Of a DNA stretch of 64,000 nucleotides, positions 1-64,000 are shown one piece after another; the stretch's first letter is position 1, and each line of letters opens with the position of its first letter. This stretch comes from Lithacetigena sp037446255 [NCBI: Coprothermobacterota bacterium] (GTDB lineage: Bacteria > Coprothermobacterota > HKB111). Position numbers and translations under genes: made by a program. Location of the stretch: assembly GCA_037446255.1 (NCBI GenBank), contig JBBIIY010000004.1, positions 1-64,000 on the forward strand. The letters are read 5' to 3'. Below the pieces are notes generated by a model. The model had not been told where the DNA came from. It searched no databases and saw only the letters and a list, made by a program, of their open reading frames with translations.

Positions 1-88
1 CATTATTCTTGGGGACACCAGGCATATAGTCCCACTTCGTAGAAGCCGTTCCTCTCCTCTCAATTACTTTATCAAAATCGTGCTTCAT
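1..88 (-). CDS. MalY/PatB-type PLP-dependent C-S lyase, N-terminal fragment (cut by window edge)
   Basis: Reading leftward from an ATG at 88, 29 codons stay open to the window edge. The peptide begins MKHDFDKVIERRGT and continues with STKWD, the typical N-terminus of PLP-dependent cystathionine beta-lyase/aminotransferases of the MalY/PatB family, which often start with an FDxxIxRRGTxSxKWD motif. A GAGGT ribosome site lies about 11 bases upstream of the ATG. The enzyme would cleave cystathionine or cysteine-type C-S bonds. Only the N-terminal arm is visible, so no catalytic residue can be checked and the exact substrate is unknown. Confidence 0.6.
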   Translation of the reverse strand, partial: MKHDFDKVIERRGTASTKWDYMPGVPKNN

Positions 89-293
89 TTATTTATAGTA
101 CCTCACTAATATTGAGTTTGTTACCCTTTAAAGCTGACAACGAACCTGATATTTATTTTATCATTTTAACTTTATTTTTAGTAAGATACTTAATGATAAC
201 AACTACAAATTTCAGGCTATAAAAATCATTCCTCGGATATGAATATTTGGTTTTTTATATAAAATGATGTTTAAATAATCAGGCTATCAAGTA

Positions 294-322
294 TTGACAT
301 AACTATATAATTAATATATTAT
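294..322 (+). promoter_or_regulatory. Sigma-A-type promoter of the ArsR-family gene
   Basis: TTGACA at 294-299 and TATTAT at 317-322 are separated by 17 bases. The predicted transcription start falls about 14 bases before the ATG at 343, so the leader is very short. A small palindrome GTATATAC (331-338) sits on the predicted start site and could be part of an ArsR-type operator. The preceding stretch 89-293 is A+T-rich and shows no gene. Confidence 0.65.
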
Positions 323-342
323 TTATTTAAGTATATACTAAT

Positions 343-657
343 ATGAATGAGTTAACAGATACTTTAAAAATTATAGCTGATGAAACCAGATTTAAAATCC
401 TTGAACTTTTACTGGCTAAAGATTACTGTGTGGGAGCTTTAGCTAAACAACTTGGTATATCTCAGGCTGCCGTGTCTCAGCATCTACAGATATTGAGAAA
501 GGCTGGTATTGTGACAGGAGAAAAAAGAGGGTACTATACCCATTACGGTGTAAATAGAGAGTTTCTGAAGAACACCGGGGAAAAAATAGTAGAACTGTCC
601 TCTCAAAATCATCAATGTGCTGGAAATTGCCAGAGAAACACATCAGCTGACCTTTAA
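343..657 (+). CDS. ArsR/SmtB-family winged-helix repressor
   Basis: This 104-residue protein has the ArsR fold: an N-terminal helix with ADETRFKILELL (12-23) and a recognition helix around 40-52 (SQAAVSQHLQIL), followed by the beta-wing (VTGEKRGYYTHY). Family members repress their own operon and release DNA on binding metal, metalloid or thiol ligands. Possible ligands are C29, near the recognition helix, and C92/C96 in a C-terminal CxxxC. The classical ELCVC pair of arsenic sensors is absent, so the inducer cannot be assigned. The ATG has a weak ribosome site and a short leader. A Cys-rich mini-gene follows 24 bases downstream. Confidence 0.85.
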   Translation: MNELTDTLKIIADETRFKILELLLAKDYCVGALAKQLGISQAAVSQHLQILRKAGIVTGEKRGYYTHYGVNREFLKNTGEKIVELSSQNHQCAGNCQRNTSADL

Positions 658-681
658 TATTTAAAGAAAGGAGGTTAAAAA

Positions 682-795
682 ATGTGTGAAAAGAAATGTT
701 CCAAACCTGACTTAAAACCCAAAGACGGTAAATGCAGCGAAGAACAGATAAAAGAGTGTCATCCTGAAGAAAAAGCTCATCCCTGCAAAAAATAA
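682..795 (+). CDS. 37-residue Cys-rich peptide, unknown function
   Basis: ATG at 682 follows a strong AAAGGAGG ribosome site, and the frame runs to TAA at 793-795. The peptide has five cysteines (C2, C6, C18, C26, C35) and two histidines (H27, H33) among many Lys and Glu residues, with an N-terminal CxxxC and a CHPE/HPC tail. There is no signal peptide or membrane segment, so it is probably cytosolic. It lies 24 bases after the ArsR-type gene with no terminator between, so the two are probably co-transcribed. Metal or thiol binding is inferred from composition and context. I do not recognise a characterised homologue. Confidence 0.65.
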   Translation: MCEKKCSKPDLKPKDGKCSEEQIKECHPEEKAHPCKK

Positions 796-1062
796 TTCAT
801 TAATTTAGTTGCCATTATTGGCTTAAGCAGGACAATCTGTTGAGTTTAAGTGGTTAATTTATTTTATCCTGATGGACTTGATTCTGGATCCTGATTGTTG
901 TAGCCCAAGAAAAACAAAGTTCCCGGGTTAATCCTGAATCAATACTGAGTTATTTCATAAGTTTCACCAGAAGAATGGATGATTATAGGGAGCGCAGGGT
1001 TTTTTTGTTCAAGGTACTTAACTTGACAAAATAACATAATTTATGAGAAAATTATCCCACGA
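796..1062. other. Intergenic stretch without a recognised gene
   Basis: No ORF with a ribosome site is visible on either strand. The motif ATCCTGA recurs three times between about 867 and 940. A TTGACA at 1023-1028 could be the -35 box for the tRNA pair downstream, but no good -10 box lies at the right distance. Confidence 0.4.
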
Positions 1063-1139
1063 CGCGGGGTGGAGCAGCACGGTAGCTCGCCGGGCTCATA
1101 ACCCGGAGGTCGAAGGTTCAAATCCTTCCCCCGCTACCA
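1063..1139 (+). tRNA. tRNA-fMet(CAT), initiator
   Basis: This is a 77-base cloverleaf with encoded CCA. The first base pair is a mismatch (C1 against T72), and the anticodon stem has three consecutive G:C pairs next to the CAT loop. Both are hallmarks of bacterial initiator tRNA. The T-loop GTTCAAAT is canonical. Confidence 0.93.
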
Positions 1140-1158
1140 TTTATTATTAGTTGCGCAG

Positions 1159-1235
1159 GGCGGTGTAGCTCAGTTGGTTAGAGCATACGGCTCATACCCG
1201 TAGTGTCCGGGGTTCGAATCCCTGCGCCGCCACCA
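1159..1235 (+). tRNA. tRNA-Met(CAT), elongator
   Basis: This is a 77-base cloverleaf with encoded CCA and acceptor GGCGGTG/CGCCGCC. The anticodon loop is CTCATAC. A CAT anticodon could be Met or, after lysidine modification, Ile2. G4:C69 and G5:C68 in the acceptor and the overall match to Bacillus-type elongator Met favour Met. The 3' end lies six bases before the tilS start codon. Confidence 0.88.
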
Positions 1236-1241
1236 AAATCT

Positions 1242-2603
1242 ATGAACCTTCAGCAACGAATTAAGGAAGTTATTTCATCACTAACAATCCTTGACTCAGA
1301 AACACAGTTAATAATAGGGCTTTCTGGGGGAGTTGATTCTATGGTCTTAACTCATCTATTATTATCGGCAAAACCTGATTTTGGCTATAACTTAACCGCC
1401 TTTCACATGCATCACGGAATGAGGATAGATGCCGACAGTGATGTAGAGTTCCTCAAAAAAACCATGGAGGAGTGGAATATTCCTCTACAGGTTGAATCTG
1501 TTTCGGTTCCGGAGTTTGCCAGAGAAAATAGATTATCTATTGAAGAAGCAGGGAGAATCCTTAGATACCAGGGATTAAGGTGTATTAAAGAACAATATAA
1601 TAACGCGTTAATTGTTACAGGCCATAACGCAGATGACCTGGCAGAAACAGTATTTTATAGACTTCTAACCGGGGTAGGAATAAGAGGTCTGGAACCAATG
1701 AAAATATTGGATGGCGATATCCTGAGACCGCTTCTACCGTTTTTCCGAAAGGAAATTGAGCAGTATGCACAACAGGAAAATATTAAATTTATTGTTGATA
1801 GTACTAATTTTGACCTTGCATTTAAACGAAATTATATAAGACACAAACTTTTTCCTGAATTAACCATACTTAATTCTGGCTTTAGAGAGCACTTGATAAA
1901 TCTGACCAAGGATGCTGCGGAAGTAGATAACTACCTGCAGAGTAAGGTTTTGGAGGTTATCCCACAGGTTGTTGAGGAGAAAGATAATTATTTTATCATT
2001 CAAATTAAAGAATTCAACCACTTACCTTCGGTTATTAAAAAAAGGACTCTGATACATCTTTTTGAAAGAAAAAACGAAATGATTAACCGTAAAATGCTGG
2101 AGAGGATAATAGCCTTGGCCAGCAAACTCGGGGATGGACAAACCAATCTACAAAAAGATTATATAGCGAAGAAGATTGGAAATAATTTATATTTATTTTT
2201 AACCAAACCGGCTCGGCCTACTTACAAGGAAGAGGGTTTTCGTTATGAGCTTACTGTACCGGGAAAGTTAGTTATTCCGGAAACCGGGCAAATATTGACG
2301 ACCGAATATGGAATCAAACCTGCGAGAGAAAGTTCCAACGAACTGTTTCTTCCAGAAGGTTCTTTCTACCTACCTTTGGTGGTTAGAAGCAGGCAAATAG
2401 GGGATTATATAAGTATCAGGAGATTAAAAGGTAAAAGCAGGAAAATACAGGATATTTTTGTGGATAATAAAATTAAAAGAAGTCAAAGGAATGTGCATCC
2501 CCTGATTGCTGATATTGAAAGAATACTATGGGTGGTAGGATTGGAGAAATCTTATATAGACAGCGAAGGTTCGGACTCTGGTATAATTATCACCTGTGAT
2601 TGA
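1242..2603 (+). CDS. tilS: tRNA(Ile)-lysidine synthetase
   Basis: TilS uses ATP and lysine to convert C34 of the CAU-anticodon tRNA-Ile to lysidine, so that it reads AUA. The 453-residue protein has the PP-loop SGGVDS at about 28-33, a FHMHHGMR motif near 60, GHNADDLAETV at about 127, and a C-terminal substrate-binding domain (VRSRQIGDYI). The frame is open further upstream, but that stretch is the tRNA gene, so the ATG at 1242 is chosen. It stands only six bases after the tRNA CCA end and has no clear ribosome site. It heads the conserved tilS-hpt-ftsH order. Confidence 0.93.
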   Translation: MNLQQRIKEVISSLTILDSETQLIIGLSGGVDSMVLTHLLLSAKPDFGYNLTAFHMHHGMRIDADSDVEFLKKTMEEWNIPLQVESVSVPEFARENRLSIEEAGRILRYQGLRCIKEQYNNALIVTGHNADDLAETVFYRLLTGVGIRGLEPMKILDGDILRPLLPFFRKEIEQYAQQENIKFIVDSTNFDLAFKRNYIRHKLFPELTILNSGFREHLINLTKDAAEVDNYLQSKVLEVIPQVVEEKDNYFIIQIKEFNHLPSVIKKRTLIHLFERKNEMINRKMLERIIALASKLGDGQTNLQKDYIAKKIGNNLYLFLTKPARPTYKEEGFRYELTVPGKLVIPETGQILTTEYGIKPARESSNELFLPEGSFYLPLVVRSRQIGDYISIRRLKGKSRKIQDIFVDNKIKRSQRNVHPLIADIERILWVVGLEKSYIDSEGSDSGIIITCD

Positions 2604-2678
2604 TTATAATTAATATGCTTATTATGTTATATTTTGAGGTATTATTTTAAAAGTACAAGCAGAAGAAAGGAAATAATA

Positions 2679-3230
2679 ATGGACGGTAAAATAACTAATA
2701 ACCAGATTAAAAAAATTTTAATCAGCGAAGAGCAGATTCAAAAAAGAGTATCTGAATTAGCTAAGGAAATTAACCGGGATTATTCAGGAAAGAAAATCCA
2801 TTTAGTATCTATTTTGAAAGGTGCTACCATTTTTGCTTCTGACCTGATGAGGAAGTTAGAGATACCCGTTACTATAGATTTTATAAGCGTTTCCAGCTAT
2901 GGAAGTTCCACAGAGTCTTCGGGAGTGGTAAGGATTATCAAAGACCTTGACCATCCTATCGAAGGACGGGAGGTTTTATTGGTGGAAGACATAGTAGATA
3001 CCGGTTTAACTTTAAAATACATCCAGGGAATTCTTTTAGCGCGTAAACCGCAGAGTTTGAAAACCTGTGTATTTCTTGATAAATATGAAAGACGCAAAGT
3101 GGACCTGAAGGTAGATTACACCGGGTTTACCATCCCTAATGAGTTTGTAGTAGGTTATGGATTGGACTTTGCTGAAAAATACAGAAACCTATCTTTCCTG
3201 GGAATTCTCAAGGAAGATGAATATACTTAA
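2679..3230 (+). CDS. hpt: Hypoxanthine phosphoribosyltransferase
   Basis: This enzyme salvages hypoxanthine (and guanine) with PRPP to form IMP/GMP in the cytosol. The PRPP-binding loop VEDIVDTGLTL lies at about 102-112 of 183 residues, with VSILKGA near 43-49 and a C-terminal GLDFAEKYRN. The ATG at 2679 is preceded by GAAGGAAATAAT. An upstream in-frame start at 2634 lacks a ribosome site. It lies between tilS and ftsH, the usual Firmicutes order. Confidence 0.94.
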   Translation: MDGKITNNQIKKILISEEQIQKRVSELAKEINRDYSGKKIHLVSILKGATIFASDLMRKLEIPVTIDFISVSSYGSSTESSGVVRIIKDLDHPIEGREVLLVEDIVDTGLTLKYIQGILLARKPQSLKTCVFLDKYERRKVDLKVDYTGFTIPNEFVVGYGLDFAEKYRNLSFLGILKEDEYT

Positions 3231-3245
3231 GGAGTATATAATATT

Positions 3246-5033
3246 ATGAAATCAACGAGATATATTCTTATTACCCTTTTAGCAGGGATGTTAATCTGGA
3301 ATTTTTATTCTCTACTTCAACGATCAAAGTCCACAGTTATTTCTTACTCAAATTTTCAGGAACTGTTAAAAGAAGAGAAGGTAGAAAGTTTAACTATTGA
3401 TGGAACCACCCTCAAGGTGGTTTTAAAAGATAAAAAAAGCAATCTGGTTCATGTACCCTGGCTGGATGCTTCGGTAGTGGAAGAAATCAGGTCTTTTGGA
3501 GTGGATATCACCGCTTCTCCTCCCCGGGTTGATTGGTTAAGCGTTATTTTCTTCAATGTGCTCCCGGTTATAGCTATATTGGCGTTAGTTTTTATTTTCA
3601 TAAGACAGTTTCAGGGAGCTAACTCCCAGGCTTTTACTTTTGGTAGAAGCAAGGCCAAACTGTTTATGGATAACCGACCCAGAGTGACTTTCAAGGATGC
3701 CGCCGGGGTGGATGAAGTTAAAATTGAATTGCAGGAAGTAATAGAATTTTTGAAAGACCCTCGTAAATTCCAGGCATTAGGAGCTAAGATACCAAAAGGG
3801 GTACTTCTGATTGGTCCTCCGGGTTGTGGCAAAACTCTTCTGGCTCGTGCAATCGCTGGAGAAGCTAATGTAGCTTTTTTTACAGTAAGCGGTTCTGAGT
3901 TTGTTGAAATGTTTGTAGGGGTTGGTGCTTCCAGAGTTAGGGACTTATTTGTTCAGGCCAAGAAGTATGCTCCTTGCATAATCTTTATAGATGAAATTGA
4001 CGCCGTAGGTCGTCAAAGAGGTGCTGGAATTGGTGGTGGACACGATGAAAGAGAACAAACCCTGAATCAGCTTTTAGTGGAAATGGACGGCTTTGACCCC
4101 TATATCGGAGTAATAGTGGTAGCGGCTACTAACCGCCCGGATATTCTGGATCCAGCCCTTTTAAGACCTGGTAGATTTGATAGAAGGGTGCTGGTGGATT
4201 TACCCGATGTAAAGGGAAGGGCGGAAATCCTGAAAGTTCATAGCAAAGGAAAACCTTTTGCCGAAGATGTGGATTTGGAATTGGTGGCTAAAAGGACTCC
4301 GGGATTTACTGGAGCAGACCTGGGGAATCTTTTAAACGAGGCAGCCCTATTGACAGCCCGCCGTGGCAAAAAGTTCATCAATGCCAGCGAATTAGAAGAA
4401 GCCATTGAAAGAGTGATTGCTGGACCACAAAAGAGCAGGGTAGTGAGTGAGAGAGAAAAAGTGATTATTTCTATCCATGAAGTTGGTCATGCTATGGTAT
4501 TAAAATATTTACCCGATTCTGATCCGGTTCATCGTATTTCAGTGATTTCCCGCGGAAGATCTCTTGGATATACCTTACCTGTTCCCCAGGAAGATAGATA
4601 CCTGATGAGCCGTGATCAGTTAATTTCCAAGATTGGCGGTCTTCTTGGCGGAAGGGTAGCTGAAGAGGAAGTATTAGGCGAAATCACTACTGGAGCGGAA
4701 AACGATTTAGAACAGGCTACCGAAATAGCCCGCCGAATGGTGGTGGAGTTTGGGATGAGTAAGAAGTTAGGGCCTATAAACTATGCAGAAAAAGATGGTA
4801 TGGTGTTTCTGGGAAAAGACTTGGTCAAAGAAAGAGCTCTAAGCCAGCAAGTGGCCTCTACCATAGACGATGAAATTCGAGCAATCATTGATGAATGTTA
4901 CCAGAAAGTGAAAAGCATAATTGGTGAAAGAAAAGAAATGATAGTAGAAATTGCCCAGATCTTGAGAGAAAAGGAAGTCCTAAGTGGCGAAGAGTTTGAC
5001 GAACTTATTAACAACTATAAAACAGATGTTTGA
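3246..5033 (+). CDS. ftsH: ATP-dependent membrane zinc metalloprotease FtsH
   Basis: FtsH is a hexameric AAA+ protease of the inner membrane that degrades misassembled membrane proteins and some regulators. Two membrane segments (about 7-24 and 99-119) flank a short external domain. Walker A GPPGCGKT is at 190-197, Walker B IIFIDE near 245-250, the second region of homology near 296-313, and the zinc motif HEVGH at 411-415, with the third ligand in GAEND further on. The zinc motif has Val where HEAGH is usual. At 595 residues it is slightly short at the C-terminus. An AAGGAG-type ribosome site precedes the ATG. Confidence 0.95.
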
Positions 5034-5055
5034 AGAGTGAAGCAAGGAGAAGTCA

Positions 5056-6558
5056 TTGAAGGGGCAAGATAATTTAATTATTAATGGTCAGGATATAGAA
5101 ATAAAAGATGTTATTGAGGTAGCTTTTAGAAGGAAGAGGGTTGAACCCTCTTCTACTTTATTGGGTAGGCTTGATGAAGGCTTTGAGAAATTAAAATACA
5201 TAGTATCCTCTGGAGAAAAAGTTTATGGTCTAACTACGGGTTTTGGTTCGTTAGCCGAAAAGTCAGTAAATAGCGAAGATGCTTCTTATCTACAGAAGAA
5301 CCTTCTACTAAGCCATGCCCAGGGTGTTGGAGAACCATTGCCTCTGGAAGTGGTGAGGGCAATGCTGCTTTTACGAACCCAAACACTCGCTAGAAACTTT
5401 TCCGGAGTCAGAGGAATGCTGGTTACCTATTTAACGACTTTTTTGAACAATAATTACCACCCGATTATTCCCTCCCAGGGTTCGGTGGGTGCTTCCGGGG
5501 ATTTGATACCCCTGGCGCACCTGGCACTACCGTTAATCGGCAGGGGAAAGGTGGAGCATAATAATCAAATAATTGGTGGTCAAAAAGCTCTTCAGGAACT
5601 AAATCTTTTGCCCTATTCGCTGGAACTCAGGGAAGGACTGGCTTTAATCAATGGAACCCAGGCCATGCTTTCACTCCTGATATATGCTCTTTATCATGGT
5701 TATAAACTTCTTGATCTTTATAACCTGGCTTCTTCCATGAGCATGGAAGCCTTGCGCTCATCAATCTCTTTTTTAAATGATTATGTTTGTAAAGTCAGGC
5801 CACACCCGGGAATTGGTAAAGCAATAGAAGGAATTAAAAAATACCTTGAGGGAAGCCACCTCATAAACCCTTTACCTTCTCATCGGGTGCAGGAAGCTTA
5901 TTCCTTGAGGTGTGTTCCGCAGGTGCATGGAACTACCGAAACAGCCTTATCTTTTGCCGAAAATTTAGCTAAAGTAGAGATCAATGCTGTAACAGACAAT
6001 CCTCTTATTACACCGGAAAACTTAATTGTAAGTCAGGGTAATTTTCATGGAGCACCACTTGCCTGGACTCTTGATTCATTAGCTATTGCTTTAACACCCC
6101 TCGGTAATATGTCGGAAAGAAGAGTGTATCAACTTTTAAGCGGTAGTTATGAAAAAAGCCTGCCCTCCTACCTTTCCCTTGAACCCGGGATACAGTCTGG
6201 TTTAATGATGCTTCAGTACCAATCAGCCTCTTTAGTTAATTATAATAAGATATTAGCGCACCCTGCCTCGGTGGATACGATTCCCACCGCTCAAGGGCAG
6301 GAAGACCATGTAAGTATGGGCATGAATGCTGGTCTGAAGTTGATGAAAATTATAGATAACCTTTATTATCTGCTGGTGATTGAACTGATGACTGCTAATC
6401 GGGCTCTCAGATTGCAGGGATCAAGTAAAGCTGGAAAAGGAGCTAAATGGTTTGAGGAAACTTATGGTTCCCAAATTCCTGAATCTTTTGAGGACCAATC
6501 TCTAACTGAAGAAATGGAAAGCCTTAAAAAGGGATTGTTTGAAACTGATTATAGTTAA
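5056..6558 (+). CDS. hutH: Histidine ammonia-lyase
   Basis: HutH removes ammonia from L-histidine to give urocanate, the first step of histidine breakdown. The 500-residue protein carries the ASGDLIPLAHL motif at 146-156, whose Ala-Ser-Gly cyclises to the catalytic MIO group, plus YGLTTGFGSL at about 57-66 and ALINGTQAM. The start is TTG at 5056 with AAGGAGA just upstream. No hutU, hutI or hutG lies nearby, so this is an isolated gene, probably read through from ftsH (22-base gap). It converges with the gene at 6569-7615. Confidence 0.93.
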   Translation: MKGQDNLIINGQDIEIKDVIEVAFRRKRVEPSSTLLGRLDEGFEKLKYIVSSGEKVYGLTTGFGSLAEKSVNSEDASYLQKNLLLSHAQGVGEPLPLEVVRAMLLLRTQTLARNFSGVRGMLVTYLTTFLNNNYHPIIPSQGSVGASGDLIPLAHLALPLIGRGKVEHNNQIIGGQKALQELNLLPYSLELREGLALINGTQAMLSLLIYALYHGYKLLDLYNLASSMSMEALRSSISFLNDYVCKVRPHPGIGKAIEGIKKYLEGSHLINPLPSHRVQEAYSLRCVPQVHGTTETALSFAENLAKVEINAVTDNPLITPENLIVSQGNFHGAPLAWTLDSLAIALTPLGNMSERRVYQLLSGSYEKSLPSYLSLEPGIQSGLMMLQYQSASLVNYNKILAHPASVDTIPTAQGQEDHVSMGMNAGLKLMKIIDNLYYLLVIELMTANRALRLQGSSKAGKGAKWFEETYGSQIPESFEDQSLTEEMESLKKGLFETDYS

Positions 6559-6568
6559 GAACTTTTAT

Positions 6569-7615
6569 TTACAAAAATAATTCAGAAATATTTTTTTCAG
6601 GGTTTTTAACCACATCAAAAACCGGTATATCTACAGAGGAAGAAATTTTTTCCATTAACGATTCTGCAGGCAAATACCTTGGCTGGAATTTCCCACTTTC
6701 ATAATAAGGATAAAAGGGGTTAAGGGTAAAAGCGATTAACTGAGGAGATTGATAGAAGGATACCCTAACCTTTGCTTTGCAGAAAGCTTCTTTCCAGTAG
6801 GTGGCACTATTAGTTGCCAGAAGTACGAAAGGGTTTTTTAGCCAAAATATAGCTTCTTTGTCAAAATAAGGGTTTATTTTTTCAAAAATTGCTGAGGAAA
6901 CTATACCGGGAACAAATAATTCTATTATTTTACCTTTAATTTTTTTTACTATTTTATCCAGAGTGTTGATGGTAAACAAAGAGGTGAAGGGATAGGTTTT
7001 TACTCCTTCTTCATCCTTAAAGTAGAGATGTGGGGATATATTTATTTTAGGAGTAGAAAGGAATGTTGGGGAAAAAAGATGTTGCAACGCTTGGGCGGTC
7101 TGGCTTAGATAATCAAAGTTGGTAGAGTAGGAAGCTCCCAGAGCAAGTATAAGTTTAGTAGAAACTGTGAGAGGAACAAGTCGGTTTATAGCCCCGTCAA
7201 TAAGAGTTAAAGGATAGGGGTCAAGTTTAATTGAACTTATTGCTCTTTCCAGGTCTGGTCCCTTATTTGGTCCAGCAAGTAGAAAATAACCACTTTCTTT
7301 TATTTCTCCCAGTACAATGTTGCCGAGAGGGTTTGTTAGGTTGAAATCCTGAATAACTGTGTAAATACCATTGTTTTGTGTGTCCAAACCATCAGAGGTT
7401 AAGAGGTAGTTTCCTTTTTCCAGGTGGAAACGGGGTTTGGGGAGTCCGGTAATTAAATCAAAAGATTCTCCATCATAGCCTATACCGGTGAGGATAAAGG
7501 GTATATCTTTATTTTGCAATTCCGAGATTATTTTTTTAAGTGTGGTGGTTTTCCCGGTATTTTTCGCTAGGCCACCTATCGCTAAAATGATTGGTTTTTG
7601 GTTATTAAAAGACAA
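6569..7615 (-). CDS. KamB-like P-loop protein (aminomutase reactivase family)
   Basis: This 348-residue protein has an N-terminal P-loop GGLAKNTGKTT (14-24), then DGESFDLITGLPKPRF (about 49-64), KESGYFLLAGP near 106-116 and LIDGAINR near 138-145. I recognise this combination from KamB, the proposed reactivase partner of the B12/PLP-dependent lysine 5,6-aminomutase. This comes from memory and was not searched. No aminomutase subunit or KamC is in the window. The start is TTG at 7615 with a poor ribosome site, three bases after the reading frame of a decayed permease remnant, so it probably once sat in a longer operon. Confidence 0.55.
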   Translation of the reverse strand: MSFNNQKPIILAIGGLAKNTGKTTTLKKIISELQNKDIPFILTGIGYDGESFDLITGLPKPRFHLEKGNYLLTSDGLDTQNNGIYTVIQDFNLTNPLGNIVLGEIKESGYFLLAGPNKGPDLERAISSIKLDPYPLTLIDGAINRLVPLTVSTKLILALGASYSTNFDYLSQTAQALQHLFSPTFLSTPKINISPHLYFKDEEGVKTYPFTSLFTINTLDKIVKKIKGKIIELFVPGIVSSAIFEKINPYFDKEAIFWLKNPFVLLATNSATYWKEAFCKAKVRVSFYQSPQLIAFTLNPFYPYYESGKFQPRYLPAESLMEKISSSVDIPVFDVVKNPEKNISELFL

Positions 7616-7618
7616 AAT

Positions 7619-7794
7619 TTATAATTTCAACCTGGGGTCAAGGTATTTCTTAGACTATCGCCCACAAAACTGAAGGCCTGGATAGTCATGAAAATATAAA
7701 ATCCCGGGTAAAAAATCAACCTCCAAGTAACATTGCCTTGAAAATTAAGGTTATATACTCCAGGGACAATTATCAAGCTTGATACTTTTCTCAT
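7619..7794 (-). pseudogene. Remnant of a Dpp/Opp-type ABC permease C-terminus, frameshifted
   Basis: Read leftward from 7794, a 55-codon frame encodes TWRLIFYPGFYIF and QAFSFVGDSLRNTL, which match the C-terminal signature of DppC/OppC permeases (FPGLAI ... FNxxGDGLRDxLDPRL). The frame then ends as TPG-stop at 7627. Restoring one missing base after TL reads DPRLKL and a stop at 7619-7621, the exact family ending, so a single-base deletion is likely. The rest of the permease is absent. The remnant stop lies three bases before the TTG of the KamB-like gene. Confidence 0.65.
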
Positions 7795-7935
7795 AAACTA
7801 CTTCCTATTTTTAATTGAATTTAATTATATTTTATAATATCACAATTAGAGGATTTTTAATATAGTTTGTTTGCGCAAGTTAAAAAGAATTTAGTATAAA
7901 AACTATATTATGGAGCTATATTGTGCCTGTTCATA

Positions 7936-7964
7936 TTGACAGCGCTTTGTATTTATCTTAAAAT
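7936..7964 (+). promoter_or_regulatory. Promoter of the tRNA Leu-Val-Asp cluster
   Basis: TTGACA (7936-7941) and TAAAAT (7959-7964) are separated by 17 bases and stand 16 bases before the first tRNA. This is a near-consensus sigma-A promoter, as expected for a tRNA operon. The stretch 7795-7935 holds no other recognised element. Confidence 0.75.
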
Positions 7965-7980
7965 TAAGACACCACTTTTT

Positions 7981-8064
7981 GCCCGGGTGGTGGAATGGCA
8001 TACACGTACGTTTGAGGGGCGTATGGGGAGACCCGTGCGAGTTCAAGTCTCGCCCCGGGCACCA
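7981..8064 (+). tRNA. tRNA-Leu(GAG)
   Basis: 84 bases with acceptor GCCCGGG/CCCGGGC and encoded CCA. The anticodon loop TTGAGGG gives GAG. The long variable arm (GGGGAGACCC region) marks a class II tRNA. Confidence 0.92.
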
Positions 8065-8065
8065 A

Positions 8066-8140
8066 GGGCGGATAGTTCAGCGGAAGAACGCTTGTCTTAC
8101 ACACAAGAGGCCACAGGTTCGAGCCCTGTTCCGCCCACCA
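8066..8140 (+). tRNA. tRNA-Val(TAC)
   Basis: 75 bases with acceptor GGGCGGA/TCCGCCC and encoded CCA. The anticodon stem CTTGT/ACAAG closes a CTTACAC loop, giving TAC. It starts one base after the tRNA-Leu CCA end. Confidence 0.93.
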
Positions 8141-8161
8141 TAGTTTATAATGTATTGTTGC

Positions 8162-8238
8162 GGGGATGTAGTGCAGCGGTCTAACGCGCTGGCCTGTCAA
8201 GCCAGAGAACGCGGGTTCGAATCCCGTCATCCCCGCCA
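8162..8238 (+). tRNA. tRNA-Asp(GTC)
   Basis: 77 bases with acceptor GGGGATG/CATCCCC, discriminator G73 (typical of Asp) and encoded CCA. The anticodon loop CTGTCAA gives GTC. Confidence 0.92.
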
Positions 8239-8352
8239 GTTTTATTCAATCAGCTTAAAAATCCCTACCCTTTTTTCAACCAGCAACTTCTAATTACATA
8301 GATTATTTCATTCATCCAAAACTTCATATGACACTAAATAAAATAGTAATTA

Positions 8353-8361
8353 TGCTATAAT
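8353..8361 (+). promoter_or_regulatory. Extended -10 promoter element upstream of the CofE-like gene
   Basis: TGCTATAAT at 8353-8361 is an extended -10 box, 39 bases before the ATG at 8401. No convincing -35 box is visible. Confidence 0.5.
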
Positions 8362-8400
8362 TTCTTACGTTATATCATGCATTGAAAGGAGAAATTAACT

Positions 8401-9582
8401 ATGAAAAATATATATGACTATCTTGGATTAGTTGCATTCGGGGTTAAAGGAGGAGTGGTACTTCCAGGTGACGATATAGGGGAATTCGTAATAGAAACCC
8501 TGAGCAAATGCGTGCAAGACAACCTTATTTCAAACGGTGATATAATCTGTGTCACTGAATCAGTTGTTGCCAGGTCCCAGGATAATTTTGTATCGGTGGA
8601 TGAGATTGCCAAAACCCTAAAAAAGACACTTGACTTAAAAAGCAGCAGCACGGTGGGTGTTTTATTCCCTATTCTGAGCAGAAATCGCTTCTCTTCAATA
8701 CTCAAAGGGATAAGTCGGGCTACCGAAAAGGGAAAAGTGGTTCTCCAACTTTCATTTCCCTCTGATGAGGTAGGTAATAGGATAATTTCAGAAGAAACCC
8801 TTTATCATCTGGGGTTGGGACTGGACTCTTACATTAAAAAAGTGGAATTAAAAGGGGTATTCGTATCCCACCCGATAACTGGAGTGGACTACTTAGATTA
8901 TTACGAAGGAATCATTAAAGATGAGGGAGCTACACCTGATATTTATCTTTGCAATAACCCCCACCAGATTCTTTCTTACCCTATTGATGCCCTTATTGTC
9001 TCCACCATTCATAAGAGAATTGAAGACAAGGAAATTTTTATTAATGAATTTTCCAATGTCATTACCCTTCAGGAGGTTTTTAATAATCCCGAAAGTCCTT
9101 CCTGGTCAGAATGGGGTCTTCTGGGAAGCAATCTATCTGCTGGTGAAAATATCAAGTTAGCTCCCCGAGAGGCAAGCAAAGTTGCGGAGCATATTCAGGA
9201 AAAAATCATGGAAAAGTGGGGATTATCGGTAGAAGTAATAATTTACGGTGATGGAGCTTACAAAGACCCCGTAACCGGTATTTACGAACTGGCTGACCCT
9301 CAACCTGCTTTTGGTTTAACCAAGGGGTTGCTAAATCGCTGGAGGTTAGGTGTGAAATATAAGTATCTGGCTGATTCGCTATTCAGCGAAGGTAAATCTC
9401 GGGAAGAGATTGGAAAATGCATAACCGAAAGAAGAGAAATTCTAAAATGTACCCCTTCCAACGCTCATGAGGAACTGGGTACCACCCCACGAAGGTCAGA
9501 AGATTTGATTGCCAGCCTGGCTGATTTAGTGAGCGGTTCTGCGGATGCCGCCACTCCGGTAGTGGTGGTTAAAGGTTTTTAA
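8401..9582 (+). CDS. CofE-like F420-0:gamma-glutamyl ligase family protein
   Basis: This 393-residue protein matches the long, non-archaeal branch of the F420_ligase family (Pfam PF01996). Visible cues are GDIICVTESVVARSQ near 46-60, an early LSRNRFSSILKGI motif, and VIIYGDGAYKDPVTGIYELADP in the second half. CofE adds glutamate to F420-0 with GTP, but family members in Firmicutes that lack F420 have unknown amino-acid ligase activity. A strong GAAAGGAG ribosome site precedes the ATG. The next gene starts directly at its stop codon. No other F420 genes are in the window. Confidence 0.75.
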   Translation: MKNIYDYLGLVAFGVKGGVVLPGDDIGEFVIETLSKCVQDNLISNGDIICVTESVVARSQDNFVSVDEIAKTLKKTLDLKSSSTVGVLFPILSRNRFSSILKGISRATEKGKVVLQLSFPSDEVGNRIISEETLYHLGLGLDSYIKKVELKGVFVSHPITGVDYLDYYEGIIKDEGATPDIYLCNNPHQILSYPIDALIVSTIHKRIEDKEIFINEFSNVITLQEVFNNPESPSWSEWGLLGSNLSAGENIKLAPREASKVAEHIQEKIMEKWGLSVEVIIYGDGAYKDPVTGIYELADPQPAFGLTKGLLNRWRLGVKYKYLADSLFSEGKSREEIGKCITERREILKCTPSNAHEELGTTPRRSEDLIASLADLVSGSADAATPVVVVKGF

Positions 9583-10695
9583 GTGAAAAAATTAATACTT
9601 TTAATTTTTTCATTGCTACTATTGCCCATAGCAAGCAATGTCTGGGCTCAAGCAGGAGAGTTTTCTGAAAATCAACTTCAATGGTATAGGGGTACTGTAT
9701 TAGAGATTATCAGTGAAAAACCATCCTCATCTCTTGAAGGAACCAGTCTGAAAGAAACTATCCAGATTTTGAAGGTGAGAGTTAATAGCGGCCAGTATAA
9801 AGGAAAAGTGTTTGAAGTAGAAAATCATCTTACCGGACAACCGGTTTTTGATGTTAAAGTTAAAAAAGGAGACAGGGTGTTGCTGTTAATTGATGAAGAT
9901 AAGGGCAAGGTAGCAAACATTTACCTGGCTGATATGGAGCGAGACAGGTCAATATATTTATTATCAGGCTTATTTGTTTTAGCAGTGGTCTTCTTTGCTG
10001 GAGCTCAGGGTTTAAGGTCTTTAATTGGACTTATTCTGACAATTTTTCTTCTGGTAGGGGTGTTTTTGCCGTTAGCAGCTGCAGGACATAAGCCCCTTAA
10101 TTTAACCCTTTTGATTGCGGGTATCTCCTCCCTGGTTACTTTTTTGCTGGTTGGTGGGCTAAAAAGAAAAACCCTGGCGGGTATTATGGGAACCTGGGGT
10201 GGGATAGGTTTTTCTTACCTGTTGGTAATATATTTTGGCAAGAGCGCTTACCTTAAGGGATTGGTGGAAGAAGAAGCCCAGATGCTTCAAATGACTGAAG
10301 GTTTTAGTACTTTTGATTTTCAGGGGCTTATTTTTAGCGCTATACTGATAGGCGCTTTAGGGGCAGTGATGGATGTAGCCATGTCGGTGGCTTCTGCCAT
10401 TTCGGAGGTTAAAACCGCTAACCCCGCTTTTACCAGAAATGACTTAATTAAATCAGGTTTCAATGTGGGAAGGGATATTATCGGAACTATGACCAATACT
10501 TTAGTACTGGCTTATATGGGGGGAGCGTTACCCATCCTGTTGTTATTTATGGTGTATAACCCTCCTTATATAAAAATGATAAACCTGGAATTAATTTCCA
10601 CCGAGTTTATCAGGGCTTTGGTAGGTAGTCTTGGCTTGATCTTTACCGCACCCATAACAACTATCATTGCCTCCGTCCTGGAAAGCAAGAGGTGA
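9583..10695 (+). CDS. YibE/F family membrane protein
   Basis: The GTG start directly follows the upstream stop. A signal-type hydrophobic segment (1-22, ending near WAQA) precedes an external beta-rich region of about 100 residues (VLEIISEK, KGDRVLLLID). About seven membrane helices follow from residue 126 to the end. The GALGAVMDVAMSVASAI stretch with NVGRDIIGTMTNTLVLAYMGG is the conserved core of YibE/F proteins. Their role is unknown; transport has been suggested. It is translationally linked to the CofE-like gene and followed three bases later by the DUF502 gene. Confidence 0.85.
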   Translation: MKKLILLIFSLLLLPIASNVWAQAGEFSENQLQWYRGTVLEIISEKPSSSLEGTSLKETIQILKVRVNSGQYKGKVFEVENHLTGQPVFDVKVKKGDRVLLLIDEDKGKVANIYLADMERDRSIYLLSGLFVLAVVFFAGAQGLRSLIGLILTIFLLVGVFLPLAAAGHKPLNLTLLIAGISSLVTFLLVGGLKRKTLAGIMGTWGGIGFSYLLVIYFGKSAYLKGLVEEEAQMLQMTEGFSTFDFQGLIFSAILIGALGAVMDVAMSVASAISEVKTANPAFTRNDLIKSGFNVGRDIIGTMTNTLVLAYMGGALPILLLFMVYNPPYIKMINLELISTEFIRALVGSLGLIFTAPITTIIASVLESKR

Positions 10696-10698
10696 AAA

Positions 10699-11349
10699 AT
10701 GTTCAATTTTAAAAAAATAATAACTGAAATTACCTGGCCAAAACTACGAAGGTATTTGTTTACAGGTATTTTAACTTTGTTGCCGATAGTGGTAACTATT
10801 TATGTGTTGTGGACACTTTTTATTTTGGTTGACTCGATACTGGGAAGAATTCTTTACAGTTTATTAGGTGAAAATATCTGGGGCCTGGGGTTATTAGCTT
10901 TTTTAGCCCTGGCTTTTGTTGTGGGGATGTTCGTTACCAATGTTATAGGCAGACTCTTTTTTGGTTGGATGGAAACTTTGATTAAAAAATTGCCCTTAGC
11001 TAACGTAATTTATAACACGGTTAAACAGATGAGTGATGCTATATTTCCTGACAAGGAGGGAAAAAAGAGTGCTTTCAGACGGGTGGTGTTGGTTCAATAC
11101 CCGAGACCGGGCATATTTTCCCTGGGGTTTGTTACCGGTGAAGGACATGAGTTTAAAGAGCATTCTAATATTGACCTGATAAAAGTTTTCATAGTATCTA
11201 CTCCTAATCCTACTACCGGTTTTTTGGTCTTTGTTCCACGAGAAGACCTCATTGATACCGACTTCACTATAGAAGAGGGTATGAGGATTGCTATTTCTGG
11301 AGGAACAGCCAATATCCACCGTAAGAAAAAAAGAGAAAATAAAATATGA
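10699..11349 (+). CDS. DUF502 family membrane protein
   Basis: This 216-residue protein has two membrane segments near 20-47 and 60-82 (TGILTLLPIVVTIYVLW, LGLLAFLALAFVVGMF), then a soluble domain with LPLANVIYNTVKQ and VFVPREDL followed by GMRIAISGG. That is the DUF502 pattern. The molecular role is unknown. It has an AGGTG-type ribosome site and overlaps the PAP2 gene by four bases. Confidence 0.82.
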   Translation: MFNFKKIITEITWPKLRRYLFTGILTLLPIVVTIYVLWTLFILVDSILGRILYSLLGENIWGLGLLAFLALAFVVGMFVTNVIGRLFFGWMETLIKKLPLANVIYNTVKQMSDAIFPDKEGKKSAFRRVVLVQYPRPGIFSLGFVTGEGHEFKEHSNIDLIKVFIVSTPNPTTGFLVFVPREDLIDTDFTIEEGMRIAISGGTANIHRKKKRENKI

Positions 11350-12251
11350 TTGAGGGAATAAGAGAGTTTTTACTGCAGATGGTTCCAGCAGGAACCGAAG
11401 CTATAATTTATCTACAGAGTTTTAGAGACGCCTTGCTGGATAGATTATTTATGCTGATTACCTTCCTGGGAGATGAGAAATTTTATCTCATCCTGTTTTT
11501 AGTCGTTTACCTGTCAGTTGATAAGCGTTGGGGTAAGGGTTTAGCTTACATTTTACTTATCTCTACTTATATTAATCTGCTTATCAAAGATGTTATTGCC
11601 ATACCCCGACCAGATGACTTACGAATTTCTATCCTGAAATCTGAAACCTCTTTCTCTTTTCCCAGCGGTCATGCTCAGGTACCTCTTTCCTCTTATGGTT
11701 TTCTCGGTTTAAGAGTTAATAAGTGGTCTGTTTGGTTAGTTTTTATACCTCTGATACTTATGATTGGATTGTCACGAATTTATATCGGAGTGCATTATCC
11801 TCAGGATTTATTAGGAGGCTGGTTAATAGGCTTATTTATACTGATAATCTGTGAGGGCATTCTACTCCGTAGAAATAACTTACCTCCATTATTAGCTTTT
11901 ATTCTGGCTATTTTTCTCCCGCTTTTCATGATATTACTTTTTCATACAAGGGAAAGCGTCAAAACCATGGCCCTTTTAATGGGTGTTTCTCTCGGTTTTC
12001 AGTTAGAGGTGGCTTTAGTAGATTTTGAGGTTGATGGCTTACTTCTCCAAAAGATAGTTAGAGTTTTAGTGGCTTTACCAATCATAGCCTCAGTCTGGTA
12101 TGGTTTAAAAATTACTTTACCTGATTTACTTATTTTTGTTTTCATCCGCTACCTGATATTGGGACTTACTATATCATTTTTCATTCCCAGTTTATTAAAC
12201 AGGTTGAAGTTAGTAAAAATAAGAAATAGTTTAACCTGGAGAAATAATTAA
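11346..12251 (+). CDS. PAP2-family membrane phosphatase
   Basis: This is an acid-phosphatase-like integral membrane protein of 301 residues. The three family motifs appear in order: KDVIAIPRP (about 82-90), FPSGHA (about 105-110) and SRIYIGVHYPQDLLGG (about 140-155). Substrates of this family are lipid phosphates such as phosphatidic acid or undecaprenyl diphosphate. Several further hydrophobic helices fill the C-terminal half. Its start overlaps the DUF502 stop, so the two are translationally coupled. The substrate cannot be told from sequence. Confidence 0.85.
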   Translation: MIEGIREFLLQMVPAGTEAIIYLQSFRDALLDRLFMLITFLGDEKFYLILFLVVYLSVDKRWGKGLAYILLISTYINLLIKDVIAIPRPDDLRISILKSETSFSFPSGHAQVPLSSYGFLGLRVNKWSVWLVFIPLILMIGLSRIYIGVHYPQDLLGGWLIGLFILIICEGILLRRNNLPPLLAFILAIFLPLFMILLFHTRESVKTMALLMGVSLGFQLEVALVDFEVDGLLLQKIVRVLVALPIIASVWYGLKITLPDLLIFVFIRYLILGLTISFFIPSLLNRLKLVKIRNSLTWRNN

Positions 12252-12285
12252 ACTACTATTTATCTGTCAATTATGATTATCTCTA

Positions 12286-12314
12286 TTGACTTATAATTAC
12301 TAATACTGTATAAA
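12286..12314 (+). promoter_or_regulatory. Promoter of the PAS/HD-GYP/NAD synthetase gene group
   Basis: TTGACT (12286-12291) and TATAAA (12309-12314) lie 17 bases apart, leaving a leader of about 48 bases before the ATG at 12369. An AAGGGAGTG ribosome site lies in that leader. Confidence 0.65.
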
Positions 12315-12368
12315 CTTAATTGTATAAAATACCTATAATTTTACATTACATGAAGGGAGTGTTAATAA

Positions 12369-13004
12369 ATGGATATAAATTCTTCTGGTACTGATAAAGA
12401 AGAAACTTTTACTGACATAGACCATGCCTGTATCTTTAAAAAAATATTAGAAGGAAAATACCAGAGCGAAGATATTGATTTGTTCAATATTAGAAATATG
12501 TGTCTTACTTTCGGGATACTTGACATTATCGGTGACAGAGTTTCCCTCGTTGATAAAGATTTCAATTTAGTTCTATATAACCAGGCTTATTACGATTATT
12601 ACGGTAAAAACAATTCTGGGGTTTTTGGAAAAAAATGTTATTTCGTGGAATATGGTAGAGACAAGCCCTGTTTTGAGGATGGCCTGGAGTGTCCTGTAAC
12701 GAAGGTTTTACAAACAGGGAAAAACTATCTAAGGTTAGATTATTCCACCGATAAAGAAGGTAACCAAATTGTAAATGAGGTCAAAGCCTATCCCATCAAT
12801 GATAATCAAGGTAACGCCATGCTGTTTTTATTTGCCGAGAAGGATGTGACAACATCAAAAAAGCTGGAAAACGAGCTCCAGGAAAAGGTTAGAGAACTAC
12901 AGGAGTTTTATGATATAGCCATTGGACGTGAACTGCGAATGATGGAGTTGAAGGAGGAAGTTGATAAACTTAAATCTGAATTAAGTGAATATAAGAAGAG
13001 ATGA
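12369..13004 (+). CDS. PAS-domain protein with Cys motif and C-terminal coiled coil
   Basis: This is a soluble 211-residue protein. A PAS fold spans about 50-155 (ISLVD-type start, KAYPINDNQGNAMLFLFAEKDVT end). In it, GKKCYFVEYGRDKPC followed by LECP places three cysteines in a pattern common in PAS domains of anaerobes, possibly for a metal or redox cofactor. The last 50 residues are charged heptads (coiled coil). No output domain is present. It overlaps the HD-GYP gene by four bases, so it is probably a partner or sensor subunit of that protein. Confidence 0.75.
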   Translation: MDINSSGTDKEETFTDIDHACIFKKILEGKYQSEDIDLFNIRNMCLTFGILDIIGDRVSLVDKDFNLVLYNQAYYDYYGKNNSGVFGKKCYFVEYGRDKPCFEDGLECPVTKVLQTGKNYLRLDYSTDKEGNQIVNEVKAYPINDNQGNAMLFLFAEKDVTTSKKLENELQEKVRELQEFYDIAIGRELRMMELKEEVDKLKSELSEYKKR

Positions 13005-14596
13005 AAAACAAGCTTGGTTATTTGATTATTATTCTGGGATGGGTTTCATTTGCATTTGTCCTGATTTATGACTATTATCGTTACGGCTCAGGATTCCTGA
13101 ACCGGTTTATTTACCCCAGAGATTTTTATGATTTTATTTTTAGCCTGCAAATAGCGGCCTTACCTTTACTATTTACTGTAATCGGAAGTACCATAAACGG
13201 AAGGTTCAGGCTCCTGGAAAACCTTAGCCAAGCGGAAAGTAACTACCGTGATTTATACGAAAACGCTCCTGTGGGATACCATTCCTTGGGTGCAGACACC
13301 ACTATTTTAGAAGTGAATAACACCTGGCTAAAAATGTTTGGGTATCGCCATGAAGATATTGTGGGGAAGGTCAGGCTTATAGACCTGGTTTCTGATAAAT
13401 ATCGGGAGTCCTTCCTCTCAGCCTTCCAGAGCTTAAAAAATAAAGGTAGCATAGAAAACTTCTGTTATGAAATAAGGAAAAATAATGGTACTTACATACC
13501 CGTAATTGTTAATACTAATGCTATCTATGATGATGAGGGAAATTTCCTTAAAAATCGGTCAGCTGTTAAAGATAATTCTGTCCAAGTAGCCTACCAAATT
13601 TCTTTGAAAGAATCAGCCATGGAGTGGAGGGATACCTTTGATACCATGCCTAATGGTGTCATGCTGTTGGATAAAGATATTACCATCAAGAAAATTAATA
13701 AGTATATGATAGATGTTATGGGTCTTTCCTTTGATGAAGCCATAGGAAAGAAGTATTATGAAGTAGTATATGGCACTTTAGAATATCCTGCAGACTGTCC
13801 CATAAAGGAAGTTTTTGAAAAATTAGCACCTGTTAACAGAGAGGTATTTAATAAAAAGTTGAATCGTTTTTTCAAGTTGAATTTTACCCCTATTTTTGAG
13901 GAACAAAATAATACGGTTCATTATATTATACAAACTTTGACTGATATTTCCGATATTAAAGACAGGGAAGTCAAGTTAAAAGAAAGCAGAACTGCTTTTT
14001 ATAATATGCTGAAGGATATAGATTTTGCCTATAAAGATCTCAAGGAGTTACATGAAGGTTTGATATTTTCCCTGGCTAAAGCAGTGGACGCGAAAAGTCC
14101 CTGGACAAAAAACCATTCAGAGTTAGTTTCTCGTTATTCGGTTATGATAGGTAAGGAACTGGGTTTAAACGCAAAAGAAATAGATACTTTAAGGGTTGCT
14201 GCTATTTTACACGATATCGGGAAAATAGGTATTTATGATTCTATTCTCTATAAACCGGGTAGTTTAACCAGCGACGAGTATTCACTGGTTAAACTACACT
14301 CCGAGAGAGGCGCAGAAATTATCAGTCATATACGGCAATTGGAAAATATTTCCACGATTATTAAATACCACCACGAAAGATTTGATGGTACCGGGTATCC
14401 AGCTGGGTTAATCAGCAACCAGATTCCTTTCTATTCCCGTATTATTGCAGTAGCTGATGCTTATGAATCCATGACTTCAGACAGGCCTTACAGGCCGGTA
14501 CTGGGTAAAGAGCTGGCTATTGAAGAACTTAACAGATATGCAGGTTGCCAATTTGACCCTGACATAGTTAAAGCCTTTATAAAGTCCTTAACTTGA
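13001..14596 (+). CDS. Membrane PAS/PAS/HD-GYP cyclic-di-GMP phosphodiesterase
   Basis: 531 residues: two membrane segments (about 5-23 and 47-65), a first PAS domain (about 83-195), a second PAS domain (about 208-320), and an HD-GYP domain (about 345-530). HD lies in LHDIGKIG (403-410), and HHERFDGTGYP at 457-467 matches the HHExxDGxGYP signature, so the domain should be active in hydrolysing cyclic di-GMP. The second PAS keeps only one of the upstream protein's cysteines. A diguanylate cyclase is encoded at 22052-23437. Its start overlaps the PAS gene and nadE-type genes follow. Confidence 0.9.
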   Translation: MKNKLGYLIIILGWVSFAFVLIYDYYRYGSGFLNRFIYPRDFYDFIFSLQIAALPLLFTVIGSTINGRFRLLENLSQAESNYRDLYENAPVGYHSLGADTTILEVNNTWLKMFGYRHEDIVGKVRLIDLVSDKYRESFLSAFQSLKNKGSIENFCYEIRKNNGTYIPVIVNTNAIYDDEGNFLKNRSAVKDNSVQVAYQISLKESAMEWRDTFDTMPNGVMLLDKDITIKKINKYMIDVMGLSFDEAIGKKYYEVVYGTLEYPADCPIKEVFEKLAPVNREVFNKKLNRFFKLNFTPIFEEQNNTVHYIIQTLTDISDIKDREVKLKESRTAFYNMLKDIDFAYKDLKELHEGLIFSLAKAVDAKSPWTKNHSELVSRYSVMIGKELGLNAKEIDTLRVAAILHDIGKIGIYDSILYKPGSLTSDEYSLVKLHSERGAEIISHIRQLENISTIIKYHHERFDGTGYPAGLISNQIPFYSRIIAVADAYESMTSDRPYRPVLGKELAIEELNRYAGCQFDPDIVKAFIKSLT

Positions 14597-14612
14597 TACA
14601 TCAGGAGTAGAT

Positions 14613-15452
14613 ATGTTGAAACTTGGTATTGCCCAGATTAACCCTGTTTTAAATGATTTAAAACTCAACAAGGAGAAGCATCTGTCCTTATTGGAGAGAG
14701 CTATCTCCGAGAAAGTAAATGTGTTGGTTTTTCCTGAACTATCTCTTACAGGCTACTATCTGCTGGATGGGGTAGCTGAAGCCTCCCTTACTCTTAATTC
14801 ACCCTTTCTTAATGATTTCAAGAAAATCTCTAAAGAAATCAGCTTCTCTCTGGGTATGGTAGAAAAAGGAACCGATTTTAATCCTTATATTTCACAGTTA
14901 TTTTTTGAAAAGGGAGAGATTAAAGGGGTTCATCGTAAGGTTTATCTACCAACTCATGGGATTTTTGAGGATTTAAAATATTTTGCCCGGGGGAAAAAAG
15001 TGGAAGTAATTGATTCTCGCTATGGAAAGATTGGTATGCTTATTTGCCGTGATTTCATGCATCTGAGCCTTAATCTATTACTTTCTCTTCAAGGAATGAA
15101 TATATTACTTTTATCATCAGCTATTCCGGTGAGGGGTCTGGATAAAGAAAAGGGCTTTTCGGTGAAAGAGTCTGTTGAATACCTGCTCAGATCTTTAGCT
15201 AATTATCTAAATGTTTTTATAGCCTTTTCCAGTAGGGGAGGGTTTGAAGAAGGCATCGCTTTTATGGGATCTTCGCTGATTTTAAATAATTATGGTTTCA
15301 TAGTTAAAGAGGGAGCATTCATGGATGAAGATTTTCTAACCTCTTCTATTAACCTGGAAGATATATACAAAAAGAACATAGTTTTTCCGCTTAATCGTGA
15401 AGAGGACTTGCTGATGTTTAAAGAAAATCTCGGGATGATAGGAAATGATTAA
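14613..15452 (+). CDS. Nitrilase-family glutaminase, stand-alone partner of NadE
   Basis: This 279-residue carbon-nitrogen hydrolase has the full catalytic set: E42 (FPELSLTGY), K109 (HRKVYLPT) and C145 (MLICRDF). The overall pattern matches the N-terminal glutaminase domain of glutamine-dependent NAD synthetases. It would release ammonia from glutamine for the synthetase encoded next, whose start overlaps this gene by eight bases. In most bacteria the two domains are one polypeptide. It could instead be an unrelated amidase, but context favours the NadE role. A CAGGAG ribosome site precedes the ATG. Confidence 0.8.
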   Translation: MLKLGIAQINPVLNDLKLNKEKHLSLLERAISEKVNVLVFPELSLTGYYLLDGVAEASLTLNSPFLNDFKKISKEISFSLGMVEKGTDFNPYISQLFFEKGEIKGVHRKVYLPTHGIFEDLKYFARGKKVEVIDSRYGKIGMLICRDFMHLSLNLLLSLQGMNILLLSSAIPVRGLDKEKGFSVKESVEYLLRSLANYLNVFIAFSSRGGFEEGIAFMGSSLILNNYGFIVKEGAFMDEDFLTSSINLEDIYKKNIVFPLNREEDLLMFKENLGMIGND

Positions 15453-16275
15453 TTTGAATGGTGAGCTCACTAAAAAATTACTCCTGAATTTCATTCTTGA
15501 CCAGAAAGAGAAGACAGGAGCCGAATCTATGGTTTTTGGTCTGTCAGGTGGGCTGGATTCCACCGTCACCGCTTATTTGCTTAAAGAAGCTCTGGGGAAT
15601 GATGTTCTGGCTTTGATTTTACCTTATGGAGACTGGACGAAAAACGATGTTGAAGATGCCCTGATGGTTGCCAAAGAATTAAACCTGAACTACGAAATAT
15701 ATTCTTTAGATAAATTAGCTCTTCCTTATTTTGAAGATATGAAGGTGGAAGATAAGTTAAGACAGGGGAACTTTGTATCCCGCCTCAGGTTTAATGTGGT
15801 TTTTGATTTTTCCAAAAAATTAAAAGCTATTGTTGCTGGTTCCAGCAACAAAACTGAACTTCTTATGGGCTATGGAACCTGGTATGGAGATTTAGCAGCT
15901 TCTTTTTATCTTCTCGGTGATTTATACAAAACTCAGGTAAGAATCTTGGCTAAATATTTAAGAGTACCTGACTACATACTTTCTAAAGTCCCTACAGCAG
16001 GATTATGGCCTGGCCAAACCGATGAAGGCGAGATGGGCATTACCTATGAGGAGTTGGATAAAATACTTTATCTTCTGGTAGATAAAAGGAAAAGAGTGGA
16101 AGAGGTAGTTAGTGAAGGGTTTAGCGATAAAAAAGTGAGAAGGGTAGTGAAACAGGTTTTTGCTAGTGCTTTTAAGAGAAAGATTCCCATAATTCCTAAA
16201 CTTTCTCAACGAACTATAGGGGCAGATTTTCTCTATCTTAAAGAATACTGGCTTAGAGATTCAAAAGTAGAATAA
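15445..16275 (+). CDS. nadE: NAD synthetase (ammonia-dependent type domain)
   Basis: NadE amidates nicotinic acid adenine dinucleotide to NAD in an ATP-dependent reaction. The 276-residue protein has the P-loop SGGLDS at 34-39, GSSNKTELLMGY with YGTWYGDLAASF, and LYKTQVRILAKYL, followed by PTAGLWPGQTDEGEMG, all typical of the family. It lacks the glutaminase domain, which is supplied as the overlapping upstream gene. The stop is four bases from the stop of the convergent GNAT gene. Confidence 0.92.
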   Translation: MINLNGELTKKLLLNFILDQKEKTGAESMVFGLSGGLDSTVTAYLLKEALGNDVLALILPYGDWTKNDVEDALMVAKELNLNYEIYSLDKLALPYFEDMKVEDKLRQGNFVSRLRFNVVFDFSKKLKAIVAGSSNKTELLMGYGTWYGDLAASFYLLGDLYKTQVRILAKYLRVPDYILSKVPTAGLWPGQTDEGEMGITYEELDKILYLLVDKRKRVEEVVSEGFSDKKVRRVVKQVFASAFKRKIPIIPKLSQRTIGADFLYLKEYWLRDSKVE

Positions 16276-16278
16276 GTT

Positions 16279-17250
16279 TTATCTAACGAACTCTTTTTCA
16301 AACTGAATCCAGGCAGGTTGCCTGACAAAACCAAGCTTTTGGTTAATTCCCAGCATACTGGGATTTTCGGAATCATTCCAGGTTTTAATGGTATGATAAT
16401 TGTTCTTCTGTGCATATTCTATAACCTTTATTTTAAGAGCAATGGCTATACCTTTTCCCCGGAATTCCTGTCTTACCGCGGTTAGTCCTTGATAAAGCTG
16501 CGTGGAATCTGCTTTGGAGGTTGCCAGGTAACTCTCTCCCACATATAATTCTCCGGCTTTGGCTATAAAGAAAGCTTCCGGTAGCAAGTTAGGGGACTTA
16601 ATTACCTGCTTAATAAATTCCTCATAAGATACCGGGGTGTAGGTATCGGGCAGAGGCATATCACCCATAGTGGTTGTGTGGTGTTCATAAAGTTTTTCAT
16701 AAGCAGTTTCAGTTTTTCTAACTTCTTCAGCCAGAGTGGTAATTTCTATTCCGTGTTGCTGGATTTGGGAAACAGCTTGAACGAAATTATCTAAAACAAA
16801 TTCCTGTACCTGGAGTCTACTTTCCCAGGATCTCCTTTTTTCTTTAAAACCTCTATTTGTAATAAAAGATAGGCTGTCATGTTTATCTTCTCTACTACTG
16901 GTTCTGATAATTAAAGCATTTAAGGACACCCACTCCTTAAACAGGAGGTTATACAAATGAGAACCAATACCCTGTTTTTGCCACTCTGGGTGAACTGCCA
17001 GTTCAAGTGAAAACTTATGTGGATGATAAAGAATTGGTTCATGATAATAATAACCATAAGCTACCACTTCATCCTGCTTGTTGGTAGCAACATATTTTTT
17101 CATTAAGTATTTAGTGTGGTCGAAGTTACTAAACTCGTGCTCTAACTCCTCAATGGTAGTAGGATAGTCAGAGTATATCAGGTTTCTGATACTAACGAGA
17201 GAAGGCAAATCATCAACTTTGAATTCACGAATATTAATATTTTTAAGCAT
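16279..17250 (-). CDS. Tandem GNAT-domain acetyltransferase
   Basis: This 323-residue protein is made of two GNAT folds. The first, about 5-150, has LELAVHPEWQKQGIGSHLYNLL, the acetyl-CoA-binding QxxGxG motif. The second, about 160-320, has VRQEFRGKGIAIALKIK near 262-278 and NxxMLxINxKLGF near 298-312. Such proteins acetylate small molecules or peptides. The substrate is not predictable. It is a single gene, convergent with nadE and divergent from guaB. Confidence 0.85.
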   Translation of the reverse strand: MLKNINIREFKVDDLPSLVSIRNLIYSDYPTTIEELEHEFSNFDHTKYLMKKYVATNKQDEVVAYGYYYHEPILYHPHKFSLELAVHPEWQKQGIGSHLYNLLFKEWVSLNALIIRTSSREDKHDSLSFITNRGFKEKRRSWESRLQVQEFVLDNFVQAVSQIQQHGIEITTLAEEVRKTETAYEKLYEHHTTTMGDMPLPDTYTPVSYEEFIKQVIKSPNLLPEAFFIAKAGELYVGESYLATSKADSTQLYQGLTAVRQEFRGKGIAIALKIKVIEYAQKNNYHTIKTWNDSENPSMLGINQKLGFVRQPAWIQFEKEFVR

Positions 17251-17309
17251 TTATGTATAACCGTAATTTATAAAATTTAATGATTATATCACAAATAAAG
17301 ATTAATTGA

Positions 17310-18812
<1,503 letters not shown>

Positions 18813-18847
18813 TCTGCCAGGTTTATATCGCAGAAAATAAATATTTT

Positions 18848-18881
18848 TGGTATAATATAAGTCTATAAATTGAATTATACC
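18848..18881 (+). promoter_or_regulatory. Extended -10 promoter with an inverted repeat before rpmB
   Basis: TGGTATAAT (18848-18856) is an extended -10 box. GGTATAAT (18849-18856) is repeated in inverse as ATTATACC (18874-18881), so a potential stem or operator overlaps the -10 box and the first transcribed bases. The ribosome site AAGGAGG follows at about 18892. Confidence 0.5.
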
Positions 18882-18909
18882 TTTTGGATTTTAAGGAGGC
18901 TAATTATAA

Positions 18910-19101
18910 ATGTCAAGGATTTGTGAGGTATGCGGTAAGGGACCAACCGTCGGTAATAATGTAAGTAAATCAAATATCAAACTAAAAAGACGTTGGCTTC
19001 CCAACCTGCTGAAGATAAGAGCCAAAATTGATGATTCGGTCCAGAATGTAAAAATATGTACCAAGTGCTTGAAGGCTAACAAAATAACTAAGATAGTTTA
19101 A
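18910..19101 (+). CDS. rpmB: 50S ribosomal protein L28
   Basis: This 63-residue protein starts [12 protein letters not shown] and ends with a [12 protein letters not shown] motif. The four cysteines (C5, C8 and the CTKC pair) form the zinc-binding version of L28. [17 protein letters not shown] is the typical RNA-binding segment. AAGGAGG precedes the ATG. It has its own promoter and its stop overlaps the smpB stop by four bases. Confidence 0.96.
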
Positions 19102-19586
19102 GATTCCTGACCCTTTAAAAGGCGGGAGATTTCTCTACGAGTTTCTCGCTTTTTTATTTCCTCTCTCTTATCATAACGTTTTCTACCCTTACCCAGGGAA
19201 ATACTGATTTTTGCCCAGCTACCCTTGAAATATATTTTTATAGGAATAAGGGTGTACCCTTTTTGGCTCATCTTTCCAGCTAAACGGTCTATTTCTTTTT
19301 TATGAAGAAGTAGTTTCCTCGGCCTATCTTCCTTTAAAGAAAAAATTGAGGAGGTGCGATATTTAACAATAGTCAGTCCATTGAGCCAGATTTCTCCGTC
19401 CTTGACCTCACAGTAAGCCCCTTCAAAAGATACTTTTCCTTCCCGAAGAGACTTTACTTCCGAGCCAAATAATATAATGCCGGCTTCCTTGCTTTCTTCC
19501 AGTTCGTAGTTAGCCAGTGCTTTTCTGTTTACTAATATCGTATGTTCTCTTGATTTAGCAGGCATTTCAGCGATTCTCTTTGTCAT
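19098..19586 (-). CDS. smpB: tmRNA-binding protein SmpB
   Basis: SmpB delivers tmRNA to stalled ribosomes. The 162-residue protein has [32 protein letters not shown] and [11 protein letters not shown] in the OB-fold, [18 protein letters not shown], and the basic tail with [16 protein letters not shown]. An internal Met at codon 8 would give a 155-residue protein of more usual length. Neither start has a strong ribosome site, so the exact start is open. No ssrA gene was recognised close by. Confidence 0.94.
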
Positions 19587-19677
19587 TCAAAAATATTTTA
19601 AACACCTAAAATTAACATACATCATTTTACCCTATTAAAGTAAAAATTCTGATAAAATTATTACAGTAAGGGATATT

Positions 19678-19711
19678 ATAAAGGTAGCTATACCGGTAAT
19701 AGAACCTTTAT
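19678..19711. repeat. Inverted repeat upstream of the 5'-nucleotidase gene
   Basis: ATAAAGGT (19678-19685) and ATTAs complement ACCTTTAT (19704-19711) form perfect 8-base arms around an 18-base loop. The repeat lies 51 bases before the ATG at 19763, in the divergent smpB/nucleotidase gap. It could be an operator or a leader stem; there is no T-run, so it is not a terminator. Confidence 0.4.
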
Positions 19712-19762
19712 GAATATTAATATGAATATTTTTCCAGATTCAACAGACTAAAGGAGGGAAGA

Positions 19763-21811
19763 ATGATTAAAAGTGTTTTAACGGCAGTGTGCAAGAAAAT
19801 CCTGTTTATTTTATTGATTTCTTCACTGGTAGTAACTTCTTCTTTTGTAAGTTTTTCACTGAGTATCAATAATCAAGTTGATGCAACAGTTGTGGTAACT
19901 GAAGATACTCCAAAATGGATTCAGGAGATAGCGGTATTTTTCACCCAGACAGGTGAGCTGGAATTACCCTTTAAACCTTATAACTGGATGACCCGTGGTG
20001 AATTTATTAGGTTAGCTCTCAAGATTTATCCTACCGAGGTACCTGAAGACCTGATAAAATTAGAAGAACAGGCAAGGAAGTATGACCTGCTTCTAAAAGA
20101 ACCTTTCAACCCCGGGGAGTTCATCAGTCGGGAAGAAGCAGTAACCCTTACTTTAAGGGTAGCAAACCGCAGGATTTTAGCTAAATTGATGAAACTAAGC
20201 GAAGCTGATAAATTACTTTCAATTTTTCAGGATATTAATAATATTGATGTTACCACTTATAAATCGTTAGCGGTAGCAGTAAAGGAAGGTATTGTAACCG
20301 GCTACCCGGACAAGACTCTTAAACCTAAAGCTATCCTGACTCAAGCAGAAGTTTGGGCTCTCTTTTACCGTATAAGAGGTCCAATTACTTTCCTACATTT
20401 TAATGATTCTCATGGTAGGTTAGAACCCTTCGTTCCCGGAACAGGTTTACCAGCTATTGGGGGTTTTGGAAGACTATTGACCCTGATAAAGAGTGAGAGA
20501 ACTGTTAACCCTACCCAGACCTTACTATTTGACTTGGGCGATACCTTACATGGCACTAACCTGGTTAACCTATTTAATGGAAAACCAGTTATAGAATCAT
20601 TAAATAGATTTGGTATAACCGCTGCTACTTTAGGCAATCACGATTTTAATTATGGACAAAAACCTTTATTAAATAATATGATGGAAGCCAACTACCCCTT
20701 CCTGCTTAGTAATGTAGTTTACGAAACTAACAGATTACCTCTGGCGAATCCCTACATGATTCTGGATGTTATGGGGCAAAAAATAGGTATATTTGGCTTG
20801 ATAACTTCTGAACTACCCATAGTAACTCACCCGGACAATGTAAAAGGATTATTGGTTTTAGATCCCATAGACACTGCCCGAAGAATGGTAACCCTATTAA
20901 GAGAACATAAAGTAAGTTCAATAGTTTTACTATCACATTTAGGATACTCCGAGGATGTTAAATTAGCTGAAAGAGTTGATGGTATCAACCTGATTCTGGG
21001 AGGTCATTCCCATACAATTTTAGAAAAACCTGCTTTGGTCAAGAGCACATTGATAGCCCAGGCCGGAGAACATACCAGAAATCTGGGTAGAGTAGATATG
21101 GTAATAAGAAAGAACCAGATAGTTCATTCTTCGGGTAAACTGATACCAACAGTCAATGGAATTGCTGTTGATTCTGTGGTAACTGATTTACTTAAACCCT
21201 ACGTAGATGCAGTAAAAATTCAAATGGACAGGGTAATAGGTTCTTCCACAGTTTTATTAGATGGGGGAAGGCCACAAATTAGATCCAGAGAAACGAATCT
21301 GGGTAACCTGGTTGCAGATGTGATGAGGATTACTACCCGTTCTGATATTGCCCTGCAAAACGGTGGGGGTATCAGAGCTTCCATCCCTGCAGGACCGATG
21401 AAGGTTGACCATGTATTTACAGTTTTACCCTTTGATAACTACCTGGTGGTGCTGGAATTAACCGGTGCTATGATCAAGGAAGCCCTGGAATTATCAGTGT
21501 CCAGATTTCCTGCAGAACTCGGGGGTTTTCTCCAGGTTTCAGGATTGTCATTTGTATTTGACTCCCGTTTAGCTGTTAATAGTCGTGTTATAGAGATAAC
21601 CTTTGCTGGCAAACCTTTAGAAATGACCAAAACATACAGGGTAGCCACTAATGACTTTTTAGCTGTTGGTGGGGACGGTTACACTGTTTTCACCAAAGGA
21701 AAACTGGTTGTTCATACTGGTGAGTTCCTGAGAGACTCCTTCATTAAATACATGGAAGAGGTTAAAACAGTCAGCCCGGTTATAGAAGGTAGAATTACCG
21801 TTAGACCGTAA
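19763..21811 (+). CDS. SLH-domain extracellular 5'-nucleotidase / UshA-type metallophosphatase
   Basis: 682 residues. A signal segment (about 10-40) is followed by three SLH-like modules (about 48-205; GYPDKTLKPKAILTQAE in the last). The metallophosphatase domain starts near 208 with FLHFNDSHGRLEP and has TLGNHDFNYG and LGGHSHT. The C-terminal 5'-nucleotidase domain includes NLVADVM and NGGGIRASIPAG. It would hydrolyse nucleotides outside the cell while bound to wall polysaccharide through SLH. The csaB-containing wall operon in this window would make that anchor. A strong AAAGGAGGG ribosome site precedes the ATG. Confidence 0.9.
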   Translation: MIKSVLTAVCKKILFILLISSLVVTSSFVSFSLSINNQVDATVVVTEDTPKWIQEIAVFFTQTGELELPFKPYNWMTRGEFIRLALKIYPTEVPEDLIKLEEQARKYDLLLKEPFNPGEFISREEAVTLTLRVANRRILAKLMKLSEADKLLSIFQDINNIDVTTYKSLAVAVKEGIVTGYPDKTLKPKAILTQAEVWALFYRIRGPITFLHFNDSHGRLEPFVPGTGLPAIGGFGRLLTLIKSERTVNPTQTLLFDLGDTLHGTNLVNLFNGKPVIESLNRFGITAATLGNHDFNYGQKPLLNNMMEANYPFLLSNVVYETNRLPLANPYMILDVMGQKIGIFGLITSELPIVTHPDNVKGLLVLDPIDTARRMVTLLREHKVSSIVLLSHLGYSEDVKLAERVDGINLILGGHSHTILEKPALVKSTLIAQAGEHTRNLGRVDMVIRKNQIVHSSGKLIPTVNGIAVDSVVTDLLKPYVDAVKIQMDRVIGSSTVLLDGGRPQIRSRETNLGNLVADVMRITTRSDIALQNGGGIRASIPAGPMKVDHVFTVLPFDNYLVVLELTGAMIKEALELSVSRFPAELGGFLQVSGLSFVFDSRLAVNSRVIEITFAGKPLEMTKTYRVATNDFLAVGGDGYTVFTKGKLVVHTGEFLRDSFIKYMEEVKTVSPVIEGRITVRP

Positions 21812-21830
21812 TAACTTTCAGATAAATAAA

Positions 21831-22043
21831 TTGGAAGGAAACAGAATTGTAGTATTTGTAGAAGACTGCGAAGTCCCTTTATTTCGGGGGATGGAAGTTA
21901 AACATGCACTTATTGCTTATAATATGAACATTTACCAGGAAGCTTTGGAAGGAAAATTAAAAGTGGTAGATGAATGGGGAAATGAAGTCGGACTAAGTGG
22001 AGCAATAAGTGACGGCAACAGGTTCTATATAAAAGGGAGGTAG
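21831..22043 (+). CDS. Small conserved-looking protein, unknown function (70 aa)
   Basis: TTG start at 21831, 19 bases after the 5'-nucleotidase stop, with no good ribosome site. The protein is acidic and globular-looking (IVVFVEDCEVPLFRGMEV, then WGNEVGLSGAISDGNRFYIKG). The alternation of short strands and Gly-rich turns could be a beta-grasp-like fold, but this is only an impression. It ends inside the stem of a terminator. Co-transcription with the nucleotidase is likely from spacing. I do not recognise the family. Confidence 0.6.
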   Translation: MEGNRIVVFVEDCEVPLFRGMEVKHALIAYNMNIYQEALEGKLKVVDEWGNEVGLSGAISDGNRFYIKGR

Positions 22044-22066
22044 CCTTAGGGTTATCTCCCTTTTTT
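22031..22066. terminator. Bidirectional intrinsic terminator
   Basis: AAAAGGGAG (22031-22039) pairs with CTCCCTTTT (22056-22064), nine base pairs with a 16-base loop. It ends in a T-run on the plus strand and has an A-run on the other side, so it works in both directions. It overlaps the 3' ends of the 70-residue gene and the diguanylate cyclase gene. Confidence 0.8.
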
Positions 22067-23437
22067 GGTTTTCAAGAGAGTGTCAGCCAGCGAAATCATA
22101 TCATCTTTCTCTGAGGCGTCATCAGGATAACATATGACACCCCAACTAATAGTTATCGGTGGGTCGTAGCGGGACAAAGCCAGGTTAAACCGGGTAGTTA
22201 AGTATAAAGTGTTTTCTTTGTTAGTTTTTGGCAATAGAATTATAAACTCGTCTCCCCCAAAGCGAGCCAGGACATCGCTTTCCCGAATATTTTCCGAGAG
22301 TGCTCTGGCGACATTTTTAAGAATTTCATCTCCTTTGGTATAACCCAGCAGGTCATTATAGTATTTAAAATTATCTATGTCTCCAAACAGGATGGTAAAT
22401 TTGGATTGGTATCTATTAGCTCGAGAAATTTCAGAGTCCAGAGAAAGGGTAAAATAGAAGCGGTTTTTCAAACCTGTCAGATAATCGGTTATGGAAGCTT
22501 CATGAGTTTTTTCATATAAATTGGCATTTTCTACAGCTAAAGCAATATTGCTGGCTACGGCCTGCAGTAATTCCAGGTTAGGCTCATCAAAAGCATACGG
22601 TTTAAAAGATTGAAGAGAAATAACTCCCAAAACCCTTTCTTTTAATATCAAAGGAACTGTTAAAACTGATAAGGGGTCAGGAGGATTTCCCATTTCCACA
22701 AAGCCTGCTGGTAGAACCTCTTTTTCCATATGTTTTATTAGTAGAGGTTTTCTGTTTTTTATGACCCAGGTAGTCAGAGTGTTAACATTTTCTTCCAGAT
22801 CAATAGAAAATTTGGGTAGAACATCACCCTGATCAATTATAGACACAAAATTAAGTTTATTACAATTATCATCACAGAGGGCGAAATAAAAGGAGTCCAT
22901 AGATAGAAAATCATTCAACTTCTGGTAAGCAATATTTATAATGTCCTCTATTTTAATTTTAGAAGTACAAGCCAGGCTGGTCTCATATAAAGTAGTTAGA
23001 AACCTTACCTTATTGGAGAGGGTTTCCTCTGAATATTTATAAAACTTCTTGACCACCTCCAAAATAACCTGTTCAACTATATTGTTTACGCATATTGTCA
23101 AATTACCTTCTTCATCTAAAGCCTCTTTTTTAATAAGAGACAGGATTATCTGTTTGCTTATCAGAAACGCATAAACAACTTCTTCAAAAGAAAAGCCTTC
23201 CTCAAACCTTTTCCGGGTGATATTAGAAATAAAATCGTTCATTTGAGACCAATCGTTTTTATTAAGGATATTGCTGTAGGCTTCTAAAGCTGTATGGGCA
23301 GATTCTATCAATTCAACCAGGGGTTTATTCTGGTAAGAAATACCGCCAGTGGCTTTTGTTTTATAACCATAGGACCGAGATAAGGAATTGATGTTATGCT
23401 GTATTAGTTCAGCCAGCTTTATTCTGTGGTCATTCAC
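22052..23437 (-). CDS. GAF-GGDEF diguanylate cyclase
   Basis: 461 residues: an N-terminal helical region resembling RsbRD-type sensor domains (about 20-140), a GAF domain (about 160-290; LSVLTVPLILKERVLGVISLQ), and a GGDEF domain (about 300-461). The active site ARFGGDEFIILLP has GGDEF at 394-398, and RESD at 385-388 matches the RxxD inhibitory site at the usual five-residue spacing, so product inhibition is expected. It makes cyclic di-GMP and would oppose the HD-GYP protein at 13001-14596. No membrane segment, so it is cytosolic. Confidence 0.9.
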   Translation of the reverse strand: MNDHRIKLAELIQHNINSLSRSYGYKTKATGGISYQNKPLVELIESAHTALEAYSNILNKNDWSQMNDFISNITRKRFEEGFSFEEVVYAFLISKQIILSLIKKEALDEEGNLTICVNNIVEQVILEVVKKFYKYSEETLSNKVRFLTTLYETSLACTSKIKIEDIINIAYQKLNDFLSMDSFYFALCDDNCNKLNFVSIIDQGDVLPKFSIDLEENVNTLTTWVIKNRKPLLIKHMEKEVLPAGFVEMGNPPDPLSVLTVPLILKERVLGVISLQSFKPYAFDEPNLELLQAVASNIALAVENANLYEKTHEASITDYLTGLKNRFYFTLSLDSEISRANRYQSKFTILFGDIDNFKYYNDLLGYTKGDEILKNVARALSENIRESDVLARFGGDEFIILLPKTNKENTLYLTTRFNLALSRYDPPITISWGVICYPDDASEKDDMISLADTLLKTKKGR

Positions 23438-23517
23438 TCAACATTATCTCCTCTATTGTGCGTTATAAAGATATTTTAACATACTTTAAAAAATTTAGAA
23501 AATTTTATATTCAGGAC

Positions 23518-24363
23518 TCATATCAGCAGGTCTTCCTTAAAAACCAACATCTGACGAAACAAATAAGAATCGGTTATTTTTTTATTAAAATTTTCCCTTT
23601 CCTCCGGGCAATGAAAAGGTAAAAATAAGGTTCCACCACTACCGCTAACCCCTACCACGGGAGCATTCATAGATAAAAGTACCTCTTTAATAGTTCTAAG
23701 GGGCGAAGAAATCCTATCAAGAACAAACCAGAAAGCACTACCAAGATGTTCAATATTTCCACTTGAGAGAAACTGCTCTGTATAAGTAGTAGAATCAATA
23801 TTTAACTCATCCCAGGCTCGGTAAGCGACAGAAGTGGAAATATTTATACCGGTCAGGATTACAATAAGGTACAGGTTTTGTTTAAGAATAAATTCTTCTA
23901 CAATCTCCCCTCTTCCCCTCATTCTAAAATAACTGCCTTTCTTAAGGAAAAGCGGGACATCTGAACCAATTTTCAAAGCAATATTTAGAAGTTCTTCCTG
24001 GGTATAGGGGTTTTTGGAAAGGTTATTCAAGGCTTGTAGTATTACCGCACCATTACTGCTTCCACCTCCCAATCCACTTTGCAAGGGAATGTTTTTGTGC
24101 ACGATTATCTTAATGGTTTCTGAAAGTCTTCCCTGAAAATATTCCGAGGCTAAATAGGCGGTATTGGGGTCTTTATTTAAATTAGCGCTGGGTAGGGGAG
24201 GAATAAATTCTACACCGGTATCTCCAAAAATAATCTCTATTTCATCACTTAAAGAAGTAAAGGTTACCAGGGAATCTATCTCATGGTAGCCATCCTTTCT
24301 CAGACCTTTTATATCCAGAGTCAGATTTAGTTTAGATGGTGATTTATGTTTAAGGGAGCGCAA
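23518..24363 (-). CDS. ispE: 4-diphosphocytidyl-2-C-methyl-D-erythritol kinase
   Basis: IspE is the ATP-dependent kinase of the MEP isoprenoid pathway. The 281-residue GHMP kinase shows SPSKLNLTLDI near 8-18, GLRKDGYHEIDSL near 20-32, the glycine-rich loop PLQSGLGGGSSNGA near 92-105, KIGSDVPLFL near 132-141, and VGVSGSGGTLF near 238-248. Its start overlaps the rsmA stop by 14 bases, so the two are translationally coupled. IspH of the same pathway is at 56138-56989. Confidence 0.94.
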   Translation of the reverse strand: MRSLKHKSPSKLNLTLDIKGLRKDGYHEIDSLVTFTSLSDEIEIIFGDTGVEFIPPLPSANLNKDPNTAYLASEYFQGRLSETIKIIVHKNIPLQSGLGGGSSNGAVILQALNNLSKNPYTQEELLNIALKIGSDVPLFLKKGSYFRMRGRGEIVEEFILKQNLYLIVILTGINISTSVAYRAWDELNIDSTTYTEQFLSSGNIEHLGSAFWFVLDRISSPLRTIKEVLLSMNAPVVGVSGSGGTLFLPFHCPEERENFNKKITDSYLFRQMLVFKEDLLI

Positions 24364-25219
24364 CTCCGCTTCCTTTCAGGGTTTTTGCTAAAAACAAAAA
24401 ATCTTTCAAAGTCAGATCTTCTGCTCTAAGATTCAAGTCAAGGGCAGTTTCTTTAAAAATGTCTATTAGCACTTCTTTTTTCAATTCCAGTGAAGACATG
24501 GATAAACTGTTTAAAACAGTTTTCCTTTTTTTAGCAAAGCTAAGGCGTATCAATTTTCTTAAATAATTGTTTTCTCCTTCTGAAAAACTAAATTCATGTT
24601 TGCGTTGCATGAAGATTGCTCGGGAATTTACGCCCGGAGGGGGGTAAAATACCTGAGGAGGTAGGTCAGAAACGATTTTTATATCAGCATACTGCTCACA
24701 CATCAAGGTTAGAGGAGAGCGTTGTTTTGATCCTGGAGGGGTCATGAGCCGGTCAGCAACTTCCTTCTGGATGGTGAAAACAGCCTCCTTCCACCACTTA
24801 CCGGGCAAGAAAAGGAATAGCAGGTGAGAAGTCAAATAATAAGGAAGATTGCCAATGATATAAATGGGTATTTCCCGGTCAAAAAAAGCAGTGATATCAG
24901 GCAATATTTTTCTTATATCTCCTATAAGGTAATTAAAGTTAGGGTAATGGTTTTTAACTTCCTGGTACCAGGGTATAAAAGATCTGTCATATTCTATAGT
25001 AGTTAAATTATAGCCTGCTTTAAGAAGAGGAAAACTCAGGGATAAAAACCCCCCGCCTATTTCCAGTACTGGTTCTTTTTCTGAAAGGTTCAGGGAAAAG
25101 CAAAGTTTCCTGGCAAGGTTATTATCAACGAGAAAGTTTTGTCCTTTTCTTTTTTGTGGAACCAGGTTATAGTTAGCTATAAGGATTTTTAAACCCGAAA
25201 AAGTTGTAGGCTCAATCAT
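24350..25219 (-). CDS. rsmA: 16S rRNA dimethyladenosine transferase
   Basis: RsmA (KsgA) dimethylates two adjacent adenines near the 3' end of 16S rRNA. In 289 residues there are KKRxGQNFLVDNNLARKL near 23-38 (the family has QNFL), SAM motif I EIGGGFLSLSFPLL near 53-66, the catalytic GNLPYYLTSHLLF near 122-134, and FYPPPGVNS near 194-202. It lies between kbl and ispE, an order common in Firmicutes. An ATTGAG region precedes the ATG; the ribosome site is weak, and it starts four bases after the kbl stop. Confidence 0.95.
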   Translation of the reverse strand: MIEPTTFSGLKILIANYNLVPQKRKGQNFLVDNNLARKLCFSLNLSEKEPVLEIGGGFLSLSFPLLKAGYNLTTIEYDRSFIPWYQEVKNHYPNFNYLIGDIRKILPDITAFFDREIPIYIIGNLPYYLTSHLLFLFLPGKWWKEAVFTIQKEVADRLMTPPGSKQRSPLTLMCEQYADIKIVSDLPPQVFYPPPGVNSRAIFMQRKHEFSFSEGENNYLRKLIRLSFAKKRKTVLNSLSMSSLELKKEVLIDIFKETALDLNLRAEDLTLKDFLFLAKTLKGSGVALP

Positions 25220-25222
25220 AAG

Positions 25223-26416
25223 TTAAATGATTCCTAATTTTTTACCTGCAATTTCCATTTTAGTCAAAGCAAAATCAAGATCTTCGCGTGAATGGATGGC
25301 AGATACAATTGTTCTCACGCGAGCTTTTTCGCGGGGTACCGTGGGGAAGGTTATACTTTGGGCGAAAACTCCTTCCTGAAATAGGTTATGACTGAATTCA
25401 CGGGCTACACTCGCTTCTCCGGTAATTATAGGGGTTATGGGAGTTTGGGAAATACCGGTGTTAAATCCCATTTTTGCAAGTTTTTCTTTATAGTAAGCAG
25501 TATTTTCCCAGAGTGTATTTATCAGGTGCTCGCCTTCAGGCGACTGTAATATTTTCACCGCGATAATGGTGGCAGCCACTACCCCAGGTGGGTGGGAGGT
25601 AGAAAACAATAATGGCCTTCCTCTCTGTATCAGGTATTTTACCAATGAGCTACTGCTGGCTACATAACCACCCATAGTTCCCAGCGCTTTGGATAATGTT
25701 CCTACCTGTATGTCCACACTGCCATGAAGGTTGAAGTGGTCAACAGAACCCCGGCCATTTCTGCCCAGGACTCCCGATGAATGGGCATCATCAACCATCA
25801 AGATGGCTTCAAACCTATCTGCAAGCTTAACAATCTCCGGTAGAGGGGCAATATCTCCATCCATACTGAAAACCCCATCGGTAACCAGTAAAACTTTTCC
25901 AGATTTGAGGCTTCTCGCTTCTATTAATTTTTCCTCCAGACTATTCATATCAGTATGCTGATAAACTAAGATTTTTGCCCGGGAAAGCCTGGCGCCGTCT
26001 ATAATAGAAGCATGATTAAGAGAGTCTGAAACGATGATATCATTTTCTGTTAACAATGCTTGAATAACACCCAGGTTGGTAGCGTATCCAGATTGAAATA
26101 CCATAGTTGATTCAACCTGTTTGAAATGGGCTAATTCGTTTTCCAGTTCCATATGCAGTTGCATAGTACCAGCAATGGTTCTTACAGCTCCTGAACCAAC
26201 TCCCCATTTTTCTGTAGCTTCCATGGCTGATTTAATCATAAGCGGGTGAGTATTAAAACCGAGGTAATTGTTTGAGGATAGATTCAAAAGCCGCCTGTTG
26301 TCAATATTTACCCAGGGACCCTGGGGAGAAGACATTACTTTGAGATCAGTTATTAGGTTTTCTTCTTGCAACTGCCTCAAGTTATTCAAAAGGAGTATTT
26401 CCAGGAATTTTTTCAT
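25223..26416 (-). CDS. kbl: Glycine C-acetyltransferase (2-amino-3-ketobutyrate CoA ligase)
   Basis: This PLP enzyme splits 2-amino-3-oxobutyrate with CoA into glycine and acetyl-CoA. The 397-residue protein has NLSSNNYLGFNTHP near 45-58, GSGAVRTIAGTM near 73-84, VDDAHSSGVLG near 205-215, and the PLP lysine in GTLSKALGTMGGYV near 238-251. The gene follows tdh by 61 bases, giving the two-step threonine breakdown route. Other members of this alpha-oxoamine synthase family use different oxo acids, so a second substrate is possible. AGGAGG-like TTTAATA spacing precedes the ATG. Confidence 0.92.
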   Translation of the reverse strand: MKKFLEILLLNNLRQLQEENLITDLKVMSSPQGPWVNIDNRRLLNLSSNNYLGFNTHPLMIKSAMEATEKWGVGSGAVRTIAGTMQLHMELENELAHFKQVESTMVFQSGYATNLGVIQALLTENDIIVSDSLNHASIIDGARLSRAKILVYQHTDMNSLEEKLIEARSLKSGKVLLVTDGVFSMDGDIAPLPEIVKLADRFEAILMVDDAHSSGVLGRNGRGSVDHFNLHGSVDIQVGTLSKALGTMGGYVASSSSLVKYLIQRGRPLLFSTSHPPGVVAATIIAVKILQSPEGEHLINTLWENTAYYKEKLAKMGFNTGISQTPITPIITGEASVAREFSHNLFQEGVFAQSITFPTVPREKARVRTIVSAIHSREDLDFALTKMEIAGKKLGII

Positions 26417-26477
26417 ATTATTAAACCTCCATCAGTTTGTTATAAAAAATATTTTTGGTACCCCAATTCATTACCGG

Positions 26478-27512
26478 TTAAAGTTCAGGATTCAGGATTA
26501 TCTTACCCGATTTTCCCTGAGCCATAACTTCCATAGCTTTATCAATTTCCGACAAAGGGAATCTATGGGTAATAATTGGAGATAAATCTAATTTTTTATT
26601 TTCTATGAGGTTTAAAACTTCATACCAGGTGGCAAACATTTGACGACCGATAACCCCGTGCAAGGTTATGCCTTTGAATATTATATCGTCAGCAATATTG
26701 AGGGGAATATCGGAAGTTGGTAAACCAAAAAAGACCATATGTCCACCTGGTTTAAGGGATTTTAGCGCATCGTTTATACCCAGGGGATGTCCTGACATAT
26801 CAAAAGATACATCCGCACCTTCTCCCCTCGTAGCTTCTTTTACAGCGTCCAAAAGGTTTAATTCATCGGGTTTTATTACTAAATCCGCTCCCAATTTCTT
26901 AGCCAATTCAATACGGTAGTCGTTAATTTCCGAAACTATCACTCGCGCAGCTCCATAACATTTCAAAACCAAAAGAAGTAAAAGACCCAGGGGGCCACTA
27001 CCTACAATCAATACATTCTTTCCAGAAACCGGGGTTATGGTAGCTGCCTGGACCGCATTTCCCAGAGGTTCTTCCAGGGGTAGGAATTCATCAGGTACTG
27101 AAGGTGAATTAACTATCAAATTAGTTTCTGGAATGGTTACGAATTCAGCAAAAGAGCCATTACGGTCTATTCCCAGAATTTTAGTTGAATTGCACAGATG
27201 AGGTTTTCCCTGGCGACAGAGAGTGCAGGACCAGTCAACAATGTGGGTTTCCACGGCTACCCTATCCCCGATTTTAACCCGGCTTACGTCGCTTCCTATT
27301 TCAACCACCGTACCCCCCATTTCGTGACCGGTAATCAAGGGAGGTTTTATCCTGCTTAGAGCCCAGACATCGGACTTATATATGTGTAAGTCAGTGCCAC
27401 AAATAGAGGAGTACTTAACTTTTACCAGGGCTTCATTTTTGGAGGGAGCAGGTTTTTCTACTTCCACCAAACAAACTCCCTGTTCAAAACTGCTTTTAAT
27501 AATTGCTTTCAT
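26478..27512 (-). CDS. tdh: L-threonine 3-dehydrogenase
   Basis: This zinc- and NAD-dependent medium-chain dehydrogenase (344 residues) makes 2-amino-3-oxobutyrate from threonine. Catalytic zinc ligands lie in CGTDLHIY (near 38-45) and GHEMGG (near 63-68). The structural zinc lobe reads DWSCTLCRQGKPHLC, with Asp where the first of four cysteines usually stands. The Rossmann motif is VGSGPLGLLL near 170-179. It lies 16 bases after the diaminopentanoate dehydrogenase-like gene and before kbl. Other polyol or amino-alcohol dehydrogenase activity cannot be excluded. Confidence 0.87.
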   Translation of the reverse strand: MKAIIKSSFEQGVCLVEVEKPAPSKNEALVKVKYSSICGTDLHIYKSDVWALSRIKPPLITGHEMGGTVVEIGSDVSRVKIGDRVAVETHIVDWSCTLCRQGKPHLCNSTKILGIDRNGSFAEFVTIPETNLIVNSPSVPDEFLPLEEPLGNAVQAATITPVSGKNVLIVGSGPLGLLLLLVLKCYGAARVIVSEINDYRIELAKKLGADLVIKPDELNLLDAVKEATRGEGADVSFDMSGHPLGINDALKSLKPGGHMVFFGLPTSDIPLNIADDIIFKGITLHGVIGRQMFATWYEVLNLIENKKLDLSPIITHRFPLSEIDKAMEVMAQGKSGKIILNPEL

Positions 27513-27528
27513 AGTTTACCTCTGGGGC

Positions 27529-28530
27529 TTAGAAACTCCCAATATTATGGCTGAGGGTAATATCTTTCATGGTGATTAAACCCCTGGGAGCATTCAGTAC
27601 TTTGGGAATACAGTTGACAGCGATGGAGGTAGTAGCAATGTCGCCGGGTGTTCCGCCGGGGATAATCACTTTAAGGGAAGGTTCGCCGGTGATTTCAATC
27701 AGGTCGTGTGGGTCAACAGCATCAAGAAAAGCGTTAAATTCAAGCTTTATAAGCTCTTTCCCTTCCTCATCCAGGGCGGTACCTACCTGGTATAAACCCC
27801 TCACTTTACCAGCTTCCACTTCAACATGGTCGGTTTTAATGAACACGTCAGTAGTTACCGGGTCAATAGTTTCTGTGTATCGGGCTATTTTCATACCTAA
27901 AGAGGTGGCTACAAAATATACGGATTCTTCTAAACCAACATGTCCGAGAGTACCCTCATCAACCCTTCTTCTAAATTCTTCTGTAGTTAAACCTGAGCCA
28001 ATCTTAACTTGAAAGGGGCCTCTCCTTTTAGTTGCGTCCATCAACCTTAAAATCCTGATTTTATAAACCTTTTTTAATACTGAAGTAAGAAAGAGCGGAA
28101 GAGAATCCATAAGAAAACCGGGATTAACCCCTGTTCCCAGGACGCTTACTTGGTTTTCCACGGCTAAATTATTGAGTTTTTCAACCATTTCCTTATTTTT
28201 AATAAAAGGAAAAGATAACTCTTCAGTGGTGGAAACAATATGAAGTTTTAGTTTAATTATTTCTTCCAATTGGGAATAAATCTGGGGAATGTATGATTGA
28301 GTAGTATGAACAACCACCTGTACTTCATTCAGGGGAAGTTCTGATAAGCTACCTTTAACCGGCACGCCAAGAGGGCCTACACCAATAACATCACCAAGGT
28401 CTTTACCAATATATTGGGGATTGGTGTCCACTCCGCCAACCAGAACCAGCTCTTTTTTCTCACAAATTGTTCGGGCTATACCCTTTCCTATTGGACCGAG
28501 ACCGAATTGTATTACACCTATGGGTTGCAT
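27529..28530 (-). CDS. 2,4-diaminopentanoate dehydrogenase-like protein
   Basis: This 333-residue protein has an N-terminal Rossmann fold (VIQFGLGPIGKGIARTI, 6-22) and a dihydrodipicolinate-reductase-like C-terminal domain. VLGTGVNPGFLMDSLPLF, EEFRRRVDEGTLGHVGLEESV and NAPRGLITMKDI closely resemble the clostridial ornithine-pathway dehydrogenase (Ord), which oxidises 2,4-diaminopentanoate to 2-amino-4-oxopentanoate. It heads an apparent operon with tdh and kbl and has a good AGGAGG site. No aminomutase or OrtAB thiolase is in the window, so the true substrate is uncertain. Confidence 0.72.
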   Translation of the reverse strand: MQPIGVIQFGLGPIGKGIARTICEKKELVLVGGVDTNPQYIGKDLGDVIGVGPLGVPVKGSLSELPLNEVQVVVHTTQSYIPQIYSQLEEIIKLKLHIVSTTEELSFPFIKNKEMVEKLNNLAVENQVSVLGTGVNPGFLMDSLPLFLTSVLKKVYKIRILRLMDATKRRGPFQVKIGSGLTTEEFRRRVDEGTLGHVGLEESVYFVATSLGMKIARYTETIDPVTTDVFIKTDHVEVEAGKVRGLYQVGTALDEEGKELIKLEFNAFLDAVDPHDLIEITGEPSLKVIIPGGTPGDIATTSIAVNCIPKVLNAPRGLITMKDITLSHNIGSF

Positions 28531-28572
28531 AAAAACCTCCTAAATAGTAAATAAAATATTAAATTATATGGT

Positions 28573-28595
28573 TGGAGTGTTCTAAACTTACTCCA
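28573..28595. repeat. Short inverted repeat upstream of the diaminopentanoate dehydrogenase-like gene
   Basis: TGGAGT (28573-28578) and ACTCCA (28590-28595) are perfect 6-base arms about 43 bases upstream of the start at 28530. It could be an operator; no terminator T-run follows on either strand. Confidence 0.3.
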
Positions 28596-28655
28596 GTTAA
28601 GAATAAGCAACAAACATAATAATTATATATCATTAACCTGTGATAAAATTTATCG

Positions 28656-28730
28656 GCCGGTGTGGCTCAATGGTAGAGCAGCTGAATCGTAATCAGCAGG
28701 TTGGGGGTTCAAGTCCCTTCACCGGCTCCA
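28656..28730 (+). tRNA. tRNA-Thr(CGT)
   Basis: 75 bases with acceptor GCCGGTG/CACCGGC, discriminator T and encoded CCA. The anticodon stem GCTGA/TCAGC closes loop ATCGTAA, giving CGT. Confidence 0.93.
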
Positions 28731-28864
28731 GGAAAATAAATAGTACTACATCCTTCAATTTTCATGTACCCACAAAAGTAAAGGAATTCCCTATTATTAA
28801 TTTAAGGTCAACAAGCGTTGAGAACCTGTGCTACTGGGCAGAATATCAGTAGGTTTTTAAGTTG

Positions 28865-28873
28865 TGATATAAT
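28865..28873 (+). promoter_or_regulatory. Extended -10 element upstream of the quinate-dehydrogenase-like gene
   Basis: TGATATAAT (28865-28873) is an extended -10 box 37 bases before the chosen start at 28911. No clear -35 box is present. The rest of the 28731-28910 gap shows no gene. Confidence 0.5.
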
Positions 28874-28910
28874 TAAAAGTTATCATTGATACTTATTTAA
28901 GAGGTTGCTT

Positions 28911-29810
28911 TTGAAAAAGATTGTTAGTGTTAGCCTGGGTTCTTCTAAAAGAAACCATACCGTGGAGTTGGATATTTTAGGTGAAAAAGTACATATTTCT
29001 CGTATAGGAACGGATGGTGACCTGACTAAAATGATGCAGCTGATAAAACAACTTGATGGAGAAGTTGATTCCATTGGACTTGGAGGTACAGATTTATACC
29101 TTCAGGCTGGCAGAAAAAAATATATCATTCAAGAGTCATTAAAATTTAAAAAGGCCATCAAGAAATCGTTTGTTACAGATGGCTCTCTCATTAAGGCTGT
29201 CTGGGAGAAGAAGGTGGTAATCAATTTGGTTGAGGAAGGAATTATTTCTGCAAACTCCCGAGTTTTAGTTACCACCGCCCTTGATAGATACGGAATGGCG
29301 GAAGCCTTTTATAATATGGGGTGTATGGTGGTTTTTGGGGATTTCCTATTTGCTCTTAACTTACCCTTTCCCCTGAGGACACTGAAAGCCGTCAATATCG
29401 CTGCTGCTATTTTATTGCCCATCTTAACCCGTCTTCCCATCAGGATGCTATATCCGGTCGGGAAAAAACAGGAGGAAATAAAACCCCGGTATGAACATTT
29501 TTTCCACTGGGCGCAGGTCATTTCTGGCGATTTTCACCAGATAAGAAGGTATGCTCCTTTAAAGCTGGAAAATAAAATTATTCTTACCAATACGGTTACC
29601 CCTGAAGATGTGGAAATGCTTAGAAACCGCGGTGTTTCCCTGTTAATTACTACCACTCCGGTCTGGGAAGGCAGGTCTTTTGGTACTAACATATTGGAAG
29701 GTTTATTGGTTTCTTTTTTAGGGAAACCTCAGGAAAAAATCATCGAAAAAGAAGTAGAAGAATTTTTAATAAAAATATCTCTCAAGCCACGAATTGAAAA
29801 ACTGAATTAA
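28911..29810 (+). CDS. Quinate 5-dehydrogenase-like protein of uncertain function
   Basis: This 299-residue protein begins KKIVSVSLGSSKRNHTVE and continues with RIGTDGDLTKMMQLI and DSIGLGGTDLYLQAG. It resembles proteins annotated in anaerobic Firmicutes as quinate 5-dehydrogenase, but I see no biochemical basis for that name. RVLVTTALDRYGMAEAFYNMG (about 121-141) could be a nucleotide-binding segment. A hydrophobic stretch near 158-180 (AAAILLPILTRLPI) suggests membrane contact. TTG at 28911 follows AAGAGG by six bases; an in-frame TTG at 28905 is too close to that site. The next gene starts 11 bases downstream. Confidence 0.6.
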   Translation: MKKIVSVSLGSSKRNHTVELDILGEKVHISRIGTDGDLTKMMQLIKQLDGEVDSIGLGGTDLYLQAGRKKYIIQESLKFKKAIKKSFVTDGSLIKAVWEKKVVINLVEEGIISANSRVLVTTALDRYGMAEAFYNMGCMVVFGDFLFALNLPFPLRTLKAVNIAAAILLPILTRLPIRMLYPVGKKQEEIKPRYEHFFHWAQVISGDFHQIRRYAPLKLENKIILTNTVTPEDVEMLRNRGVSLLITTTPVWEGRSFGTNILEGLLVSFLGKPQEKIIEKEVEEFLIKISLKPRIEKLN

Positions 29811-29821
29811 AAGGATAATTG

Positions 29822-30901
29822 ATGGAAAAATTTGCTTTTATTTTACATCCGATAAACTACCAGGATCTAACCAGGAAGTATAGTTGGGCTAATTATCTTC
29901 CCCCTTCTCTGGTGCTGGAGTATGTTAAGAGAAAAAAGCCTTTTATCGCTTCTCATATTACTGGAATTAAATCTATTCATACTGGAGAGGAAATTGAAGG
30001 TTTTTTCATTGCCTGCCCCCTGACAACCCAACAAATGATAGATTTACCTTTACCTTTTGTCTATGACAAAATAATTGAGTCAGGGAAATTAGCTCAAGAA
30101 GCTGGAGCAAAAATTGTTGGTCTGGGCGCGTTCACCTCGGTAGTAGGAGATGGTGGTCTTACCATAAAATTAAACCTGGACATTGATGTAACTACCGGAA
30201 ATAGTTATACAGTAGCCTCAGCTATAGAGGGAACTTATGAAGCCTTAAAATTACTGGATGTGGAGGTAAATGAAGCCACCTTGGCAGTAGTAGGAGCTAC
30301 CGGGTCAATAGGAAAAGCTGTAGCCTTGCTGATGGCGCCATCTTTCAAAAAAACCTACCTGGTTGGCAGAAATGCTGATAAAACTAACTCATTAATTAAT
30401 TACTTTCAGGACAAAAATTTAGAAATTAATTGCACAACCTCCATTATAGAAGGAGTAAAAGAAGCTGATGCCATAATTACAGTTTCCAGTGCGGTAGAAG
30501 AGGTTATTCACCCGGAAATGCTAAAACCAGGGTCAGTGGTATGTGATGTTGCCAGACCCAGAGATGTTTCACCCAAAGTAGCTAAAGTTAGAAATGATGT
30601 GTTGGTGATTGAAGGAGGAGTTATTCAGGTTCCAGGAAATCCCTCATTTAACTTCAATTTTGGTTTCCCTCCAGGGCTGGCTTACGCTTGTATGTCGGAA
30701 ACTATGATATTAACTCTGGAAAAGAGGTATGACTCCTTTTCTTTAGGAAAGGACCTGGATATAGAGAAAGTTAAAGAAATAAATGAATTAGCCCAAAAAC
30801 ATGGATTTAAACTTGCTGGATTCAGATGTTTTGAAAAAGTATTGACCTCCAGTGATATTTATAAAATAAAAGAAAATGCCCTAAAGAACAGAAGGAGGTA
30901 G
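29822..30901 (+). CDS. Long-chain acyl-ACP reductase (AAR)-like oxidoreductase
   Basis: The 359-residue protein resembles cyanobacterial fatty acyl-ACP reductase along its length. GLGAFTSVVGDGG and VTTGNSYTVASA match the AAR GGFSS and TTGNTHTA segments. VVGATGSIGKAVALLM (about 157-172) matches its NADPH site CGATGDIGSAV. LAYACMSETMILTLE places C290 where AAR has its catalytic Cys. The tail with SLGKDLDIEKVKEI also aligns. It might reduce acyl thioesters to aldehydes. Databases often call such proteins shikimate dehydrogenase-like. The ATG at 29822 follows AAAGGATAATTG. It lies just upstream of greA. Confidence 0.65.
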   Translation: MEKFAFILHPINYQDLTRKYSWANYLPPSLVLEYVKRKKPFIASHITGIKSIHTGEEIEGFFIACPLTTQQMIDLPLPFVYDKIIESGKLAQEAGAKIVGLGAFTSVVGDGGLTIKLNLDIDVTTGNSYTVASAIEGTYEALKLLDVEVNEATLAVVGATGSIGKAVALLMAPSFKKTYLVGRNADKTNSLINYFQDKNLEINCTTSIIEGVKEADAIITVSSAVEEVIHPEMLKPGSVVCDVARPRDVSPKVAKVRNDVLVIEGGVIQVPGNPSFNFNFGFPPGLAYACMSETMILTLEKRYDSFSLGKDLDIEKVKEINELAQKHGFKLAGFRCFEKVLTSSDIYKIKENALKNRRR

Positions 30902-30906
30902 TTTTA

Positions 30907-31419
30907 ATGGCTGATAATAAAGATGTATTTATAACTCAACAGGGACTGACTCGTTTAGAAGAGGAACTGGAATTTTTAAGGACTGTACGAAGAAAAGAAG
31001 TAGCAGAAAGAATTATTCAAGCCAAAGAGTATGGCGATATCACTGATAACTCCGAATACGAAGAAGCAAAGAATGAACAGGCTTTTGTTGAAGGTCGTAT
31101 CATGGAGATTGAAAAGATTCTTCGGGTGGCTAAAATTTTGGAGTATAAAGATGTAGTTTCAGATTCAGTCACTATTGGAAGCAGAGTGGTATTGAAAAGC
31201 CTTGACTCTATGAGTGAAGAAGAATATGTAATCGTAGGAAATGTGGAAGAAGTTGACCCTCGTCGTGGTTATATTTCCGCTAATAGCCCACTCGGTATGG
31301 CTGTAGCCAACAAAAAGCCAGGAGATGAGATTTATTTTGATGCTCCAGTAGGTAGATTACATTATATAGTTCTTGAGATAAAGAAAGGTTTAGATGGACG
31401 AGAAACAGCAGAGGCTTAA
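30907..31419 (+). CDS. greA: Transcription elongation factor GreA
   Basis: GreA rescues backtracked RNA polymerase by stimulating transcript cleavage. The 170-residue protein has the N-terminal coiled coil with the acidic tip (AKEYGDITDNSEYEEAKNEQ near 38-57) and the C-terminal FKBP-like domain (GSRVVLKSL, ISANSPLGMAVANKKPGDE). It is about ten residues longer than usual at the C-terminus. AGGAGG precedes the ATG. It overlaps the lysS start by 26 bases, the common greA-lysS arrangement. Confidence 0.95.
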   Translation: MADNKDVFITQQGLTRLEEELEFLRTVRRKEVAERIIQAKEYGDITDNSEYEEAKNEQAFVEGRIMEIEKILRVAKILEYKDVVSDSVTIGSRVVLKSLDSMSEEEYVIVGNVEEVDPRRGYISANSPLGMAVANKKPGDEIYFDAPVGRLHYIVLEIKKGLDGRETAEA

Positions 31420-32854
31420 TAAACTTAATCGTTTACTTCAACAAGGGATAGATCCCTATGGTTATCCTTTCCCGGATACTAAATCTATTCAGCAGATTAA
31501 AGCTGATTTTTCCGAGAAGGAAAATGTAGAATTGGTTCACAAAATTGCTGGAAGAGTGATGGCTTTCAGGGATCATGGCAAGTCAGTATTCCTGGATATA
31601 GTTGATGAAACAGGAAGAATCCAGGTATATATCAAAGAAAATACGGATAATCCTGACGACTATCATTTTTTCAAGGAAATAGTGGATGTTGGGGATATCC
31701 TTGGTTTTATGGGCCCTCTTTTCAGAACCAAAAGGGGAGAAATAACCCTGGAAGCTAATGAGTGGCACTTTTTGGCAAAAGCCTTACTGCCTCTTCCCGA
31801 GAAATGGCACGGATTAAAAGATATAGAGCAAAGATACCGCTATCGCTATCTGGATTTATTAGTTAATCCTGCGGTTAAGGAGAATTTTGTCAAGCGTAGC
31901 AAAATGCTTGAATATATTAGAAATTATCTTTATAAAAACGACTTTCTGGAAGTTGAAACTCCAGTTTTACAGAGTTTAGCCGGAGGAGCTTTAGCTAAAC
32001 CCTTTATTACTCACCATGAAGCCCTGGATATGGATTTGTATTTGAGGATAGCACCTGAATTATATTTAAAAAGATTGGTTGTTGGTAGTATCTATAAAGT
32101 TTTTGAAGTTAGTAAAAATTTTCGTAACGAAGGTATCTCCACCATACATAACCCGGAGTTTACTATGATTGAGATTTATTGGGCTTTTCAGGATTATAGG
32201 GCTATGATGAAATTAACCGAGGACCTTATACAGTATGTTGCCAAACAACTTCTTCCTGATGGCAAAACTGTCTGGGAAGGAGTAACTATAGACTTTTTAA
32301 GTACTTTTTCTTCTATAGAATTCCGGGAGGTTTTTCATCAAAGGGTTGGAACAGATATGGAAGAAATCCGTGACCTGACCAAAGCCAGAAAATTACTAAA
32401 AGCTGAAAACATATCCTTGAATAAACCCTTAAACTGGGAAAATGTAGTGGATAAGCTCTTCAAAGAGAAAGTTGAATCTCAATTGGTTAATCCAACTTTT
32501 ATTACCGGGTATCCAGTAGAGTTGTCACCCCTGTCTAAAGAGAGGGCTGATAACCCTAAATATACCGATAGATTTGAGTTGTTTATTGGTGGTATGGAGA
32601 TTGCTAACGGGTTCAGTGAGTTAAACGACCCTTTTATCCAACGGGATAGATTTTTAGCTCAACTCAATAATAGAGAAAAAGGGGATGTTGAAGCGCATCA
32701 GGTTGATGAAGATTATCTTTTAGCCCTGGAATATGCCCTACCGCCTACTGGAGGATTGGGAATTGGCATTGACAGGCTGGCTATGGTACTTTTAGGATTA
32801 AATTCGATCAGAGAAGTTATTCTTTTCCCTCACCTGAGACCGGATAAGATATAA
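31394..32854 (+). CDS. lysS: Lysyl-tRNA synthetase (class II)
   Basis: The 486-residue enzyme charges tRNA-Lys. An N-terminal OB-fold anticodon domain (about 50-145; VAGRVMAFRDHGKSVFLDI-like) precedes the class II core: motif 1 around FLEVETPVLQ (near 190), motif 2 FRNEGISTIHNPEFTMIEIY (near 243-262), and motif 3 GGLGIGIDRLAMVL (near 455-468). The ATG at 31394 lies within the end of greA. A tRNA-Arg gene follows 11 bases after its stop. Confidence 0.95.
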   Translation: MDEKQQRLNKLNRLLQQGIDPYGYPFPDTKSIQQIKADFSEKENVELVHKIAGRVMAFRDHGKSVFLDIVDETGRIQVYIKENTDNPDDYHFFKEIVDVGDILGFMGPLFRTKRGEITLEANEWHFLAKALLPLPEKWHGLKDIEQRYRYRYLDLLVNPAVKENFVKRSKMLEYIRNYLYKNDFLEVETPVLQSLAGGALAKPFITHHEALDMDLYLRIAPELYLKRLVVGSIYKVFEVSKNFRNEGISTIHNPEFTMIEIYWAFQDYRAMMKLTEDLIQYVAKQLLPDGKTVWEGVTIDFLSTFSSIEFREVFHQRVGTDMEEIRDLTKARKLLKAENISLNKPLNWENVVDKLFKEKVESQLVNPTFITGYPVELSPLSKERADNPKYTDRFELFIGGMEIANGFSELNDPFIQRDRFLAQLNNREKGDVEAHQVDEDYLLALEYALPPTGGLGIGIDRLAMVLLGLNSIREVILFPHLRPDKI

Positions 32855-32865
32855 TAATTAAATGA

Positions 32866-32938
32866 GCGCCCGTAGCTTAATGGATAGAGCGACGGCCTCC
32901 GGAGCCGTAGGCTGGAGGTTCGAATCCTCTCGGGCGCA
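32866..32938 (+). tRNA. tRNA-Arg(CCG), CCA not encoded
   Basis: 73 bases with acceptor GCGCCCG/CGGGCGC and discriminator A. The anticodon stem ACGGC/GCCGT closes loop CTCCGGA, giving CCG. The next bases are CTA, not CCA, so the 3' end must be completed by the CCA-adding enzyme. All six other tRNAs in the window encode CCA. A TATAAT (32850-32855) overlapping the lysS stop could be its -10 box. Confidence 0.92.
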
Positions 32939-32962
32939 CTAAATAGAATGGAGGTAAGAGAG

Positions 32963-33805
32963 ATGAAAATTGGATTAGTTACAGATAGTACCGGTTATGT
33001 CAGTTTGGAGGATATAGAAAAACACAATATTGAGGTTGTTCCTCTTAAAGTAATTTATCCAGATGGTCAGGTATTTGATGAGTCTGCGCTCAATTGGAAG
33101 GAATATTTTTCTTCCCTAAAAACTGCTAAAAAATTACCTACCACCTCACAACCTTCTGCTGGTGAGTTTGAACAGGTTTATAAAGCAGTGTTTAATAAAG
33201 GCTACGATGAAATTCTTTCTGTACATATCTCTTCGGGTATAAGCGGGACAGTTCAATCTGCAATGATGGCCAGGGATACTTTTCAAGATAAAAAGATAGA
33301 GGTATATGACTCATTCTACACTGCGATGGGTCTTGACTTTCAAGTTGTAGAAGCAGCCAACCTTATTAAAGAGAACGCTACTATACCTGACATCCTGGCT
33401 TGCCTTAATTATATGAGAGATAACACTAAACTACTGTTTATGGTGGATACCCTGGAATACCTGCAAAAAGGCGGTAGAATAGGTGGAGCTCAAGCTTTGC
33501 TCGGTTCAATACTTCAGCTAAAACCCATTCTGACCATATTCAAGAAAGTTGAAACTTATGATAAGGTGCGTTCTCGCCAGAAAGCTTTAGACCGCCTGGT
33601 AGAAGAGATGGAAAAGGAAGTTCAAAAATCTAAAGGCAGGTTCAAATTAGGAATATTGCATTTGGAAGCTGCGGAAACAGCTAAATACCTGGAAGAAAAA
33701 CTTAAGGTATTGTCACCTGAAATTTCGATGGGTGTTATTGGTCCATGTATTGGAACCCATATAGGTCCTGGTGCTGTCGGAGTCTGTATAACCCACCTGC
33801 CATAG
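32963..33805 (+). CDS. DegV-family fatty-acid-binding protein
   Basis: DegV proteins bind fatty acids for the FakA/FakB kinase. The 280-residue protein begins MKIGLVTDSTGYVS and has LPTTSQPSAGEFEQVY near 63-78, VHISSGISGTVQSA near 91-104, DTLEYLQKGGRIGGAQAL near 165-182, and GPCIGTHIGPGAVG near the end. These are the DegV signature segments. The ATG at 32963 has GGAGGTAAGAG upstream; the earlier in-frame ATG at 32948 does not. It is followed by rpiB after three bases. Confidence 0.93.
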   Translation: MKIGLVTDSTGYVSLEDIEKHNIEVVPLKVIYPDGQVFDESALNWKEYFSSLKTAKKLPTTSQPSAGEFEQVYKAVFNKGYDEILSVHISSGISGTVQSAMMARDTFQDKKIEVYDSFYTAMGLDFQVVEAANLIKENATIPDILACLNYMRDNTKLLFMVDTLEYLQKGGRIGGAQALLGSILQLKPILTIFKKVETYDKVRSRQKALDRLVEEMEKEVQKSKGRFKLGILHLEAAETAKYLEEKLKVLSPEISMGVIGPCIGTHIGPGAVGVCITHLP

Positions 33806-33808
33806 ATA

Positions 33809-34252
33809 ATGATTATTGCCTTAGGAGCAGACCACAAAGGATTAAAACTGAAAGAAAAAATAAAATCCTACCTTCAGTCAGAAGGTCATCAGGTAATTGA
33901 TTTTGGAACTCATTCCGATACTATAGTAGATTATGTTGATTATGCCAGGGCGGTTGCCCTGGCAGTTTCCCGCGGAGAAACAGAAGCAGGAGTGCTAGTT
34001 TGCTGGACTGGTATAGGAATGTCTATTTCTTCCAATAAAGTAAAAGGTATAAGGTCCTTCGTAGCTAACGATATTTTTACCGCCAGGTTGTCAAAAGAGC
34101 ACAATAATACCAATATTATCTGCTTTGGAGGGGGAATGATAGGCGAAGATTACGCCTTAGAAATTATCAAGACATGGCTGTCTTCTTCTTTTACTTATGG
34201 AAGACATGAAGTTAGGTTGCGCAAAATTAGTAAAATCGAGGAGGAAAAATAA
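33809..34252 (+). CDS. rpiB: Ribose-5-phosphate isomerase B
   Basis: RpiB interconverts ribose 5-phosphate and ribulose 5-phosphate. The 147-residue protein has ALGADHKGLKLKEKI at 4-18, DFGTHSD near 31-37, the catalytic cysteine in CWTGIGMSISSNKVKGI near 66-82 (Gly is usual where Trp stands), and ARLSKEHNNTNIICFGGGMIG near 92-112. No strong ribosome site separates it from degV, so coupling is likely. Upp follows one base after its stop. Confidence 0.9.
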   Translation: MIIALGADHKGLKLKEKIKSYLQSEGHQVIDFGTHSDTIVDYVDYARAVALAVSRGETEAGVLVCWTGIGMSISSNKVKGIRSFVANDIFTARLSKEHNNTNIICFGGGMIGEDYALEIIKTWLSSSFTYGRHEVRLRKISKIEEEK

Positions 34253-34253
34253 T

Positions 34254-34883
34254 ATGAGCAGAGTGTTTATTAATAATCATCCTGTAGTTCAGCATAAACT
34301 TACCATATTAAGAGATAAAAATACCGGTTCCAAAGAGTTTAGAGAACTTATTTCCGAAATAGCTCAGTTTTTAACTTATGAGTTCACCCGGGATTTAAAA
34401 ACTCAGGATGTTGAGATAGATACTCCACTATCAAAAATGAAAGGCTGTTATATAAATCTAAAAGACATAGTAGTAGTTCCAATTTTAAGGGCAGGGACAG
34501 TGTTAGCTGAAGGCATACTAAAATTACTGCCTACAGCTAAAGTGGGGCATGTGGGAGTTTACCGTGACCACGAAACCTTAAAACCCATCACATACTATGT
34601 AAAAACCCCTCCTATTTCCAAAGATACTATTTTTATTTTAGTTGACCCCATGTTAGCCACTGGAGGGTCAGCCATTGAAGCTATCAGACTTATTAAAGAG
34701 AGAGGTGCCCACAAGATTAGCTTTGTGTGTATATTAGCTGCTCCGGAAGGAATTAAAAACTTACATAAAACTTATCCCAATGTGGATATTTATACCGCAT
34801 CAGTAGATGACTGTCTTGATGAAAGAGGGTATATATTACCAGGCTTAGGAGACGCAGGTGATAGGCTTTTTGGCACAAAATAG
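34254..34883 (+). CDS. upp: Uracil phosphoribosyltransferase
   Basis: Upp salvages uracil with PRPP to UMP. The 209-residue protein has the VVPILRAGTVLAEGIL segment near 66-81, the PRPP loop VDPMLATGGSAIEAI near 126-140, and DDCLDERGYILPGLGDAGDR near the C-terminus. GAGGAGG precedes the ATG at 34254. An earlier ATG at 34197 lies in rpiB without a ribosome site. It overlaps tagO by 26 bases. Confidence 0.95.
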   Translation: MSRVFINNHPVVQHKLTILRDKNTGSKEFRELISEIAQFLTYEFTRDLKTQDVEIDTPLSKMKGCYINLKDIVVVPILRAGTVLAEGILKLLPTAKVGHVGVYRDHETLKPITYYVKTPPISKDTIFILVDPMLATGGSAIEAIRLIKERGAHKISFVCILAAPEGIKNLHKTYPNVDIYTASVDDCLDERGYILPGLGDAGDRLFGTK

Positions 34884-35811
34884 CTACACTATTGGAGTAT
34901 TTTTTATAGTTTTTCTGTGCTCGGCTTTACTAACCCCGTTTTCATTATACCTGGGAAAAATATTTAAACTTATAGACTATCCCTCAGCCAGAAAACACCA
35001 TGTAATACCTATACCCAGGTCGGGAGGTCTTCTACTATTTCCGGTTATTGCTATATTTTCATTATTCATGGTAGGCACGGGTAATAAAGAATTAATCGGA
35101 ATTCTTCTGGGAGGAACTGTTATCTGGCTTACCGGAATTCTTGATGATAGGTTTACCATCCGGGCAAGGTACAAGTTTTCTGGTCAGTTAATTGGCGCTT
35201 TGATACTGGTTCTTTCTGGAGTACTTATTAAAGGTATCAATACTCCCTGGGGATATGTTGCCCTGGATGGTTTCAGGTACATCTTAACTATTTTGTGGAT
35301 AGCCGGGATGTCCAATGCTCTTAATTTTATTGATGGATTGGACGGTCTTGCTGGTGGAGTAGTTGTAATATCCAGCATTGCTTTTTATGTTCTTGCCCAG
35401 GAAAGAGGGTTAACCGAGGTTTCCTTGCTTAGTCTGATTATTGCCGGTGCAGTCAGCGGATTTTTGCTATTTAATTTCCCTCGGGCAAAAATAGTATTGG
35501 GTGACAGCGGGGCATTAACCTTAGGGTATTTATTAGGGGCGGTTAGTGTTTGGGGAGCCTTAAAGAGAACAACGATTCCAGTATTAGTAGTATATGCAAT
35601 AGTGTTAGCTATACCACTTTTTGATATGGTGTTTGCTATTATAAGACGCAAAATTAAAGGCGTTCCTATTTCACAAGCCGATAAAGGACATATTCACCAC
35701 CGTCTTCTTGATCTGGGATTAACCCCCACGCAAACCGTCCTGATTCTATATTGTGTTTCCATCGTCCTGGCTTCAATTGCTGTTTATATTGGCGGAAGAC
35801 AGTTTGATTAA
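34858..35811 (+). CDS. tagO: Undecaprenyl-phosphate GlcNAc-1-phosphate transferase (TagO/WecA)
   Basis: This polytopic membrane enzyme (317 residues, about ten helices) transfers GlcNAc-1-phosphate from UDP-GlcNAc to undecaprenyl phosphate and starts wall-polymer synthesis. Key motifs are DYPSARKHHVIPIPRSGG near 39-56, GILDDR, NALNFIDGLDGLAGG near 151-165, and DKGHIHHRLLDLG near 275-287. The GTG start has TAGGAGA upstream and lies inside upp. It heads the wall polysaccharide operon that runs to csaB. Confidence 0.92.
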   Translation: MIGFLAQNSYTIGVFFIVFLCSALLTPFSLYLGKIFKLIDYPSARKHHVIPIPRSGGLLLFPVIAIFSLFMVGTGNKELIGILLGGTVIWLTGILDDRFTIRARYKFSGQLIGALILVLSGVLIKGINTPWGYVALDGFRYILTILWIAGMSNALNFIDGLDGLAGGVVVISSIAFYVLAQERGLTEVSLLSLIIAGAVSGFLLFNFPRAKIVLGDSGALTLGYLLGAVSVWGALKRTTIPVLVVYAIVLAIPLFDMVFAIIRRKIKGVPISQADKGHIHHRLLDLGLTPTQTVLILYCVSIVLASIAVYIGGRQFD

Positions 35812-36967
35812 AATATTGTTAGTTTTTGGTACCAGGCCGGAAGCTATTAAATTAGCTCCCGTGGTACTTAAATTGAGGGAATCATGTAATTTTTCTACCA
35901 TAGTTGCTGTAACAGCGCAACACCGGGAACTCCTGGACCAGGTGCTGGAGGTATTTGATATTAAAGCCGACTACGACCTTGATATAATGGAGGTAAAACA
36001 GTCCCTTTCAGATATTACTATTCGGGCTTTGAAAGGGCTAACCCAGGTGATTGAAAGAGAAAAACCAGATATGGTAATGGTTCACGGTGATACTACCACT
36101 ACTTTTTCCGGGGCTTTGGCCTCTTTTTATAATAGAATACCGGTAGCTCATGTAGAAGCTGGACTTAGAAGCAATTATAAAAGAGAACCTTTTCCGGAAG
36201 AGGTTAATAGAACCCTAACCAGTGTAGTTACCGATTTACATCTTGCTCCGACCATGCTTGCCAGGCAGAACCTTCTCCGAGAAGGGGTTTCCGACAACAA
36301 TATTATTGTAACCGGAAACACCGTTATTGATACTCTCATTGAAGCCCTGAAGCTGGTGGAAAATCGGGATTGTCAGTATGGCAAGGTGTCCATTTGTCCG
36401 GAAAACGATTATCTACTTCTGGAAGTGCACCGAAGGGAAAACTGGGGAATACCTATGAGAGAAATTTTCCTGGGTGTCAGAGATTTTTTAGTTAGCAACC
36501 CAGGTCTGCAAATGGTTTTTCCAGTCCATCCCAACCCTTTAGTAAAAGAGTTATCAGTAGAAATATTTGGAGATTTACCTGGAGTCCACCTGATTTCTCC
36601 ACTTGGCTACCTTGATTTCGTAAGGGTAATGCGTGATGCTCGCATTATCATAACCGACTCCGGGGGTATACAGGAAGAATCTACATACTTGAAAAAGCAG
36701 GTAGTTTTAGTTAGAAGGGTAACCGAAAGGCCTGAAGGTGTAGAGAGTGGTTTTATTAATATCAGCGGGATAGAAAGAAATGGAATAACTAAAAGTATTG
36801 AAAAAGCTATTAAAATATCTTATGATAGTAAAGTGTATATCAATAATAATCTCTTTGGAGATGGAAATGCCTCATCAAGAATTGTTGCGGGGATCCAATG
36901 GTTTTTAGGAATAAGTTCCGAGAAACCTCAAAACTATATGTCAGAAGGAGGACAAGCTGGTGATTAG
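35804..36967 (+). CDS. mnaA: UDP-N-acetylglucosamine 2-epimerase (non-hydrolysing)
   Basis: MnaA/WecB makes UDP-ManNAc from UDP-GlcNAc in the cytosol. The 387-residue protein begins IKILLVFGTRPEAIKLAPV and has VHGDTTTTFSGALASF, HVEAGLRS, PFPEEVNRTL and ITDSGGIQEES. TTG at 35804 overlaps the tagO stop by eight bases and follows GGCGGAAGA. The upstream frame from 35753 lies within tagO. The dehydrogenase at 45050 would oxidise its product to UDP-ManNAcA. Confidence 0.94.
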   Translation: MIKILLVFGTRPEAIKLAPVVLKLRESCNFSTIVAVTAQHRELLDQVLEVFDIKADYDLDIMEVKQSLSDITIRALKGLTQVIEREKPDMVMVHGDTTTTFSGALASFYNRIPVAHVEAGLRSNYKREPFPEEVNRTLTSVVTDLHLAPTMLARQNLLREGVSDNNIIVTGNTVIDTLIEALKLVENRDCQYGKVSICPENDYLLLEVHRRENWGIPMREIFLGVRDFLVSNPGLQMVFPVHPNPLVKELSVEIFGDLPGVHLISPLGYLDFVRVMRDARIIITDSGGIQEESTYLKKQVVLVRRVTERPEGVESGFINISGIERNGITKSIEKAIKISYDSKVYINNNLFGDGNASSRIVAGIQWFLGISSEKPQNYMSEGGQAGD

Positions 36968-38252
36968 AGTTCAGGGAGGAGCAAGACTTTCCGGGATAGT
37001 CAAGCCGGCAGGGGCAAAAAACACTACTTTACCTATTTTAGCTGGTGTTTTACTAAAAGAAGGCGAATGGGTTTTAAACAATTTTCCTCTCGTCCAAGAT
37101 ACCTTGTTTATGATAACCCTCTTAGAAGAATTGGGTTGCAAGGTGAAAGTTAAACAAGCTAAGCATCAAGCAATCATCAAGGTTCCTACCAAACTCAATA
37201 CTTCTATTGAAAGCAATATTTTTTCATCCTTAAGAGGCTCTATTTTTTTGCTGGGTTCTCTGTTGGCTCGTGAAGGTGAAGCGTTTATACCTTACCCCGG
37301 GGGATGTAATATCGGTCAAAGGCCGATTGATCTACATATCAAAGGTCTGGAAGCGTTAGGGGTCAAGTTTGACCTGGCTTCCGGATTAATCCACGCCAAA
37401 GTAGAAGGTAAAATAGCAGGTAGGGTATATCTTGACTACCCGAGCGTAGGAGCTACTGAAAATCTGATGCTTTTTGCTTCTTTATTACCCGGTGAAGTTA
37501 TCATTGATAATGCTGCTCAGGAACCCCAGGTAGTAGATCTGGGAAATTTTTTAAAAGCCAGCGGAGTAAATATTAATGGAGTAGGAACGCATAGTATCAG
37601 AATAAAAGGACCCAGAAGATTCAATCCCATCATGTTTTCTATCCCTTCTGACCCGTTGGAGGCAGGAACTTTTTTAATTGCCTCTACTATGACCGGAGGA
37701 GATGTAACTGTTAAAGATGTAGAGCCAAAGTTTCTCAACCCCCTCATTCACAAACTCAGTGAAGTAGGGGCAGATGTTAGAATGCAAAATACCACTTCTA
37801 TAAGGGTTATCGGCAAATCAAGACCCCAAGCCGCAAATATAAAAACTTTACCTTTCCCTGGTTTTCCTACGGATTTACAACCCCAGATGACCTCTTTACT
37901 GGCAATAGCTGAGGGGGTATCTTTAGTGGTGGAAACAGTGTTTGAAGGCCGTTTCCAGCACTTTAGAGAGTTAAATAAAATGGGAGCTCATGTAACTGTT
38001 GAAGGTAGACAGGCAATCATCAGGGGAGTAGATAAATTACAGGGAGCAGAAGTAATAGCTTCTGATATTAGAGCTGGTAGTTCGCTGATACTGGCAGGAT
38101 TGGTAGCAGAAGGAGAAACCAGGGTTCTGGACGATTTTCATGTTCACAGGGGTTATGAAAACCTGGTTGAGAAATTGAGTAGTTTAGGTGCGAAAATAAC
38201 CTCACAAATTGGTGATAAGGAGGTGCTGGCTGATGAGCAAGAAAAGATTTAA
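36960..38252 (+). CDS. murA: UDP-N-acetylglucosamine 1-carboxyvinyltransferase
   Basis: MurA adds enolpyruvate to UDP-GlcNAc, the first committed step of peptidoglycan synthesis and the fosfomycin target. The 430-residue protein has PAGAKNTTLPILAG near 16-29, the catalytic Cys C116 in YPGGCNIGQRPIDLH, GATENLMLFASLLPG, FPTDLQPQM and FEGRFQHFREL. C116 indicates a fosfomycin-sensitive-type site. The GTG at 36960 follows GGAGGACAAGCTG and overlaps mnaA by eight bases. Confidence 0.95.
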   Translation: MIRVQGGARLSGIVKPAGAKNTTLPILAGVLLKEGEWVLNNFPLVQDTLFMITLLEELGCKVKVKQAKHQAIIKVPTKLNTSIESNIFSSLRGSIFLLGSLLAREGEAFIPYPGGCNIGQRPIDLHIKGLEALGVKFDLASGLIHAKVEGKIAGRVYLDYPSVGATENLMLFASLLPGEVIIDNAAQEPQVVDLGNFLKASGVNINGVGTHSIRIKGPRRFNPIMFSIPSDPLEAGTFLIASTMTGGDVTVKDVEPKFLNPLIHKLSEVGADVRMQNTTSIRVIGKSRPQAANIKTLPFPGFPTDLQPQMTSLLAIAEGVSLVVETVFEGRFQHFRELNKMGAHVTVEGRQAIIRGVDKLQGAEVIASDIRAGSSLILAGLVAEGETRVLDDFHVHRGYENLVEKLSSLGAKITSQIGDKEVLADEQEKI

Positions 38253-38697
38253 TATACTGGATGCTGTAATTGTGCTGATTATATTGATGGGATTAGCTTT
38301 TGGGGGTTACAAATATTTTTACCAGCCACCTGAGGATAAAGGAGTTTTTACGCCTCAGATTGTAGAAGTACTATCCTTACATCAATTTCCTGAAGTAGTT
38401 AATAGTTTTTTATTAGGAGATAAAATTATTGATTCCACCGGTAGGGGGGTTATGGAAATAATAGAGGTAGTAGTTGAAGACAGTTATATGACAGTTTTCG
38501 CTGCTGATGGTAAAATTCACTGGAGCAGACATCCAATTATGAAAAGCTTGAGATTTAAAGCTAAAATTATTGTACCTACCCCGGCTGGTGTTCTCGTATA
38601 TAACCGAATCCCTATCAAAGCTGGAAACCGGGTTCCTTTAGAGACAAACCGGGGAAGAATAGAAGTAACCATTCTTTCAGTAAATTCCAATCCCTAA
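38233..38697 (+). CDS. DUF4330-type membrane-anchored protein
   Basis: This 154-residue protein has one N-terminal membrane segment (about 8-26, LDAVIVLIILMGLAFGG) and an extracytoplasmic beta-rich domain (VEVLSLHQFPEVVNSFLLGDKIIDS, VVEDSYMTVFAADGKIHW). It resembles DUF4330 proteins found beside wall genes in Firmicutes. The function is unknown. The ATG at 38233 has an excellent AAGGAGGTG site; an in-frame ATG at 38209 does not. It overlaps murA by 20 bases. Confidence 0.8.
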   Translation: MSKKRFNILDAVIVLIILMGLAFGGYKYFYQPPEDKGVFTPQIVEVLSLHQFPEVVNSFLLGDKIIDSTGRGVMEIIEVVVEDSYMTVFAADGKIHWSRHPIMKSLRFKAKIIVPTPAGVLVYNRIPIKAGNRVPLETNRGRIEVTILSVNSNP

Positions 38698-38700
38698 ATC

Positions 38701-40278
38701 ATGAGCTTAACCTCAGAAAAGAGCGAGAATCTAAGAAGCTCATTTGCTTTAAATAGTACCATTCTAATGCTGGGGATAATATTGGGAAGAGTTCTCGGCT
38801 ATGTTAGAGATGTTGTAGTTACTTATTATTATGGGAAATCATTTATAACTGATTCATATATGGTAGCCCTAACTTTCCCCCTGCTTTTGTACTCTTTTTT
38901 AACTGGAGGGGTGATAGTTTCGTCATTTGTTCCAGTGCTTTCTGGAGAAAAAGGCAAGAATTTCTCTATACTTTCTAACACTTTGGCTTTGGGTTTATTT
39001 ATAACAGGATCGGTTTGCTCTGTATTATCAATAATATTTGCGCCTTATATCACTAATATTCTGGCACCTTCAATGGCGGATAATGCAAAAGAGTTGACCA
39101 CTTTCCTTCTTAGAATTGCTTCTGTGGGCATACCTTTTTTGGTAGGAGCAGGTGGTTTTATGGCTACTCTTCATTGCCGCGGTGATTTTAAATTCCCTTC
39201 GCTATCAGGTTCTATTTTTAATGGATTTATTGTGCTGGGAATTGTTTCACTTACTCCATTCATCAACATAAACAGCGCCCCTATAGGATTAATTATGGGT
39301 TCAATTGCCACCTGGTTATTTTTAGGTTGGGGGTTATTGAGGATTAAATATGACTTTAAAGCAGGAATCAACTTCCTGAATCCCGGAGTCAAGAGAGTAG
39401 TAATTCTCAGCATCCCCGTGCTTTTAGGGCTGACCATATACCAGGTAAGTCCTATTATAGAAAGAGCAATAGCTTCATCTCTGGAGGTAGGAGCGATAAC
39501 TGTTATCAGCGTAGCTTCCAGGATTATCCAGCTCCCCTATGCTCTTTTCGGATTAGCAGTTTCTACAGTTTTATTACCCACACTTTCTCGAAGTGCAGCT
39601 AACTCTGACTTCCAATTATTGAAGAAAGATTTATCCTGGGGAGTGTTAAATACTTCCTTTTTCCTCTTACCCTCGGCGGTGGGTCTTTTTATGTTAAGTT
39701 ATCCCATAGTGAGGTTACTCTTTCAATGGGGTGAATTTACTCAATCTGCCGCATTTTTAACAGCTTCAGTTTTAAAGGTTTACAGTCTGGGTGTTTGGGC
39801 TCATGGAACTAATTCAGTACTTATCAGGGCTTACTATTCACTTAAAGAACCGAGAGTTCCTACATTTTTGGGAGCTCTAACCATTTTGTTTCAGGTCGTT
39901 CTCTATTTTATTCTTTCCCGATACTTTGGTGTTTTAGGTTTAGCAGCAGGGTCAACAATAGGAGCATTCGTACTTTTATTTTTATTGGTCTTATTTCTAA
40001 GACCGAGGTTAAAGGGTTTGGGAATAAGATTGGGGTTTGAAGAAATGACTAAAGGCTTTATCAGCAGCGGATTTATGGTAATAGCTTTACTTATTATTTC
40101 TCCTTATCTTATTTTTTCACAGGAAAATGTTTCTTTAAGTTATCGCTTGCTGGAAGTAATGGGGAATATCCTCATTGGCTGCTCTGTTTACTTTGTATCC
40201 AGCTACCTGTTAAAATCGGAAGTATTTATGTCTTACTTTCAGGTCGTTAAAAGGGTGTTAAAAGTTGAAAATAAATAA
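38701..40278 (+). CDS. murJ: Lipid II flippase MurJ
   Basis: MurJ/MviN flips lipid-linked wall precursors across the membrane. The 525-residue protein has about 14 hydrophobic helices. Typical segments are GIILGRVLGYVRDVVVTYYYG near 22-42, FLTGGVIVSSFVPVL, LPYALFGLAVSTVLLPTLSR near 279-298, and VLIRAYYSLKEPRVPT. It might serve the secondary polymer rather than lipid II, since it lies within that operon. The LCP gene overlaps its end by 14 bases. Confidence 0.9.
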   Translation: MSLTSEKSENLRSSFALNSTILMLGIILGRVLGYVRDVVVTYYYGKSFITDSYMVALTFPLLLYSFLTGGVIVSSFVPVLSGEKGKNFSILSNTLALGLFITGSVCSVLSIIFAPYITNILAPSMADNAKELTTFLLRIASVGIPFLVGAGGFMATLHCRGDFKFPSLSGSIFNGFIVLGIVSLTPFININSAPIGLIMGSIATWLFLGWGLLRIKYDFKAGINFLNPGVKRVVILSIPVLLGLTIYQVSPIIERAIASSLEVGAITVISVASRIIQLPYALFGLAVSTVLLPTLSRSAANSDFQLLKKDLSWGVLNTSFFLLPSAVGLFMLSYPIVRLLFQWGEFTQSAAFLTASVLKVYSLGVWAHGTNSVLIRAYYSLKEPRVPTFLGALTILFQVVLYFILSRYFGVLGLAAGSTIGAFVLLFLLVLFLRPRLKGLGIRLGFEEMTKGFISSGFMVIALLIISPYLIFSQENVSLSYRLLEVMGNILIGCSVYFVSSYLLKSEVFMSYFQVVKRVLKVENK

Positions 40279-41164
40279 ACAATTTTTAATAAACTTGCTG
40301 CTTATATTTCTGGTAATGATATCGGTTTATAAACTTCTGGAAGTGATTAATATAGTTAATTCCTTTTCCCTTGAGTCACAGGGTATTATTTACGAAGAAG
40401 GGAAAGTACCAAAGGTATTAAATATCCTGGTAAGCGGAATTGATTCTACCGGTAATAATGGTAGCAGGCCTGGAGTAGAACATGCCCGGGCAGATGTTAT
40501 TCTGTTAGTTTCCCTGAATATATCTGAAGAAAAAGTAAATGTTATTTCTATCCCCAGAGACACCCGGGTAGAAATTGAAAGACATGGGGTTCAAAAAATC
40601 AACCATTCTCGTTCCTATGGGGGAATAATCCTGTTGTTGGACACGGTTTCTAAGTTGCTGGAGGTTGATATTGACTACTATTTTGAAGCTGATTTTTATG
40701 GATTCAAGATGTTGGTTGATGAGTTAGGCGGAGTTTATTATACAGTAGAACGCGAACTCAAAGACACTCTAACTGACCCTCCCATATTTGTTCCTACCGG
40801 GACTTATAACCTTAATGGCGACCAGGCACTGGGTATTATGCGTTACCGAAATTATCCCCTGGGAGATATAGATAGGATAAAAATCCAGCAGGGTTTGTTT
40901 AAAGCTATTGTGAAAGAATTATTAAAACCTAAAAGGCTGTTACAGACCCGTTCATTATCCCAGATTTTTTACCAGTATATAAAAACTGATCTGTTCTATA
41001 ATAATTTGATATCAATAGTATTATCCCTGAAAAACCTCCAGATAGAAAATATTAATTTTCATACCCTTGCAGGCCATCCTTCTACAATAGGAGGCGTACA
41101 ATACTGGATTATAAACGGAAATGAATTTATTCAACTTAAAGAAAATAGTATCTTTAGAAGATAG
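40265..41164 (+). CDS. LytR-CpsA-Psr (LCP) wall-polymer ligase
   Basis: LCP enzymes attach lipid-linked polymers to peptidoglycan outside the cell. The 299-residue protein has a signal-anchor helix (about 7-25), then NILVSGIDSTG near 54-64, RADVILLVSLN, ISIPRDTRVEI, KINHSRSYGG, and MRYRNYPLGDIDRIKIQQ. The Arg and Asp residues in these blocks are the catalytic and pyrophosphate-binding ones. TTG start inside the murJ end. It would be the last step for the polymer made by this operon. Confidence 0.9.
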   Translation: MKINKQFLINLLLIFLVMISVYKLLEVINIVNSFSLESQGIIYEEGKVPKVLNILVSGIDSTGNNGSRPGVEHARADVILLVSLNISEEKVNVISIPRDTRVEIERHGVQKINHSRSYGGIILLLDTVSKLLEVDIDYYFEADFYGFKMLVDELGGVYYTVERELKDTLTDPPIFVPTGTYNLNGDQALGIMRYRNYPLGDIDRIKIQQGLFKAIVKELLKPKRLLQTRSLSQIFYQYIKTDLFYNNLISIVLSLKNLQIENINFHTLAGHPSTIGGVQYWIINGNEFIQLKENSIFRR

Positions 41165-42764
41165 TATTTTTATCAAAAAAACCCACGAAAGTATCATCTT
41201 AAACTGGTTAAAAAGTAAGCCTGGTTTTCCTTTGTTGCATTGGTTACCGGGCTCATTTACCTCCAGGGTTTTTGATTATATAAGAATATTAATAGAAAAT
41301 TCGTTCGTATATACTTTATTGAATAATATTTATGAAACCTGGTTAAGTATATCTCTCAGGTTTCTCATTTTGTATATAGCACTTTTCATAGCTATTATAA
41401 TTTTGCTTTTAAATTATATTACCGCTATCCCGTTGATTCTTTATTTGTTTTTAATAATACTGTCTCTATTATTGTTTTCTTTGTTCCTGGTATTTCCGAA
41501 TCTTGATACCCAGAACAGCTGGATATTCAAGAACCTGAAGAACTTCTGGGATACTCTGAAAAAAAATATCGTGATTATTTTCTGGTCTTTTTTCCCTTTC
41601 TTTGACCTGGTTTTTCGACGTTTCACCCCCCTTAAAGGTGCCTGGGATGAGTTATTTTTAATTGCTTTTCTGATTTTAGGATTAGCTGTTGGTATTAAAA
41701 ATAAAGTAAAATTACCACCTTTCACTTTTAATTTAATGTTTTTTTATCTGATAATCGGGTTCAGCGCCTTATTATCATCACATCCCCTTTCTATCAATAT
41801 TGAAGGTTTACGCAGTATAGCCTTTCCTACTCTCATTTTCTTCATCGCCTATGTTTTTCTTAAAGCAAGTGGTAGTTCTGAAGTAGGCTATTCTTCTATT
41901 GCACTAAGCAGCATGTTTTTAGGAATAATCGGTATTGCCCAGTATGCTCTGGGTTTAGATATGCCTTCAGGCTGGGTAGATGTAGATTACGAAGCTTTAA
42001 TAATAAGGACTCGAGCCTTTTCCATAATTGGAAGTCCGAATTTTCTGGCAGCTTATCTACTTTTTGGGATAGGTACCTCAATTTCTTTACTACTGACCAA
42101 AAAGAGTGTAATAAATAAAATATTCTGGTTTGTGGTACTTATCATCACTATTTTATCATTATCCTTTACCTTTGCCCGAGGAGCCTTCCTGGCCCTGGGA
42201 GCATCTATTGGGGTACTAAGTATCCTGGTGGAGCCAATTTTAATAATTCTGCTGGTTATCGGCGGGTTACTTTCTTATTTTATCGTTCCTTCCCTGGTTA
42301 ACCGAATGTTATTCCTTTTTTCCCCGGAATATCTGGAAAAAAGCCTTAAAGGAGGAGGAAGATTATATCGCTGGCTTATGGCTTTGGATTACATAAAAGC
42401 TAATATTTTGCTTGGTACCGGTCCTGGCACTTTTGGAGGTGGACCAGCCATAAAACACGGGTTTTTTCAGGGCATATCAGTTGATAGTTTTCATTTAAGA
42501 GTTTTAGCAGAAACCGGAATAGTGGGGTATGCAGCTTTTATTGGTCTTTTCCTGTACCTGTTCAGGTATGGTTTTTATATCATAAGTACCAAAAAATTTC
42601 TCGGTAAAAAAGCAATGTCTATAGGAGCATTGATAATATTGTTAGCTTTTTTTCTCCATAGTATGGTAGAAAATCTCTGGGATGCGCCGGGACTGGTAGT
42701 ATTATTTTCTTTGTTATCTGCCATCCTGGTGTATATAGCTGAAGAAGAATGCCCGACATCCTGA
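41121..42764 (+). CDS. O-antigen ligase/polymerase-family membrane protein
   Basis: This 547-residue integral membrane protein has about a dozen hydrophobic helices between 85 and 540. The Wzy_C-type region has FSIIGSPNFLAAYLLFG near 303-319, FTFARGAFLALGAS near 350-363, and GTGPGTFGG with VDSFHLRVLAETGIVGY near 430-470. Family members polymerise or ligate oligosaccharide units on a lipid carrier. The first 80 residues are an extra soluble part. The ATG at 41121 lies within the LCP gene and has a weak ribosome site, so a later start is possible. Confidence 0.82.
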   Translation: MNLFNLKKIVSLEDSIFIKKTHESIILNWLKSKPGFPLLHWLPGSFTSRVFDYIRILIENSFVYTLLNNIYETWLSISLRFLILYIALFIAIIILLLNYITAIPLILYLFLIILSLLLFSLFLVFPNLDTQNSWIFKNLKNFWDTLKKNIVIIFWSFFPFFDLVFRRFTPLKGAWDELFLIAFLILGLAVGIKNKVKLPPFTFNLMFFYLIIGFSALLSSHPLSINIEGLRSIAFPTLIFFIAYVFLKASGSSEVGYSSIALSSMFLGIIGIAQYALGLDMPSGWVDVDYEALIIRTRAFSIIGSPNFLAAYLLFGIGTSISLLLTKKSVINKIFWFVVLIITILSLSFTFARGAFLALGASIGVLSILVEPILIILLVIGGLLSYFIVPSLVNRMLFLFSPEYLEKSLKGGGRLYRWLMALDYIKANILLGTGPGTFGGGPAIKHGFFQGISVDSFHLRVLAETGIVGYAAFIGLFLYLFRYGFYIISTKKFLGKKAMSIGALIILLAFFLHSMVENLWDAPGLVVLFSLLSAILVYIAEEECPTS

Positions 42765-43957
42765 TAGTAGCCTATCATTTTCCTCCCGATGGAGTAGTTG
42801 GTGCCCAGAGGGTTGCCAAATTTTCCAAGTATCTCAGGAAGTTTAATTGGAATGTTAAAGTAGTTACCGTCAAAGAAAAATACTATTATTATAAAAATCC
42901 GGAATTACTGGATAATTTAGCAGGGGTTGAGGTAATCAGAACAGAAAGACTACCCACTTTCATCCCCGGGGTGAATGAAGAAGGATTTTACTGGTGTCCA
43001 TCACTCTGGCTTACCCTGAAAAAAGAAATTCTGATACAAAAACCCGATGTAGTTTACTTTACTGGCGGACCTTTTTATCACTGGATATTAGCCTGGTTAT
43101 TAAAAAGAATTTATCATTTACCTTATATTTTAGATTTCAGGGACCCCTGGTCTCTAAACCCCTATAGAAAAAAGCAGGTTACCGCATTTTCCGGATTAGC
43201 TCGTTGGCTGGAAAAGAAATTGGAGCCCTTAATAATAAAAGAAGCTGACCTGGTAATAAATGTAACTGAAGAAGCTACTATCATGTACCAGGAAAAATAT
43301 AATAAATTATGCGAGAAGAAATTTGTTACTTTGCCAAATGGAGTTGACCGAGAGGATCTTTCCGAGATAGGAGACGGGATAAATTTCACCCCATTTGACA
43401 TAGTATATACCGGAAAATTTGATAGTTTCAGAAATCCCCGCTCTTTTTTTGAAGCTTACAAGTTATTTATTGATAGGTTTTCCCTTACACCAGATGATAC
43501 CCGATTTGTTTGGGTGGGAATTCCTGAAGAATCAATATTATCCATTCTTAAAGACCTGAACTTGAAACAGTATTGCCAGATAGTTGGGTTTAAACCTTAC
43601 AAGGAAGCTTTAAAATATATCCAGGGAAGTAAAATATGCTTATTAATAGCTGGAGAACATCCTTATGAACCAACAACCAAGATATTTGATTATATTTTCC
43701 TTGATAAATATATTATTGCCCAGGCTTTACAGGGGGGTTTCGTATCCCGTGTTCTTAAAGAGTATGGTAAAGCTGACCTGATTCCTTTTTTTGACAGCAG
43801 AGCGATGTATGATGTTTTGATCAGAAATTATGAAAATGGTGGTAAGATTCTTACAGGAAATGATTCAATAAAGAGTCGATTTGATCGCGAGCATATCTCT
43901 TTTGAATTAAACAATCTGATGTTAGGGGTTATAAAAAGATATTTATGGAAAAAATAA
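42749..43957 (+). CDS. Glycosyltransferase, family 4-like (GT-B fold)
   Basis: This 402-residue GT-B protein begins PDILIVAYHFPPDGVVGAQR, the common start of group 1/family 4-like glycosyltransferases. It has DFRDPWSLNPY near 129-139, LPNGVDREDL near 194-203 and VYTGKFDSFRNP near 218-229. It likely adds one sugar of the wall polymer repeat. The donor is not identifiable. The start overlaps the Wzy-like gene by 16 bases and the end overlaps the next glycosyltransferase by 13. Confidence 0.85.
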   Translation: MPDILIVAYHFPPDGVVGAQRVAKFSKYLRKFNWNVKVVTVKEKYYYYKNPELLDNLAGVEVIRTERLPTFIPGVNEEGFYWCPSLWLTLKKEILIQKPDVVYFTGGPFYHWILAWLLKRIYHLPYILDFRDPWSLNPYRKKQVTAFSGLARWLEKKLEPLIIKEADLVINVTEEATIMYQEKYNKLCEKKFVTLPNGVDREDLSEIGDGINFTPFDIVYTGKFDSFRNPRSFFEAYKLFIDRFSLTPDDTRFVWVGIPEESILSILKDLNLKQYCQIVGFKPYKEALKYIQGSKICLLIAGEHPYEPTTKIFDYIFLDKYIIAQALQGGFVSRVLKEYGKADLIPFFDSRAMYDVLIRNYENGGKILTGNDSIKSRFDREHISFELNNLMLGVIKRYLWKK

Positions 43958-45057
43958 AGGTTGCCCACCTTATAGGGGGTGGAGATGTTGGTGGAGCAAA
44001 ACAGCATTTACTAACCCTTCTTTCTCACCTCAATAGTGATAAATTTACTCCGTCTGTTATAGCCCTGGGTGATGGCATCCTGGTTAAAGAGGCAAAAGAA
44101 TTGAACATCAAAACGCACATTATACCTTATAAAGGGGTATTATGGTGGAAGGTGTTAAAACCTCTGAAAGAGATAATCAGGCAGGAAAAACCTGATATAC
44201 TCCATACACATGGTGTAAGAGCTAATTTTTACGGAAGGGTTGGTTGCCTGGGTAAGAAGAAAACCAGGGTAATTACTACCATACACAGTATCCCTTATTA
44301 TGACTATTCTAACCTATTCTGGGGGATAGCGGCTACCCTGGTAGATACCGCTACTTCCAAAATGGTTGACTCCTTTGTAGCTGTTTCTAAAGCTGTTTTG
44401 AACCACCTTTTAAAGAGAGGAGTTCCTTTAAGTAAAATAGAAGTCATTTATAATGCTATTGATGAAACAGACTTAACCTTAACTTCAGAAAAAACGACCG
44501 CAGTACCGATTATTGGTACTGTTGGCAGGTTGGTTAAAGTAAAAGGACATGTTTACTTGTTAGAAGCAATACCCGAAGTTATTAAAAAATATGGACCTGT
44601 GGAAGTAAGGTTTATCGGTGCTGGTCCCTTGAAAGAATACCTAACCTCGGTTGCCCGAAAATTAGGTATTCAGGAACAGGTTGTTTTTGCCGGTAGAGTA
44701 AAAGATGTTTATAAAGAGATTTCACAATTTACTATTGGTGTTTTTCCCTCTCTCATGGAAGGAATGGGTTTAGCGGTTATTGAAACCATGGCTATGGGGA
44801 TTCCCATTATTGCTTCCCGGGTAGGAGGGATTGAAGAGGTGGTAGCTCACGAAAAAACCGGTATTCTGGTAAAAAGAAAAAATCCATCTGCTTTAGCCGA
44901 TTCAATTATTGAACTTTTAGAAAATGAAATTTACCGAAGACAACTCGGCCAGGAAGGTAGAAAGCAAGTTTTATTGAGATTCAATCTAAACCATATGCTG
45001 GAGAGAACCGAATGGTTATATTTAAAAATTAAGGATGGAGTGATGGGAAATGGATAA
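43945..45057 (+). CDS. Glycosyltransferase family 4
   Basis: The 370-residue protein has an N-terminal GGGDVGGAKQHLLTLL acceptor-side loop (11-26), HTHGVRANFYGR near 90-101, and the GT4 donor site: GRLVKVKGH near 194-202, and PSLMEGMGLAVIETMAMGIPIIAS near 269-292, which contains the EGxGLxxxE signature. It likely acts in assembly of the polymer repeat. It overlaps both neighbours by a few bases. Confidence 0.9.
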   Translation: MEKIKVAHLIGGGDVGGAKQHLLTLLSHLNSDKFTPSVIALGDGILVKEAKELNIKTHIIPYKGVLWWKVLKPLKEIIRQEKPDILHTHGVRANFYGRVGCLGKKKTRVITTIHSIPYYDYSNLFWGIAATLVDTATSKMVDSFVAVSKAVLNHLLKRGVPLSKIEVIYNAIDETDLTLTSEKTTAVPIIGTVGRLVKVKGHVYLLEAIPEVIKKYGPVEVRFIGAGPLKEYLTSVARKLGIQEQVVFAGRVKDVYKEISQFTIGVFPSLMEGMGLAVIETMAMGIPIIASRVGGIEEVVAHEKTGILVKRKNPSALADSIIELLENEIYRRQLGQEGRKQVLLRFNLNHMLERTEWLYLKIKDGVMGNG

Positions 45058-46336
45058 TATTGTTGTAATAGGTTTAGGTGCTGTAGGATTGCCTCTGGCC
45101 TTGTGTTATGCTCTGGAAGGTTGCTTGGTTTACGGGGTTGATTCCAATCCTGAGCATTTAAATCAAATTAAAACCTGCGCTATTGATTATCAGGAAAGTG
45201 ATAGTGGAAAAAATATTAATGAGATAATTAGAGAAGTATCCGAAAAAGGCAACCTGATTCTAAGTACCGATATTCCTGAAATAACTCAGCCAGACACCGT
45301 AATAATGATAGTTGTGCCTATAAGTATAGAAAACGGTCTTTTAAATCTTGCCCAAGTTTCTCAGGCTGTCAAAAATGTGGGTAAAAAATTAAAACGAGGA
45401 AATCTGGTTATCATGAGAAGTACCGTTTTTCCAGGTTTTTCCGAAGAAGTAGCTCTACCTATTTTAGAAAGGGAAAGTGGTATGCAGGGGGGCAAGGATT
45501 TTTATCTGGCTTATTGCCCGGAGAGGATGAGTGAAGGGAAAGCCTTTGAGGAATTAAGGAATATGGACCTGATAGTTGGAGGTATCAATAAGCAAAGCTT
45601 TGATTTAGCCATTTCAGCTCTAAGAATTATATCTCCAGCTAAAGTCAATCAAGGAACCATCAAGGAAGTAGAAACTTCCAAAATTATTGAAAACTTGCAA
45701 AGAGATGTAAATATAGCCTTAGCCAATGAAATTTCCTATTATCTTGCCTCTAAAGGCATATCCGGTAAAAATTCCATTAAATTAGCTAATACTCATAAAA
45801 GAGTTAATATGCTTTTGCCCGGTCCCGGAGTTGGGGGGCATTGTATTCCCTGGGCTTTTTATTACCTTCATCACATATCAAGGTCGGCTGAGGAGCTTCC
45901 GCTTTCCAGATTATCCAGGCAAATAAATGATTTAATTCCCCAGGTTATAGTTAACTTTATCTTAAACCATATAGCAGAATCAGTGTATCCGGAAATAAAA
46001 GTTTCTCTTCTGGGACAAGCCTGGAAAGATTATTCCTCAAGTTGTCGCCATAGCCCGGCAGTAAGAACCAAAAAAATATTAATGGAGAAAGGTTTTCAAG
46101 TTGTTTCTTATGACCCTATAGCAAAATCGGGATTAGGCGAAGAATCAGTCAGTCTTGAAGATTGCCTGAAAAATGCTTCAGTAGTAATTGTGTCGGTAAT
46201 TCAGAAGGAATTTCTATCCCTTGACTCTAAAAAATTAGAAGAGTTAATAAAACCTGAAGCCTTGATAATTGACCTTAAAGACCTTTTTAATAAGGAAGAA
46301 TTAATTAACAAGGGATTTAAAGTATTTAGTTTATGA
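45050..46336 (+). CDS. wecC: UDP-N-acetyl-D-mannosamine dehydrogenase-type enzyme
   Basis: The enzyme oxidises UDP-ManNAc to UDP-ManNAcA with two NAD. The 428-residue protein has the Rossmann motif IGLGAVGLPLALCYA at 7-21, RSTVFPGFSEEV near 124-135, YCPERMSEGKAFEEL near 155-169, and the catalytic Cys in GPGVGGHCIPWAFYYL near 257-272. Related UDP-glucose or UDP-GalNAc dehydrogenases share these motifs. The mnaA gene in the same operon supports the UDP-ManNAc assignment. Start overlaps the previous gene by eight bases. Confidence 0.84.
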   Translation: MDNIVVIGLGAVGLPLALCYALEGCLVYGVDSNPEHLNQIKTCAIDYQESDSGKNINEIIREVSEKGNLILSTDIPEITQPDTVIMIVVPISIENGLLNLAQVSQAVKNVGKKLKRGNLVIMRSTVFPGFSEEVALPILERESGMQGGKDFYLAYCPERMSEGKAFEELRNMDLIVGGINKQSFDLAISALRIISPAKVNQGTIKEVETSKIIENLQRDVNIALANEISYYLASKGISGKNSIKLANTHKRVNMLLPGPGVGGHCIPWAFYYLHHISRSAEELPLSRLSRQINDLIPQVIVNFILNHIAESVYPEIKVSLLGQAWKDYSSSCRHSPAVRTKKILMEKGFQVVSYDPIAKSGLGEESVSLEDCLKNASVVIVSVIQKEFLSLDSKKLEELIKPEALIIDLKDLFNKEELINKGFKVFSL

Positions 46337-47040
46337 GAACCTATCTCTGGAATGTCCCTGTTGATGTATTACCGAGGGAAGAGGCATTAAGCCTGGTATC
46401 CAGTGTACTGTTGCAGAATAATTTTAAGCAGATAGTCACTTTAAACCTGGAGATGTTAGCATTAGCTCTTAAAGACCAGGAGTTCCTAAAAATTCTAAAC
46501 CAATCTTTTATGATTATTCCTGATGGAAAATGGGTCACTCTGTTCTTAAGGGTTTGCAAAAAAATAAAAGCTGAGCATATGCCGGGGATATCCTTTGTTG
46601 AAGAAATTTTATCCCGAAATAAAGCAGCAAAAATATTTTTATTAGGAACTCGCAAGGAAGTGATAGAAAAAGCAGTGCAAAACCTGACTCAGGTTAAAAA
46701 ATCCTGTATTATAGGCTATCATCATGGCTATTTTAATGATGACCTGAACATAGCCAGCACCATCGGTCAACTTTCCCCCAATATCCTTATCGTGGGAATG
46801 GGTTCTCCCCGTCAGGAAAAATTTATTTTTCAGCATCGGGATTTATTATCCTGCCTGGCTGTAGGGGTTGGAGGCTCATTGGATATCTGGGGAGGTTTTG
46901 CTAAAAGAGCACCCGTTTTTTACACCAGGTGGGGTTTAGAGTGGCTGTATAGATTGGTTAGAGAGCCCCAAAGATATTCAAGGATTCTTAATACTTTATT
47001 TACTCTGTTGAAAACAGTTTGCATTAAAGGTAGGCCATGA
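46333..47040 (+). CDS. WecG/TagA/CpsF-family glycosyltransferase
   Basis: This 235-residue GT26 protein transfers ManNAc or ManNAcA onto undecaprenyl-PP-GlcNAc, which TagO produces. It has VTLNLEMLALAL near 35-46, IIPDGKWV near 61-68, FLLGTRKEVIEKA near 97-109, and GMGSPRQEKFIF near 156-167, followed by GVGGSLDIWGG. The donor (ManNAc against ManNAcA) depends on whether the neighbouring dehydrogenase acts first. Overlaps both neighbours by four bases. Confidence 0.9.
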   Translation: MRTYLWNVPVDVLPREEALSLVSSVLLQNNFKQIVTLNLEMLALALKDQEFLKILNQSFMIIPDGKWVTLFLRVCKKIKAEHMPGISFVEEILSRNKAAKIFLLGTRKEVIEKAVQNLTQVKKSCIIGYHHGYFNDDLNIASTIGQLSPNILIVGMGSPRQEKFIFQHRDLLSCLAVGVGGSLDIWGGFAKRAPVFYTRWGLEWLYRLVREPQRYSRILNTLFTLLKTVCIKGRP

Positions 47041-48113
47041 AAGTAGTTATTTCAGGTTATTACGGCTTTGGCAACATAGGTGATGAAGCTATTTTGAGTG
47101 TTTCTATCAATCTTCTAAGGTCTATTCTTCCAAAGGTAGAAATAACCGTACTTTCTGCCAAAGCTTTGAAAACAGCTTCTCTTTTTCAGGTAAAGGCTAT
47201 TTCCAGGAACGATTTTTCTTTAATTGCTTCAGAAGTTAAAAAAGCCGATCTATTTATTAGTGGTGGTGGTGGCTTATTGCAGGATGTTACCAGCAGGAGA
47301 AGCCTTTATTATTATCTGGCATTGATTTCTCTGGCTCAGTATTATAAAGTACCCACCTTATTGTTGGCTCAGGGTGTTGGGCCCTTAACCTCTAAAAGCA
47401 GTCTTAAACTTTTATCTCTGGTTTTGAAAGGGGTTAAAAGTATCAGTGTACGGGATAAATCTTCAGCTACTTTTATTAATAATCTGGGGTATACAGGTAA
47501 GTTATTATTAACTGCAGATTTAGCCTTTCTTCTTAAGCCTGATTACTCAAAGGGAGCCCAGGTTTTGGAAAAACTGAATATCAATAATAAACCCTATCTG
47601 TTTTTATCTCCTTCACGGGCTTTAGATGATCCCTCAATAGTAGAATCTGTAATTCAGACAGTCCTTTTTCTGAAAGAAGAATATGGATTAGAGATTTTAG
47701 TCGTCCCTTTTTACCCCAGGCATGACTATTTTACGCTGAACCTGATAAAAAGACGTTTGAAAGATAGGGCTCATTATTTTGATGATTGTTTTGAACCTGA
47801 AGTTGCCTTAGCCCTGGTGGGTAAGTCAGAAATAGTTGTCAGTTCGCGTCTTCATCCAATTATTTCTGCTGTTATAACCGAAGTGCCTTTTCTGGGTATC
47901 TCCTATGACCCCAAGATAGACAATCTGGTTAACGAACTTGGTGAAGGATTAACCTTGCAGTTAAGCAAGGTTAATCCAGCAGATATGATATATAACTCTA
48001 TAATAACTTACGAGAATAGGGATAAAATTAAAGCACGGTTAAAAAAATTACTTTTACCCTTAATTGAAAGGGCTTTATTAAATTTCAATTATTTAAGGGA
48101 ATTTATAAATTAA
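47037..48113 (+). CDS. csaB: Polysaccharide pyruvyl transferase CsaB
   Basis: CsaB puts ketal pyruvate on ManNAc residues of the secondary wall polymer, the group recognised by SLH domains. The 358-residue protein has ISGYYGFGNIGDEAIL at 4-19, ADLFISGGGGLLQDVTSRRSL near 71-91, LAQGVGPL near 112-119, and SSRLHPIISAVITEVPFLGISYDPK near 271-295. The full pattern matches the CsaB family. It is the last gene of the operon and its stop overlaps that of the convergent permease gene. Confidence 0.92.
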   Translation: MKVVISGYYGFGNIGDEAILSVSINLLRSILPKVEITVLSAKALKTASLFQVKAISRNDFSLIASEVKKADLFISGGGGLLQDVTSRRSLYYYLALISLAQYYKVPTLLLAQGVGPLTSKSSLKLLSLVLKGVKSISVRDKSSATFINNLGYTGKLLLTADLAFLLKPDYSKGAQVLEKLNINNKPYLFLSPSRALDDPSIVESVIQTVLFLKEEYGLEILVVPFYPRHDYFTLNLIKRRLKDRAHYFDDCFEPEVALALVGKSEIVVSSRLHPIISAVITEVPFLGISYDPKIDNLVNELGEGLTLQLSKVNPADMIYNSIITYENRDKIKARLKKLLLPLIERALLNFNYLREFIN

Positions 48114-48982
48114 AGGCTTTTAAGCCGGGGGTCTAAAACATCCCTGAGCCCATCGCCAAACAGGTTTAACCCCAGTACAGAAATCATTACCGCTAAACCC
48201 GGGAAGAAAATAATCCAGGGAGCAACCCTGATATAAATCCTACCATCGGTCATGATGCTTCCCCAGGTGGGAACCCAAGCAGGAACGCCAACTCCTAAAA
48301 AGCTTAGAGCTGCTTCTGCGAGAATTGTTTGGGCGAAGATAAAACTTCCCTGAACTATTATTGGTGCCAGGCAGTTAGGTAAAATATGTTTTACAATTGT
48401 TCTTATGGTAGAAGCTCCCAGTGCTCGGGCAGCTTCTATGTACTCCGTTTCTTTGATGGTTAGAACAACGCTTCTTACCACCCTGGTTACTGAAGGGGTA
48501 TATACTATGGATAGAGCGATAATAACATTGGAAAGTCGAGCTCCCAGCACAGCCATCAAAGCGATAGCCAGAAGGGTTGTGGGAAAAGCCATCAATCCAT
48601 CAAGAATACGCATGATGATAGCATCAAGTTTCGGAACATAACCACAGGTTAACCCGAGAATTATACCCATAGTTCCACACAATAAAGTTACCATGAAACC
48701 AGTAAATAATGAGATACGAGCACCGTAAATCGTTCGGGTATATAAATCGTAACCGAAACTGTCAGTACCAAATAAGTGTGTTTTACCAGGAGGAGTTAGT
48801 CTATTAACAGGGTCGATATCCAGGGGGTCGTGTCTGGTAAGCACAGGTGCACAAATGGCTATCAGAATTATCAAAGATATGATAGTTATTCCAGCCATAA
48901 TAGAACGGTTTCTCAAAGTCCTTTTCATAAATTTTTTCAGGGGTGTGGGAGCCCGGTAAGTAGTAGTGATAGGATTACTCAT
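48110..48982 (-). CDS. Peptide ABC transporter permease (DppC type)
   Basis: This 290-residue permease has an N-terminal cytoplasmic arm, a first helix (about 31-52), and five more helices. The EAA loop reads ETEYIEAARALGASTIRTIVKHILPN near 174-199, and the C-terminus PGLAVMISVLGLNLFGDGLRD with LDPRL is the OppC/DppC signature. It pairs with the DppB-type permease 11 bases upstream. No ATPase gene follows; csaB converges at once. Confidence 0.92.
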   Translation of the reverse strand: MSNPITTTYRAPTPLKKFMKRTLRNRSIMAGITIISLIILIAICAPVLTRHDPLDIDPVNRLTPPGKTHLFGTDSFGYDLYTRTIYGARISLFTGFMVTLLCGTMGIILGLTCGYVPKLDAIIMRILDGLMAFPTTLLAIALMAVLGARLSNVIIALSIVYTPSVTRVVRSVVLTIKETEYIEAARALGASTIRTIVKHILPNCLAPIIVQGSFIFAQTILAEAALSFLGVGVPAWVPTWGSIMTDGRIYIRVAPWIIFFPGLAVMISVLGLNLFGDGLRDVLDPRLKSL

Positions 48983-48993
48983 CTATATTCTCC

Positions 48994-49938
48994 TTAAACA
49001 TATTTTACCCGGGGGTCTAAAGCTACATAAAATAAATCAACCAGAAAATTAACAAAGACATATACGGAAGCTATAAATAGTAATATTCCCTGTACCATAG
49101 GATAATCTCTTCTGGCTATGGAGGCTAAAACCATCTGGCCTACTCCAGGAAGGGCAAAAACAGTTTCTACCACGATAGCTCCAGCCATCAGACTTCCCAG
49201 GGCTAATCCCAATACGGTGGCTATGGGAATAAAAGCGTTTCTTAAAGCATGAACATAAATTACCTTTCTCTGGGGCAAACCTTTAGCTTTAGCAGTTCTG
49301 ATATAATCCTGGTTTAACACTTCTAACATACTGGAACGAGTCATTCGGGCGATGAAAGTAGATTGGATAAAACCCAGGGTAAGGGCAGGTAAAAATAAAG
49401 ATTTTACCGATAAGAATATCCCTTCGTTTAAGGGGGTATACCCTGCTACTGGTAATACTCCTAAATATACTGCAAACACCTGGATGTAAATTAAAGCCAA
49501 CCAGAAACTGGGAATGGACATTCCCAATACAGAAAGGCTCATTACCAGTTGGTCTATTCGGGTGTTTCTTTTGACAGCAGCAGTAATTCCCATAGTAATT
49601 CCCAGGGTTCCTGAAATCAGTAAAGACATAAAGGTTAGTAATAAAGTCGGTTCTAATCTTTCTTTAATAGCCTGGAGAACCGGGCGGTGTAAAAATATGG
49701 AGTAACCAAGGTCTCCACGGAAAAGTTTGCTGTACCACCTGATTAACCTGGTCAGCAAGGGAAGATCCAGTCCCATTTCGTGGCGCAGTCTATCAATATC
49801 TTCCTGGGTAGCATCATGTCCCAACATTACTGCAACCGGGTCTCCGGGTATCAAGTTTATTAACAAAAACCCGGAAAATCCTACGATTAGCAAGACAGGG
49901 AGTAAGGCGATTAATCTCTTGATCAAGTATGCAGTCAT
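48994..49938 (-). CDS. Peptide ABC transporter permease (DppB type)
   Basis: This 314-residue permease starts with YLIKRLIALLPVLLIVGFSGFLLI, has IPGDPVAVMLG near 30-40, and six helices. The EAA loop is QDYIRTAKAKGLPQRKVIYVHALRNAFIP near 207-235, and the end is YVALDPRVKYV. It follows the SLH-linked binding protein gene across a terminator hairpin, and precedes the DppC-type gene. Confidence 0.93.
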   Translation of the reverse strand: MTAYLIKRLIALLPVLLIVGFSGFLLINLIPGDPVAVMLGHDATQEDIDRLRHEMGLDLPLLTRLIRWYSKLFRGDLGYSIFLHRPVLQAIKERLEPTLLLTFMSLLISGTLGITMGITAAVKRNTRIDQLVMSLSVLGMSIPSFWLALIYIQVFAVYLGVLPVAGYTPLNEGIFLSVKSLFLPALTLGFIQSTFIARMTRSSMLEVLNQDYIRTAKAKGLPQRKVIYVHALRNAFIPIATVLGLALGSLMAGAIVVETVFALPGVGQMVLASIARRDYPMVQGILLFIASVYVFVNFLVDLFYVALDPRVKYV

Positions 49939-49964
49939 TAATTAACTCCTGTTTATGATAAAAA

Positions 49965-49996
49965 TTGCCGGGGTCAAAAACCTTCAACCCCGGCAA
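49965..49996 (-). terminator. Intrinsic terminator/attenuator between binding protein and permease genes
   Basis: TTGCCGGGGT (49965-49974) and ACCCCGGCAA (49987-49996) form a 10-base-pair G+C-rich stem with a 12-base loop. On the minus strand a TTTTT run follows. It would let the binding protein be made in excess over the permeases. Confidence 0.8.
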
Positions 49997-50013
49997 AATT
50001 CACTAATACGAGT

Positions 50014-52119
50014 TTATTTTTCTACCCACACATTCCACCAGAAAATGAGGAATAATGACTGGTAATTTTGAACTTCTTTACGAAGTACATGTAAGTTGAA
50101 ATAATCTCCGTATTTAATAACCGGAACATCTTCCCAGAATAACTGCATGGCTTTTTGCCAGATGGCATATCTTTTACCAAAGTTTGATTCTCTTCTCATC
50201 TGACTCAGGTAATCTTGCATCTGAGCGTTTTCATACCAACCTGGCCAGGAGGGGCTAAGACATAAATATAGCACAGGGTCAAAAGTAATACCAAAAGCAG
50301 TGCTGAATACATCCCAGAGGGCGGGGTTTGATCTACGGCTTACCAGGGTTGCCCAGTCAACTACATCCAGAGTAACATTGAACCCAGCTTTTTCTAAATG
50401 TCCTTTAGAAACTAAAGCTGAAGTGTAGTAAGCGGGGTATTCTTTGGTGGTCATCCAGCGTACAGTTTGACCCTTATAGCCAGCTTCAGCTAATAGCTGT
50501 TTGGCTCTTTCTATGTTTTTCTGGTTGTAAAATTCTTTTCCAGCTTCGGTATAATAAGCCTGCTCTTTGAAAGCAATACTGGAATCAAGACGCCAGAAAT
50601 CAGGATGACCGTAAGCAGCTTTCATGACTTCTTCCATATCAAGTGCTGCAAGGAAGGCTTGACGCATTTTTTGAGAAGTGAAAAGACCCTGCCTCTTGTT
50701 AAAAACAGCAGTTAGCCAACCGCCTGGTTTAATAATTGAAGTTTGAATCTTGGAATGAAATTTAAGTCTTTCGTATTCATCCGGAAGTGCCCATTCAGCC
50801 ATGTCGTACTGTCCGGTGATAGCTCCCATCACTCTCACGCCGCTATCGGGAACGGGCATAAAGAGAATCGTATCCATATAGGCGGTTCTCATACCGCCAT
50901 AACCATTGATTATATCATTACGAGTTGCATAATCAGTGAATTTTACTACTCTAATATGACGGTCGGGAATGAATTCTACAAATCTATAAGGTCCAGTTCC
51001 TACGACTTCTTCTGGTACTGCTCTTAGTGCTTTATCTCCCACTATATCAATGATCTTCTTGGGATAAATCATAGGCTGTGTTCCAGCCAGATAAAGAGGG
51101 GTGATAGATACCGGTTCTCTTAATTTCATTACTGCAGTGTACCTATCAGATACGGTCCATGAGCTTACTAATCTAAATAAATCTCTTCCAAGAGTGGCCA
51201 TTCTTCCCCAACGGGCGATAGAGGCTACTACATCATCAGCAGTCATTTCATCGCCATTATGGAATTTTACTCCCTTTCTTAAATTGAATGTATATACTAA
51301 GTTATCATCAGAAAGAGTGTAAGTATCAACCAACAGGGGGATAGGATTCATAAGTCTGTCGTAAGTGAAAAGACCCTCAAAGATGTGCCACCCGACATAT
51401 ATAGCAGCGGTAGCTGTAGTTGCCATATTGTCTATAACAGGAGGGTTGCCAATCATAGTAGCTCTAAGGGTTCCACCAAATATTGGGGGGTTTACAGCTA
51501 CATAACTTCCATAGGCAACCTCGCCTCGGGTAGCTGGTTCATTGGGAGAGATTGTCCCTCCAGGATGCCTCTCGGTAAGGAAAAGGTGAGCAGGAAGATA
51601 ACCCAGGGATATCCAGCCTAAAGCCCAAGCGGGGACTTTGCTTATATCGGGAGCAGTGATTGGTGGAGTGGTAATAGCGGCAGCTTGTTTTTCCAGGCCT
51701 TTGACCTGACCCAACAGGGCGGCCAGTTCGGCTCGGGTTATATTAGCTCCAGGTTTGAAAGTACCATCAGGATAACCTTTCATCAAGCCAGCATTTTTAA
51801 CAGCTACGATATTTCCATAAGCCCAATGAGTGGTGGAAACATCGGGAAAAGGACTTTTTGCTGGTTTTGACGGGGTCATTTTTTTGGATAAAGCTAAAAT
51901 GGTAGCTGCTTCAGCACGGGTAATCAGGGCATCAGGTTTAAAAGTACCATCAGGATAACCCTTGATAATATTCTGTTCAGAGAGCTTTCTGATTTGCAGC
52001 TGATAACGATGCCCTGTAGTATCTTTGTAAAAACCTACAGGTGTAGAAGCAGTGGCTTTAATAGCAACGGAAGGCATGAGCAGTGCTGCAACCATAACTA
52101 ACGCTAACAGTTTTTTCAT
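50014..52119 (-). CDS. SLH-anchored extracellular solute-binding protein (peptide/nickel family 5)
   Basis: 701 residues. The signal peptide (1-25, ending ATAS) has no lipobox Cys. Two clear SLH modules (about 28-70 and 87-130, each with GYPDGTFKP) and a degenerate third (about 158-203, GGTISPNEPATRGE) precede a family 5 substrate-binding domain (about 208-701; NLRKGVKFHNGDEMTADDVV, VGTGPYRFVEF). It would capture peptides or similar ligands while fixed to the pyruvylated wall polymer instead of being a lipoprotein. A terminator hairpin then dppB- and dppC-type permease genes follow. A consensus promoter lies upstream. Confidence 0.92.
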   Translation of the reverse strand: MKKLLALVMVAALLMPSVAIKATASTPVGFYKDTTGHRYQLQIRKLSEQNIIKGYPDGTFKPDALITRAEAATILALSKKMTPSKPAKSPFPDVSTTHWAYGNIVAVKNAGLMKGYPDGTFKPGANITRAELAALLGQVKGLEKQAAAITTPPITAPDISKVPAWALGWISLGYLPAHLFLTERHPGGTISPNEPATRGEVAYGSYVAVNPPIFGGTLRATMIGNPPVIDNMATTATAAIYVGWHIFEGLFTYDRLMNPIPLLVDTYTLSDDNLVYTFNLRKGVKFHNGDEMTADDVVASIARWGRMATLGRDLFRLVSSWTVSDRYTAVMKLREPVSITPLYLAGTQPMIYPKKIIDIVGDKALRAVPEEVVGTGPYRFVEFIPDRHIRVVKFTDYATRNDIINGYGGMRTAYMDTILFMPVPDSGVRVMGAITGQYDMAEWALPDEYERLKFHSKIQTSIIKPGGWLTAVFNKRQGLFTSQKMRQAFLAALDMEEVMKAAYGHPDFWRLDSSIAFKEQAYYTEAGKEFYNQKNIERAKQLLAEAGYKGQTVRWMTTKEYPAYYTSALVSKGHLEKAGFNVTLDVVDWATLVSRRSNPALWDVFSTAFGITFDPVLYLCLSPSWPGWYENAQMQDYLSQMRRESNFGKRYAIWQKAMQLFWEDVPVIKYGDYFNLHVLRKEVQNYQSLFLIFWWNVWVEK

Positions 52120-52157
52120 TAATTGACTTACCTCCTTAAACTATATGTATTTTAATA

Positions 52158-52186
52158 ATTTTAGTTATTCAAACACTACTTGTCAA
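52158..52186 (-). promoter_or_regulatory. Promoter of the SLH-linked binding protein gene
   Basis: On the minus strand, TTGACA (52186-52181) and TAAAAT (52163-52158) are separated by 17 bases, 39 bases upstream of the start. The ribosome site AAGGAGG follows. This is a near-consensus strong promoter. Confidence 0.78.
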
Positions 52187-52269
52187 TAGATTGAGTAAAC
52201 TATTGTCTATCTTGAACTTTTTATAGGATTCAAGGGCAAGTTTAATCTTTTTGCTGTTATTTCAACATA

Positions 52270-52310
52270 AAATGTCACTTTTCTGCAAAATGAATATGTC
52301 ACCCCCATAC
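52270..52310. repeat. Possible insertion-sequence end
   Basis: On the minus strand the stretch has GTGACAT near 52301 and again near 52278, separated by a T-rich spacer with TTTTGCAGAAAA. Paired GTGACA motifs downstream of the transposase remnant fit an IS end. The match is from memory of similar elements and no target duplication was found. Confidence 0.35.
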
Positions 52311-52405
52311 CTTCTTATAGAGACAGTTTCGCTTCGCCCTCCAGTTTTGAGTGTAAGGAGTGCCTAAACTGGACATGCCGTGGTAATTGAATTGCTGGGC
52401 ATCTC

Positions 52406-52735
52406 TCATTCCATGACGCGTACAATATACCAGGTTCTGTCAAGCCAATGATTTACTACCACATGTACCTTGGCAAAGTGTAATCTCTTTTTTGCGGGAA
52501 GTAACTGTATAATCTGTATGTTCACAGAAATAGTATTATCCTGGTCTACCCTCCTCTGGTAGCGTTTGCAAAGAATATCTCTGTAACCAGGCTTTCGGGA
52601 ATAGATAGCTCTCCAGGCAGATAGGGAGTCTTCCGCTACCACCCCGAAGCGTTGACTGTATATATAGAGACGGGAAGAGTCTTGTGCATTCAGAAACCGT
52701 TTATGGTCAACAAACGATGAGCAGGTCTTATACTA
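52406..52735 (-). pseudogene. Transposase remnant (C-terminal part, DDE/rve type resembling ISNCY elements)
   Basis: Read leftward from about 52735 an open stretch encodes KRFLNAQDSS, SQRFGVVAEDSLSAWRAI, CKRYQRRVDQDNTIS and KVHVVVNHWLDRTW. Transposases of this group end with RFxVExxxxxxAxR, then ERxVxxDNTxS, RxSxAxxxVEVxxxLDG. There is no start codon in context and a stop lies just upstream, so only the last 110 or so codons survive. The N-terminal half and the DDE catalytic region are not recognisable. Confidence 0.6.
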
Positions 52736-53306
52736 CTCCTTATAGATTACGAAACTTACACGACTGAGGTGGAAAAGACCAAAGAATTTAAAAAAATGGG
52801 CCAAGAGCTTCGCTTTAGGGCTGGAAAAAGTTAAAACCAACCTTCCTGCACTTACCAAAAAGATTTCTTCCTGACATTAAAAAGTGATCATATAAGTATC
52901 TATGTGCCATGTTGGGGAGGGCCAATAGTTAACTTCATAGGTTTATTTATAGCCAAGTTTCCTCCTTTTCTTGCTACTATCTGGCTTCCCCTCCTTATTC
53001 TTATTCCTTCTTTTTATTAAATTCCTTTTTTCTACCTATGGTTACTCTCTATTATGCTCTTTCCTGGTTACCTTTATGGGATTTTTAGAATAATAAAGGG
53101 ATTAGTCAAAGGTAAGTAAAAGAGGTATGAAGATAAAAGAAATGAATAATTTTGCATTGCAAGGCTCGAACTTCTTATATATATTATATGTCTCGCATTT
53201 GTAACGGAGAAAAAGTTCTTTAATTGTCTTCGCAGGTGACTTTAGCTATATGGTGGAGTAAGAGGACTTTTAAGGAGAGTCTCGGGGACTGCCCCCCTTA
53301 TTTTGA
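52736..53306. other. Decayed intergenic stretch, no recognised gene
   Basis: About 570 bases with many stops in all frames. A short plus-strand frame near 52750-52875 (WKRPKNLKKWAKSFALGL) and a hydrophobic one near 52930-53030 are open but lack ribosome sites and were not recognised. They could be relics of the lost half of the insertion sequence or of another gene. Confidence 0.4.
53278..53297. repeat. AGTCTYGGGGAC-type repeat copy 1
   Basis: AGTCTCGGGGACTGCCCCCC contains a small palindrome (GGGGACTGCCCC). A related copy in the same orientation lies at 54770-54788, so the two flank mgtE. Confidence 0.45.
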
Positions 53307-54656
53307 TTACATGAAAAGAATAAAAGCAGCGATACTCAGATAAACCATCACTCCCAGGATATCAATTACTGTGGTGATAAATGGAGATGAAGTCAAAGCT
53401 GGGTCTACACCCAGGGATTTGAAAATGAAAGGTAAAGTTGTTCCTGTGGTGGTGGCAATAGTTGAAATGACTACCAGGCTTACTCCAACAGTTAAAGAAA
53501 GCATCATATTTCTTTCCAAAATATAACTCCAGATGAAAGCTGAAAATCCCATAAATAAACCGATTAATAACCCCGTTAGGCTTTCCCTGAAAATAACCCA
53601 GAAGATATCCCAACTCTCAATCTCCTTAAGAGCCAGACTCCTTATGACTACAGTGGAAGATTGCGAACCAATGTTGCCGCCGCTGTCAATTAAAAGTGGC
53701 ATAAAAGCAGATAAAGCTATAAAACTGGCTAACATGTTCTCATATCCCACAATTATCCTGCTGGTTATGGTATTGATACCTAATAATATCAACAACCACA
53801 TCATCCTCCTGGTAGCCACTTGTAGTACATTGGAACGAAAATAGCCTTCTCCTATTACTCCCACTGCACCCATCTTGTAGATATCTTCGGTGGCTTCCTC
53901 CTGAACTACATCTACGATGTCATCTACGGTTACTATACCTACCAGGCGGTTCTCCTTATCTACTACGGGAAGGGCAATGAAGTCGTATTTCTGCATGATA
54001 GAGGCTACTTCTTCCTGGTCATCATCGGTATTAACGGAGATAACCTCCCTGAACATGATATTGCTGATACATTCTTCAGGGTCAGCAGTTACCATATCTC
54101 TTAAGGATACAACCCCTTTAAGGGTTCTCTGTTCATCTATTACATAGCAGTAGTAAGAGGTTTCTTTCTTGAGTCCTATTCTACGGATACGGTTAAGGGC
54201 CTGAGATACAGTTACATTCTCTTTAAGGTCCATGAACTTGGGGGTCATCATACGACCGGCAGAGTTTTCCTTGTAGCCTAAGAGTATGGCGGTAGCTTCT
54301 TTTTCTTCTGGGCTCAGGAGAAGGAGCAGTCTCTTGGTTACTTTGGCTGGTAATTCTTCAAACAGTTCTGTTCTATCATCAGGTTCCATTTCCTCAATCA
54401 ACTCTCTAACCCTGGTTTCAGGGAAGGTGGAGAGGAATTCTTGCTGGGCTTCAAACTCCATGAATTCAAACACTTCAATGGCTACATCTTTCTTGAGGAG
54501 CCTGAATAGTATTACCCTTTCCCCCGAAGGAAGCTCATGGATGATTTCGGCTATATCTGCCGGGTTAATGGATTGCAGAATGCGTTTAAGGGTAAGGAAA
54601 CTCTTTTTCTCAATGAGTTCTTTTACCTGTTCAAACAGGGAAAGGCTTTCATCCAT
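53307..54656 (-). CDS. mgtE: Magnesium transporter MgtE
   Basis: MgtE is a dimeric Mg-gated channel. The 449-residue protein has the N-terminal superhelical domain (about 15-130, INPADIAEIIHELP), two CBS modules (about 135-255; VVDKENRLVGIVTVDDIVDVV), the connecting helix, and five membrane helices (about 285-449; LPLLIDSGGNIGSQSSTVVIRSLAL with the selectivity GNxGxQ region). AGGAGG-type site precedes the ATG. No magnesium riboswitch was recognised in the 54657-54888 gap. It is a single-gene unit. Confidence 0.94.
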   Translation of the reverse strand: MDESLSLFEQVKELIEKKSFLTLKRILQSINPADIAEIIHELPSGERVILFRLLKKDVAIEVFEFMEFEAQQEFLSTFPETRVRELIEEMEPDDRTELFEELPAKVTKRLLLLLSPEEKEATAILLGYKENSAGRMMTPKFMDLKENVTVSQALNRIRRIGLKKETSYYCYVIDEQRTLKGVVSLRDMVTADPEECISNIMFREVISVNTDDDQEEVASIMQKYDFIALPVVDKENRLVGIVTVDDIVDVVQEEATEDIYKMGAVGVIGEGYFRSNVLQVATRRMMWLLILLGINTITSRIIVGYENMLASFIALSAFMPLLIDSGGNIGSQSSTVVIRSLALKEIESWDIFWVIFRESLTGLLIGLFMGFSAFIWSYILERNMMLSLTVGVSLVVISTIATTTGTTLPFIFKSLGVDPALTSSPFITTVIDILGVMVYLSIAAFILFM

Positions 54657-54769
54657 GGTTTAAACCTCCTTGTAGTTTCAAGAATCAAATATAGGCCGGG
54701 AAACCTGTACTATAAACAATAAAGGATATACCAGAAAGGGGGAAATAGTCAAGGTGTTCATCTAAATGC

Positions 54770-54788
54770 AGTCTTGGGGACAGTCCAC
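54770..54788. repeat. AGTCTYGGGGAC-type repeat copy 2
   Basis: AGTCTTGGGGACAGTCCAC shares AGTCTyGGGGAC with the copy at 53278-53297 and has its own GGGGACAGTCC palindrome. It lies in the gap between mgtE and der. Confidence 0.45.
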
Positions 54789-54846
54789 TTTTTCCCCTTT
54801 TTAGGATAAAAGGGAGATTTCTGGTCAAGGAAGACAAACCACCCCT

Positions 54847-54882
54847 GTCATCGCGAGGACCCCCTATGGTCTGTGGTGATCC
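54847..54882. repeat. REP-like imperfect palindrome
   Basis: GTCATCGCGAGGACC ... GGTCTGTGGTGATCC is an imperfect inverted repeat that resembles the widespread GTCATTGCGAGGAGC-type dispersed repeats of bacterial genomes. It sits just after the der stop codon. Confidence 0.45.
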
Positions 54883-54888
54883 TATTAT

Positions 54889-56151
54889 TTATTCTTTAGT
54901 TTTAATAATTATCGGAACTCCGGAAAAATCGTGTTGCTCCCGAAACAGTTTCTCTAATCTTTTTCTATCATCTTCCCTGAATAAACGGGGCTTATTGACC
55001 GATAACACAAAAACAGGCGGAGCAACCTCAGCCTGAGTGCCATATAATATTTTTAAGGATGAGGAAGGTTGGAAATTTTCCAGACAAACATTTACCTGGT
55101 GGGTTTTAATCCTCTGATAATAATTCCTGCCAACATCAAAAACGGTTTTTAGCAGTGTTTTCAACCCTCTATTCTTACTGGCAGAAATAAACACTATGGG
55201 AGCATACTGCATCTTAAAAAAGGCTTCCCTTATATAGGTAAGGGCTGTTTTTTGTGTCCCCTCCTGCAATAAATCAGCTTTATTCAAAGCAATTACCACA
55301 CCCTTCTGGCTTTTTTCAATCAGGTAAGCAATAGTTTGGTCTTGCTGTAAAATACCCTCTTCTCCGCTTATCATCAATATAACCACCTCGGAAGATTCTA
55401 CAGCTTTTACTGTTCTATCTATGGAATAGGCTTCCAGCGAAGAAGAAACACTCTTCCTCTTTCTTAATCCAGCTGTATCCATTACCCGCAGTAATCCCTC
55501 AGTGGTATTAATTTCCTCTTCCAGACTATCACGAGTAGTATGGGGGCGTTCATCAACCAGGGCACGGTCATAACCGAGAAGTGAATTGAACAGGGTTGAT
55601 TTTCCCACATTAGGTCTGCCTACAATGGCTACTCTCAATCCTTTTTCTCCGGGAGACTCAAGCACAACACTCTGCTTCATAATCTCTTTTTTCAATCCAC
55701 CAAGCCCGTAATTCTCTAAGGCTGAAATAAAAAATACCTTTTCTCCTAATTTGTAAAATGCGGTGTCTTGAAACTTAGGATTCTCTACCTTATTAACCAC
55801 TACCAGATAAGGCTTCCCCACCACCCTGATTATTTGAGCTATTTCATCATCTATAGGAGTTATTCCTTCTCTTGTGTCCACCACCAAAATAATTAAATCT
55901 CCATCTTCCAGGAGGTTGCGACCGATTAATTGAATCTTTTCATCCAGAGCATCAGTCGCTTCAGGTTGGTAACCCCCGGTATCATAAAGATAAACACATC
56001 GTTTACCTTCTTTGAGCAGTACTTCCAGGTAATCACGGGTAACCCCGGGCATTTTATCTTCTATGGAGATTCTTTTGCCTGCTAAACGATTAAAAAGGGT
56101 AGATTTTCCCACATTAGGCCTTCCTACTATCACAACTTTAGGTATATACAT
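54889..56151 (-). CDS. der: Ribosome-assembly GTPase Der (EngA)
   Basis: Der has two tandem GTPase domains and a KH-like C-terminal domain and helps 50S assembly. In 420 residues, G1 motifs GRPNVGKST are at 9-17 and about 179-187. DTGGY (near 58) and DTAGL are the G3 motifs, and NKVE and NKAD the G4 motifs. The KH-like part starts near 340. The start overlaps the ispH stop by 14 bases. Slightly shorter than typical (about 435). Confidence 0.94.
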   Translation of the reverse strand: MYIPKVVIVGRPNVGKSTLFNRLAGKRISIEDKMPGVTRDYLEVLLKEGKRCVYLYDTGGYQPEATDALDEKIQLIGRNLLEDGDLIILVVDTREGITPIDDEIAQIIRVVGKPYLVVVNKVENPKFQDTAFYKLGEKVFFISALENYGLGGLKKEIMKQSVVLESPGEKGLRVAIVGRPNVGKSTLFNSLLGYDRALVDERPHTTRDSLEEEINTTEGLLRVMDTAGLRKRKSVSSSLEAYSIDRTVKAVESSEVVILMISGEEGILQQDQTIAYLIEKSQKGVVIALNKADLLQEGTQKTALTYIREAFFKMQYAPIVFISASKNRGLKTLLKTVFDVGRNYYQRIKTHQVNVCLENFQPSSSLKILYGTQAEVAPPVFVLSVNKPRLFREDDRKRLEKLFREQHDFSGVPIIIKTKE

Positions 56152-56989
56152 TTAAATAATCCTCTACCTCCTTAATTACTTCCATGGGGGTGGAAGCTCC
56201 CGAAAGCAAGGCAATACTGCTAAAAGTACCAAGTGGTAAACTATCCAGTTCCTGAAAATGCGACACCAGGAAAGCTTTAGGATTTACATTTTTAACTAAC
56301 TCAAACATTCTCCTGGTGTTAGCACTTTTTTTATCACCTAAAACAATAACTGCACTTACTTTCTCTGCAAGTTCTAATCCTTCTTTTTGCCTTTCCACGA
56401 TCTCCAGACAGAGAGTGTTGCGATAAAGAAGCTCTTTTACTTCACTCTTAAGCGAGATATGACTCAATGTATTTTGAACATCTATCAGGCTCTGGGTAGT
56501 TTGTTCTACCAGGGCAATTTTTGCCGGTAACTTTTTTACCTCAGTGGGGTTAAGAAACACCTGATACTTTCCCTCAGGAAGGTAGGAAGTTACATACTTT
56601 ATCTCGCTGTGTTCTTTATCACCCAAAATAAGGAGGAAATATCCTTGATTGATTAATTGTAAACAGTCTTTTAGCAATCGCACCACAATCGGACAGGTGA
56701 GCTCTTTTACCAATAAACCCTGCTTTATCAGTTCGTTTTTATCTTGCTTAGGAAGCCCGTGAGCAGGACCCAGCAGTATGGACCCTTCTTCGGCGTTCTG
56801 GTTAAATTTTAACAGTCCCCTGTCTTGAAGCATCGTTTTTGCCCTACTGTTATGGGTTAAATCATTCCAGAGATAGACTTTTTTCTCTTTCCCTTTATCT
56901 AAGGCAGTCAAAGCTTCTTTTATAGCTTTTTCTACACCTTTACAATAGCCTAATTTTTTTGCTTTAACCAGTTTAAGTTTAGGAAGCAA
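56138..56989 (-). CDS. ispH: 4-hydroxy-3-methylbut-2-enyl diphosphate reductase
   Basis: IspH is the last MEP-pathway enzyme, with an Fe-S cluster. The 283-residue protein keeps the three cluster cysteines (C15 in GYCKGVEKAI, one in ELTCPIV near 98, one in NTLCLEI near 194), TSHN-type LTHN near 47, PAHG near 75, the EHSE pair equivalent to His124/Glu126, VEQTT and SANT near 222. DATCP and NTICxAT are replaced by ELTCP and NTLCLEI, so it is a divergent member. It lies in the conserved cmk-plsC-ispH cluster. Confidence 0.85.
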   Translation of the reverse strand: MLPKLKLVKAKKLGYCKGVEKAIKEALTALDKGKEKKVYLWNDLTHNSRAKTMLQDRGLLKFNQNAEEGSILLGPAHGLPKQDKNELIKQGLLVKELTCPIVVRLLKDCLQLINQGYFLLILGDKEHSEIKYVTSYLPEGKYQVFLNPTEVKKLPAKIALVEQTTQSLIDVQNTLSHISLKSEVKELLYRNTLCLEIVERQKEGLELAEKVSAVIVLGDKKSANTRRMFELVKNVNPKAFLVSHFQELDSLPLGTFSSIALLSGASTPMEVIKEVEDYLNVYT

Positions 56990-57001
56990 GCCAGTATTCC
57001 T

Positions 57002-57649
57002 CTATGATATAAGTTCTGCAATAGAACTATTCAACTCTGCAGTCAGTTTTACCACTTCTTCTTTAAAAGAAGAGATTCCTTTACCCAGAAGGGGCTTACC
57101 TACCTTCAGATGAAATTTATGTTTTTTTGGAATAAAAAAGCTGATAATACCTACCCGGTGGGTTCCTTTAATACCCACAGGTACTATTGGTACCTCTGTT
57201 TTTAAAGAAAGGTAGGCAGCACCAGCATTGAAAAATCCAATTTCCCCACTTATAGAGCGGGTCCCCTCAGGAAAAAGGACCAATACTCCTTTTCGTTTTA
57301 AAATAGTTATGGCTTCTTCAATAGCTTTTCTATCCATCTCCCTTCTTCTAACCGGGAAACCTGCTAAGGAACGGAAAAAAGAAGAAGATAAAGGATTTTT
57401 AAACAACTCTGCTTTACCCATAAAGAAAATAGGATTTTTAGTTAATAAAACCATAAACAACGGGTCACTCCAATTGAAATGATTACCTGAAAGAATGAAA
57501 GGAGGTGGTGGAAGGTTTTCTGTACCTTCAATGGTCAAATCAAGTAATGGTCTTATCAGTTTAGTAAACAAGAAACAGGCGATTTTATAAAGAAACGGTT
57601 TTTTAATCACCTGATTGTCCGGAGATAATTTATTAATAGGGGTATTCAT
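57002..57649 (-). CDS. plsC: 1-acyl-sn-glycerol-3-phosphate acyltransferase
   Basis: PlsC makes phosphatidic acid at the membrane. The 215-residue protein has the catalytic HX4D motif in NHFNWSDP near 55-62, GFPVRRREMDR near 96-106, and the substrate motif FPEGTRS near 126-132, followed by VPIVPVGIKGTHRV. One hydrophobic segment near 22-40. Its start overlaps the cmk stop by four bases. Confidence 0.92.
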   Translation of the reverse strand: MNTPINKLSPDNQVIKKPFLYKIACFLFTKLIRPLLDLTIEGTENLPPPPFILSGNHFNWSDPLFMVLLTKNPIFFMGKAELFKNPLSSSFFRSLAGFPVRRREMDRKAIEEAITILKRKGVLVLFPEGTRSISGEIGFFNAGAAYLSLKTEVPIVPVGIKGTHRVGIISFFIPKKHKFHLKVGKPLLGKGISSFKEEVVKLTAELNSSIAELIS

Positions 57650-58299
57650 CGGGTATCTTTCACTTTTGATTGATTTATTTTATTGATAATTACTTCAACT
57701 ACCCGGTTTATTTCCATTTCTGTGGCATCTATATAAAAAGCATCGGAAGGAATTAATAGAGGTGATATTGTTCTCTGAGAATCTTCCTTGTCTCTGTTTC
57801 GGATTTCAGCAAGAACTTCATCCAACTTAAGGTTCCCTTCACCTGCATCTTCCAGATAGCGCCGATGGGCTCTTTCAGATAGAGAGGCATCCAGATATAC
57901 CTTAAAGTCAGCATCTTTAAAAACCACTGAACCCATATCCCGCCCTTCAGCTACCAATCCTTCATAGTTTTTAGCCTCTTTCTTTATTAATTCGCTAACT
58001 TTATCTCTTACTACCATAAGTTGAGATATTTTTGAACTCAAACGGTCAACTTCAGGTACCCTGAGTTTAGAGCTTACATCTTTTCCATTAACTTTCACTT
58101 TTTTCTCATTTATAACCTCAATACTTGTAATATCCTTAATTATTTCCACTTCAACCGGAAGTTCATCTTGAAGTAAATAAGCAGCAATGGCTCGGTAGTA
58201 TAAACCGGAATTAATAACAGGATAACATAACCTTTCAGCTAACAACCTGGAAACAGTACTTTTACCGGTTCCTGCAGGGCCATCAATTGTTATAATCAT
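57646..58299 (-). CDS. cmk: Cytidylate kinase
   Basis: Cmk phosphorylates CMP and dCMP. The 217-residue protein has the P-loop DGPAGTGKSTVSRLLAERL at 5-23, NSGLYYRAIA near 31-40, EGRDMGSVVF near 121-130, and the LID region LDASLSERAHRRYLE near 138-152. The gene is five bases after the M50 protease gene and overlaps plsC. Confidence 0.94.
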   Translation of the reverse strand: MIITIDGPAGTGKSTVSRLLAERLCYPVINSGLYYRAIAAYLLQDELPVEVEIIKDITSIEVINEKKVKVNGKDVSSKLRVPEVDRLSSKISQLMVVRDKVSELIKKEAKNYEGLVAEGRDMGSVVFKDADFKVYLDASLSERAHRRYLEDAGEGNLKLDEVLAEIRNRDKEDSQRTISPLLIPSDAFYIDATEMEINRVVEVIINKINQSKVKDTR

Positions 58300-58304
58300 C
58301 AGTT

Positions 58305-58946
58305 CTATAAAGCTCCAACTGTATTAAGAAAAGAATTAAATAGTTCAACTCCAAAACCTATATATTGAGAGATAAAACCGGTATATAACATGGCTATTAG
58401 CACTAAAATACCGTAAAAATTCACCTGCTGGTCTTCCAGATAACGGAAAGGGCGAGGAACAAACAAAAGAAGAAAGGCCTTGAAACCATCAAGCGGAGGT
58501 AACGGAAGTAGGTTGAAAAGCAGAAGAACAATACTATATAAGCCCACATAGAATAAAAACTGCTGTAAATAAACCAGGTTTAAAAAAGATATCTGGTTAA
58601 TAATTATCAGTAGTAAGGTTGCTGCCAGTGCTAAAACCAGGTTAGCCGATACTCCTGCAACACTGGTTAATAAAAGATCTCTTTTGGGATTTTTATAGTA
58701 ATAGGGATTTATGGGAACTGGCTTTCCCCAACCAACACGGAATATAATCAAAGCTAATAATCCTACCGGGTCTATATGCCTTAAGGGATTAAGGGTTAAT
58801 CTCTTGAGATAGCGTGGAGTGGGGTCTCCCAGCTTATCGGTTACCCAGGCATGGGCAAACTCATGGACGGTAAAAGCGACCATCAAAGCTCCGTAAAGTA
58901 AAAGATTATTAAGGGTAAGCAATCTATCAATGAAAGAAAACATCAA
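58305..58946 (-). CDS. Site-2-protease-family (M50) membrane metallopeptidase
   Basis: This 213-residue integral membrane protein has the zinc motif HEFAHAW near 28-34 with DKLGDPTPR following, and the second ligand in LLPLPPLDGFKAF near 151-163 (NxxPxPPLDG). About five hydrophobic helices. These short M50 proteins are common in Firmicutes and their substrates are unknown; SpoIVFB-like regulated proteolysis is possible. Good GAGGAATTG site before the ATG. Confidence 0.9.
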   Translation of the reverse strand: MMFSFIDRLLTLNNLLLYGALMVAFTVHEFAHAWVTDKLGDPTPRYLKRLTLNPLRHIDPVGLLALIIFRVGWGKPVPINPYYYKNPKRDLLLTSVAGVSANLVLALAATLLLIIINQISFLNLVYLQQFLFYVGLYSIVLLLFNLLPLPPLDGFKAFLLLFVPRPFRYLEDQQVNFYGILVLIAMLYTGFISQYIGFGVELFNSFLNTVGAL

Positions 58947-59016
58947 TTCCTCCGTTAAATTTCAAATTAGTTCAGGGTAATGTTAAATAATATCATATCC
59001 AAAAAACTTCTTTAGT

Positions 59017-60444
59017 TTATTGGTAATTATTTTTCACATACTTCAAGGCTTCTTCCTGACTGGTTAAATAACCATTATAAGATAAAAGTTTTACCTGCCT
59101 GATTATTAAATCCAATTGAGGACTCGGGGGAAACCCTGTTTTAATCAGGTCCTCAGCTTTAATGTATTCCTTTAGAAAAGATTGATATTTTATCTGGCAT
59201 TCTTCAAAAATAAGGTCGCTTTTAGTTAAATAAATAAGAATCAAATTATTCATAACCTTCAAAGAGGCTTCCAGAATAATCCGGTCAACAGGCATATCCT
59301 TATATTTCATAAAGTTCTCATAATCAACATACTTGATCTTGAGGTTCAGTTTTCTCAACAGATTGATAGCAGTTTCTCTTTCCAAAAATGAAAGTAAGAA
59401 TAATAATAGAATATCCCCTCGGGATGGTTTACCATTTTCCGGTGTAATTTCCCATAAGCGGTTTAATTTTCTTATTTTCTCCCCACTAACAGTTTTTAGC
59501 CTGGAATCTAACAAACCTAAAAAAGAATGTTTATCTGCCATTTCTGCTAATTTTTCAGTTTTTATACCCAACAGCAGTTTAAGTTCCCTTCCAAACCTTG
59601 TATCCAGATAACTATCAGAAAAAGGAGTAACTTTGTCTATTGCCTCTTCCAGAAGGTTTTTCTCTCTTTCTGTTAGGTTGAAATCAAGGGTAATCGCATA
59701 GCGGATTGCCCTTAATATTCTCAAGGGATCTTCAATAAAACCATAAGCCCTCAGGAGTCTGATTTTTCTTTCTTTAAGGTCCTTCAATCCTCCGAACAGG
59801 TCAATCAGCCTATAGTTCTCACCTTCTGGAAAAAGAACCATACTGTTTATGGTAAAATCCCGTCTTAAAAGGTCTTGAAAAATAGTAGCCCTGTTGATTT
59901 TAATCACCTTACCCGGAGGGGAGTAATATTCATAGCGGGGCTTAGCTAAATCTATACTGCCGCCATCGGCAACCCTCAGGTTTACGGTGTGATAATCAGG
60001 ATGATGCCTTATTTTAAAACGCTGGTCTGTCTTAAGCAAATTCAAGAAGTAGTCCAATTTATTCGGTACAACCAGGTCCCATTCCTCCCTATGAATTTTC
60101 TCAAGCAATAAATCTCTAACCGCTCCTCCCACCAGGTAAAGGCGAATTCCTTCTTTTTCGGCTAAATTGAACACCATTTTTAGCTTTTCCGGCAATTGTA
60201 ATTTTATAATAGTTGAGTTGGTGCTTATTTTTTTCCAAAATTCCTTTTTCTGAATAACCTGAGATAATTCGGGCAAGTGAAAATAATTCTGATAATCTTT
60301 AATATTTAGAAGTTTTAAAGCCAGGATGTCACTGGATAAAAGATACCCCTCTGGTATCCCCGTGGAATTTAGAAATTGATAGTCCAGGTCTTTTTCAAGT
60401 TGGATAATATCAGGATAAGGTTTGTTCAGAATACGGTATTTCAT
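59017..60444 (-). CDS. cca: tRNA nucleotidyltransferase/poly(A) polymerase family protein with extra N-terminal region
   Basis: Of 475 residues, about 1-95 have no recognised domain. The polymerase head starts with YLVGGAVRDLLL near 102-113, followed by EEWDLVV (the metal-binding pair, Glu-x-Asp instead of the usual Asp-x-Asp), RRDFTINSMVLFP near 192-204, and DPLRILRAIRYA near 235-246. The C-terminal half is alpha-helical. It likely adds CCA to tRNA ends, which the tRNA-Arg gene at 32866 needs. Starts 34 bases after the phosphorylase stop. Confidence 0.86.
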   Translation of the reverse strand: MKYRILNKPYPDIIQLEKDLDYQFLNSTGIPEGYLLSSDILALKLLNIKDYQNYFHLPELSQVIQKKEFWKKISTNSTIIKLQLPEKLKMVFNLAEKEGIRLYLVGGAVRDLLLEKIHREEWDLVVPNKLDYFLNLLKTDQRFKIRHHPDYHTVNLRVADGGSIDLAKPRYEYYSPPGKVIKINRATIFQDLLRRDFTINSMVLFPEGENYRLIDLFGGLKDLKERKIRLLRAYGFIEDPLRILRAIRYAITLDFNLTEREKNLLEEAIDKVTPFSDSYLDTRFGRELKLLLGIKTEKLAEMADKHSFLGLLDSRLKTVSGEKIRKLNRLWEITPENGKPSRGDILLLFLLSFLERETAINLLRKLNLKIKYVDYENFMKYKDMPVDRIILEASLKVMNNLILIYLTKSDLIFEECQIKYQSFLKEYIKAEDLIKTGFPPSPQLDLIIRQVKLLSYNGYLTSQEEALKYVKNNYQ

Positions 60445-60478
60445 TTACGGTAATAACCACTTAATTTTAATGATTGTA

Positions 60479-61783
60479 TCAGGAAATTATTTCCAGGATA
60501 TGTTTACTGGGAAGTACGGGTTCTTGAGAGATCACCAATGTATTTTCCAGATATTTAGCTGCTTCTTCAACTTTTCGATCATCTGAAGAATATACATCAA
60601 ATATTGGTTCATTTTTAGAAATTTTATCACCTATTTTTTTCTTTACTACTACACCCGCACCATAATCTATTTCATCATTTTTCTTTTTTCTACCTGCACC
60701 AGTAATTATATTAGCTACTCCCACTTTATAAGCATCAATTTCCTTGACCAAACCATTTTCTGGTGATACTATAATTTCTTTATATCGAGCATAGGGAATA
60801 AGTGAGTAATCATCTACCACATTAGGATTTCCACCCTGATAAGCCACCATCTGGGCAAACTTTTTAACCGCCTGGCCACTCTCCAGGGTCTTGGAGATTA
60901 ATTCCTTTCCTTCTTCTACAGTTCTGACCTTTTGACCCATAAGGAGCATGTAAGCACCGGTTATGGTAACCACCTCTACCAAATCAGCTGGTCCTTTTCC
61001 TTTCAGGGTATCAATAGCTTCCATAATTTCCAGGCTGTTCCCGGTTTTGTTCCCCAACGGTTCATCCATCTGGGAAAGGATGGCTACCACATTAAGATTA
61101 GCTCTTTTACCGATATTCACCATAAGATAGGAAAGTGCTAGGGCTTTATCCAGAGTTTTCATAAAAGCACCTTTTCCGACTTTTACATCCAGTACGATTG
61201 ATTTAGCCCCTCCAGCAAGTTTTTTACTCATAATACTGCTGGCAATTAAAGGTATAGATTCAACAGTTGCGGTTACATCTCTCAGGGCATATAGCTTTCC
61301 ATCAAGAGGTGCCAGATCTTTGCTCGGGCTGACCATCACGCAACCTACCCTTTCCAACCCTTTGAATATTTCTTCCTTATTTAAACTCGTTTTAAAGCCG
61401 GGTATGGATTCCAATTTGTCAATAGTCCCCCCGCTGTGTCCAAGTCCCCTACCCGACATTTTAGCAATCTTTAAACCGAGATGAGCCATAAGGGGAGCCA
61501 GGACTATGGAGGTTTTATCGCCTACCCCTCCTGTAGAATGCTTATCCACAGCATCGGGTGCAATTAGTGATAAATCAAGTATTTCGCCTGACTCGGCCAT
61601 TACCTGGGTAAGGTATAGAGTTTCTTCTTCAGACATCCCCCGAAAACAAGCCGCCATTAACCAGGCAGAAACCTGGTAATCGGGAATCTCATCCTTCATG
61701 AAGGAAGAAAAGAATTCCCTGAACTCTTCTAAGGTATGTAATTCACCATCTCTTTTCTTTCGTATAAATTCCTGTGGTAGCAT
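60479..61783 (-). CDS. pdp: Pyrimidine-nucleoside phosphorylase
   Basis: The enzyme cleaves uridine and (deoxy)thymidine with phosphate to base and (deoxy)ribose 1-phosphate. The 434-residue protein has FIRKKRDGELHTLEEF near 6-21, DKHSTGGVGDKTSIVLAP near 82-99, KMSGRGLGHSGGTIDKLES near 109-127, and LALRDVTATVESIPL-type YALRDVTATV near 166-175. The Pfam glycosyltransferase family 3 pattern is complete. It first in a minus-strand row with cca. It stands divergent to yjjI, whose E. coli homologue is next to the deoCABD genes. Confidence 0.94.
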   Translation of the reverse strand: MLPQEFIRKKRDGELHTLEEFREFFSSFMKDEIPDYQVSAWLMAACFRGMSEEETLYLTQVMAESGEILDLSLIAPDAVDKHSTGGVGDKTSIVLAPLMAHLGLKIAKMSGRGLGHSGGTIDKLESIPGFKTSLNKEEIFKGLERVGCVMVSPSKDLAPLDGKLYALRDVTATVESIPLIASSIMSKKLAGGAKSIVLDVKVGKGAFMKTLDKALALSYLMVNIGKRANLNVVAILSQMDEPLGNKTGNSLEIMEAIDTLKGKGPADLVEVVTITGAYMLLMGQKVRTVEEGKELISKTLESGQAVKKFAQMVAYQGGNPNVVDDYSLIPYARYKEIIVSPENGLVKEIDAYKVGVANIITGAGRKKKNDEIDYGAGVVVKKKIGDKISKNEPIFDVYSSDDRKVEEAAKYLENTLVISQEPVLPSKHILEIIS

Positions 61784-61908
61784 ATAATTCCCCCTATGTT
61801 TATATTAAAGTATAGCACAATGGCTATTTTCTATTTTTGTTAAAGTAATTTATATTTATTTCACTGTTTTCGGGTAAAATATCAGTATTAAAAAGAACCA
61901 GGTGAACA
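61784..61908. promoter_or_regulatory. Divergent promoter gap between pdp and yjjI
   Basis: 125 A+T-rich bases separate the two divergent genes, so promoters for both must lie here. TAAAAT near 61875 is a possible -10 box for yjjI. No clear operator was recognised. Confidence 0.4.
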
Positions 61909-63393
61909 ATGGAAAAGATTTACCAGATAATAACCAATACCAACCTTGATTTTAAAGACAAAAGGCATCTTCTCTGCCTGGAAGCAGAAAATAGCTTACC
62001 CTATCCTAATATCAGCCAGAAAGCACAAACCTACCTTGAAGAAGGTACTATTTGCGATTTATTTGAAGGTCACGCACCCTATAGGCCAAGATATATTCTA
62101 CCTGACTACCTTAAATTTATTAAGCAAGGAAGTGAATACTTAAATATTTCACCTCCGAAAAACCTCTTTGAAGCCATAAACGCCCTTCTGGTCATCTATA
62201 AGTTCGTTCCTTCCATCACCGGTTACCCGGTTTACCTTGGTCAAATTGATGACTTGCTGGAACCTTTTCTAAGTACTGTGTCTCCCCGGGAAGTGGAAAA
62301 CCTTTTACGTTTATTCCTGACCAACATAGATAGAACCCTTCCCGATGCTTTTGTCCACATAAATATTGGGCCTTCAGACAGTCAGGTAGGCAGGTTGATT
62401 TTATGGTTGGAAAAAGAATTGAAACATTCCATTCCCAACCTCTCCCTTAAATACAGCCCGGAAACCCCTGATGACTTAGCCCTGCAGGCTATTGAAACCG
62501 CTCTGGTAACCGGTAAACCTTATTTTGTAAACCACCAGGAGTTAGCTAATGATTTAGGAAAAGATTATGCCATAGCCAGTTGCTACAACACCCTCCTGAT
62601 CGGTGGAGGAAGTCATACCCTGGTTCGGCTTAACTTAAAACAGGTTGCGGAAAATTCAAATGATTATGATGACTTCATCAACCATAAACTACCTGAGGCT
62701 ATTTCTTTACTGGTAGAAATAATTAATGCCCGGGCCAAGTTTATCGTGGAAAAAGCAAAGTTCTTTGAAACTTCCTTTCTGGCAAAGGAAGGACTGATTG
62801 ATTTATCTAAATTCACTTCTATGGCTGGCTTCTTTGGGCTCTATGAGGCAGTTAAACTATTAACTGAATTAAATATGGGTAAGGATGGGGAAGCCGAGAA
62901 ATATGCTCTGGAAATAACCAGCCGTGCGCGGGAATTGTTGGATAGTTATACTGGACTATACTGCGGAGGATATTGTAATAAAATAGGTTTTCATGCTCAA
63001 TCGGGTATTGATACCGATATAGAAGTTACCGCAGGAGTTCGCATAAAGTATGGAGAAGAACCACTTCTTTACGAACAGATAATTCTTGAAGGAAAACTTC
63101 ACCCTTACTTTAATGCTGGTATCAGTGATATCTACACCTTTGACCTTACTGCAAAGGAAAATCCCGAAGGATTACTAAAAATTATTAAAACTGCTATGAA
63201 AAAAGGTATCAGAATTTTTGCTCTCACTACTACCGATTCTGAATTTGTCAGGGTTACCGGTTATCTGGTTAAGAAAACTGATATAGAAAAATACCATAGA
63301 GGAGAGCTTCTCAGGGAAGATACGGTTAAACTGGGGGCTGATAGTATCAGGAATAACGAAACCTTGAAAAGAAGGGTATTCGGAAAGTCTTAG
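61909..63393 (+). CDS. yjjI: Glycyl-radical enzyme, YjjI family
   Basis: This 494-residue protein matches the YjjI family, whose reaction is unknown. The active-site Cys is probably C225 in YAIASCYNTLLIGGGSHTL (220-238). The radical glycine is G451 in EFVRVTGYLVKK, where RVxGY is the glycyl-radical signature. SGIDTDIEVTAGVRIKYGEEP lies further upstream. It needs activation by the radical-SAM protein encoded 50 bases downstream and is oxygen-sensitive, so the host is anaerobic or facultative. The ATG follows CCAGGTGAAC. The divergent neighbour is a nucleoside phosphorylase. Confidence 0.88.
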   Translation: MEKIYQIITNTNLDFKDKRHLLCLEAENSLPYPNISQKAQTYLEEGTICDLFEGHAPYRPRYILPDYLKFIKQGSEYLNISPPKNLFEAINALLVIYKFVPSITGYPVYLGQIDDLLEPFLSTVSPREVENLLRLFLTNIDRTLPDAFVHINIGPSDSQVGRLILWLEKELKHSIPNLSLKYSPETPDDLALQAIETALVTGKPYFVNHQELANDLGKDYAIASCYNTLLIGGGSHTLVRLNLKQVAENSNDYDDFINHKLPEAISLLVEIINARAKFIVEKAKFFETSFLAKEGLIDLSKFTSMAGFFGLYEAVKLLTELNMGKDGEAEKYALEITSRARELLDSYTGLYCGGYCNKIGFHAQSGIDTDIEVTAGVRIKYGEEPLLYEQIILEGKLHPYFNAGISDIYTFDLTAKENPEGLLKIIKTAMKKGIRIFALTTTDSEFVRVTGYLVKKTDIEKYHRGELLREDTVKLGADSIRNNETLKRRVFGKS

Positions 63394-63443
63394 TTAATAC
63401 ATACTGAAAATATTCCAACCAGTTGCACGGGGAGGTAATAAAC

Positions 63444-64000
63444 ATCCAGGGGTTAATCAACAGGATTATTGAGAGTAGCTTTATTGACGGACCGGGTAAC
63501 CGTTTGGTGGTCTTTATGCAGGGCTGTAACCTGAACTGTATCTACTGCCACAACCCTGAAACCCAGAAAGAATGCTGTTTATGTGGTATATGCGCGGAAA
63601 GTTGTCCTGCTAAAGCTTTATCAATTGCTGATAACAAGATTATTTACCTTAAAGACCTCTGCCAGTTTTGTGATAGGTGCCTGCAGGTCTGTCCCTATTA
63701 TTCTTCTCCAAAATATTTCAGGATGAATACTTCAGAACTTTCTAACTATATTCTCAAGCACCATGAGTTTCTTAATGGCATAACCTTTTCCGGAGGGGAA
63801 TGCACTTTACAAACACCCTTTATCATAGAAGTATCTCAAAAGGTAAAAAGCAACTCTCCCTTAACCGTTTTCCTGGACACCAATGGGTATGTTCACCAAT
63901 CAGATTGGGAGTTGATTTGTAATCATGTTGACGGGTTGATGGTTGACCTGAAAGCCTTTAATAGCCATACTCATCAATATATTACCGGTGCGGATAACTC
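63444..64000 (+). CDS. yjjW: Radical-SAM glycyl-radical-enzyme activase, YjjW family (cut by window end)
   Basis: The activase creates the glycyl radical on YjjI. The 185 visible codons give DGPGNRLVVFMQGCNLNCIY with the SAM cluster CxxxCxxC, then two ferredoxin-like 4Fe-4S motifs (CCLCGICAESCP and CQFCDRCLQVCP), FSGGEC, LDTNGY and VDLKAF. There is no ATG, GTG or TTG in frame between the GGGGAGG site (63429-63435) and the conserved N-terminus. ATC at 63444, eight bases after that site and aligning with the Met of homologues, is the most likely start. The C-terminus lies beyond the window. Confidence 0.9.
   Translation, partial: MQGLINRIIESSFIDGPGNRLVVFMQGCNLNCIYCHNPETQKECCLCGICAESCPAKALSIADNKIIYLKDLCQFCDRCLQVCPYYSSPKYFRMNTSELSNYILKHHEFLNGITFSGGECTLQTPFIIEVSQKVKSNSPLTVFLDTNGYVHQSDWELICNHVDGLMVDLKAFNSHTHQYITGADN

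What the first reader, a model, noticed from the sequence alone, without database searches (positions are those of the whole stretch)
28911..30901. Two-gene unit: quinate-dehydrogenase-like protein plus acyl-ACP-reductase-like protein
The second protein aligns by eye with cyanobacterial fatty acyl-ACP reductase over its whole length, including the GATGxIG cofactor site and a Cys (C290) in the ACxxExxL context of the AAR catalytic residue. AAR is known as a cyanobacterial alkane-pathway enzyme, and no aldehyde-deformylating oxygenase would work in an anaerobe. The first protein, with VSLGSSxRxH and RIGTDGD motifs, has no secure function and is 11 bases upstream. Together they may be an undescribed aldehyde or lipid-related pathway placed before greA-lysS.
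Basis: partly seen in the sequence, partly recalled or inferred. Interest (0 to 1): 0.68.

Follow-up and report, generated by a model that had tools for sequence, protein, structure and literature searches.

The report
Conserved thioester reductase with its partner
Two neighbouring genes are found together in nearly every genome examined of two bacterial phyla: one should turn a carrier-bound acid into an aldehyde, probably on the way to an amine, and the other is a conserved partner protein whose job is unknown.

Summary
P1 (28911-29810) and P2 (29822-30901) are real, adjacent genes. P2 belongs to the acyl-ACP-reductase (AAR) fold family: Z 34.3 to AAR, at most 15.2 outside AAR/TAD rows, GATGxIG kept, C290 in 80 of 80 aligned rows. 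P1 is not a quinate dehydrogenase by Pfam, NCBIfam or PDB sequence. Its confident model is most like AAR but shows no sequence kinship to P2; it lacks the Gly-rich motif and has an invariant Asn where the catalytic Cys should be (position inferred). P1 accompanies P2 in 78 of 80 genomes; both occur in 9 of 9 genomes of the nearest relatives' phylum and 79-80 of 81 Armatimonadota.
In 16 of 119 Bacillota the AAR domain is fused behind a class-III aminotransferase; 1 of the 16 keeps canonical P2. Among the rest, 59 of 64 with canonical P2 carry a stand-alone relative of that aminotransferase, against 4 of 39 without: strong, but unproven once kinship is considered.
Best reading: an unfused PigE/TamH-type pathway (thioester to aldehyde to amine) with P1 as non-reducing partner. 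The alkane route is unlikely (no ADO in 32 of 32). Substrate, product and P1's role are unproven.

The parts
28911..29810 (+). P1, 299 aa, partner protein of unknown function with an AAR-like two-domain Rossmann fold
   Evidence: ORF; model pLDDT 95.3; best VIA-align rows are AAR/TAD, Z up to 12.5; no Pfam match, no NCBIfam match over cut-off, no PDB sequence relative
29340..29342 (+). codon of invariant D144 of P1, at the end of the second Rossmann strand
   Evidence: 116 of 116 rows; strand 139-142 in the model
29688..29690 (+). codon of invariant N260 of P1, second residue of the helix that corresponds to the catalytic-Cys helix of P2 (inferred from the order of elements)
   Evidence: 116 of 116 rows; helices 259-270 in P1 and 289-299 in P2
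29822..30901 (+). P2, 359 aa, AAR-family thioester reductase
30293..30313 (+). GATGSIG, dinucleotide-binding motif GxxGxxG of P2
   Evidence: sequence; G158, G161, G164 invariant in 80 rows
30689..30691 (+). codon of C290 of P2, equivalent of AAR Cys294 and PigE Cys296
   Evidence: alignment; 80 of 80 rows; 103 of 111 in the wider set

Best explanation
P2 is a thioester reductase of the AAR family. It takes an acyl chain from a carrier protein (or CoA) onto C290 and reduces it with NAD(P)H to an aldehyde (inferred from family and conserved residues). A separate class-III aminotransferase (P3, not in the window; present in the two closest relatives) then converts the aldehyde to a primary amine (inferred from fusions, replacement and co-occurrence). 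P2 plus P3 is thus the unfused counterpart of PigE and TamH. P1 has an AAR-like fold but no Gly-rich motif, with Asn where the Cys should be; it most likely serves as a non-reducing partner that binds the carrier, the acyl chain or the reductase (least certain step). The substrate is probably a hydrophobic acyl chain.
For: P2: Z 34.3 to AAR, best row outside AAR/TAD 15.2; best NCBIfam PigE 207 bits, then AAR 101 bits, both below cut-off; C290 and GxxGxxG invariant. P1: in 78 of 80 P2 genomes, 65 of 65 canonical-P2 Bacillota, 9 of 9 in the phylum of the nearest relative, 8 of 9 adjacent, 80 of 81 Armatimonadota. Aminotransferase: 16 of 119 Bacillota carry aminotransferase-AAR fusions, 15 of them with P1, 1 with canonical P2. 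A stand-alone relative is in 59 of 64 canonical-P2 genomes against 4 of 39 others, 0 of 11 with P1 alone; in 9 of 9 Armatimonadota and 7 of 9 of the relatives' phylum tested. One Bacillota genome has it 40 bases before P2 (L251). Its best NCBIfam in L232 is the aminotransferase half of PigE, 515 bits. In fusion genomes the old P2 next to P1 can lose the Cys (L134, L135). Of 16 plasmid records with a P2 relative, 13 have it in a gene annotated class-III aminotransferase. Fusions of these architectures: TamH turns ACP-bound C12 acid into amine (PMC9594044); PigE is reported to reduce and transaminate a thioester (PMC8341465); Bacillota fusions transaminate aliphatic aldehydes (PMC10829540). Passages read of all three.
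Against: P1 shows no sequence kinship with P2 and its fold match is at superfamily level, only about 2 Z above glutamate dehydrogenases. P1 occurs without any AAR in 11 of 119 genomes, so it may have a separate function. The P2-P3 association rests on few independent events: 1 pair on supported branches, 5 on the best tree, not significant. In the relatives' phylum the P3 relative scores best as putrescine aminotransferase (457 bits, PigE 422, both below cut-off, L243), and 2 of 9 genomes lack it. No P3 gene lies in the window. Fusion genome G130 also keeps a stand-alone relative. G145 has a PigE-order fusion, not counted among the 16, beside canonical P2, so replacement is not strict: 2 of 17 fusion genomes keep canonical P2. 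PMC10829540 reports NRP/PKS-type clusters, likely prodiginine-like, in its three thermophile genomes, which would fit a special rather than a core role of the fusions. For PigE the purified enzyme gave no visible NAD(P)H consumption (PMC8341465). No activity has been measured for P2 or P1.
Confidence: 0.6

Rival explanations
1. P2 makes fatty aldehydes for hydrocarbons or alcohols, as cyanobacterial AAR does, and the aminotransferase link is incidental.
For: Fold and catalytic residues are those of AAR; the reduction step is the same.
Against: No ADO family member in 32 of 32 genomes, with Synechococcus elongatus ringing as control. The fusions and the complementary distribution point to transamination. 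An aldehyde reductase to alcohol was not searched for.
Confidence: 0.15
2. P1 is an independent enzyme or regulator that shares an operon with P2 but not a reaction.
For: 11 of 119 Bacillota have P1 and no AAR; 29 of 31 genomes whose P2 locus showed no P1 have it on another place; P1 conserves many polar residues (R31, D90, D125, R126, D144, D207, N260, each in at least 115 of 116 rows), as an active site would.
Against: All 65 canonical-P2 genomes and 15 of 16 fusion genomes have P1; direct adjacency in 39 of 80 loci. P1-alone genomes may be remnants of a lost pathway: none of the 11 has P3.
Confidence: 0.3
3. P2 and P1 are shikimate/quinate or amino-acid dehydrogenases.
For: Pfam Shikimate_DH covers the Rossmann part of P2 (E 3.3e-13, 50.3 bits, cut-off 24.3).
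Against: The AAR family is matched over the full length and far better in structure; C290 is invariant; P1 has no Pfam match at E up to 1.
Confidence: 0.03
4. The substrate is an aminoacyl or polyketide thioester, not a fatty acyl chain, so this is an alkaloid-like or cofactor pathway.
For: PigE, TamH and KecF act in alkaloid pathways (PMC8341465, PMC9594044, PMC6498172); NRP/PKS-type clusters are reported in the three thermophiles with fusions (PMC10829540); GluTR is a distant relative.
Against: No polyketide or peptide synthetase was recognised, by eye, beside the genes in the loci read; neighbours look like housekeeping genes. Near-universal presence in Armatimonadota does not fit a secondary metabolite.
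Confidence: 0.25

Closest known systems
PigE (prodigiosin) and TamH (tambjamine) reductase-transaminase fusions
   Same: P2 scores best of all NCBIfam models against the reductase half of PigE (207 bits); the Bacillota P3 of L232 scores best against its aminotransferase half (515 bits); catalytic Cys and dinucleotide site conserved. Chemistry from passages read of PMC8341465 and PMC9594044.
   Different: Here the two activities are separate genes, in most genomes on different places; P1 accompanies the reductase; the genes sit beside housekeeping genes in whole phyla. Scores are below the PigE cut-off (850).
Cyanobacterial acyl-ACP reductase (AAR, TIGR04058)
   Same: Whole fold (Z 34.3, 326 residues), GxxGxxG, Cys294 equivalent
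   Different: 101 bits against a cut-off of 449.7; no ADO; accompanied by P1
Bacillota transaminase-AAR fusions of Thermaerobacter and Thermincola (PMC10829540)
   Same: Same two domains and order as the fusions found here in 16 of 119 Bacillota; transaminase activity on aliphatic aldehydes reported there (abstract, outline and passages read)
   Different: The passages read use single-domain relatives of each half for alignment, but do not treat them as a pathway and do not mention P1; the reductase was assigned there by structure
Family annotated 'quinate 5-dehydrogenase' in Deinococcus and Thermus (PMC9425974, Table 3: 33 genomes, 33 proteins, low variability, uncharacterized; passages read)
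   Different: Not tested that this family is P1: the link rests on the annotation name alone
Carmabin TAD (PDB 9e4s and relatives)
   Same: AAR fold with a Cys and NAD(H) in the entry titles; Z 33.6 to P2 and 12.4 to P1
   Different: Residues numbered 1928-2307, so part of a large protein of a natural-product pathway; known to me from the entry titles only

Membership tests
AAR family (fold and catalysis), P2 | AAR fold over the whole chain | tested here: met
   Z 34.3, 326 residues, rmsd 2.8
AAR family (fold and catalysis), P2 | Catalytic Cys (C294 of SeAAR) | tested here: met
   C290, 80 of 80 rows
AAR family (fold and catalysis), P2 | GxxGxxG dinucleotide motif | tested here: met
   GATGSIG, invariant Gly
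AAR family (fold and catalysis), P2 | Acyl-ACP/CoA reduction to aldehyde | not testable with these tools
   needs an assay
TIGR04058 long-chain acyl-ACP reductase, equivalog | score over 449.7 bits | tested here: not met
   101.1 bits; 0 of 9 genomes of the relatives' phylum over the cut-off
TIGR04058 long-chain acyl-ACP reductase, equivalog | partner ADO in the genome | tested here: not met
   0 of 32 genomes, control positive; the window's own genome is not held
PigE/TamH type reductase-transaminase | AAR-type reductase domain with Cys | tested here: met
PigE/TamH type reductase-transaminase | class-III aminotransferase fused in the same chain | tested here: not met
   P2 is 359 aa; no aminotransferase of this type in the window
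PigE/TamH type reductase-transaminase | related aminotransferase elsewhere in the genome | tested here: met
   in the closest relatives G001 (E 4.3e-110) and G002 (E 1.2e-107); not testable in the window's own genome
Shikimate/quinate dehydrogenase (P2) | substrate-binding domain plus NAD domain of the family | tested here: not met
   only the NAD-binding part matches Pfam Shikimate_DH; no N-terminal family domain reported
Quinate 5-dehydrogenase (P1) | any profile match | tested here: not met
   0 Pfam families; no NCBIfam dehydrogenase
AAR family (P1) | fold similarity above that of other dehydrogenases | tested here: inconclusive
   AAR/TAD fill the first nine rows, Z 10.9-12.5, glutamate dehydrogenases 10.3; no sequence kinship
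AAR family (P1) | catalytic Cys and GxxGxxG | tested here: not met
   P1 has N260 and TALDRYG at the corresponding places (correspondence inferred)

The most novel reading that the evidence does not exclude
P1, P2 and P3 form an ancient, near-core reductive-amination system of Armatimonadota, Lithacetigenota and many Bacillota. It makes an undescribed primary amine on a hydrophobic chain, with P1 as a catalytically dead AAR-fold subunit. PigE, TamH and the Bacillota fusions would be fused relatives of this system.
Probability: 0.35. Interest if true: 0.85.

Novelty: new variant of a known kind. Interest (0 to 1): 0.62.

Why it matters
If true, bacteria of several phyla carry a conserved pathway to aldehydes and amines that the family libraries do not name: P2 shows only as a Rossmann domain in Pfam, and P1 has no family at all in the libraries used here. 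It would place the PigE/TamH chemistry, known from pigments, in ordinary metabolism, and give P1 a testable function. Three proteins that look soluble are easy to test in vitro.

Tried and rejected
Alkane route: made unlikely by ADO absence. Shikimate/quinate dehydrogenase: rejected. Sequence homology of P1 with P2/AAR: tested with two depths of profiles, none found. An ungapped profile scan gave some collinear diagonals, no better than off-line ones, so I do not claim homology. Foldseek's own ranking for P1 put sugar-binding proteins first, at TM-scores of about 0.33-0.36; AAR 6jzy was fifth, TM 0.44/0.40. Single members of the P1 family give stray weak Pfam matches in 1-2 of 47 (best 0.0021). 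The aminotransferase family is not specific by itself: 3 of 22 genomes with neither P1 nor AAR also have it.

Thresholds and classes. Canonical P2 means E of 1e-130 or better, plus G118, whose gene is cut in two: 65 genomes. Nine genomes hold a weaker match, called degenerate; seven of them have lost the Cys in the copy read, G141's copy keeps it, and G061 has S. G153 has, besides its Cys-less copy, a divergent relative with Cys; counting it as P2 gives 59 of 65 against 4 of 38. The aminotransferase cut-off of 1e-92 was chosen, where best values fell at 1e-99 or better, or at 1e-90 or worse; one hit at 1.3e-95 is a second copy. Two of the 79 Armatimonadota P2 matches (G155, G168, E about 1e-72) are another AAR subtype with Cys. 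Fisher values (1e-17, 8.7e-8) ignore kinship; the kinship-aware pairs are too few. The 30 genomes were picked by me, not drawn at random. The P2 tree has long branches and an unresolved backbone; I use it only for two statements: 15 fusion AAR domains group with support 100, and the window row groups with L001 and L002. G114 was left out of the P1 tree (cut gene). L074 was left out of A2, and two cut P1 rows (L015, L028) out of A1. P1 on plasmids: no match. Literature searches for the unfused pair listed no paper that I recognised as describing it; only open-licence papers are held. Papers PMC9594044, PMC8341465, PMC9743570, PMC6498172, PMC9425974, PMC9751293: passages only; PMC10829540: abstract, outline and passages.

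Full report
WHAT IS THERE. P1 (28911-29810, TTG start) and P2 (29822-30901) are adjacent on the + strand, 11 bases apart, ahead of greA and lysS. The nearest loci are MAGs of Candidatus Psychracetigena and Lithacetigena: L001 and L002, 89 and 94% identical in P1 and 90% in P2. The isolates named in the titles (BS5B28, HKB111) are those of the phylum Lithacetigenota of serpentinite springs (PMC9751293, passages read). The window's own genome is not held.

P2. Pfam sees only a Rossmann part (Shikimate_DH and weaker ones). NCBIfam's best models are PigE (207 bits) and AAR (101 bits), both below cut-off. PDB sequences: PigE 1.6e-33, AAR 1.3e-21. The model (pLDDT 92.9) matches AAR at Z 34.3 and the carmabin TAD at 33.6; the next row is 15.2. 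C290, aligned with Cys294 of AAR and Cys296 of PigE, is invariant in 80 of 80 rows, as are the three Gly of GATGxIG. In AAR the acyl chain moves from ACP to this Cys and is then reduced by NADPH (PMC9743570, passages). That P2 does the same is inference from the family.

P1. No Pfam match at E up to 1, no NCBIfam match over cut-off, no PDB sequence relative. The model is very confident (pLDDT 95.3). VIA-align's first nine rows are AAR and TAD (Z 10.9-12.5 over 244-254 residues), then glutamate dehydrogenases at 10.3. Foldseek alone ranks AAR fifth, behind sugar-binding proteins. Profile comparison finds no kinship with P2. The order of strands and helices matches P2. On that basis the helix that carries C290 in P2 carries N260 in P1, invariant in 116 of 116 rows, and the GATGxIG loop is replaced by TALDRYG (DRFG in 86 of 116 rows); D144 at the end of the second Rossmann strand is also invariant. 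I infer a protein that cannot do the AAR reaction but binds something.

THE PAIR IS CONSERVED. A scan gave 190 relatives of P2, of which 80 were kept. P1 is on the fetched locus in 48 (2 of them cut, one of these confirmed). Of the 32 others, L025 was found positive and 29 of the remaining 31: 78 of 80 in all. The two misses are L052 (titled Betaproteobacteria) and L060. P1 lies directly before P2 in 39 of 80 loci, with gaps of -31 to 140. Phylum of the nearest relative (9 genomes held): both in 9 of 9, adjacent in 8, on separate contigs in 1. Armatimonadota (phylum of G004, a Chthonomonas by title): P2 in 79 and P1 in 80 of 81; two of the 79 are another AAR subtype. A sample of 119 genomes of the phylum of Desulfofundulus, here called Bacillota: canonical P2 in 65, all with P1; P1 in 95; P1 with no AAR at all in 11.

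THE AMINOTRANSFERASE. In 16 of the 119 Bacillota the AAR domain is the C-terminal part of an about 870-1050-residue ORF with an N-terminal class-III aminotransferase (Pfam run on one, L136). This is the TamH order. A further genome, G145, has a fusion in PigE order next to canonical P2 (L139). TamH turns ACP-bound acid into amine with NADH and L-Glu (PMC9594044), PigE is reported to reduce and transaminate a thioester (PMC8341465), and fusions of Thermaerobacter and Thermincola transaminate aliphatic aldehydes (PMC10829540). Fifteen of the 16 genomes have P1 and one also has canonical P2. In three of them the gene at P2's place has diverged: W for Cys in L134 and L135, a weak match in L187. 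In three others an unrecognisable ORF follows P1 (L141, L189, L190). A small helix-turn-helix protein, P0, matches in 45 loci and precedes P1, P2 or the fusion in those read; it is absent from the window and from the 10 loci of the relatives' phylum checked.

A stand-alone relative of the fused aminotransferase (P3) was then sought with profile A3. Outside fusion genomes it is present in 59 of 64 genomes with canonical P2 and in 4 of 39 without; in 0 of 11 with P1 alone, 1 of 6 with degenerate P2 and 3 of 22 with neither. In 30 genomes that I picked, 28 have it: 11 of 11 Bacillota and 9 of 9 Armatimonadota with P1 and P2, 7 of 9 of the relatives' phylum, and the fusion genome G130. In G108 it lies 40 bases before P2 (L251). 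There are two types: a long one in most Bacillota, of which L232 is closest to the PigE aminotransferase half (515 bits), and a short one, of which L243 (relatives' phylum) and L241 (Armatimonadota) are closest to putrescine aminotransferase (457 and 452 bits, below cut-off) with PigE next (422 and 425). Kinship weakens the statistics. On a P1 tree of 94 genomes (79 without fusion) P2 changes 5 times and P3 8 times, but only 1 independent pair lies on supported branches (5 on the best tree), so no test can reach 0.05. Independently, 13 of 16 plasmid records with a P2 relative have it in a gene annotated class-III aminotransferase; two records carry no annotation and one has no feature there.

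HINTS ON THE SUBSTRATE. In the relatives' phylum P3 is followed by a polyketide-cyclase/lipid-transport (SRPBCC) protein in the 7 loci read, and in 3 Bacillota loci (L257-L259) too (Pfam run on L243, L257, L258, the rest by eye). In Desulfofundulus P1 sits beside an SCP2 lipid-transfer domain protein (L115). A DegV/FakB-type protein follows lysS in the window and lies near three fusions. All of these fit a hydrophobic chain; none shows it. Against this, NRP/PKS-type clusters are reported in three thermophiles with fusions (PMC10829540).

JUDGEMENT. That P2 is an AAR-family thioester reductase is well supported (about 0.9). That its product goes to an aminotransferase is likely (about 0.7). That P1 is a non-reducing partner of the reductase is plausible (about 0.55), with P1-alone genomes as the main counter-evidence. 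Substrate and product are unknown. The kind of chemistry is known; the unfused, P1-accompanied, near-core form was not found in the papers searched. One published list names an uncharacterized, slowly evolving Deinococcus family annotated quinate 5-dehydrogenase (PMC9425974, passages); that it is P1 rests on the name only.

Noticed in passing
window 32948-33805: DegV-family protein (TIGR00762 over cut-off; FakB1 217 bits, below cut-off) after lysS; 85-87% identical in L001 and L002. DegV proteins also lie near aminotransferase-AAR fusions in L196, L198, L199.
   Followed up: partly
window 25223-28530, - strand: BioF/Kbl-type acyltransferase, L-threonine 3-dehydrogenase and a 2,4-diaminopentanoate-dehydrogenase-like gene (265.7 bits, cut-off 400), divergent from P1.
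   Followed up: partly
window 28656-28730 and 32866-32939: tRNA-Thr(CGT) just before P1 and tRNA-Arg(CCG) after lysS.
   Followed up: no
L176 3-2448: Tandem duplicate of P1 before P2 in one genome (G232) of the relatives' phylum.
   Followed up: no
L152-L157: Divergent second P1 copies in Bacillota, some next to an sfsA-like gene and other unrelated genes (names by eye).
   Followed up: no
L243-L249, L257-L259: Class-III aminotransferase followed by an SRPBCC lipid-binding-type protein; in the relatives' phylum often also an FAD-dependent oxidoreductase.
   Followed up: partly
L161-L164, L134, L135, L137, L166: P2 copies that have lost the catalytic Cys (S, A, W or Y instead); all but L164 next to or in the genome of an intact P1.
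   Followed up: partly
L318, L319 and L138 7274-8284: Another AAR subtype with Cys kept (PACxAET, VTNGGxxT) in two Armatimonadota and one Bacillota genome.
   Followed up: no
L024 125-655 and 44 other loci: P0, a helix-turn-helix protein with an unassigned C-terminal part, upstream of P1, P2 or the fusion in many Bacillota; no Pfam match over cut-off.
   Followed up: partly
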